DNA of 28,099 bases from a virus: positions 1-28,099 of the IMG/VR virus record IMGVR_UViG_3300028361_000099; one strand, given 5' to 3'. The notes under the pieces are model-generated. The model saw only the letters and a list, made by a program, of their open reading frames with translations. It was not told where the DNA came from and ran no database searches. The position numbers and the translations under genes were made by a program. Below are positions 1-28,099 of this stretch, in pieces; positions within the stretch are counted from its first letter, which is position 1, and every line of letters starts with the position of its first letter.

Positions 1-2
1 CA

Positions 3-221
3 GATAATAATGCAACAGAAATGTTACTTGACGGTGTAATTGCGAGTGCTTCATTCCCAACACTTACAGTAGGGGCACCAGTCTATATGAGTGATACTTC
101 TGGAGATATGGTCGTAGCTCAGCCGAGTACAACAAACTTTGCAATCAGGATAATCGGTGACGCATTATCAGCAACGGTACTGCACTTCTCACCAAGTAGA
201 GATTGGATGGTACATGTTTAA
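3..221 (+). CDS. C-terminal part of a phage structural protein (5' end outside window)
   Basis: The reading frame is open from the left edge to a TAA at 219-221, so this is the end of a longer gene. The tail contains GAPVYMSDTSGD, then a stretch ending IIGDALSATVLHFSPSRDW. A GxPVY-then-ITGxA-then-FxPSxDW layout is common at the C-terminus of capsid-decoration or tail-associated phage proteins of the DUF2190-like type. That family link is from memory and weak. It lies 18 nt upstream of the next gene in the same operon. An ATG at 21-23 exists but is internal to the open frame. Confidence 0.6.
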   Translation, partial: DNNATEMLLDGVIASASFPTLTVGAPVYMSDTSGDMVVAQPSTTNFAIRIIGDALSATVLHFSPSRDWMVHV

Positions 222-239
222 TAAATAATAAATAATATT

Positions 240-638
240 ATGAATAAATTAGAATTAAGAGACAGTTTTATAGCAAAAGGTTGGACAGTAGAACCAGTAG
301 TAGATTGGAGACTTGTTTCTCAAGTTGAAGATGTAGAGAAGTATGATGTTAATGTTGTATCACCTGATGATACTTTTCAGACAGCACAAGTAAAAGTTAT
401 TGGTGATGTTGCAACACCTCTAGGTGCTTTCAAAGAAGTACCATCTACATTCTCTGAACGACTACGTACATTCCTAGATACTATCGAAGTAAGTGCAGGT
501 GTGTTTGCAGTAGTAGTATCAGATACAAAAGAAAGTGATGAAGTTGCAACATGTGTTGCATACATGGAAGACGGAAGTGTAGCGAATTACGCAGTCAAAG
601 AACGAGCAGATACATTTAGCTTTAAGGAATTAGTCTAA
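240..638 (+). CDS. Hypothetical late protein, 132 aa
   Basis: I do not recognise this protein. It is acidic, soluble and has no membrane segment or signal peptide. The middle reads as alternating beta strands (for example VFAVVVSDTKES and VATCVAYMEDGS), so a small beta-rich virion protein is plausible. The start is the first ATG after an AT-rich leader (AATAATATT) with no Shine-Dalgarno. Its stop is one base before the next start in a TAATATG junction, which ties it to the LamG-like protein downstream, so it may be a chaperone or partner of a tail or surface protein. That role is inference from position only. Confidence 0.75.
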   Translation: MNKLELRDSFIAKGWTVEPVVDWRLVSQVEDVEKYDVNVVSPDDTFQTAQVKVIGDVATPLGAFKEVPSTFSERLRTFLDTIEVSAGVFAVVVSDTKESDEVATCVAYMEDGSVANYAVKERADTFSFKELV

Positions 639-639
639 T

Positions 640-1722
640 ATGTCCCATGTCGCCACAGTAACAATAGACAACACAGAGGTAGATGCAGACCTTACTGATT
701 TTCCTGTATACATAGATTTGTCAGACATGCCAGCTAGTTTTTGGGATGTGGTAACTAATGGTGGTGGTGATATACGAGTCTTCAAAGATGATGATAGTAC
801 AGAGTTAGCTAGAGAAGTTGTTAGTTGTCTTACAGCCAGTGACACAGGGGAACTTCATGTTAAGTTTACAGGCACATTATCTAGTTCCACAGACACAGAT
901 ATTCATATATATGCAGATGGTACAAGTACAGAGCCAGCAGTAACAGCCACGTATGGTAGAGATAATGTATGGAGTGCTTATGAAGCTGTATGGCATTTCC
1001 AAGATACAAACTGGATTGACTCATCAGGAAATCTTACAGCACTTACAGCTAGTACAACTGCACCTAGTATAGTTACAGGTAAAATCGGTAACGGTGCTAG
1101 TTTTAATAAATCAACACCGAATTATTTATCTCATTCTGGTGTTACTTTTTCAGGAAGTAGAAGTTGGCAATGTTGGGCTAAACATGACGTTTTGAATGAT
1201 GATAGAATAATGATGGCTCAAGGTAATGCAGGAGGGTTACCAAGAGCTGGTTCAACTGGTGCTAGAACAGGTGTATACAAATTGTTCCATGGAACTTTTG
1301 ATGGAACAGATGTAACAGCGTACCAAAATGGTGCTGATGCAACAACAAATAGAGTTAGCGGTGTATCTAGCTACGGTTATGGTATGCGTGACAAAGTATC
1401 TTTGGGTATAGTAATGGATATAAATCCATCTACATCCAGTACACTAAGTTTTGGTACAAGACCTAGTAATCTAGGAACACTTAACTTTGACGGAATACTA
1501 AGTGAATCACGCTTAAGAGATGATGAACTTTCAGCAACTTGGATATCTACTGAGTACAACAACCAAAACTCACCAAGTACATTTTACACAGTAACAGCTG
1601 TATCATCTAGCACCACCTCAATCAAATCACTCAACGGTCTTGCAATAGCTTCTGTAAAGTCAAGGAATGGACTTGCAAAGGCGAGCATAAAGAGTATTAA
1701 CGGACTCAGTAATACGTCGTAA
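640..1722 (+). CDS. DUF2341/LamG-like (concanavalin-fold) virion surface protein
   Basis: This 360-residue protein has the layout of DUF2341 plus LamG proteins. Residues ~1-105 contain a DFPVYIDLSDMP strand and the segment GDIRVFKDDDSTELAREV, typical of DUF2341. Next come a YEAVWHFQDTNWIDSSGN motif and a segment VTGKIGNGASFN, typical of the LamG/concanavalin start, and the domain closes with LSESRLRDDELSATWISTEY. Such domains bind glycans, and in phages they sit on tail or head fibres. The last 33 residues are three 11-residue repeats, consensus (I/V)KSxNGLxxxS. It starts at a TAATATG junction. The fold call rests on motif recall, not on a search. Confidence 0.7.
   Translation: MSHVATVTIDNTEVDADLTDFPVYIDLSDMPASFWDVVTNGGGDIRVFKDDDSTELAREVVSCLTASDTGELHVKFTGTLSSSTDTDIHIYADGTSTEPAVTATYGRDNVWSAYEAVWHFQDTNWIDSSGNLTALTASTTAPSIVTGKIGNGASFNKSTPNYLSHSGVTFSGSRSWQCWAKHDVLNDDRIMMAQGNAGGLPRAGSTGARTGVYKLFHGTFDGTDVTAYQNGADATTNRVSGVSSYGYGMRDKVSLGIVMDINPSTSSTLSFGTRPSNLGTLNFDGILSESRLRDDELSATWISTEYNNQNSPSTFYTVTAVSSSTTSIKSLNGLAIASVKSRNGLAKASIKSINGLSNTS
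1621..1719 (+). repeat. Three tandem 33-bp units encoding 11-residue repeats
   Basis: Units lie at 1621-1653, 1654-1686 and 1687-1719 and encode IKSLNGLAIAS, VKSRNGLAKAS and IKSINGLSNTS. The protein pattern KSxNGL is kept while codons differ between units (AAC GGT, AAT GGA, AAC GGA). This suggests selection on the peptide rather than a recent DNA duplication. Confidence 0.9.
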
Positions 1723-1723
1723 T

Positions 1724-2173
1724 ATGGAAGGTATGTGTACAAGAACTGAAGTGAAAGACTTACTAGAGGAGGCTACAAAAACCCTCTCTGATGATATTGC
1801 GAACCTCAGACGTGAAAGGCGTGACGACATGAGACGAGTAGCTCATGAGGAAATACAAACAGCAAAAGAGGGCTTCTTCAAGTATGTAGGTATCGGAGGA
1901 TTCATCGCTGTGGGGACGTTCGTGTACTTCTTTGGTGGCTTAACTGGAGATGTTGAGAACCTGAAAGACGACATGACTGACATAACAAAATCAATGGTAG
2001 CCTTAGATGACTTTATGAATAAAGGTGACAGGTTCACCACATCAAACGGACTGGACTTGAAAAACTACTCAGACCAAAATGACGTGCTACTACAGAAACA
2101 GATAGACACAAACGCTGACTCTATCAGACAAGGGTTTGAGGACATTAAGGCTGAGATAATAAGGAATAAATAG
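1724..2173 (+). CDS. Membrane-anchored coiled-coil protein, 149 aa
   Basis: Residues ~1-45 are a charged helix rich in E, R and K. A single hydrophobic stretch follows at ~53-73 (FFKYVGIGGFIAVGTFVYFF), then a second polar region with heptad-like spacing and a predicted coil near the C-terminus (DTNADSIRQGFEDIKAEI). One membrane segment flanked by coils fits a phage holin accessory, spanin-like or tail membrane protein, but nothing here decides between them. The start is either ATG 1724 or the ATG three codons later; the first makes a TAATATG junction with the upstream stop, so I prefer it. The gene sits upstream of the glycosyltransferase, peptidase and holin-like genes. Confidence 0.7.
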   Translation: MEGMCTRTEVKDLLEEATKTLSDDIANLRRERRDDMRRVAHEEIQTAKEGFFKYVGIGGFIAVGTFVYFFGGLTGDVENLKDDMTDITKSMVALDDFMNKGDRFTTSNGLDLKNYSDQNDVLLQKQIDTNADSIRQGFEDIKAEIIRNK

Positions 2174-2174
2174 T

Positions 2175-2219
2175 ATGCAATTAGTAACACCATTAAAAAA
2201 ATTAATCCGCAAAATATGA
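2175..2219 (+). CDS. 14-codon mini-ORF bridging two genes (possible coupling peptide)
   Basis: ATG at 2175 follows the upstream TAG by one base (TAGTATG). The ORF runs 14 codons (MQLVTPLKKLIRKI) and its TGA overlaps the next ATG as ATGA. It therefore fills exactly the gap between two genes, using the junction types seen elsewhere in the window. It may only serve to carry ribosomes into the glycosyltransferase gene. It is too short to prove as a protein. Confidence 0.35.
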   Translation: MQLVTPLKKLIRKI

Positions 2220-3379
2220 GTAAACCAAAATTTAGTGTAGCAATTATCGCAAAAAATGAAGCATTAACACTGCCTAGAATGGTGGAGTCTCTGAAAGAGT
2301 TCCAAGAGAGAGGTGGTGATATTTGGATTTTAGATACAGGGTCAACAGACAATACGGTTGAAGTAGCTAAAGAGCTAGGTTGTAATGTAGAAGCTGTTGG
2401 AGACAAGTTTAAATTAACTATTGACGAAGATCTCGCAAACAAGATAAATGAGAAGTTTATTGTAGAAGATGAGTTACCAGTAGTTGCTGGAGGTGATACT
2501 TTATTTGACTTTGCTTCAGCTAGAAACTATGCCGCTGGTTTGACTAAGAATGACATGATAGCGATGCCTGACTGTGACGAGGTGTTCACCAAGTTTGATA
2601 TTGACGCACTTGATAATGTTATTGAAGAAGGTGTTGAACAGCTGGAGTATGAGTTTGTATTCTCACATGATGCTCAAGGAAACCCGATAGTAAAGTTCAA
2701 GCACTGTAAGTTTTACGATAGGAAGAAACTCAAATGGGTTGGGGTTATACATGAGGTGTTGAGTGGTACAGCAAACAAGAAGTACCTTGGAGAAGATATT
2801 ATAAAACTGGAACATTTCCAGAATGAAAAAACAAACAGAACAGGGTACTTGAAAGGGCTTGCTTTAGACTGCTACAACAATCCTGAGAATGACAGGAACT
2901 CACATTACTTTGCTCGTGAACTGTTCTACTTTGGTAGGCACAAGTCAGCTATCAAAGAATTTAAGAACCATATTTCAATGGACAAGTGGGCTACTGAATC
3001 TTCCCAGTCTATGCTTTTGATTGGAGATGCTTATAAGGTCCTTGGAGATTTCGATGAGATGTTGAAGTGGTACGCAAAATCAATTGACAAAGAAGCCCGC
3101 AGAGAACCTTTGATGAGATTGGCTGAGTACTATTTCCAGAAAGGTATGTATACACAAGTTAAAATATATGCAGAAGCTGCACTTGCTGTTACTCAACTTC
3201 CTTTCTATTCAAATCACCAACCTTACTACGAGAACATCCCACACGAGTTACTATATGTAGCGTACTGGTGGTTGGGGAATAAAGATAAGAGTAAAGAGCA
3301 TTGGCTCAAGGCTCTAAAAATGAAACCAGCTCATCCTAGGTATTTGAAAGATGCTGAATTTTATAAGGATAAAGAATAA
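2216..3379 (+). CDS. Family 2 glycosyltransferase with TPR-like C-terminal region
   Basis: Residues ~5-130 form a GT-A domain. The N-terminal strand FSVAIIAKNEA and the segment DIWILDTGSTDNT (D40, D45) bind the nucleotide sugar. DCDE at 119-122 is the DxD metal site after a hydrophobic strand. WVGVIHE follows near residue 180, as in the GT2 group resembling SunT/SunS-type enzymes that carry TPRs. Residues ~210-387 are helical repeats of TPR type (YFGRHKSAIKEFKNHI, GDAYKVLGDFDEMLKWYAKSI, WWLGNKDKSKEHWLKALKM). A role in glycosylating a virion protein, perhaps the neighbouring surface protein, or a host cell-wall polymer is inferred. The start is AT-rich with no Shine-Dalgarno. Confidence 0.85.
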   Translation: MSKPKFSVAIIAKNEALTLPRMVESLKEFQERGGDIWILDTGSTDNTVEVAKELGCNVEAVGDKFKLTIDEDLANKINEKFIVEDELPVVAGGDTLFDFASARNYAAGLTKNDMIAMPDCDEVFTKFDIDALDNVIEEGVEQLEYEFVFSHDAQGNPIVKFKHCKFYDRKKLKWVGVIHEVLSGTANKKYLGEDIIKLEHFQNEKTNRTGYLKGLALDCYNNPENDRNSHYFARELFYFGRHKSAIKEFKNHISMDKWATESSQSMLLIGDAYKVLGDFDEMLKWYAKSIDKEARREPLMRLAEYYFQKGMYTQVKIYAEAALAVTQLPFYSNHQPYYENIPHELLYVAYWWLGNKDKSKEHWLKALKMKPAHPRYLKDAEFYKDKE

Positions 3380-3383
3380 TATC

Positions 3384-4220
3384 ATGTACTCAACAGGAGC
3401 AGAAAAAAGTAAATACGACATTAGGACTTTTTCATACATCCCCACCACTGCAAATATAAAAGGTGGGAGAAGGTACGACCCTGAAGATATTGAAGACCAA
3501 CATAGAGTTGGTATTTGTACGGGGATTTCAATGACAATGAACGCTCGGAAGTATTTTAAGATAGATTTTTCAGATGACTTTCAATACTTACTACAGAAGA
3601 AGTATATAGATGGCAATTGGAATGAGGGGTCTTCTGCTTTCTCTGCACTCAAAGTTGGAGCTACCTACGGTTTCTTGCCTCAAAGTGATTGGAAATACAC
3701 AACAATAGAAGATAGGAAGTTATCGTATGCTCAATACATCAAGAAGCTACAAGCTGTACCAGAGTCAGAAATAAATAGACTGTTGAAAAAAGCAGCAAAG
3801 TACAAGCTTTCTGGATATGCAAAAATACCAGTGGATAGAAACTTACTTGCAGATGCGATAGATGAGAGTCAAGCAGGTATTATTACAAGATTTACTGTAG
3901 GCAAAGAATGGTACACAGCACCGATAGAGCCATTACGGAAAGCTGTCAACGTGTTAAGTGGTCATCTTGTCACCACAACGAATTACCACGGTGACTCATT
4001 TAGGATAGCAAACTCATGGGGTAGTGATTGGGCGGATAAAGGTACTGCTTACTTTTTGATAGGAGACTATTCACCAACAGAAGCTTGGATACCGTACTAT
4101 GGCAAGCTACCAGAAGTAATAGATGTTCAGAAACAAAATAGGGACAAGATTATCGGGAAGATTATGGATTATATACAAGAGATAATCGTTTTATTAGGTT
4201 TATTAAAACTAACAAAATAA
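3384..4220 (+). CDS. Papain-like (C1 family) cysteine peptidase
   Basis: The 278-residue protein shows the papain catalytic set in order: oxyanion Gln39 and nucleophile Cys45 in DQHRVGICTGIS, His194 in LSGHLVTTTNYHG, and Asn210 in RIANSWGSDW (the NSWG motif). No N-terminal signal or pro-region is evident. A hydrophobic helix near the C-terminus (IIGKIMDYIQEIIVLLGLL) may attach it to a membrane or oligomer. The next gene looks like a holin, so an endopeptidase acting on peptide cross-links during lysis is a reasonable idea. Virion protein maturation is an alternative. I chose ATG 3384 over an upstream in-frame ATG at 3351 because the latter lies deep inside the glycosyltransferase gene; 3384 follows AATAATATC. 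Confidence 0.85.
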   Translation: MYSTGAEKSKYDIRTFSYIPTTANIKGGRRYDPEDIEDQHRVGICTGISMTMNARKYFKIDFSDDFQYLLQKKYIDGNWNEGSSAFSALKVGATYGFLPQSDWKYTTIEDRKLSYAQYIKKLQAVPESEINRLLKKAAKYKLSGYAKIPVDRNLLADAIDESQAGIITRFTVGKEWYTAPIEPLRKAVNVLSGHLVTTTNYHGDSFRIANSWGSDWADKGTAYFLIGDYSPTEAWIPYYGKLPEVIDVQKQNRDKIIGKIMDYIQEIIVLLGLLKLTK

Positions 4221-4221
4221 T

Positions 4222-4434
4222 ATGGATAAAATAAAAGCATTTCTCATAGGTAATAGAATGAAGTCACTCTACTGGAGAACAGGCATGATGATCCTTGCGG
4301 TCATTGTGTCCTCACTACTCGCTAGTTTGGACCTGTTTGCAGAAGTATTCAGCCCAGTAGTAATCACTATGCTAGGTCTGGTACTCGGTGAAATTTCAAA
4401 GTATATAAACAAGGCTTTGCAAGCAAGGAAATAG
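4222..4434 (+). CDS. Small holin-like membrane protein, 70 aa
   Basis: The protein has a short basic N-terminus (MDKIKAFLIGNRMKSLYWR), two hydrophobic stretches at ~21-38 (MMILAVIVSSLLASLDLF) and ~44-60 (SPVVITMLGLVLGEISK), and a basic tail ending KALQARK. Size and topology fit a class II holin or phage holin-like protein. It follows the C1 peptidase at a TAATATG junction, giving a peptidase-holin pair that looks like a lysis cassette within the late operon. No conserved holin motif is visible, so the call rests on topology and context. Confidence 0.6.
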   Translation: MDKIKAFLIGNRMKSLYWRTGMMILAVIVSSLLASLDLFAEVFSPVVITMLGLVLGEISKYINKALQARK

Positions 4435-4476
4435 AGGATAAGCTTAAAGTACATTACTAGCATTAGCAAAAACAAG

Positions 4477-5865
4477 ATGAATCCACAAATAAAAATAGAG
4501 CACAACATAGGGAATACACTGGAGATCCCAAACCAGATAGATGTGAAAGCGTCTACCTACATAAGCAGTAATATTGCTGCGGGAGCTATAGCTGTCCCAG
4601 TTGATAACTCTACTGAGTTTACTGATGACTCTATCTTGTTATTACTCTCCTCAATAGGTGCAGAAAATGCAGAAATTGTTACTTCAGCTTCTAACACCGT
4701 CTCTTCATTCGTGACACTAGCGACACTGATGGCACATAGTCGAGGAGATATTGTGAGTGAGATCAAGTACGATCAGATAGTTGTTTCAAAGTCATCTACT
4801 GTAGATGGCACTTACACTGTGTTTGCAACTCAGGCATTCTTCACTACTCAACAAAACACAATAATCTACGATACTGTCGGTTTAAAGACAGATTACTACA
4901 AAATTCAGTGGAAAAACTCTCTTACTGGCTTACTTTCTGACTACTCTACTGCGATGAGCGTTTCTTCATACCCAGAGGGGTCTGTTGCGAAAATCGTTTA
5001 CCCAGTACTGAAAGCTATGGGAGTTGATAAAGATGACCCAAAGATAAATGCTGAGTTCTGTATTTCAGCAATTGACGATGCTAGGAAGTTTACACAAGGT
5101 AAGCTCTATGGAATCAGACACGCTTGGCAACAGAAGTTTGAATACCCTATCAAGTTACTTGCAGGTACAAACTATGTTGATCTTCCAGATGATATTGACT
5201 TTACAGAAACTGACCGCTCATTATTGGCAGTAAGGTTCTTGTCCACCAACAGTGCTGCTCCTATCAAACTACAATATATAGACAAGAAAAGTTGGAATCA
5301 CATAACAGAATCAGTCGCAGGTGGCACTACTGCAGCAGAAGCTGCGATTGGTGCTGTGAGTATTACATTTGGTAGTGTTGGTGATTTCCCAGACTCAGAT
5401 TCTGGAGTAGCTTATGTTGCTACTACGGACTACGATCAAGATATAGAAGAGATTGCATACACGAGTGTTGACTTAACTACGAACCAGTTACTAGGTGTGA
5501 CTGGAATAACAAGAGTGATTCCAATCGGAACGAAGGTCTGGTCGAGACCAACAATTTCACAGCCAATCTACTACACGGTATACGAAGACAAATTGTTTTT
5601 CGATAGGATAATCCCGGACTCAATGCAAGGGAGTAACCTTTACATTGATTACTACAAAAAGATTGCAGATGTTACTAATTTATATCAAGACCTTCCAGAA
5701 CACTATAGAGAGATCTATAAATGGTACTTACGGTACGCAATAAAATATCGTAAGGATATTTCACTAGAAGCAAACGACCCTGATCTAAAGAAGTTTGAAA
5801 GTTTAGTAAAGGCGTTGTATGACAATCTTTACACGGGGCAAACAACAACAATTATTACAGGTTAA
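4477..5865 (+). CDS. Probable head-tail adaptor or tail structural protein, 462 aa
   Basis: Residues ~1-165 are beta-rich with repeated low-complexity S/T/A segments (TYISSNIAAGAIAVPVDNST), as in virion strand modules. Residues ~170-300 and ~370-462 alternate helix and strand. The C-terminal block LPEHYREIYKWYLRYAIKYR, then a helix ending SLVKALYDNLYTG, resembles the helical end of podovirus adaptor or 'tail accessory' proteins (P22 gp4 / T7 gp11 type). This is a resemblance in layout and gene position, not a proven match. It precedes the probable nozzle gene, the order seen in short-tailed phages. The start ATG 4477 follows AAAAACAAG with no Shine-Dalgarno; 42 nt separate it from the holin-like gene. 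Confidence 0.45.
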   Translation: MNPQIKIEHNIGNTLEIPNQIDVKASTYISSNIAAGAIAVPVDNSTEFTDDSILLLLSSIGAENAEIVTSASNTVSSFVTLATLMAHSRGDIVSEIKYDQIVVSKSSTVDGTYTVFATQAFFTTQQNTIIYDTVGLKTDYYKIQWKNSLTGLLSDYSTAMSVSSYPEGSVAKIVYPVLKAMGVDKDDPKINAEFCISAIDDARKFTQGKLYGIRHAWQQKFEYPIKLLAGTNYVDLPDDIDFTETDRSLLAVRFLSTNSAAPIKLQYIDKKSWNHITESVAGGTTAAEAAIGAVSITFGSVGDFPDSDSGVAYVATTDYDQDIEEIAYTSVDLTTNQLLGVTGITRVIPIGTKVWSRPTISQPIYYTVYEDKLFFDRIIPDSMQGSNLYIDYYKKIADVTNLYQDLPEHYREIYKWYLRYAIKYRKDISLEANDPDLKKFESLVKALYDNLYTGQTTTIITG

Positions 5866-5878
5866 TTAAATTAATTAT

Positions 5879-6235
5879 ATGGCACGAAACAATCCACTCA
5901 TCCCTTTGGTTGACATCCAACAGCAAGAACCAACAGGAGATAGACTTATTACTTTCGGAACAATTACAGGAGGTACTCCATACGCAGGAGCAACCTACGC
6001 AGGTTTATTTGCACTAGAATGTCTTTTGCAAGACCTTGACGGTTCAGCAGTTTACCAAAATGTTGGTACAGTAGCTGTCCCAGCTTGGGAAGCAATTGGT
6101 ACTGGAGCAGCTGGAGCAACAGGTCCAACAGGTCCAACAGGTCCAACCGGTCCAGTAGGAACTTTCAGTACAGGTCCATCTATACCAGCAACTATCACAG
6201 TTGTAGATGGTCTTGTTACAGATCTAACGGTTTAG
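5879..6235 (+). CDS. Small collagen-like virion protein
   Basis: Residues ~1-75 are a small beta-rich region containing GTITGGTPYAGATYAGLFA. They are followed by a Gly-X-Y run with repeated GPT triplets (GATGPTGPTGPTGPVG at roughly residues 80-95) and a short C-terminal strand domain, TITVVDGLVTDLTV. Collagen-like triplets in phages form trimeric rods in fibres, so a small trimeric decoration or fibre tip is likely. The run is shorter than in most phage collagen-like proteins. The gene lies between the adaptor-like and nozzle-like genes. The leader is AT-rich without Shine-Dalgarno. Confidence 0.7.
   Translation: MARNNPLIPLVDIQQQEPTGDRLITFGTITGGTPYAGATYAGLFALECLLQDLDGSAVYQNVGTVAVPAWEAIGTGAAGATGPTGPTGPTGPVGTFSTGPSIPATITVVDGLVTDLTV
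6122..6157 (+). repeat. Four tandem 9-bp units encoding Gly-Pro-Thr/Val triplets
   Basis: Units ggtccaaca, ggtccaaca, ggtccaacc and ggtccagta run head to tail. The low divergence at DNA level suggests the triplet run can expand or contract by slippage. Confidence 0.9.
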
Positions 6236-6242
6236 TTTTTCT

Positions 6243-6274
6243 CCCCCCCACTTATTTTTGCGGATGAGTAGGGG
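6243..6274 (+). other. GC-rich hairpin between the collagen-like and nozzle-like genes
   Basis: CCCCC at 6243-6247 pairs with GGGGG at 6270-6274, then ACT 6249-6251 pairs with AGT 6266-6268 and AT pairs with AT inside, leaving one C/A mismatch. No T-run follows, so it is not a standard intrinsic terminator. It begins 8 bases after the upstream stop and may protect or process the operon mRNA. The remaining bases up to 6340 are A/G-rich and hold no convincing gene. Confidence 0.5.
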
Positions 6275-6340
6275 GATAGGGACACTAAGTTCCATGAAAT
6301 ATGAAAAGAGGAAGAAAAAAAGGGAAATTAACAAAAAAAT

Positions 6341-7822
6341 ATGTCAGAAAAAATACCAGATATAAAAATACCACAACCTACCGAGGGGATTATACGATCA
6401 GCTCAGTTGAGTGATCACGTTTCTCCAGAGAACTCTGTTGAACTTGTTATCAACGCTCACTTTGACACGATAGGTTCAGTAAAAACTAGACTGGGAATTG
6501 AGACTTATGCAACTACTCTGGCTGGCAGTATCGGGTCTTTTGGAACATTGAACTCACAAGCTAGTGCTACCAAGTATCTATTTGCACGAGTTGGAACAAC
6601 TATTCAGGCTCTGAACTCTACAACAGCTGCTTGGGCAGAGGTTGAAACAGGACTAACTGGTAGCGGAAAAGCTAGGTTCAGCCAGTTCTTGAACAGGGCT
6701 TGGATGGTAAATGGTAACGCAGGAGATGCTCCAGTCACTTCAAACGGAGGTGCTTTTGATACGACTGATGTACCTACTACACTCCCTAAAGCTGACTTCA
6801 TTGAAGCTGGGTTTGACGGTAGGGTTTGGCTTGCTGATGCTTCTACTGACATTCTCTACTACACTGACATTGTTCAATCTACTGATGGAACAAGTTATGT
6901 TACTCCACTTACTTTTGATCTGACTGTAAACTTCATTACAAAATTCTCACCTCAAGACGGTGAATCTATCACAGGTCTTTTCCGAGTGCCGAAAGCACTG
7001 CTTCTTTTCAAACAGAACCATATATACAGAGTCTACGGTATTGGTAGTGACGGGCTTGGTAACGTGGACTCATACCCAGCTTACAATGTTGGAACATTTT
7101 CCCAGGAGTCAATCATCCAAAGTAAAGACGGTATCTATTTCCACCACTCTTCAGGGTTCTACAAGTTCAACTACGACTCACAGCCTACAGAGATTTCCAG
7201 AAGGGTTATTGACTTCGTGAAAGCGATTCCACGAGCTTCCTATGAGAACATCATAGGAGTTTATGATGGTCAGGACGCAATAAAATGGTCAGTTGGTGAG
7301 ATTACAGTTGATGGTGTTACTTACGCAAACTGCCAGATGAGGTATTCAATCTCTACACAGATCTGGACTGTCTATGACTTTGGAGACAAAGATATTACAG
7401 CTCTAATCCGCTACGACAACGGAACAACTATCGAACAGGTTGTTGGACTAAATACAGGAGTTGTTGGAAAACTAGACTCAGGTTTCACTGACCTAGGAGA
7501 TCCAATCCCATACGAAATAATTGACAAGTTCAGGTCCTTCACAGAAATGGAGTCTTCTTCTAAGAACATCGGTGGCATCGCAGTTATGTCTAAAAAAGCG
7601 ACAGGAGCATTAATGCAGTACCAGACAGATCTGATGGATGATAACCAGTGGGTAGATGTTGGAAACATTAAAGATACTTATGTGACGCTCTTCCCCAATG
7701 TTGGGACAATAGATTTTAACCAAGTAAGACTTAGAACGAAGGGATTTTCAGTAGGAGAACCTATACTGTTTGAGGGAGTTGAATTACTTTCACTTCAAGA
7801 TAAAGGAGTAGATCAAAACTAA
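6341..7822 (+). CDS. Probable tail nozzle protein (beta-propeller type), 493 aa
   Basis: After an extended N-terminus with NSVELVINAHFDTIGSVKTR, the protein is a series of short blades: GTTIQALNSTTAAWAEV, GFDGRVWLADASTDILYYTD, KALLLFKQNHIYRVYG, SKDGIYFHHSSGFYKFN and GVYDGQDAIKWSVGE. Repeated 'G-D-x-I-Y/W' strands of this kind are typical of the propeller domain in podovirus nozzle proteins (P22 gp10, T7 gp12). The C-terminal region (GIAVMSKKATGALMQYQTDL, NQVRLRTKGFS) forms further beta structure. Its place after an adaptor-like gene and before a fibre gene agrees. The product call is inferred from pattern and order. The start follows AACAAAAAAAT. Confidence 0.55.
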   Translation: MSEKIPDIKIPQPTEGIIRSAQLSDHVSPENSVELVINAHFDTIGSVKTRLGIETYATTLAGSIGSFGTLNSQASATKYLFARVGTTIQALNSTTAAWAEVETGLTGSGKARFSQFLNRAWMVNGNAGDAPVTSNGGAFDTTDVPTTLPKADFIEAGFDGRVWLADASTDILYYTDIVQSTDGTSYVTPLTFDLTVNFITKFSPQDGESITGLFRVPKALLLFKQNHIYRVYGIGSDGLGNVDSYPAYNVGTFSQESIIQSKDGIYFHHSSGFYKFNYDSQPTEISRRVIDFVKAIPRASYENIIGVYDGQDAIKWSVGEITVDGVTYANCQMRYSISTQIWTVYDFGDKDITALIRYDNGTTIEQVVGLNTGVVGKLDSGFTDLGDPIPYEIIDKFRSFTEMESSSKNIGGIAVMSKKATGALMQYQTDLMDDNQWVDVGNIKDTYVTLFPNVGTIDFNQVRLRTKGFSVGEPILFEGVELLSLQDKGVDQN

Positions 7823-7823
7823 T

Positions 7824-9092
7824 ATGAAGTTATCAGAATTATACCTAAATAGATACCTGTACAAGGACAACAACCAGGACTTAGAAACAAAGGACTCTAT
7901 TTTTAATTCCCTAGATAACTCTGATACTGAGCCAGCTTCCATCCCTTCTGGTGGTGCTGCCCAAGACATAAACACTGGCAACGTCCTACTTAATCAAAAT
8001 ATTATTCCATCAACAACTCTCAACGTTGCTAATTGGGGGTGGGGACAGTCATGTGTTTTTACGGCGGATGACAGAGACACTGTGTCATGGGGAGGTGGTA
8101 CATTCACTTCTGCTAACGGTGACTCATACACAATCGCCTCTGGTACTACTGGGAACATCTCAGCTAAGACATATATATATTTAAGCCTTTTGGATTCAGA
8201 AACTGAATATCAAACAACTACAATTTCTACCAATGCTGTTGGACTAGGGAAAGTTCTTATCGCTGTAGCTGAAGACGCTGACACAGCAACTCCTCAACCT
8301 GACGCTACATACAACCTTACGGAAGCTTCTCAGATTGTAGCTGATAATATCCTAGCCAACTCTATTGATGCTACAAAGATGAATGTGGGGGTCCTGTCTG
8401 CAATCACTGCAAACATTGGAAATATCACCGCAGGTAGCCTCACAGGACTCACTATTACTGGTGGAACCATAAGGACTGACACAATTGGTACAAGGGTTGA
8501 GATGAATGGTGATGATAACAGACTGGACATTTATTCAGGGTCAGATAAAAGAATGAGCCTTGATGGAGACTCTCTTGAATTTTATAATTCCTCAGGAACA
8601 AAGACTGCTACATTGCAAGCCAGTAGCAGCTACGGGTTCTTGTTAAACGGTAGCTACTCTAATTTTCAAAATGTAATACGATACAATGCAACTTATGGTC
8701 TTTTTGTACAATCAGGGTTGGTCAATGTTGCAAAGTTTTATAACGGAGGTTTCCAGATGTACAACGGTGCAACAATAAACACTTATGATGTTTTACCAAA
8801 TCTAAGTACAAACGCAGATATAGGAAGCAGTTCCAACCCATATACTCAAGGGCACTTCACAGATTTATTTGTGTACTCAGACTTGACTGTAACAGATGAC
8901 ATTGAACTTGGTGACAATTTAATAATGCAGCCTGGAGGGTATATACAAGATGTCTCAAGAATACTTTGGGATGATACAAATGCAAATCCAACAGGAGATG
9001 GAACGATGTTGTACTTCGATAATGGCACCAGCGAAGGACTTCGTATGCAATTTGGTGGAAGTGATTTTCAGTTTGATGCCAGTGGTGTATAA
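7824..9092 (+). CDS. Tail fibre / receptor-binding protein, 422 aa
   Basis: The N-terminus is polar (LNRYLYKDNNQDLETKDSIF) and may dock to the tail. A segment at ~45-165 (TVSWGGGTFTSANGDSYTIA) is a small beta domain. Residues ~195-235 carry repeats such as ANIGNITAGSLTGLTITGG and IRTDTIGTRVEMNGDDN, which match the triple-stranded shaft of many phage fibres. The C-terminal 120 residues (NADIGSSSNPYTQGHFTDLF, VTDDIELGDNLIMQPGG) look like a tip domain with the 'G-x-x-x-NPY' pattern common before chaperone or tip regions. No peptidase or lyase motif is seen. It begins at a TAATATG junction with the nozzle gene. Confidence 0.75.
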   Translation: MKLSELYLNRYLYKDNNQDLETKDSIFNSLDNSDTEPASIPSGGAAQDINTGNVLLNQNIIPSTTLNVANWGWGQSCVFTADDRDTVSWGGGTFTSANGDSYTIASGTTGNISAKTYIYLSLLDSETEYQTTTISTNAVGLGKVLIAVAEDADTATPQPDATYNLTEASQIVADNILANSIDATKMNVGVLSAITANIGNITAGSLTGLTITGGTIRTDTIGTRVEMNGDDNRLDIYSGSDKRMSLDGDSLEFYNSSGTKTATLQASSSYGFLLNGSYSNFQNVIRYNATYGLFVQSGLVNVAKFYNGGFQMYNGATINTYDVLPNLSTNADIGSSSNPYTQGHFTDLFVYSDLTVTDDIELGDNLIMQPGGYIQDVSRILWDDTNANPTGDGTMLYFDNGTSEGLRMQFGGSDFQFDASGV

Positions 9093-9096
9093 AAAT

Positions 9097-9459
9097 ATGA
9101 ATAAAATAACAAAAGAAAAAAGAGAGGGACTTAAAATTGCGGTAGACAACGTGGAGTTACCAATGGAAGAACGTAAGGCTGCTCACAAAGAAGTTTGGGG
9201 TAGCATTATGAACCCGAAAAGGGATAAGGATTTTGACCCAGAAACTTTTGACTCTAACGAGGGGGTACCGTCATTCGATGTTAAGAAACGTGTCAGAGTA
9301 ACCCCACCAAGACGTTTACCGACAATGGGGATGAAACCAAAAGAATTATTCCAAGGTCAGATGATAGGAATGTATGAAAGCAAACAGGACTTATATCTTC
9401 TAATTGCGTGGCTTTCTGAAAGGATTAGTGATTTAGAGGATACTAAAAAAGTTGCTTAA
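9097..9459 (+). CDS. Hypothetical late protein, 120 aa
   Basis: I do not recognise this protein. It is highly charged, with a helical N-terminus (TKEKREGLKIAVDNVELPME), a central basic segment FDVKKRVRVTPPRRLP and a C-terminal helix (KQDLYLLIAWLSERISDLED). The start ATG 9097 is the natural one because the open frame upstream overlaps the fibre gene; it is preceded by TAAAAAT. The position between fibre and ejected-type proteins suggests a small virion or assembly protein. Confidence 0.7.
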   Translation: MNKITKEKREGLKIAVDNVELPMEERKAAHKEVWGSIMNPKRDKDFDPETFDSNEGVPSFDVKKRVRVTPPRRLPTMGMKPKELFQGQMIGMYESKQDLYLLIAWLSERISDLEDTKKVA

Positions 9460-9492
9460 ATAAACCATTACCAATACAATTAAAAAATAACC

Positions 9493-10479
9493 ATGTACCC
9501 TACAACAAATCTACAACCAGGACAAAGAGGACCACAAGTTGAAAAACTTCAACGATTCTTAATGTCTCAAGGATTTCTAACGCAAGCTCAGATAGATACT
9601 GGTCCTGGTATCTATGGTCCACAAACGACACGAGCGGTAGAGAGTTGGCAGAATAAGAATGGGGTAAACAATTCTTCGGGTCCTGGGTACTGGGGTCCAC
9701 AGTCTATTGGTGTAGCATCTGGCACAAACTCTTCTTCAAACAAGGACCAACCATACTCAGATGATGAGTATACTCAGGCTCTGAACAACAATTCAATCAT
9801 TCAAAACTCTGTTTCTAAGGGGAACACGGCAGAAGATCTTGCATACGCAGCTGAAACAGGTGACTTTAGTGGCATTAGGGACGAGTTTGGACAACCATTT
9901 TCACAAGAACAACAGCAAAAAGCCCTTGCAGAGTCAGTTGAAGACAATAAGTTGTACTACGAAGCTCTCAAGTCCAAAGAAACAGCTGATACTGAGAGTG
10001 CTTTGGCTCAAAAAAAGGCTGACTATCAGGATTATTTAGTGAATTCAGGTCAGAACTTTGAAGCTGACAAAGCACAGTCTGATAAAACAGCATCTGACAA
10101 AGGCGTGTTGTTCTCAGGTGGGCGGGTACAGAAAGAAAGGAACCTTGAGAGGGCTTACAATCAGGACCAGGCTTCAAAACTAGCTTCTACTGGTAGGAGT
10201 ATTGGAAACACTGCTAGAGACTACCAATATAAATACGGTGGAGATGCCGCAAACGATCTTTCTCAATACTACAAGTTGGGTTCAAATACTTTTAACGCAA
10301 GCAAAGCTACTGGAGGAGTAGGTTCAGGAAGTCTTTCAAAAGCTTACAACCCAAGAGATTACGACTACCAAGGTACGACAAATGTTAATCAATTAGCAAA
10401 TGCTCAACAGAGAGCTGCTTCAAAACTTTGGAACAAAGGGAATAAATTACTAGCAAGCGGTTACAATAATCAATACTAA
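9493..10479 (+). CDS. Peptidoglycan-binding-domain virion protein, 328 aa
   Basis: Residues ~6-70 form a PG_binding_1 domain: LQPGQRGPQVEKLQRFLMSQ, then a loop and YGPQTTRAVESWQNKNG, with the expected Gly-x-x-V-x-x-L-Q and Gly-x-x-T-x-x-A-V-x-x-W-Q spacing. The rest is Q/N/S/A-rich and mostly helical (FEADKAQSDKTASDKGVLFS), as in injected or internal virion proteins. Anchoring of a tail tip or ejected protein to the cell wall is the likely role. It has no signal peptide and no catalytic motif, so it binds but probably does not cut. Start ATG 9493 follows AAAAAATAACC. The gene ends at a TAATATG junction. Confidence 0.75.
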   Translation: MYPTTNLQPGQRGPQVEKLQRFLMSQGFLTQAQIDTGPGIYGPQTTRAVESWQNKNGVNNSSGPGYWGPQSIGVASGTNSSSNKDQPYSDDEYTQALNNNSIIQNSVSKGNTAEDLAYAAETGDFSGIRDEFGQPFSQEQQQKALAESVEDNKLYYEALKSKETADTESALAQKKADYQDYLVNSGQNFEADKAQSDKTASDKGVLFSGGRVQKERNLERAYNQDQASKLASTGRSIGNTARDYQYKYGGDAANDLSQYYKLGSNTFNASKATGGVGSGSLSKAYNPRDYDYQGTTNVNQLANAQQRAASKLWNKGNKLLASGYNNQY

Positions 10480-10480
10480 T

Positions 10481-11509
10481 ATGAACGCACTAAGTACAGC
10501 CTACCAAGATCCAGTTCTTAGGAACTTACAACAACAAAGGCAACTCCCCAATGGAGGTGGTTCATATTCAGTGGGAGAAGGATTCGGTGGAGGAGGTGGA
10601 GAAAGTTGGGGGGATAAGGACGCTGGTTTTCTAAACTCAGGGGCTCAGGCTCCAGTCCAGACTCAAGCCCCAGCCCAAACTCAACCTCCAAGGAATAAAT
10701 ACATAAACCCGAAAACAGGAGACTACTATACGCCAGAAGAGTACGCAAACAGTGTTGCAATGAAGATACCAGCAAGCAAAGGAACTGGAGATATTGGTCA
10801 GTACGCAGGTGACGCTATGACGAATCCAGATGAATCAGCAGCAGATCTTACAAAGAGAGCTACCAATATGAACAACACTCGGAACGATATTGCAACTGGA
10901 ACAACAGACCCGTACAAAGCTGGGAAGGACTCAGGAGTTGCATATAGTCCACAGGAACTTGCGGCAATTGAAAAAGCCTACGCAGGTATCTACGACCCTG
11001 CTCTCAACGATGTGTTTGGAAGATTGAAAGAACGAGAAGATTCAAGGAAGAGATTGGAAGACAGGGAAGATAAGATCTTTGCTACAAACGAAAGCATCCG
11101 ACAGTGGAGAGCTACTACTGGAACAAAAGCAACGGCTGGAGGAGAAGATGGAGATATTGAAAAATACTTTACAGACACTCAACTACACAAAGGATCTACT
11201 GCCGCAGCTATGGATATTAATGACTTCAAGTTGCTAGACCCTGATCTCGCTAACTTCTACATTAACCCTCCTATGGGTAAAAATGGTGACGATAAACTTG
11301 TCCCAGTATACGAGAACTTTAGAGAAGACTTGAAAGCTATTGAAGACGGAAGCCTAACTTGGGAAACATTAAGAGATGAGATTTTGGCAGCCCCATACAC
11401 ACCAGCTGTTAAGACTTATCTAATCCAACAGATACCTACTACTGTTACAGAGGAAGAAAAAGAAGGTTGGTTACAATGGATTTGGAGTAGGATGCCAGGA
11501 GTAGATTAA
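10481..11509 (+). CDS. Low-complexity late protein, 342 aa, possible internal virion protein
   Basis: Residues 1-75 are disordered: Gly-rich (GGGGGESWG) and then a Pro/Gln/Ala run (APVQTQAPAQTQPPRNKY). Residues ~75-110 contain KTGDYYTPEEYANSVA. The middle is strongly helical and charged (FGRLKEREDSRKRLEDREDK) and the C-terminus includes LIQQIPTTVTEEEKEGWLQW. I see no enzyme motif. Position between a wall-binding protein and the giant polyvalent protein fits the set of ejected proteins seen in podoviruses, where a helical protein joins a channel. This is inference from order only. Confidence 0.55.
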   Translation: MNALSTAYQDPVLRNLQQQRQLPNGGGSYSVGEGFGGGGGESWGDKDAGFLNSGAQAPVQTQAPAQTQPPRNKYINPKTGDYYTPEEYANSVAMKIPASKGTGDIGQYAGDAMTNPDESAADLTKRATNMNNTRNDIATGTTDPYKAGKDSGVAYSPQELAAIEKAYAGIYDPALNDVFGRLKEREDSRKRLEDREDKIFATNESIRQWRATTGTKATAGGEDGDIEKYFTDTQLHKGSTAAAMDINDFKLLDPDLANFYINPPMGKNGDDKLVPVYENFREDLKAIEDGSLTWETLRDEILAAPYTPAVKTYLIQQIPTTVTEEEKEGWLQWIWSRMPGVD

Positions 11510-11520
11510 ACAAAAAAAAT

Positions 11521-14500
11521 ATGGCAAGAAATAAAGATAGATATGCTTACGCTACAACTGGAGATAGAGCGGGGAGGTATGAAAACCTTATGCCTAACCC
11601 AGACTATAAACCTGCGGTTGAACCTGAAAAACCTGAAGAGCAGGTTATGACTATTTCTGACCCTAGTAATTTTAATTTAAAACCACCAGAGAAAGACAAT
11701 ATATTTGAAAAAGCTGCTAAGTTTGTTCTGCCTAAAGGTGCTGAACAATACTTTGGACTCACTGAAAAAGATGAACTAAGTGCAGGTGATAGGATAAAAA
11801 AGAATGAAGATTTAAACCAGTCGTATTTTAGACAACAGAGGAAAGCTGAAAACATATCTAATGTTGAAACTCCACAAGCAAAGTATGTAGCACCAACCAC
11901 AACTGGGGGCAGGTGGGCAGACGCTGTTAAAAACTTTGGGTATATCCCAGATGTTTATACTGGGTACATTGAGCCAGCTGTAGGAACAGTTGCTGAGATA
12001 GCAGGTACACAAACAGGAAGCCCAAAGCTACGTGAATGGGGAGAGCAATTTACAGACACCTCAATGGAACAACACAGGCGAAGTGCTTCTGGACAATCAA
12101 TGGTTGACACTCCAGGAGTATTTGAGGGAGGTCTCAAAGACCCTCGTTTTTATTCAAAGACAATATCTCAAACCACAGGGTTCTTGGCTTCTATTCTTGG
12201 AACGTCAATTGCTGTTACTGCGGTTACTAAAAATCCTTTAGCTGGAGTAAGTGCAGGATATGCAGTCGGGACAATGCTTGAGGGATCTGGAGCGTACCAA
12301 GAAATGATTGATGCAGGAGTTGCTCCAGACAATGCCGCAGTAGCAGGTACTGTTTACGGAGTACTCGCCACAATGATTGAAAACGCTACTGGTATAAAAC
12401 CAGCTGGAGGTTCAGACCAACTGATCAAAGATTTCGCAGCTGAAGCAGGAAAAAATGCAGCAGTTAAGAAGTTCTTCAGGAAGTGGGTTGAAGAAGGAGT
12501 ACTTGAAGAAGGTTCACAGCAACTTGTTCAGAACCTTGTAACTAAATTTGTAGATGAAAACCAAGAGGTGTTTGATGGTGTTGCCGAGAGTATGGTTACC
12601 GGATTGATTGCTTCTGGACCGATGGTGGGAGGTAGTACTTATTTGGCTAATCGGAACAAAAAACAGGAAGATGTTGAATCAAATCAAGGTGTACAAACTG
12701 AACCACAAAATTTTACAACTTCTGGAGATACGTTTACAAGTAGTGATGAACAAGCACCAGCTGGACAAAGTTGGATGGTCCCAGTTGACCAAAATGAAAT
12801 AGGAAAGTCACAAAACTATATTGATGAAAACACTGCGATGCAAGCAAAGGGGGAAATTGGTACATACACGATGAACCATGTTAAGAAGGATCCAAAGACA
12901 GGTGAGTGGACAGAAAAGCAAAAAGAACATTCTGAATTCAGGCACAAACCATTTGCAGGTGTAGAGGAAGATCTTTTAAGAAGGATTCAGATAGGTGGAG
13001 GGGCTAATTTAGGCAAAGAAGACTTGATGAGATTAGGTGAAGCTTTGGTTAAAAACGGATACGCTAATGACAGCACTGGACTTATTGTTAAGGCGTATGC
13101 AGGTAATGATGTAATTCTTGGTACAACAAAAGGAGAACAAATGAGTACTCATTATATAGTTGCTGGTATAAACAAAGATACAGGTAAGCTAGAAACTGTA
13201 CGGTTTCATGCAACTCCAATAAGTAATGATCAAATTTTAGGTAGAACCAGACTATCAATTGCTGAGATGTCTGAGGAGTCACCAATAGGAATTACTGATG
13301 GAAATACATCTTCAGACAGTGAGACCAGCCGTGAGTTTGTTCCAGGACCAGGGTGGAAAAAAGTTGCAGCGAAATTTGACGGATGGGTTAGGCAGGGTCA
13401 CATGAACGCAGAAGATGCGGTAGTGCTTAAAAACTTATTTGAAGATGCAAATGATGATTATTTAGCTTCTTTGAACCTTAGTGTAAACGGAAGACTATCA
13501 AGATCTCTAGGAAGGTTTAATTTTAAAACAAAAGTAGACCCTAATTGGGACAGAAGCACTTGGAATGGAAAGATGAAAGATGTTCCAAGGATATTTGATC
13601 CAGCCAGAGCTGATGAACACAAGTTGGAACTTCAAAAGAACCTACCTGGAAAGGGAAATGATGCTGCAAGAGTGTTCCTGCACGAGTACGGTCATTCAAA
13701 TTGGTTTATGACTCTCTCTGACTCAGAAAGAGCTATGGTTGATAGGGAATATAAGAGACTTGGTAAACAGGGTAGCAAAAGAGTATTCAAAGGAGGTTTG
13801 GATGTGAACCCTAATTACCATGCTAGTAACATCAAAGAGTTCTTTGCTGAGATGTTTGCTGAGTATGTACTAGAAAACAAAGTTCCAGCGAAATATATGG
13901 AGCCCATGCTGAAGAGACTTGCTACAAGGTTTTATACAGCGATGAAAAGACTTGTTAACCGTGGTGAAGTTGATGCAGTAAACAGATTGAAACCAATATT
14001 TGAGAAAGCACTAGCTGGTGATAAAAACATCATTACAGACCTAGTTGAAGGAGAACCACCGAGCTTCAAACAAGAGCTTCAGGCTATGTTTGCTGATGAC
14101 ACTGGAGAACCTACACCAAATAAGAAGATCGATCTTAAAGTTGATAAACCTTTTGGGTCTATAGATGGTGTAAAACAACCTGCTCAACCAACCCAGTCAC
14201 CACTATTCCCAGGAGCCCCACCTGAAGTGAAGCGACCTACACCTTCTCCGATACAGCCTTCCCCAGTACAGCCAGTAGTTCCTCCAACTGATCCAGCAAG
14301 TGTACCTCCAGTAGAGGGTGCTGAACCTTTAGAAAAGGTTCTTGAAGGAGAGAAGAAAACACCACCTCGCAAGAAGGTAAGTATTTTAGATTGGATACGA
14401 ACACCCGCCAAAGTTATGAGAAAACTTGGTGTATATACTGAATACCGAGCCCTTATAACATCGTATGAAAAATATATCAAAGAGCTTCCTGGGAACATGG

Positions 14501-16107
14501 ACAAGATTGCAGAGTGGGCAAACAGAGTGTCACCAGAAAGTAATGAAAGGATATTTGATTTCCTCGATGGAGTAGACGGTATTGTTCTGACTCCACAGGA
14601 ACAGCAAGTTGCAGACGAGGTTAAGTCTTGGTTAGGACTATGGGCTGACAGACTTGGAATGAAACAAGATGAAAGAATCTCTAACTACATAACTCACATT
14701 TTCCCACTTGGAAAAGATGGGGCTATACCTGAAGAGATCGCTACATTGATAGACGGTAAAGTTGCCAAAAGTATTTACAACCCGTTCCAGTTACAAAGAA
14801 AGGGAGCGAAAGGTTTCAAACGGGATACTTGGGCAGCACTTGAAGCGTATGTGAAGAGGAGTACACGTAAAGCAAATATAGATCCAGCACTGGAGGAGTT
14901 CAACGAAGCTTCAAAACATCTTACTGAAAAGAGTCAGTCAAAGTATATTGAGAAACGTATTTCAACTCTCAATATGCGACCTACCTATGTTGAAGAAGGT
15001 GTTGATAATTTTATCCACACAGCACTACCAAACGTGGCTCCAAGACCATCACTCAGGGCTACTAGTTGGATAAGGAGGGTGATTTCAAGAGCTAAGATTG
15101 GGGGGTCAGTAGTGACTTTTGCAAAGAACTTAACGCAGGGGATCAATACTTGGGCTGAACTTGGTAACAAATACACAATGAGGGGCTACAGAGACATTGT
15201 GAAGTTTGGAGACAAAGAGTTGGTAGAAAACGGAGTACTCCGAGACTCATTCTATGAAGACAAAAAGTACGATGCTATCAAAAAGTGGGCTGAGAAGTTT
15301 GACAAGAAACTTTTCATAAACATGGAAGCTTCAGAGCTTGTAAATCGTGGTGGTGCGTACTACGGAGCAAAGGCTAAATTCCTTGATGGCAAAATAACTC
15401 CAAAGGAATACAACCTAGCATTTGATAAAAAGATGCCAAACAACTATGTACCAACAGAAGCAGAAGCAATCCAGTATGGTAAGCACGTTGCAGAGAAAAC
15501 TCAGTTCTTGTTTGGACCTCTTGAGACTCCACAAATAATGAGTGGACCATTCGCAAAGACAGCTATGCAGTTCCAAACCTTTGCGATGAAGCAATCAGAG
15601 TTTGGTTTGCAGATGCTTTCAGATAAGGAATATGCAAAACTTTCTAGGTATCTCATTGGATCTTCCATGTTGTTCCACTTCATAGGAAGTGCTTTTGGAA
15701 TGGAATGGGATGAGTCATTCAAGACATTCAGGTGGGGATACCCGCCAGTGGTTACTTTCATAGGTGACTTGTGGAAACAAGGGGTGTTCGGTGAAGACAG
15801 TTATGGAAATAAGTTGGACGCTGGAGAACGTGTCTCAGGTGTTGCAAATTCACTATTCACCAATGTAGTTCCAGCAGGGGCTCAGATGAAGAGAACATTT
15901 CAAGGTATTAGTGCTGTAAATGCTGGAAAGTCAGAGACAAAAGGTGGTACAAAACAATATGACATAGATCAGACTCCGATGAACTATATTAGAGCAGGGT
16001 TGTTTGGGAAAGGAACACTCCCACAAGCACAGGAATACTACCAAGAAAAAGAAGACAAAAAGAATAAAAAGAAAACCCCTAGCAAATCAAGAGAAGGGAG
16101 ATATTAG
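11521..16107 (+). CDS. Giant polyvalent virion protein with HEYGH metallopeptidase domain, 1528 aa
   Basis: This is by far the largest gene. Residues ~1-210 are polar. Residues ~218-265 are an Ala/Gly-rich hydrophobic region (GFLASILGTSIAVTAVTKNP) that could insert in a membrane. Residues ~700-800 hold a zinc metallopeptidase motif, HEYGH at 721-725 (HExxH), with FFAEMFAEYVLE about 50 residues later as a candidate third ligand. A Pro-rich linker at ~885-935 joins a helical C-terminal half (IPEEIATLIDGK, ending in a basic tail). Such multi-domain proteins are packed in the head and ejected with the DNA, like the large internal protein of T7 or 'large polyvalent' proteins. Its substrate (cell-wall peptide or host protein) is unknown. 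It starts after AAACAAAAAAAAT. Confidence 0.7.
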   Translation: MARNKDRYAYATTGDRAGRYENLMPNPDYKPAVEPEKPEEQVMTISDPSNFNLKPPEKDNIFEKAAKFVLPKGAEQYFGLTEKDELSAGDRIKKNEDLNQSYFRQQRKAENISNVETPQAKYVAPTTTGGRWADAVKNFGYIPDVYTGYIEPAVGTVAEIAGTQTGSPKLREWGEQFTDTSMEQHRRSASGQSMVDTPGVFEGGLKDPRFYSKTISQTTGFLASILGTSIAVTAVTKNPLAGVSAGYAVGTMLEGSGAYQEMIDAGVAPDNAAVAGTVYGVLATMIENATGIKPAGGSDQLIKDFAAEAGKNAAVKKFFRKWVEEGVLEEGSQQLVQNLVTKFVDENQEVFDGVAESMVTGLIASGPMVGGSTYLANRNKKQEDVESNQGVQTEPQNFTTSGDTFTSSDEQAPAGQSWMVPVDQNEIGKSQNYIDENTAMQAKGEIGTYTMNHVKKDPKTGEWTEKQKEHSEFRHKPFAGVEEDLLRRIQIGGGANLGKEDLMRLGEALVKNGYANDSTGLIVKAYAGNDVILGTTKGEQMSTHYIVAGINKDTGKLETVRFHATPISNDQILGRTRLSIAEMSEESPIGITDGNTSSDSETSREFVPGPGWKKVAAKFDGWVRQGHMNAEDAVVLKNLFEDANDDYLASLNLSVNGRLSRSLGRFNFKTKVDPNWDRSTWNGKMKDVPRIFDPARADEHKLELQKNLPGKGNDAARVFLHEYGHSNWFMTLSDSERAMVDREYKRLGKQGSKRVFKGGLDVNPNYHASNIKEFFAEMFAEYVLENKVPAKYMEPMLKRLATRFYTAMKRLVNRGEVDAVNRLKPIFEKALAGDKNIITDLVEGEPPSFKQELQAMFADDTGEPTPNKKIDLKVDKPFGSIDGVKQPAQPTQSPLFPGAPPEVKRPTPSPIQPSPVQPVVPPTDPASVPPVEGAEPLEKVLEGEKKTPPRKKVSILDWIRTPAKVMRKLGVYTEYRALITSYEKYIKELPGNMDKIAEWANRVSPESNERIFDFLDGVDGIVLTPQEQQVADEVKSWLGLWADRLGMKQDERISNYITHIFPLGKDGAIPEEIATLIDGKVAKSIYNPFQLQRKGAKGFKRDTWAALEAYVKRSTRKANIDPALEEFNEASKHLTEKSQSKYIEKRISTLNMRPTYVEEGVDNFIHTALPNVAPRPSLRATSWIRRVISRAKIGGSVVTFAKNLTQGINTWAELGNKYTMRGYRDIVKFGDKELVENGVLRDSFYEDKKYDAIKKWAEKFDKKLFINMEASELVNRGGAYYGAKAKFLDGKITPKEYNLAFDKKMPNNYVPTEAEAIQYGKHVAEKTQFLFGPLETPQIMSGPFAKTAMQFQTFAMKQSEFGLQMLSDKEYAKLSRYLIGSSMLFHFIGSAFGMEWDESFKTFRWGYPPVVTFIGDLWKQGVFGEDSYGNKLDAGERVSGVANSLFTNVVPAGAQMKRTFQGISAVNAGKSETKGGTKQYDIDQTPMNYIRAGLFGKGTLPQAQEYYQEKEDKKNKKKTPSKSREGRY

Positions 16108-16112
16108 AAACA

Positions 16113-16168
16113 AAAAACACCCTATTTACATTTTATGAAAATAGAATGGTCCTAAATTGGGTGTTTTT
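16113..16168. terminator. Bidirectional intrinsic terminator between convergent operons
   Basis: AAAAACACCC at 16113-16122 pairs with GGGTGTTTTT at 16159-16168 over 10 bp. The A-run on one side and the T-run on the other give a U-tract in either reading direction. A small inner stem (CTATTT with AAATAG) sits in the loop. It begins 6 bases after the stop of the giant late gene and ends the late operon; it would also stop the leftward early operon. Confidence 0.8.
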
Positions 16169-16183
16169 CTTGTACATGAAGCC

Positions 16184-16270
16184 AGGTTGCCGTTTGTCTT
16201 CTACCTACCGCCCTCCCTTTCGGGACCGCAGCTGACGTTAATCACTCAGAAGAAGACTGTCGGTGAACCT
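16184..16270 (-). ncRNA. Strongly base-paired 87-nt element, possible structured RNA
   Basis: AGGTT (16184-16188), CCG (16190-16192) and GTCTTCT (16196-16202) pair with AACCT (16266-16270), CGG (16261-16263) and AGAAGAC (16251-16257), 15 bp in all with a bulge and a 3x3 internal loop. Inside, TCCC (16214-16217) pairs with GGGA (16222-16225). Read on the minus strand, that inner loop is GAAA, a GNRA tetraloop, and CTGC/GTAG can extend it with a G-U pair, so the minus strand is favoured. It lies in the 3' region of the early operon, between its last gene and the terminator. Function is unknown; a 3' UTR element or a small RNA are options. Confidence 0.5.
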
Positions 16271-16293
16271 CGCAACACATCTTCAGTATAAGT

Positions 16294-16515
16294 CTATACC
16301 TCAAAGCAAGCAAGTAGCAATGGTTGAAAATTACGTGCAGTTTTCTCAAAACCATTCTTTCTTATCTCGCTCATAAAGATCTTCTCAGCTCGTTCCATTA
16401 TTTCAGGAGTGAGTACCATCTTTAAATCTTTAGACGCTTCAGAGAGCAGTACCCCAAACTCGAAAGCAAGGAGTACGTCTCTTTTGAAATAAATTGGTAT
16501 AGGTCGCTTATCCAT
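16294..16515 (-). CDS. Hypothetical protein, 73 aa
   Basis: I do not recognise this protein. It is helical, with FEFGVLLSEASKDLKMVLTP and a C-terminal helix (NGFEKTARNFQPLLLACFEV). It has no membrane segment. The upstream AAAAGGAAA is a weak Shine-Dalgarno-like sequence close to the ATG. It overlaps the end of the preceding gene by 8 nt and is the last gene of the leftward operon. Confidence 0.65.
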   Translation of the reverse strand: MDKRPIPIYFKRDVLLAFEFGVLLSEASKDLKMVLTPEIMERAEKIFMSEIRKNGFEKTARNFQPLLLACFEV

Positions 16516-16714
16516 TTTCCTTTTCTACTTCCTCTGGTGCAGTCTCTTCAGGTTGTTTTTCAGGTAGTACTCCATCAACCATTTCTTCCTCTTCCTTTAA
16601 GTTTCCAAGTATCTGAACAATTTGCATGAGTGTTGCTCCCGCTGCAACAGGTACTACTAATTGGTGTAATGCACCAACAATTTCGTTTCGTACTTTTGTG
16701 TTTAATTTCAACAT
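16508..16714 (-). CDS. Hypothetical protein with a hydrophobic helix and an acidic tail, 68 aa
   Basis: Residues ~11-37 are mostly hydrophobic (VGALHQLVVPVAAGATLMQI), followed by an acidic, Glu/Pro-rich tail (LKEEEEMVD and PEETAPEEVEKENG). It may be a small membrane-associated or amphipathic protein. The upstream sequence AAAGGA about 9 nt before ATG is a rare Shine-Dalgarno-like site in this window. It starts two bases after the stop of the nuclease gene. Confidence 0.6.
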   Translation of the reverse strand: MLKLNTKVRNEIVGALHQLVVPVAAGATLMQIVQILGNLKEEEEMVDGVLPEKQPEETAPEEVEKENG

Positions 16715-16716
16715 GA

Positions 16717-17334
16717 TTATATTTCCTTTAAAAATGATTTGTAAGCTTCTGATATTTCGTTTGCTGCTTTTACTATGTTTTTTTCCATCTTAGTGACCTC
16801 TAATTCGTGAAAAGGTCGGTGAAATGACTTAATTATGCCAGTTACACCTACTTTTTTCTTCCCTTCTCTCCAAAAATCAACTGATTCTTCCTTTATCTCT
16901 TTAGTTTGGATCCAATCTAGGTCACAAAATTCCGGGAATTCCCCGATGCTGTGCTTCAGAGCAACTGCATAGAAGAGAAGTTGACCGTGTTTTATAACCT
17001 TTGCCTTTGTCCAAGGTATCTTTCCTGTCTTGTACTCCCTAAAAACATTGTCTATAGAGTTGTAGCTGTCCAAGTATGAGAGAATTGGTACACCCATAAC
17101 GTCAGTTCTAATCTCAAACTCAGGCATATCGTATACCACGAGGTCTGGTAGTAGCTCTTTGTGTTCGTTGTTCTCGATCATCCCTGCAATCCCTTTGCCA
17201 AACCTCAAGTACTTAGTATCCAACTTCTTCCCACACTCAAAGTACTCTTTCCTGTACCGTGTTGGATTGGATAACCAACACGAGTACTGGGACCAAGAGA
17301 GGTGGGGTTTGGGTAAAATTAATTGATCTTGCAT
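16717..17334 (-). CDS. PD-(D/E)XK nuclease, RecB/Cas4-like, 205 aa
   Basis: The motifs of this superfamily are in order: LSWSQYSCW near residue 12, RFGKGIAG at 45-51, the metal-binding Asp89 in ILSYLDSYN, the E100-Y-K102 pair in FREYKTGK, and Q118-xxx-Y122 in KHGQLLFYAVAL. This is the RecB-type nuclease layout, as in phage exonucleases that process ends for recombination. The His usually found after the GxG block is replaced (GKGIAGMIE). Length is close to a single-domain phage exonuclease. It overlaps the upstream gene by 16 nt. A role in end processing next to the recombination genes is likely. Confidence 0.8.
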   Translation of the reverse strand: MQDQLILPKPHLSWSQYSCWLSNPTRYRKEYFECGKKLDTKYLRFGKGIAGMIENNEHKELLPDLVVYDMPEFEIRTDVMGVPILSYLDSYNSIDNVFREYKTGKIPWTKAKVIKHGQLLFYAVALKHSIGEFPEFCDLDWIQTKEIKEESVDFWREGKKKVGVTGIIKSFHRPFHELEVTKMEKNIVKAANEISEAYKSFLKEI

Positions 17335-17546
17335 ATTATGTCTTCTATTTTTTTATCTGTGTGGATGTTCCTGTGTGTTTCCAAGGAACCATCGGAGTCT
17401 TGAATTGTCACTGTACCTGTAGTGAAGTAATGGTTTAATCTCATTTTACCTTTCTTATAAGAGTCCATCACATTGTTTTTTGAAACCACATTCTTAAAAC
17501 CATAGACTTCCATTAGTTCCTCTGAAAATGCTTTAGAGTGTTCCAA
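17319..17546 (-). CDS. Hypothetical protein, 64-75 aa, start uncertain
   Basis: The core is RLNHYFTTGTVTIQDSDGS, a beta hairpin pattern I have seen in small phage proteins but cannot name. The frame opens with a TTG at 17546 that overlaps the upstream stop by 14 nt. An ATG at 17513 is preceded by GAGGA four bases upstream, a Shine-Dalgarno-like site, giving a 64-residue product. The shorter form is supported by that ribosome site, the longer form by a continuous helix (SKAFSEELMEVYGF). It overlaps the nuclease start by 16 nt, which implies coupled translation. Confidence 0.6.
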   Translation of the reverse strand: MEHSKAFSEELMEVYGFKNVVSKNNVMDSYKKGKMRLNHYFTTGTVTIQDSDGSLETHRNIHTDKKIEDIICKIN

Positions 17547-18054
17547 GTTCCGCTTCTTTCTCCATAAGCAGTGGAGCTAAACTGAGCTTGTCATCGTCAG
17601 TTAGCTTCACTGAAGCCTTAATCTGGGCAACGATTAGGTTGAAAGCTTCAATACTCAGGCAAGATTGGACAGCTTGTGTTGCTTTGGTTAGTGCTACAGA
17701 ACTTACTGGTGACGGTGGAGTTACTGGTTCAGGTGTCACTGGTGCGGGTGGAGTGGTTGCTACTGTAGCAACTGGACGGCTAACAACTGGCTTAGTTACA
17801 GGCTCTTCTCGTCTTTTGCTAATGTTGAAGTACTCCTTCCAGATCTTATTCATGTGAGGTGCGATGAACTGATGAGCTTCATCCATTGTCCCTGCTTTCA
17901 CTACGATCTCAGGTTGTATGTTTGCATACTCTCCAGTTGGAACAACCATTCTCATAGAATAGCTAACCATTTCTGGCTCCTGTGATGCTTTCTTGACCAC
18001 TTTTTTTGTCACTTTTTTTGTCACTTTTTTAACTGCTTTCTTTTTTGCGGGCAT
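17533..18054 (-). CDS. Lys-rich-tailed, Pro-rich-linker DNA-associated protein, 173 aa
   Basis: Residues 1-23 are almost all Lys/Val/Thr (KKAVKKVTKKVTKKVV), a tail of the type that binds DNA or RNA, built from repeats of TKKV. Residues ~29-82 form a compact domain (YSMRMVVPTGEYANIQPEI, then HMNKIWKEYF). A Pro/Val-rich linker follows at ~85-120, then a C-terminal helical region, DDDKLSLAPLLMEKEAELG. The neighbour is a RecB/Cas4-like nuclease, so a role in recombination or DNA condensation is possible. I do not know the family name. ATG 18054 follows AAATATC, no Shine-Dalgarno. Confidence 0.6.
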   Translation of the reverse strand: MPAKKKAVKKVTKKVTKKVVKKASQEPEMVSYSMRMVVPTGEYANIQPEIVVKAGTMDEAHQFIAPHMNKIWKEYFNISKRREEPVTKPVVSRPVATVATTPPAPVTPEPVTPPSPVSSVALTKATQAVQSCLSIEAFNLIVAQIKASVKLTDDDKLSLAPLLMEKEAELGTL

Positions 18055-18059
18055 GATAT

Positions 18060-18353
18060 TTATAGGCTATTTTTAGTAAATCTTAGAGAAGCTTTTTCGA
18101 TAAAAGTAGCTTCCCCAGTACTTTCTTCTGTTGCTTTTTGAGCCTTCAGATCTTCGTTCATTTCTACAACCTTGTCTGTATAGGTCCAAGATTTTAATTT
18201 AGCAATCTTGAACTTTCCTACAGCTGTCTCAGCTTTCTCAACCCCCTCTTCACCCATTTTGGTTATAATCTCCATCTTCAGGAGATCTTTTTGTGCAGTC
18301 ATCTCTCTGATTTTAGCGTCAAGGACTGCGTACTCTTCGTGAATTTTTGACAT
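18060..18353 (-). CDS. Helical phage protein, 97 aa, function unknown
   Basis: Residues ~5-32 form an amphipathic coiled coil (EYAVLDAKIREMTAQKDLLK). A beta segment follows, VGKFKIAKLKSWTYTDKVVE, and the C-terminus is FIEKASLRFTKNSL. Coil then 'G-x-F-x-h-x-x-x-x-x-W' is seen in small phage proteins near single-strand annealing and nuclease genes (Gp157-like), but the match is loose. The start is one base after the RHH stop in a TAGTATG junction; five bases separate its stop from the next gene. Confidence 0.6.
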   Translation of the reverse strand: MSKIHEEYAVLDAKIREMTAQKDLLKMEIITKMGEEGVEKAETAVGKFKIAKLKSWTYTDKVVEMNEDLKAQKATEESTGEATFIEKASLRFTKNSL

Positions 18354-18354
18354 A

Positions 18355-18507
18355 CTATTTCTTATTATTAGTAATAAAGAAGTCTATGATTTCTCGGAAG
18401 ACCTCTCCCTCGGTTAATTTTTTCCTCTTAGCTCTTGCTTTCACAAAAGCTCCCTGGTCTTCCCGAACTCGTGTGTTGACTCTAGCCATTGGTTTTGCTC
18501 TTTTCAT
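18355..18507 (-). CDS. Small ribbon-helix-helix (CopG/Arc-like) DNA-binding protein, 50 aa
   Basis: Translation gives 50 residues. A basic start (MKRAKPM) leads to the strand ARVNTRVRED, then helix 1 (QGAFVKARAKRKK), a turn LTEGEV, and helix 2 (FREIIDFFITN). The pattern of alternating residues R-V-N-T-R-V, then the 'L-T-E-G-E-V-F-R' turn before helix 2, is the ribbon-helix-helix fold. Such dimers bind operator DNA, so it is a candidate regulator of this phage; the CACCGACA sites in the two promoters are possible targets. The ATG overlaps the upstream stop as ATGA, and its TAG is followed one base later by the next ATG. Confidence 0.8.
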   Translation of the reverse strand: MKRAKPMARVNTRVREDQGAFVKARAKRKKLTEGEVFREIIDFFITNNKK

Positions 18508-18878
18508 TTTAATTTTATTATTTTTTCTGCTAATTTATTTGCTTTCGACCTAGTAATGGAGATTACTCCATCATCTCTCAAATCTGATATAACTTCGTAT
18601 CTTATCAAACAAAACTCGTCTTTGAATTTTATAATAAGATATGAAGGTAAGGGGGGTATTACTGCACCATCGCAGGGCTTCGGTCTACTGATCTCATCTG
18701 AGAATTTCCATACTAATCCAGTCTTTTCAAGTGCGGGTAGTCCTTCGTCCTGTCCTTTTTCTATCTTTGCAAACTGAAAAGACTCAGTGTTTGTTTGTTT
18801 CAATTCGTAAAAACAGTAGAACCTTTTCTCTTTGAAATACTGGTTCAAAACTGTGTTCCACTTTTGCTCACGCTTCAT
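18504..18878 (-). CDS. PD-(D/E)XK-type, Holliday-junction-resolvase-like protein, 124 aa
   Basis: An N-terminal helix with E4 (KREQKWNTVLNQYFKE) leads to the strand FYCFYELKQT, giving the E25-L-K27 pair, and then Gln43 in KIEKGQDEGL. Next are GLVWKFSDEISR, PKPCDGAVIPPLPSYLIIKF and FCLIRYEVI. The order Glu, E-x-K, Gln, then strands is that of small resolvases and RecU-like phage proteins. An Asp before E-x-K is not obvious, so the active site may be partly atypical. It neighbours other recombination genes. Start and end both overlap neighbours by ATGA. Confidence 0.6.
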   Translation of the reverse strand: MKREQKWNTVLNQYFKEKRFYCFYELKQTNTESFQFAKIEKGQDEGLPALEKTGLVWKFSDEISRPKPCDGAVIPPLPSYLIIKFKDEFCLIRYEVISDLRDDGVISITRSKANKLAEKIIKLK

Positions 18879-19162
18879 ATTTCTTCAAACCAATTTAAAC
18901 TTTCTTCAGCAATAATCTGTTCATCGAGAGTCATCTTGTGGAAGATATAATGTTCTCCTCCTCCCAAAGTACTTTTCTCATCTGTCGGTGACACGTAGAT
19001 TATTCCTATGTTGATAATATCTTTCATCTCAATAAACGCTTTAATACAGTCATCATACGAGAAACCTGCCTGTCTTCCCTTGCTCATCAATTCATTCTTG
19101 TGTATCCAACCATCGTTGTGTTCCAGGTATCGAACCATTCTTGTTGTCAGTGTTGCTATCAT
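18875..19162 (-). CDS. Winged-helix-like protein, 95 aa
   Basis: The protein begins MIATLTTRMVRYLEHNDGWI, then HKNELMSKGRQAGFSYDDCI and a strand-rich part IGIIYVSPTDEK, ending in an acidic helix EESLNWFEEI. Helix-turn-helix followed by a hairpin of strands fits a winged-helix DNA-binding fold; this is a pattern guess. ATG 19162 gives an ATGA overlap with the upstream gene's stop, while an ATG at 19231 would need a long overlap, so I chose the shorter form. It follows a HIT-family gene. Confidence 0.55.
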   Translation of the reverse strand: MIATLTTRMVRYLEHNDGWIHKNELMSKGRQAGFSYDDCIKAFIEMKDIINIGIIYVSPTDEKSTLGGGEHYIFHKMTLDEQIIAEESLNWFEEI

Positions 19163-19512
19163 TTTATAGTTACCAAGTGATAGTGAAAATGTAACGGTAT
19201 GCTCCTGTTCTCTTTCTTGTTTAAAATGCACTGGTTGAAGTCCTCCTCCTCCAGTATCCGCTCAAGTTCTTCCTCTTCTGCTACATTCATTTCTATTCCT
19301 CTTTCAAAGTGTCGTTTCGGAGCCAGTAGTCTGTGGTTTATGAAGCACTTGTCGTAAGGGAACCTATTTTTTATGATAATCCAGTAATCGTATTCCTTTT
19401 CCAACAACTCCTTGTCGCAGAAAATACAGTTCCCTTTGTACTGTGATGCTAGGTAGTGCATGTACCTTTCCTGTGTTGCGTTTGTTCGGAGTGTTGTCTG
19501 GTTTAGGGTCAT
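19159..19512 (-). CDS. HIT-family (histidine triad) protein, 117 aa
   Basis: CIFC at 29-32 suggests a zinc site. H60 in INHRLLAPKRH and H68 follow, then a helix EEEELERILEEE, and the triad H108-F-H110-Y-H112-L-V at the C-terminal end. This is the H-x-H-x-H-hydrophobic signature of nucleotide hydrolases and transferases of the HIT superfamily, which act on AMP-linked substrates such as AppppA or AMP-lysine. The spacing NHRLLAPKRH, then about 40 residues, then the triad is normal. It is the first gene behind promoter P2, with a leader of about 8 nt. In a phage it may remove AMP from molecules or handle alarmones. The exact substrate is unknown. Confidence 0.8.
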   Translation of the reverse strand: MTLNQTTLRTNATQERYMHYLASQYKGNCIFCDKELLEKEYDYWIIIKNRFPYDKCFINHRLLAPKRHFERGIEMNVAEEEELERILEEEDFNQCILNKKENRSIPLHFHYHLVTIK

Positions 19513-19526
19513 ATCATTCTTCTCTA

Positions 19527-19555
19527 ATTATAATCTATGGCGGTGTCGGTGTCAA
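19527..19555 (-). promoter_or_regulatory. Sigma-70 promoter P2, consensus -35 and -10
   Basis: On the minus strand TTGACA (19550-19555) and TATAAT (19527-19532) are separated by 17 bp. Both hexamers match the consensus at all six positions. The predicted start point near 19520 leaves only about 8 nt before the ATG at 19512, so the mRNA is nearly leaderless. The word CACCGACA (19544-19551) overlaps the 3' end of the -35 box and also occurs in P1. The -35 box overlaps the stop codon of the HNH gene. Confidence 0.9.
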
Positions 19556-20079
19556 ATATTCAGCGTTAACTTCTTACTTCTTCTAGTATTGTTCATTTGT
19601 TCTTTTCGTGTAGCCCACTTACAATTTTTTGTAGTATAGTTTCCATCATTATTAATTCTTTCAATAGTCATTCCAGACTCTTTTTTCCACCCAATGTCTT
19701 TTATAAAGTTTTTAAACTTATGCCATCTTTTTGATACCTTTATCCCCCTTGCTCCATAATATTTATAATCCTTGCAGTTTCTATTTTCACATCTCTGTAT
19801 CATTTTACTCCAGATATGATATTCCTTTGGAACCTTTTTTCCAGAAGGTGTAAGACCATGAACGGTAGACCTTTTAATCACGACATCTTTTGCATAACAT
19901 CCACATGATTTCGTATCCCCATTTCTAAGGTGTGGCATAAATACTTTTACTTCTTTGCCACAACTACATCTACACAGAAACCTTCTTTTTCTATTATTAG
20001 GTATTTTACTAATTTCTTTTATAGCAAAAAGTCTACCGAAAGTTTTACCTATAATTTTTGATGAATCTATTTTTCTCAT
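19552..20079 (-). CDS. HNH-type homing-endonuclease-like protein, 175 aa
   Basis: The N-terminal part has a zinc-ribbon pattern (CRCSCG and KSCGC around residues 37-61). The C-terminal part has the segment [36 protein letters not shown] and EQMNNTRR, the layout of phage HNH/AP2-type endonucleases found as free-standing mobile genes. The gene begins inside the stop of the SF2 helicase gene (ATGA overlap). Its last residues LTLNI equal those of the helicase, with four of 18 bases different and all silent. That suggests insertion at the helicase 3' end with recoding. Its stop is part of the -35 box of P2. Confidence 0.8.
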
Positions 20080-21347
20080 ATATTCAATGTTAGCATTTCA
20101 GCGAAGTCTTTACCACTCATAATCGTATCGTGACAGTCACTGTCACATCCATTAACGACCAAGTGGATGTAGAGATTTTTCTTCAACTTGTTGGAACGAA
20201 GCACTCGCCCCAGTGACTGTTCGTAGTGAACAAACTGCCAAGACTTGCTTGCGTAAATCACACACGGGAATGATGGTAGCTCGTATCCAGAAGAGATGGC
20301 GTTGTTTGCAACAATAATGTGTGGTTCTGGGCTTTCGTCCACTGTCTTGATGAACGTCCTGTCCTTCGTTTCCCCTGTCAGAGTGGAAACTGTGTACCCC
20401 TCTTTCCGTAACTGCTTTGCAATCTCGTTGATCTGAGCAGTGTAGGTAGCAAAAATCAGGAGCTTAGGGAATTCTGCGGCTCGTTCTATGATGTAATCTA
20501 TCTTTTTGGACTTGAAAATTTGAGTCTCATCTCTCATTACGTCAGTCTTACCGTCAATTTCCTCTATTTTCTTTCCGTACAGCACTCCATTTTCAATCGT
20601 ACGGAGCCTAGCACGCCTTACAAGAGGATCAGGCTCCGAAAGCATCATATCCTTCACAGCGAGCTTTTGCTCTCCACTGAGCTCAATTTCTACAGTCTTA
20701 TGAGTTTGTTCAGGTACGTCAAAGAAGTCATTTAGACCCCCTGTGTATCCGAATTTCTGGACCAGATTTGCAAGTCTTTGTTTTACCTCTTCATTCTTCT
20801 TTACCATCCATATTCTGCGTATCCCCATTCTGATTTGCGTGTAGTAAACCTCACGAAATGCGGCAAAACTCCAATTCTGTCCGAACAGTATTCCTATGCC
20901 CCACATAGACATTGGTTTTGGTACTGGAGTTGCTGACAGTAGGTACAGTCTCTTTGGGGGGTGTTTCTGCAAAAAGTCGTAGGTAGCTTGGAATATCTGA
21001 GAGGTTTTTGGGTACTGTACTTTTTTTACCTGCTTGTAGTCAGGTGATACCCCCAAGTTATTGTGTACCTCATCTATTATCACAGTGTCGTAGTGTGGAA
21101 GCTCTCTCCAATCTCTCCGCAGATCTTCTTTGCTGATTACTGTCAGATCTACATTTGTTTCCCATTTATCATTCTCATGGAACCACATTTTATCTTCTCT
21201 CTGTTGCTTCGGGCAAATCACCAGTGTCTTACCCTCTGCCATCACGAGTGCGGTCCGAGTCTTACTTGCCCCTGTACCCAAAAACAAACCACATTTATGC
21301 TTGTCTTCGTCTATGATTTTCTGTTGATGTTTATACAGTGGCAACAT
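20076..21347 (-). CDS. SF2 DEAD/DEAH-like DNA helicase, 423 aa
   Basis: Motif I is L23-G-T-G-A-S-K29-T30 (Ser instead of Gly before Lys), motif II is D92-E-V-H95, motif III is S138-A-T140. A helicase C-terminal lobe follows ([40 protein letters not shown]), and motif VI is Q377-SLG-R381-VL-R384. This is a compact two-lobe ATPase for DNA unwinding, replication restart or recombination. The end ...EMLTLNI is reproduced at the end of the HNH gene. ATG 21347 overlaps the exonuclease end by 17 nt. Confidence 0.9.
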
Positions 21348-21846
21348 TATCCTTTTTGTTTAGTGCTTCAACACAGTATTCAACTTGGAATTTACAGTCA
21401 TCCAGTGCATTGTGATGAGTTCCTTTGCGGGCTCCTGGTACATGGTCTGTAAGATCCATCAATGTACGAATGTCGCGTGCGTTCCAATAAGGAACAGGGA
21501 ACTTCATACCATATTGGTAGAAAGCATTAGACAATAGTGGTATATCGAATGTGGCATGTGACCAAGTGTACTTAGCATCTTGCAGAAACTCCTCAAGCTC
21601 TTGTAGTACGAATTTTAACTCCTTACCATTTCCCGTTATTGATTCTCTTGCTTCAAGTGACTGCTTTAACCACCAGTTAATTGTTGACCAATCCACTGTG
21701 AAACTGTCTCCTTCATTAGCAATATTTCTTTTAAATGTCTCTCCGATCTCTCCTGTTTCCCTGTCAAAGTAACAGGCTCCTATTTGTACAATCATTGAAG
21801 TTGAGCGTGTACCCATTGTTTCAATGTCTATCATTACGTCTTGCAT
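21331..21846 (-). CDS. DEDDh 3'-5' exonuclease (DnaQ/RNase T fold), 171 aa
   Basis: D7-I-E9 at the start of MIDIETMGTRSTSMIVQIGA is the first exonuclease motif, D101 in HATFDIPLLS the second, and H145 with D150 in GTHHNALDDCKFQ the third, so a DEDDh active site is present. The MIDIETMGT start is typical of the small phage and bacterial exonucleases of the Rv2179c-like group. It may trim DNA or RNA at replication forks. It starts 17 bases after the primase stop and overlaps the helicase start. The leader is AAAAAT with no Shine-Dalgarno. Confidence 0.85.
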   Translation of the reverse strand: MQDVMIDIETMGTRSTSMIVQIGACYFDRETGEIGETFKRNIANEGDSFTVDWSTINWWLKQSLEARESITGNGKELKFVLQELEEFLQDAKYTWSHATFDIPLLSNAFYQYGMKFPVPYWNARDIRTLMDLTDHVPGARKGTHHNALDDCKFQVEYCVEALNKKDNVATV

Positions 21847-21863
21847 ATTTTTATTGTTAATTA

Positions 21864-24260
21864 TTAAAAGTCTGCGGATCTTTGTGGATAATCTTGGGGT
21901 GAAGTCCCATCTCTAATCTTTATCCAGTGTGGACTTAGTGCCACTCCAATAAATCTTGCTTCACCTCCTGCATACTGTCTTTTTTCAAACGTGAACCTAT
22001 TACCCTTGGCTCCATAGGCTTTGACTTCTTTCTGGAATGTCATATTCATCTTTGGTTTTCTTCCTCCCTCCGATACACTCCATAGTTTGTATTCTTTGTA
22101 CAACTCAGGACCTTCAAGTGTTCCGTGTGGGTCCAGAATGACGCATTGTGATAGGAAGCCTTCAACTGAGGAGTTCTCTTCTCGATACTCGTCCATCATC
22201 GCTATCTGTTCCTTTGTTAGAACGAATTCTCCATCGTCAGCAAGTAGTTTCGCTCCCTCTATCATCCAGTTTAAAATTCCTGGAAGCTCTTGTGCTAGTA
22301 GTCCAACACTGGAACGTAGTTTGACGTTTGGATTTTCTCGGTAGTTGTTCAGGAAGTTAACAGCACAAATTCTTCTCTCTGTTCCCGAAGAGGTATCGTC
22401 TACCCTGGGGAGGAGGTTCACTGAGAATACGAATTTGGTTTGTGGTCTGAAAGTAAACTGGTCTTTGAATTTCATCTCAGTTGTTACTGACTCTCCCGAC
22501 ACAAGCTTCTTCAATTTGTTGCTCTGGTAGTAGTTCCCTTGTACCTCCTCAATAATATTCAATCTCTTTCCGATGAGTCCTTTGAATCCAAACTGTGCAT
22601 ACAATCCTTCAAGGTCTATGTGAGAAGTAGATTCAGGTCCGATTATCATTGAAATAGTATCTATGAATGTGGACTTACCATTACCTCCGTCCCCTACCAT
22701 AAATAGTGCTTTGTCGTACAACATTGAAGAGGAAAGTATGTATCCACAAAATTGCTGTATCAATTTCATTTTCTCTTCTTGTTCAGGACCTTTCATCCAG
22801 TCTGCTACACAATTTTCCCAAGTTGGGCATTTCGCTGCGGGGTCATATTCAACTGGGTACTGCACCAGTGATACGAATGTTGGGGTGTGTGGTACTAGCT
22901 CCCTAGTCTCGATGTTCAATAGTCCATTCTTCACATTGATGATACGTCCTCCATCGTTTGATAACTTAAACTCAGGGATGATTGACTGAAGACATGCAAT
23001 CTTGTCGGACACGTTCCTCTTTGTTCTGAACCCTCCCAACAAATCTTCGTACAGTCCGTTCAACACCATGTCGGACAGGTCTTGGTCCGACAGCATTTTA
23101 TAAACCCCATCCTTGTAGTCAAAGATTAGTCCAATCTCATTTTTCTTCATGTGCGGGTGCATCTCCAAGAGTGTCCGCTCGTAGTTGGTGAAACGGATCT
23201 TGTCCACTTCCTTTCTCGCCTTTGTTACTCCTGCAATTACATTGTTCATCCGCAACTCCTCTTCTGGAGTTGAGTTGTGAGCTATGAATTCATTACTGGT
23301 CCAGTACGTGTACTTCCCATTGAAAGCACTGTTGATTGTATTTTTTATTTCCTGTCTACCTCCTGCTTCTTTTTCGATACCATGCCATCCAACTTTGTCG
23401 GTATGTTCTATTGCTTGCTTCTTGGTCCAACCTGCTTGTCGCATGAGTGAAGCGGTCACGAGCAGTGCATCGTTGGCACAGTTCTCTCTCGGTAGTGTGC
23501 TGTCATCATCTCCTTTTAGTAGATTGTTGAAGCTGTCTCTCTCACTCATTGGGAATTCTTCCAACACTCTCTCAAAGAATTCATTCTTGTTTGCTTCGGA
23601 TTTCTCTTTCGCTCTGTCATTAGTTGGAGCCTCATCAAACGTCATCGGTATTGCAGTGCTTGGAAACGCTTCTTGTACCTGTTGCATTGTGTACGTGCTA
23701 CCAGTCCTTTTGTACAGTGGTTTTATTTTGAACACTCCATCGGTCCCAGTCTTGTACTTGTCTCCAGTCTTTTTCCAGTACCAAGTCTTCGGGACTCTAA
23801 GTATACGAGTGAGGTCTTTTACTTTGGGGTCAGCGTTCAATGCTGTCACTACGTCCTGTTCTATTTTTTCCCATAGTGCAACACTGGCTTCCCATTCTTC
23901 AGGTGATACTTCTTCTTTGAATATAGGTTCATCCAAACACCAATAGAGATGATACCCGTTCTGTGTTTCTAATATAAAAGTTGGGTCTAGTTTCTTTTTT
24001 ATCTCTTCAAGTTCATCTAAATCTTTACGCCCGTCTATGTCTATAAAAAATGCGTTGATTGAGGAGCAGTTATTTTTCTGTGCATTGGGAGCGTCTTTGA
24101 AACCGTTCACAGTGAAGTAGCTCTCATACCCGTTGATATTGAGTTCGTCCTTTCTTGTTTCACTGGACACTGGTGGTCGGCTCTCTCCTGTTAGGTCAAT
24201 GTACCGAAAAACATGATCTGGAAAAAAAGTTAAGAATATGTCTTTGCTACTATTTGTCAT
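21864..24260 (-). CDS. Bifunctional primase-helicase: archaeo-eukaryotic-type primase plus SF3 helicase, 798 aa
   Basis: Residues 1-160 look like a RepB/AEP-type primase: FFIDIDG at 71-77 (D74, D76 as metal ligands), NGYHLYW at 101-107 (H104), and TRILRVP at 151-157. A PriCT-like linker follows (LMRQAGWTKKQAIEHT). The C-terminal half is a D5-type SF3 helicase: Walker A G523-DGGNGKST531, Walker B LNIIEE 567-572, motif C KFVFSVNLLP 609-618, and the arginine finger RR at 629-630. This is the replication initiator and primase of the phage. It starts with an ATGA overlap of the endonuclease VII gene. The ATG follows an A-rich run. Confidence 0.92.
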   Translation of the reverse strand: MTNSSKDIFLTFFPDHVFRYIDLTGESRPPVSSETRKDELNINGYESYFTVNGFKDAPNAQKNNCSSINAFFIDIDGRKDLDELEEIKKKLDPTFILETQNGYHLYWCLDEPIFKEEVSPEEWEASVALWEKIEQDVVTALNADPKVKDLTRILRVPKTWYWKKTGDKYKTGTDGVFKIKPLYKRTGSTYTMQQVQEAFPSTAIPMTFDEAPTNDRAKEKSEANKNEFFERVLEEFPMSERDSFNNLLKGDDDSTLPRENCANDALLVTASLMRQAGWTKKQAIEHTDKVGWHGIEKEAGGRQEIKNTINSAFNGKYTYWTSNEFIAHNSTPEEELRMNNVIAGVTKARKEVDKIRFTNYERTLLEMHPHMKKNEIGLIFDYKDGVYKMLSDQDLSDMVLNGLYEDLLGGFRTKRNVSDKIACLQSIIPEFKLSNDGGRIINVKNGLLNIETRELVPHTPTFVSLVQYPVEYDPAAKCPTWENCVADWMKGPEQEEKMKLIQQFCGYILSSSMLYDKALFMVGDGGNGKSTFIDTISMIIGPESTSHIDLEGLYAQFGFKGLIGKRLNIIEEVQGNYYQSNKLKKLVSGESVTTEMKFKDQFTFRPQTKFVFSVNLLPRVDDTSSGTERRICAVNFLNNYRENPNVKLRSSVGLLAQELPGILNWMIEGAKLLADDGEFVLTKEQIAMMDEYREENSSVEGFLSQCVILDPHGTLEGPELYKEYKLWSVSEGGRKPKMNMTFQKEVKAYGAKGNRFTFEKRQYAGGEARFIGVALSPHWIKIRDGTSPQDYPQRSADF

Positions 24261-24731
24261 GTTTTTTTTAAATAATCAATAGCTTTTTCAAGCAACTCAG
24301 TATCATCATCAAAAAAACCAATAGCACTGTTACACTTCCCACAAAGAAGTCCTCTAATCTTATTTGTCTTGTGACAATGATCCATTGAAAGAAGATTTAG
24401 TGTTCCATTTTTGTGTTTCATTGTTTCTGGCTTACCACAAATGGCACACAGTCCTTTTTGTTTTTTTTAAAAGTGTATTAAATTCCTCGAAAGATAAATC
24501 TATACCCAAGGAACGTATTTTTGCTTTAAAGTTTTTCTTTTCGTTTTTTTCTGGATTTTTTTCTGTATACAATTTGTTATATGCGTCAGTTTTATCTTTG
24601 TTTCTTTTTCGCCATTTTCTCTGATACTTATTTATCTCATCACGGTGTTTTTTATAGTGACGCTGTTTTTGTGCCTTTTCTTTTTCAGGATTTCTTTGTC
24701 TCCATGTTTTTTTTGTTTTATTTTTTTCCAT
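24257..24731 (-). pseudogene. Endonuclease VII-family HNH gene with a one-base frameshift
   Basis: The first part encodes 90 residues of a Lys/Arg-rich coil (RQRNPEKEKAQKQRHYKKHR) in one frame, then a run of eight A (minus strand, 24461-24468). Deleting one A there continues as QKGLCAICGKPE, LLSMDHCHKTNKIRGLLCGK and CNSAIGFFDDD, a full endonuclease VII zinc/HNH motif, to a TGA that overlaps the primase ATG as ATGA. The joined product would be 157 residues. As written, translation ends early after ...TVCHLW. A real inactivation, a sequencing error in the homopolymer, or RNA-polymerase slippage on the A8 run are the options. In related phages such enzymes resolve branched DNA or act as mobile nucleases. 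Confidence 0.85.
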
Positions 24732-24736
24732 AATAA

Positions 24737-24850
24737 TTAAAAATTCATACTCAAAATACCCTCAACAGGGGAGCCAGTGATGCAATTCACTTGAGACCTG
24801 TTAAGGGTATTTTGTTTACGAGTATTCTTTTTAGTTATTGTTTTTTGCAT
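24737..24850 (-). CDS. Possible 37-residue peptide between SSB and endonuclease VII genes
   Basis: This ORF starts MQKTITKKNTRK, ends VEGILSMNF and sits 5 nt before the endonuclease start. It covers the strong hairpin at 24752-24814, so the DNA may be a regulatory structure rather than a gene. I do not recognise the peptide. Confidence 0.25.
   Translation of the reverse strand: MQKTITKKNTRKQNTLNRSQVNCITGSPVEGILSMNF
24752..24814 (-). promoter_or_regulatory. Long stable hairpin, candidate attenuator after the SSB gene
   Basis: CAAAATACCCT (24752-24762) pairs with AGGGTATTTTG (24804-24814), then after one mismatch AACAGG (24764-24769) pairs with CCTGTT (24797-24802), and AGTGA/TCACT pairs inside. 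Outer ATACT/AGTAT can extend it. It lies between a gene whose product is needed in large amounts (SSB) and lower-demand enzymes, so partial termination or mRNA processing is likely. A T-rich side is present but weak, so I do not call it a plain terminator. The rest of the 165-nt gap shows nothing else clear. Confidence 0.55.
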
Positions 24851-24896
24851 TTTTTTGGCTCCCTTGCGTCTGCTTTACTACCTACCCAACTTCTGC

Positions 24897-25556
24897 TTAA
24901 AAAGGAATATCATTCGGATCGATTTCTTCTGGTATATATTCTGGAGCAGTGCTTGGTGCAACTGAGTTAGCAAGTCCTGTTGGACTTTGTGGAGTAGTTT
25001 GGGCAACTGCTGTCTTTACTGGAAGCTTTGGAATTATAACAGTGTTCACCATGTTCTCAAGAAACGCCATTCGCTTCGTGTCATCCCATACTAGCTCTCC
25101 CTTGATAGTAACTTGCTCCATGTCAGGCATACCATTTGGTGCGTCACGAGTGAACGCATGCTTCAAAGCATTACCGTTCTGATTGATAAACAATGAGCTT
25201 CGGTTCTTACCGTCAACTTCTTTCACGCTAGGTGATACTTTCATCTCTTGAGTGAAGTCCACGTTAGGTAGTTGTTTAAGCAAAGCTGTTGAGAAGCTGT
25301 TGCTGTATGAAAGTTGTAGCGTGTACAACTCTTCCTTGTCTCGGAACCCAAAGTTCCAAGTCTTCCCATAGTTCCCATCCCTTACTTCTATGCTCTCCAA
25401 CTTACCTGTGAAGCTGTCGTAGAATTTCTCGTGAACAGTGTTCCCGATTTTGTTTACTCTTGTAATAGCTCCCTCTGTTCCCTCTGATACTCGTTGGCAA
25501 AGTTTGCCTTGTAGGATAGTAATGAAATTACCTCCCGTCCTTTGTTCTAATCCCAT
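24897..25556 (-). CDS. Single-stranded DNA-binding protein-like, 219 aa
   Basis: The C-terminus is acidic and ends DPNDIPF, the tip by which SSBs recruit partner proteins. It is preceded by a flexible Pro/Thr/Ser stretch (AVAQTTPQSPTGLANSVAPS). The N-terminal ~180 residues are beta-rich and start MGLEQRTGGNFITILQGKLC, then TRVNKIGNTVHEKFYDSF, as in a group of phage ssDNA-binding proteins distinct from E. coli SSB. It would coat single strands for the primase-helicase and nucleases downstream. It is the first gene behind P1, with an 88-nt leader containing three hairpins. ATG 25556 follows ACAACATT with no Shine-Dalgarno. Confidence 0.75.
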   Translation of the reverse strand: MGLEQRTGGNFITILQGKLCQRVSEGTEGAITRVNKIGNTVHEKFYDSFTGKLESIEVRDGNYGKTWNFGFRDKEELYTLQLSYSNSFSTALLKQLPNVDFTQEMKVSPSVKEVDGKNRSSLFINQNGNALKHAFTRDAPNGMPDMEQVTIKGELVWDDTKRMAFLENMVNTVIIPKLPVKTAVAQTTPQSPTGLANSVAPSTAPEYIPEEIDPNDIPF

Positions 25557-25564
25557 AATGTTGT

Positions 25565-25649
25565 TGGTAGATTACTACCATTTTTTAATTGATAACCAGA
25601 TAAGTCTGGTCAGATTTTGTTCTCGGACTAAGAGACATTATCTTCTCTT
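25565..25649 (-). promoter_or_regulatory. Three hairpins in the SSB mRNA leader
   Basis: On the minus strand, going toward the gene: AAGAGA/TCTCTT (25630-25649), ACCAGA/TCTGGT with a 4-base loop (25595-25610), and TGGTAG/CTACCA with a 4-base loop (25565-25580). The last one ends only 8 bases before the ATG. Such a stack could control translation, for example by SSB binding its own mRNA as known for other phage ssDNA-binding proteins; that use is inference. Confidence 0.6.
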
Positions 25650-25650
25650 T

Positions 25651-25679
25651 ATTATACAGGAGCGCCTGTGTCGGTGCAA
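25651..25679 (-). promoter_or_regulatory. Sigma-70 promoter P1 for the replication operon
   Basis: TTGCAC (25674-25679) and a perfect TATAAT (25651-25656) are 17 bp apart on the minus strand. The start point falls near 25644. The -35 box lies three bases after the stop of the MucR-like gene. CACCGACA (25669-25676) is shared with P2 and is shifted by one base relative to the -35 box. Confidence 0.85.
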
Positions 25680-25681
25680 CT

Positions 25682-26149
25682 TTAGTGTTTATGTTTATTT
25701 TTTAACCTATCTATGGACTGGGGTGATCTTTTATACACTCCTATGCCCTCCTGTCCCTTTGAAAATCTATACTTTGCTCCGTTTTTGAGGTTTTCTACAG
25801 TTCCGTTCTCAAGTGTTTGGTCTCCTTTTTGCTTCCTGTACCACTTAGGGACAGTTCCACGCTTCACATCAAGCCCGTATTCTTCTCGGTACTCTCGTGC
25901 GGTCATATTATGTCGTTGTTGTACATGGCTTCCGAGTTGTACATACCATAGCCCACATATTAAACACTGTACTTTGTCCTTACTTGGTACACTGGCTTTC
26001 TTGTCAGCTCGTAGTCTCTGGAGTTCGGCATTTCTTGGTGCGTACTTGTCGTTGTTCCATTTGTTCCGACACTTGGCACTACAGAAAACTCTATACCGAG
26101 AGTTCGGAAGATCTCCTCCACATATTTTGCAGTCAGTTCTTATGTCCAT
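25682..26149 (-). CDS. Zinc-binding MucR/Ros-like protein, 155 aa
   Basis: Two zinc sites are visible. The first is a ribbon with C7-K-I-C10 and C23-SAK-C27, followed by RNKWNN. The second is C62-LI-C65 with H75 and H80 (LGSHVQQRHNMTAREYREEYG), the MucR/Ros signature in which the zinc finger and the 'T-x-x-E-Y-x-x-x-Y-G' helix bind DNA. The C-terminus is basic and ends KNKHKH. It may be a regulator or a DNA-binding replication helper. Its stop is next to promoter P1. It starts one base after the upstream stop (TAGTATG). Confidence 0.75.
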   Translation of the reverse strand: MDIRTDCKICGGDLPNSRYRVFCSAKCRNKWNNDKYAPRNAELQRLRADKKASVPSKDKVQCLICGLWYVQLGSHVQQRHNMTAREYREEYGLDVKRGTVPKWYRKQKGDQTLENGTVENLKNGAKYRFSKGQEGIGVYKRSPQSIDRLKNKHKH

Positions 26150-26150
26150 A

Positions 26151-26333
26151 CTAAAAATCCATTTCTAATTGTGTGTACGTCATCTCCATTACTATTTTCC
26201 GAAACTCATCGTCTGGCATTTCTGCATACTTCTTTTTCTTGCGTTCCCGCACAGTGTTCGCCAGAAACAGTTCTTTGAATTCGTCACTCTCCCAGTTGAG
26301 AGTTTCCTTTGTGTAGCTTCGTTTTTTACTCAT
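26151..26333 (-). CDS. Hypothetical charged protein, 60 aa
   Basis: I do not recognise this protein. It is rich in Lys, Glu and Arg (KELFLANTVRERKKKKYAEM), then PDDEFRKIVMEMTYTQLEMD. It looks mainly helical. It starts within the upstream gene's ATGAGTAA overlap (8 nt) and ends one base before the MucR-like gene. Confidence 0.65.
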   Translation of the reverse strand: MSKKRSYTKETLNWESDEFKELFLANTVRERKKKKYAEMPDDEFRKIVMEMTYTQLEMDF

Positions 26334-26814
26334 GTCTCCCTTTCTTTATGACTTCTAAATGTTCGGCACATTCTTCTATACAGCGTTTTGTGTCTTCTAA
26401 TGTGGCGAAGTATGGGAGGTGGAAGTTTGTTTGTATTGAACGATTCCAATCAGAACACCATTCTCCATTATCATGGTTATAGTATAAAAAACACTTTCTT
26501 TTATCATCCCCCCAATCAGGTACAAAAGGTGCATGCTCTCTAGCCCAGTTCCATATAGCTACTGTTGCTTTGTCAAAGTCTCTAGAGTGGATGGCTTGTT
26601 CTTTCGTTTGGAAGCAGTTGCCCATTGCTAGACGACCTTTGTCTATTTCACAATTATCCCATGGGGCGTTAAAAACATCACCATCGTTAGGCATATACCA
26701 ATACTCATCATCCTCCTGTGGAAACGTCTTCTCCTCCAACAGCTCAGGGTTAGCTTCTAATAGTTCTCTCACTTGTTCTTTTGATACTTCTACGTTGTTT
26801 AGTAAATATTTCAT
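26326..26814 (-). CDS. Hypothetical phage protein with a Trp/Asn-rich core, 162 aa
   Basis: Residues 1-30 form a helix (VSKEQVRELLEANPELLEEK). The core has DEYWYMPNDGDVFNAPWDN, then MGNCFQTKEQAIHSRDF and YYNHDNGEWCSDWNRS. A 'YW-x-x-x-x-D-G-x-V-x-x-x-x-W ... GNCF-x-T-KE-A' sequence is common in small phage proteins of unknown function. The C-terminus is a helical block TKRCIEECAEHLEVIKKG. No enzyme motif is seen. It starts at ATGA with the upstream mini-gene. Confidence 0.65.
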   Translation of the reverse strand: MKYLLNNVEVSKEQVRELLEANPELLEEKTFPQEDDEYWYMPNDGDVFNAPWDNCEIDKGRLAMGNCFQTKEQAIHSRDFDKATVAIWNWAREHAPFVPDWGDDKRKCFLYYNHDNGEWCSDWNRSIQTNFHLPYFATLEDTKRCIEECAEHLEVIKKGRHE

Positions 26815-26942
26815 ATATTAAGTATTAAGCTAGTAATCGGTGTCACACTATTCAGCAACTCCATAAAAGTGTGGATGCAATTTTGTACGTTACATAGTAC
26901 TTCTGCGGATGTTGTGACGGTGAGTGTTGTTGTGAGTGGCAT
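26811..26942 (-). CDS. Micro-gene, 43 aa, with mosaic sequence
   Basis: The product is Thr-rich at the start (PLTTTLTVTTSAEVLCNVQN), then has a hydrophobic end, SVTPITSLILNI. The first part resembles a remnant at 27191-27268 (TTTVTAEVACNYLNC); the end resembles the tail of the 31-residue ORF at 27861-27956 (LPLTSLIIGV). It lies one base after the upstream stop and ends with an ATGA overlap. It looks like a recombined micro-gene, or DNA kept for its regulatory motif. Confidence 0.4.
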   Translation of the reverse strand: MPLTTTLTVTTSAEVLCNVQNCIHTFMELLNSVTPITSLILNI

Positions 26943-26943
26943 G

Positions 26944-27024
26944 TTATTCAGATGTTAAAAACATCATTGTGAAAATTATAATAACTAGTCCTTCAAGTAT
27001 ATGTTCTCCTGTCATACTACTCAT
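26944..27024 (-). CDS. Micro-gene, 26 aa, hydrophobic peptide
   Basis: From ATG 27024 the product reads MSSMTGEHILEGLVIIIFTM then MFLTSE. Residues ~10-23 are a hydrophobic stretch that could span or sit in a membrane. The start overlaps the upstream stop by 8 nt (ATGAGTAG), a junction type repeated twice nearby. ATG 27015 is an alternative, one base after that stop. It is not certain that it is translated. Confidence 0.4.
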   Translation of the reverse strand: MSSMTGEHILEGLVIIIFTMMFLTSE

Positions 27025-27178
27025 GTTTAATTTTCTTAAGCTCCATCTCGTACCAGTCAAGTAACTTGTGCATACCGACCTTCCGCTTTTCGGCATACGC
27101 TGGGTACTTTTTTTGTAATTCTTCCCACTTTATGTCCATAGCTTTTATGAGGTTTCCTTTTGTTTTGAAGCTAGTCAT
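27017..27178 (-). CDS. Small charged helical protein, 53 aa
   Basis: The sequence begins MTSFKTKGNLIKAMDIKWEE and continues LQKKYPAYAEKRKVG, ending MELKKIKHE. It looks helical and basic; I do not recognise it. The leader TAACCACACCAAACCATGA is repeated exactly at another start at 27956. It ends HE* like two other genes nearby. Confidence 0.55.
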   Translation of the reverse strand: MTSFKTKGNLIKAMDIKWEELQKKYPAYAEKRKVGMHKLLDWYEMELKKIKHE

Positions 27179-27193
27179 GGTTTGGTGTGGTTA
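27175..27193 (-). repeat. 19-bp start-region repeat, copy 1 (copy 2 at 27953-27971)
   Basis: On the minus strand TAACCACACCAAACCATGA is exact at both places and covers the ATG of the 53-residue gene (27178) and of the 31-residue ORF (27956). Confidence 0.9.
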
Positions 27194-27268
27194 GGTGTTC
27201 TCTCGCTTGTGACAATTTAGGTAGTTACACGCTACTTCTGCTGTTACTGTTGTCGTATTAATTCTGGG
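27191..27268 (-). pseudogene. Remnant of a micro-gene without start codon
   Basis: The frame reads NTTTVTAEVACNYLNCHKRE then NT and a TAA. No ATG, GTG or TTG lies between it and the preceding in-frame stop. The segment TVTAEVACNYLNC matches TVTTSAEVLCNVQNC in the 43-residue micro-gene. It overlaps the end of the YopX-like gene and fills most of the gap before the 53-residue gene. Confidence 0.35.
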
Positions 27269-27864
27269 TTATCGTGTACATTTCCAACTTTTGCGTATCT
27301 TTTAAAATCAGACATATGTACACAATGTGTATTTCCACAACCACTTTCTTCTTTTGAATTTACTAATCTTCTACTATACCCCGTTTCATCTTTATAAATT
27401 TCAAATAAATCATCATCACAATATATACATTTGAATAAATCACCTGTATATATTCTCTCACCATTCACATCATCAATACCAATATACTGCATCAAAATAT
27501 TGGTATCATTAATACAATAATTATGAACATTCTTTTCGCCATTTGAATCTATATACCTTCCACGAAAATTTTTCTTTGCAATATGTATTGTGAGTACTTC
27601 AACCATTGTCCAAACACCTTGCCATTTTCCATTTTCTAAGTGGTCCCAATCACAATATACCCAAGCTCTAAAGTGAGGTATATTTATTTCCTCTACACTC
27701 TTTTCTTCTGTTCTCATAAACTCCTCAGCATATTTAGGGTCTTCTCTCATTCTTTTTTCAATAGGACACTCACCGCCATCATTTACAGATGGACAGTTTG
27801 TAGTCAGACATAAAGGGCAATCTACTATACAGTTGCCGTCTTCGTCATAATCGTTTTCATTCAT
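27244..27864 (-). CDS. YopX-family protein with extra Cys-rich N-terminus, 206 aa
   Basis: Residues ~64-206 match the YopX layout: HFRAWVYCDWD, then ILMQYIGIDDVNGERIYTGD at ~123-142 and VGNVHDNPEL at ~193-202. The role of this widespread phage family is unknown. Residues 1-50 are a Cys-rich extension (NCIVDCPLCLTTNCP), and residues ~55-64 (KSVEEINIPH) repeat exactly in the short ORF just upstream. The extension and the repeat suggest a rearranged 5' end. The ATG overlaps the upstream ORF's stop by ATGA. Confidence 0.75.
   Translation of the reverse strand: MNENDYDEDGNCIVDCPLCLTTNCPSVNDGGECPIEKRMREDPKYAEEFMRTEEKSVEEINIPHFRAWVYCDWDHLENGKWQGVWTMVEVLTIHIAKKNFRGRYIDSNGEKNVHNYCINDTNILMQYIGIDDVNGERIYTGDLFKCIYCDDDLFEIYKDETGYSRRLVNSKEESGCGNTHCVHMSDFKRYAKVGNVHDNPELIRQQ
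27671..27703 (-). repeat. 33-bp direct repeat, copy 1 (copy 2 at 27910-27942)
   Basis: The two copies are identical over 33 bases, 239 bp apart, and are read in the same frame to give KSVEEINIPH in both the YopX-like gene and the 31-residue ORF. Confidence 0.9.
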
Positions 27865-27956
27865 ACTCCTATTATTAGACTAGTAAGCGGTAACACAAAC
27901 TCCAGGAGTAAGTGAGGTATATTTATTTCCTCTACACTCTTTGGTTTATTACTCAT
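27861..27956 (-). CDS. Micro-gene or displaced 5' end of the YopX gene, 31 aa
   Basis: The product begins MSNKPKSVEEINIPHLLLEF and ends VLPLTSLIIGV. Its first part equals a stretch inside the YopX-like protein, at DNA level too. It probably was the original start of that gene before an insertion or duplication of about 239 bp. It overlaps the upstream stop by 8 nt (ATGAGTAA) and the YopX start by ATGA. Confidence 0.45.
   Translation of the reverse strand: MSNKPKSVEEINIPHLLLEFVLPLTSLIIGV
27910..27942 (-). repeat. 33-bp direct repeat, copy 2
   Basis: See the copy at 27671-27703. The identical coding frame points to a recent duplication. Confidence 0.9.
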
Positions 27957-28098
27957 GGTTTGGTGTGGTTATATGTTTGATAAGTTTTCCAAGTATCATA
28001 GATGAACCTGACATCTTCACTTCTAGTGGTGCGTTTCTTATTTCTTTCTTTACCCACTCCACTATCTCCGCATCTCTCTCCTTACGGGTTTGGTGTTT
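27949..28098 (-). CDS. C-terminal part of a hypothetical protein (5' end outside window)
   Basis: The frame is open from the right edge: KERDAEIVEWVKKEIRNAPL, then KMSGSSMILGKLIKHI, ending TTPNHE. It looks helical. The stop lies within an ATGAGTAA overlap with the next ORF. I do not recognise it. Confidence 0.5.
   Translation of the reverse strand, partial: KHQTRKERDAEIVEWVKKEIRNAPLEVKMSGSSMILGKLIKHITTPNHE
27953..27971 (-). repeat. 19-bp start-region repeat, copy 2
   Basis: Same sequence as 27175-27193; it covers the ATG at 27956 and the end of the partial upstream gene. Confidence 0.9.
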
Positions 28099-28099
28099 T

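Follow-up and report, generated by a model that had tools for sequence, protein, structure and literature searches.

A phage helicase gene appears to have had its end replaced by a homing-type insertion, in which a divergent helicase tail was supplied together with an HNH endonuclease gene, the native tail was displaced behind that gene, and homing by the HNH enzyme was the cause. We put the probability of this reading as a whole at roughly 0.75. Insertion with replacement and displacement of the tail is well supported and, taken by itself, highly probable; the cleavage, the homing and the assignment of the window's two tail copies to one phage or the other are what we infer. The analysis covered the window, a stretch of 28,099 nt (28 kb) from an IMG/VR record of an uncultured bacterial virus, together with its relatives. 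In these sequences we could identify the native helicase tail and its promoter neighbourhood, the duplication, its recurrence in at least three lineages and, for one case, an uninterrupted sister.

Two copies of a helicase end in the window

All features of the locus lie on the minus strand. The SF2-type DNA helicase gene (20076..21347) is a complete ORF of 423 aa with matches to Pfam Helicase_C and to the DNA helicase families PHROG 62 and 16, and its relatives are 72-79% identical. Its last bases form the first tail copy, W1 (CTAACATTGAATATATGA, 20076..20093), which its sequence and the conservation of the tail in relatives identify as the working helicase end. The predicted HNH endonuclease gene (19552..20079, 175 aa, PHROG 374) is the putative insert and is missing at this place in most relatives. 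It ends in the second copy, W2 (TTAACGCTGAATATTTGA, 19552..19569), which serves as the in-frame HNH C-terminus and which, on the basis of a profile match and of HNH homologues without LTLNI, is probably the displaced native end of the helicase. Behind it lies a TTGACA-17-TATAAT promoter (19527..19555, spacer GACACCGACACC), apparently the native neighbour of the helicase end since a promoter of the same type stands behind the helicase in HNH-free relatives. It is followed by an ORF of 117 aa (19159..19512) with no counterpart among the relatives compared. The far anchor of the variable region is a conserved downstream gene, the MKREQKWNT gene (18504..18878), found by tblastn in nearly all relatives and weakly matching the Holliday junction resolvase family PHROG 843 (E=1.5e-4).

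Both the helicase and the HNH gene thus end in LTLNI-TGA. W1 and W2 differ at 4 of 18 bases, and all of the changes are synonymous (L CTA/TTA, T ACA/ACG, L TTG/CTG, I ATA/ATT). The HNH ATG (20079-20077) overlaps the helicase TGA as ATGA, and the last four bases of W1 therefore hold the HNH start, while the TGA of W2 sits within the TTGACA (19555-19550), from which a 17-bp spacer leads to the TATAAT (19532-19527). The initial annotation had described both copies with their four silent differences, the HNH start inside the helicase stop and the second TGA within the -35 box, and its strings and coordinates agree with the window sequence throughout. The GC content of the HNH gene is 31% versus 43% for the helicase.

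The HNH protein matches the PHROG 374 HNH endonucleases with E=5e-57, and five more PHROG endonuclease families in addition. The PHROG 374 match stops at residue 170, immediately ahead of LTLNI. The predicted model (pLDDT 89.8) is similar to phage HNH proteins in BFVD. No Pfam match was obtained, a fold search of the PDB with the model gave no match at E<=0.001, and a PDB sequence search found no relative with the single protein and weak unrelated matches only with a profile. We compared the C-terminus with those of homologues, eight phage proteins from an annotated collection and several from IMG/VR, and none of these ends in LTLNI. Long homologues have an additional C-terminal region. Short ones end in NNRRTKNSIK or NKNRRKF at the place where the window protein reads NNTRRSKK and continues into LTLNI. 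Because the homologues stop at the position of SKK without LTLNI, the original stop of the window HNH frame seems to be missing, and the LTLNI-stop ending would have been gained by reading into the displaced helicase tail. Related HNH genes that themselves end in LTLNI would have been at odds with the initial annotation; those examined end otherwise.

Tail duplication does not appear to be a general habit of the HNH family: at 64 unrelated loci of the family we found no convincing case, the top matches resembling ribosome-site or base-composition matches. Inspection by eye showed no tail copy at L022 (4199 onward) and L027 (6443 onward), where window-type HNH genes lie behind distant helicases (25-30% identical), and no tail duplication at the overlap of DNA polymerase and HNH gene in Staphylococcus phage L117.

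Two other features of the window were observed. Directly before the primase, a frameshift divides an endonuclease VII-like gene (24257-24731, minus strand; Pfam Endonuclease_7, E=1.5e-16) into two ORFs; the gene is perhaps a decayed second free-standing nuclease. A phage protein of 1,528 aa (11521-16107, plus strand) has a zincin-like motif, HEYGHSNW, its sole Pfam match being weak and below the cut-off.

The native arrangement and its interruption in three lineages

A scan with the window helicase alone gave no relative, and neither did a scan of genome contigs. A primase scan led to L004, with a primase 61% identical to that of the window and a helicase 76% identical, and alignments of two and then of fifteen helicases opened up a family in IMG/VR with some 20 close contigs and another 20 or so that are more distant. 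The ending DFQEKLTLNI, or a near variant of it, is conserved across the close group; the distant helicases have endings that differ from LTLNI. Where a relative lacks the HNH gene, a TTGACACCGACACC-type promoter lies behind the helicase stop, usually 0-21 nt away; in the emptiest of these relatives the MKREQKWNT gene comes directly after the helicase end and promoter. The HNH insertion is thus missing at the same site in related genomes. From the conservation of LTLNI and the presence of the promoter behind the stop in insert-free relatives, we conclude that LTLNI is the helicase's own end and that the promoter is its native neighbour. The initial annotation had expected the helicase of HNH-free phages to run directly into this promoter (P2). 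The promoter does follow, and no HNH-free helicase that bypasses the P2 region was found among these relatives, but the exact direct fusion ATTTGACA is present in none of them; a scan for it matched only L040's own contig. L004 (ATCTATTGACACC) and L043 (ATATAGTTGCACC) come closest to the fusion, and in the others a gap of ~5-21 nt separates the stop from the -35 box. Among the relatives compared, none was an HNH-free near-twin of the window.

The promoter region has some further features. In the window (19527-19555) and in most relatives the spacer repeats GACACCGACAC, which suggests a repressor operator. A DnaA-box-like sequence, TTATCCACA, occurs in either orientation a few bases from the helicase stop in L036, L037, L042, L052, L055 and L062; it is absent behind the helicase in the window and L040.

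Using a 21-bp leave-one-out profile of helicase tails, we scored the DNA between the helicase and the MKREQKWNT gene at each locus. Second tails scored above all dinucleotide shuffles (300/300) at three loci: the window, where the tail is W2, L040 and L011/L047. No second tail was found at 12 other loci, except for an ambiguous one at L038. Over 457 kb of family DNA, both strands included, one off-site match reached the level of W2, compared with three just downstream of helicases; about 0.03 matches would be expected in the ~12 kb concerned, giving P ~3e-6 with a threshold set post hoc. The plain ungapped score of W2 against its own tail W1 is ~11 (worked by hand), which falls within the background of the 64 unrelated HNH loci. 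The W1/W2 pair by itself is therefore a modest DNA match, and it is the family profile and the relatives that make the case.

At the L040 locus the gene that begins within the helicase stop is another HNH gene, of 142 aa, and GAAAAGTTAACTTTAAACATTTGACAGCGACA comes behind it; L039 has the helicase and the HNH start in common with L040, but its contig ends early. The corresponding gene of L011/L047 encodes 93 aa with CxxC pairs and has weak HNH-like matches; it too begins within the helicase stop, and behind it come AAAGATTAACTTTAAACATATGA and a zinc-ribbon gene. In both L040 and L011 the second tail lies out of frame with the nuclease-like gene, whose stop falls within it. As the reading frame of the second copy varies from case to case, the tail behaves as leftover DNA and not as a protein motif. 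In L040 and L011 the first copy carries changes that are partly non-silent (LSLNI, LTMNI).

The origin of the second copy can be read most directly in L011. The helicase tree pairs L011 with L050 as sisters (support 100/99), and in L050 the helicase tail runs uninterrupted into a zinc-ribbon gene. The second tail and zinc-ribbon gene of L011 align with this uninterrupted stretch, with 22/23 tail bases identical. It follows that in L011 the native end is the second copy, now displaced, and that the first copy, CTAACGATGAATATATGA, was most likely brought in by the insert. None of the three carriers (the window, L040 and L011) is sister to another of them in the tree, which indicates at least three independent events at one spot; as read from the sequences, all three junctions lie close to the E-K/R-L codons.

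A further LTLNI-TGA reading (TTAACATTAAATATATGA) was noted at L004:11669-11686, where an RlpA-like gene has its -10/start region, shortly after the native helicase end and -35 box. The score of this second copy, found in L004/L038, was reached by 1/300 shuffles, and it is ambiguous between homology and chance.

Proposed mechanism and alternatives

We propose that a free-standing HNH gene inserts where the helicase gene ends. Just upstream of the HNH start, the arriving DNA would carry the terminal helicase codons of a divergent phage, and this tail would end in the ATGA common to it and the HNH start. The recipient's own tail would be kept, shifted to the 3′ end of the HNH gene and still joined to the native promoter. 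The helicase protein would stay full-length, and a stop-less HNH frame would run into the displaced tail. In a co-infection the HNH enzyme would presumably cleave an HNH-free phage in or close to its helicase tail, and repair would then copy the donor helicase end together with the HNH gene, relying on long helicase homology on one side and on a join at or near the tail on the other. A homing-type insertion had already been suggested in the initial annotation. Its account of a supplied synonymous tail, an intact helicase and a native tail and promoter left behind is borne out by the relatives, the homologues and the L050 sister, while we infer the cutting by the HNH enzyme. Some observations speak against homing: L089, a short and possibly chimeric contig, carries an L011-type gene but no second tail; the L011 gene is itself only weakly HNH-like; and the 64 other HNH-family loci give no convincing tail duplication.

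The same arrangement could also arise by passive, illegitimate recombination, if the junction of helicase end and promoter were a gene-acquisition hotspot at which arriving DNA contains part of a related helicase tail and is joined inaccurately, with the HNH gene as cargo and not as cause. The site does take other genes. An epimerase (L009/L045, with a sister, L008/L041, that is without it), a zinc-ribbon gene (L050) and small ORFs (L010/L046, L053, L063) are inserted here, and such non-nuclease genes begin in the same ATGA. Because the site accepts them it is a general hotspot, and the HNH enzyme may be cargo. The possible second tail ahead of the RlpA-like gene in L004/L038 fits this explanation, as do L005 and L006, where the allele changes at the helicase 3′ end and no nuclease gene can be seen. 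Comparison of these two contigs gave 0 mismatches over 7,000 bases and then a sharp divergence in the last ~190 nt of the helicase. In this part of the contig (L005:7090-7877), L005 has the FAEM tail type, found otherwise only in the window, and an additional 157-aa gene behind the promoter. Since L006 and L018 are identical across 12.6 kb and L005 matches L006, the three appear to belong to one population; the switch could be a natural recombination or an assembly join. No co-conversion tract is visible in the window helicase, and the L005/L006 switch, with its possible assembly join, has no HNH gene.

Against passive recombination, displaced tails behind an insert were found only with nuclease-like genes, none accompanying the epimerase, zinc-ribbon or small-ORF inserts. 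The counts are 3/4 for nuclease-like inserts versus 0/5 for others (P=0.048, or 0.19 when the ambiguous L038 is counted), a weak association. In other phages, nuclease genes lie at boundaries of exchange (PMC10448857). We consider the passive explanation unlikely, and causation by the nuclease likely.

The initial annotation took the silent recoding as a sign of selection, W1 having been silently altered or chosen to give immunity to the phage's own HNH enzyme while keeping the protein. All four window differences are indeed silent, and in the three carriers the first codon is CTN in the first copy and TTA in the second. However, CTN first codons are also present in tails without a displaced copy (L044, L049, L062, L089), some of the changes in L040 and L011 alter the protein, and the insertion itself already breaks any site that spans the junction. 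Moreover, among 18 LTLNI helicase tails the pairwise differences average 3.0 of 15 bases and the commonest value is 4, the number found between the window copies. Since the tails of two unrelated phages ordinarily differ by this much, divergence explains the recoding. Selection for immunity does not seem needed, the claim is not supported, and we regard it as quite improbable.

LTLNI might instead be a functional C-terminal motif that both proteins need, for example for binding a shared partner. Its conservation in the close-group helicases and its in-frame position in the window HNH protein would agree with such a role, but in L040 and L011 the nuclease-like gene stops inside an out-of-frame copy, the HNH homologues lack LTLNI and the distant helicases end differently, which leaves this explanation very improbable. 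That adjacent genes share their five last residues by accident can be dismissed as having next to no likelihood: the nucleotide likeness of the copies is modest and unrelated HNH loci reach similar ungapped scores, but LTLNI at a given C-terminus has P ~1.5e-6 from local residue frequencies, the HNH homologues examined end otherwise, the duplication recurs at the same site and W2 stands in its native context of tail then promoter.

Known systems and significance

The closest parallel is found in fungal mitochondria, where mobile ORFs (mORFs) encoding an endonuclease replace the end of atp6, atp9, cox2 or nad3 with a foreign, largely synonymous end and leave the native end downstream (PMC3630166). 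Such carboxy-terminal duplications have been described for atp6, atp9, cox2 and nad3 of Glomus and for atp6 of Allomyces macrogynus (PMC3630166). As in mORFs, an endonuclease ORF lies at the 3′ end of an important gene, the inserted end is in frame and the native end is displaced (W1/W2; L011 versus L050), and the differences are mainly synonymous. The mORFs belong to mitochondrial genomes, encode LAGLIDADG or GIY-YIG enzymes and have duplicated ends of ~50-280 bp. The locus described here differs in being on a phage record, with an HNH protein, a tail of ~20 bp and a separate overlapping start (ATGA). Since the anatomy agrees and the genome and enzyme do not, the locus would work like an mORF without being a member of that class, and by analogy may be viewed as a miniature phage counterpart of the fungal mitochondrial mobile ORFs.

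The seg and mob genes of T4-like phages are likewise free-standing nuclease genes between conserved genes and present in some relatives only (PMC2988022). Of the features of free-standing homing genes that can be read from sequence, the window locus has a predicted homing-type nuclease domain and relatives in which the gene is absent at the same site. The seg and mob genes are reviewed as intergenic, and cutting and transfer have been shown for several of them, whereas the present locus is known from sequence; the string 'duplicat' does not occur in the review, and tail duplication is therefore not described there (PMC2988022). In ICP1 and other phages a nuclease gene likewise lies at a boundary where genomes change partners, and passages of the paper concerned contain no duplication of the end of a neighbouring gene (PMC10448857). 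No precedent for carboxy-terminal duplication was found in the phage literature searched.

A group I intron or an intein was rejected for the window locus. The helicase ORF is complete with its own stop and there is no Rfam match in 18900-21000 at E<=1; with no known structured RNA and a complete helicase, neither applies. An intein is present in the helicase of another family member, L016 (4807-7008; same contig as L062), as an in-frame insert of ~310 aa at DE|CH of motif II, which starts CFTGETEILTDSGF, ends VFVTGN before C and has a LAGLIDADG-like stretch. The same helicase has thus been struck by a second kind of mobile element.

Engineered home-and-rescue gene drives combine a nuclease with a recoded part of the essential gene that it cuts (PMC7968924). 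The analogy is functional: those drives are CRISPR constructs in Drosophila with no evolutionary relation to the phage locus, where rescue would be a putative property. More tentatively, and at clearly less than even odds, the phage locus may be a natural element of this kind, in which the HNH enzyme is directed at the coding end of the helicase and its gene moves together with a divergent version of exactly those codons that are destroyed, different nuclease-like genes having converged on a ~20-bp site. Such an element, if real, would invade coding sequence without loss of the helicase.

Free-standing phage homing genes are usually described as intergenic insertions. In the present family a nuclease gene appears to sit on a coding end, with the protein left intact through a replacement tail, which makes it a parallel in phages to the carboxy-terminal duplications of mitochondria. 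At ~20 bp, the footprint left by the displaced tail would escape standard annotation, and it locates the insertion point to a few bases. Target choice, tail replacement and immunity would be directly testable, since an uninterrupted sister is available together with three nuclease-like genes at one site, two of them different HNH genes.
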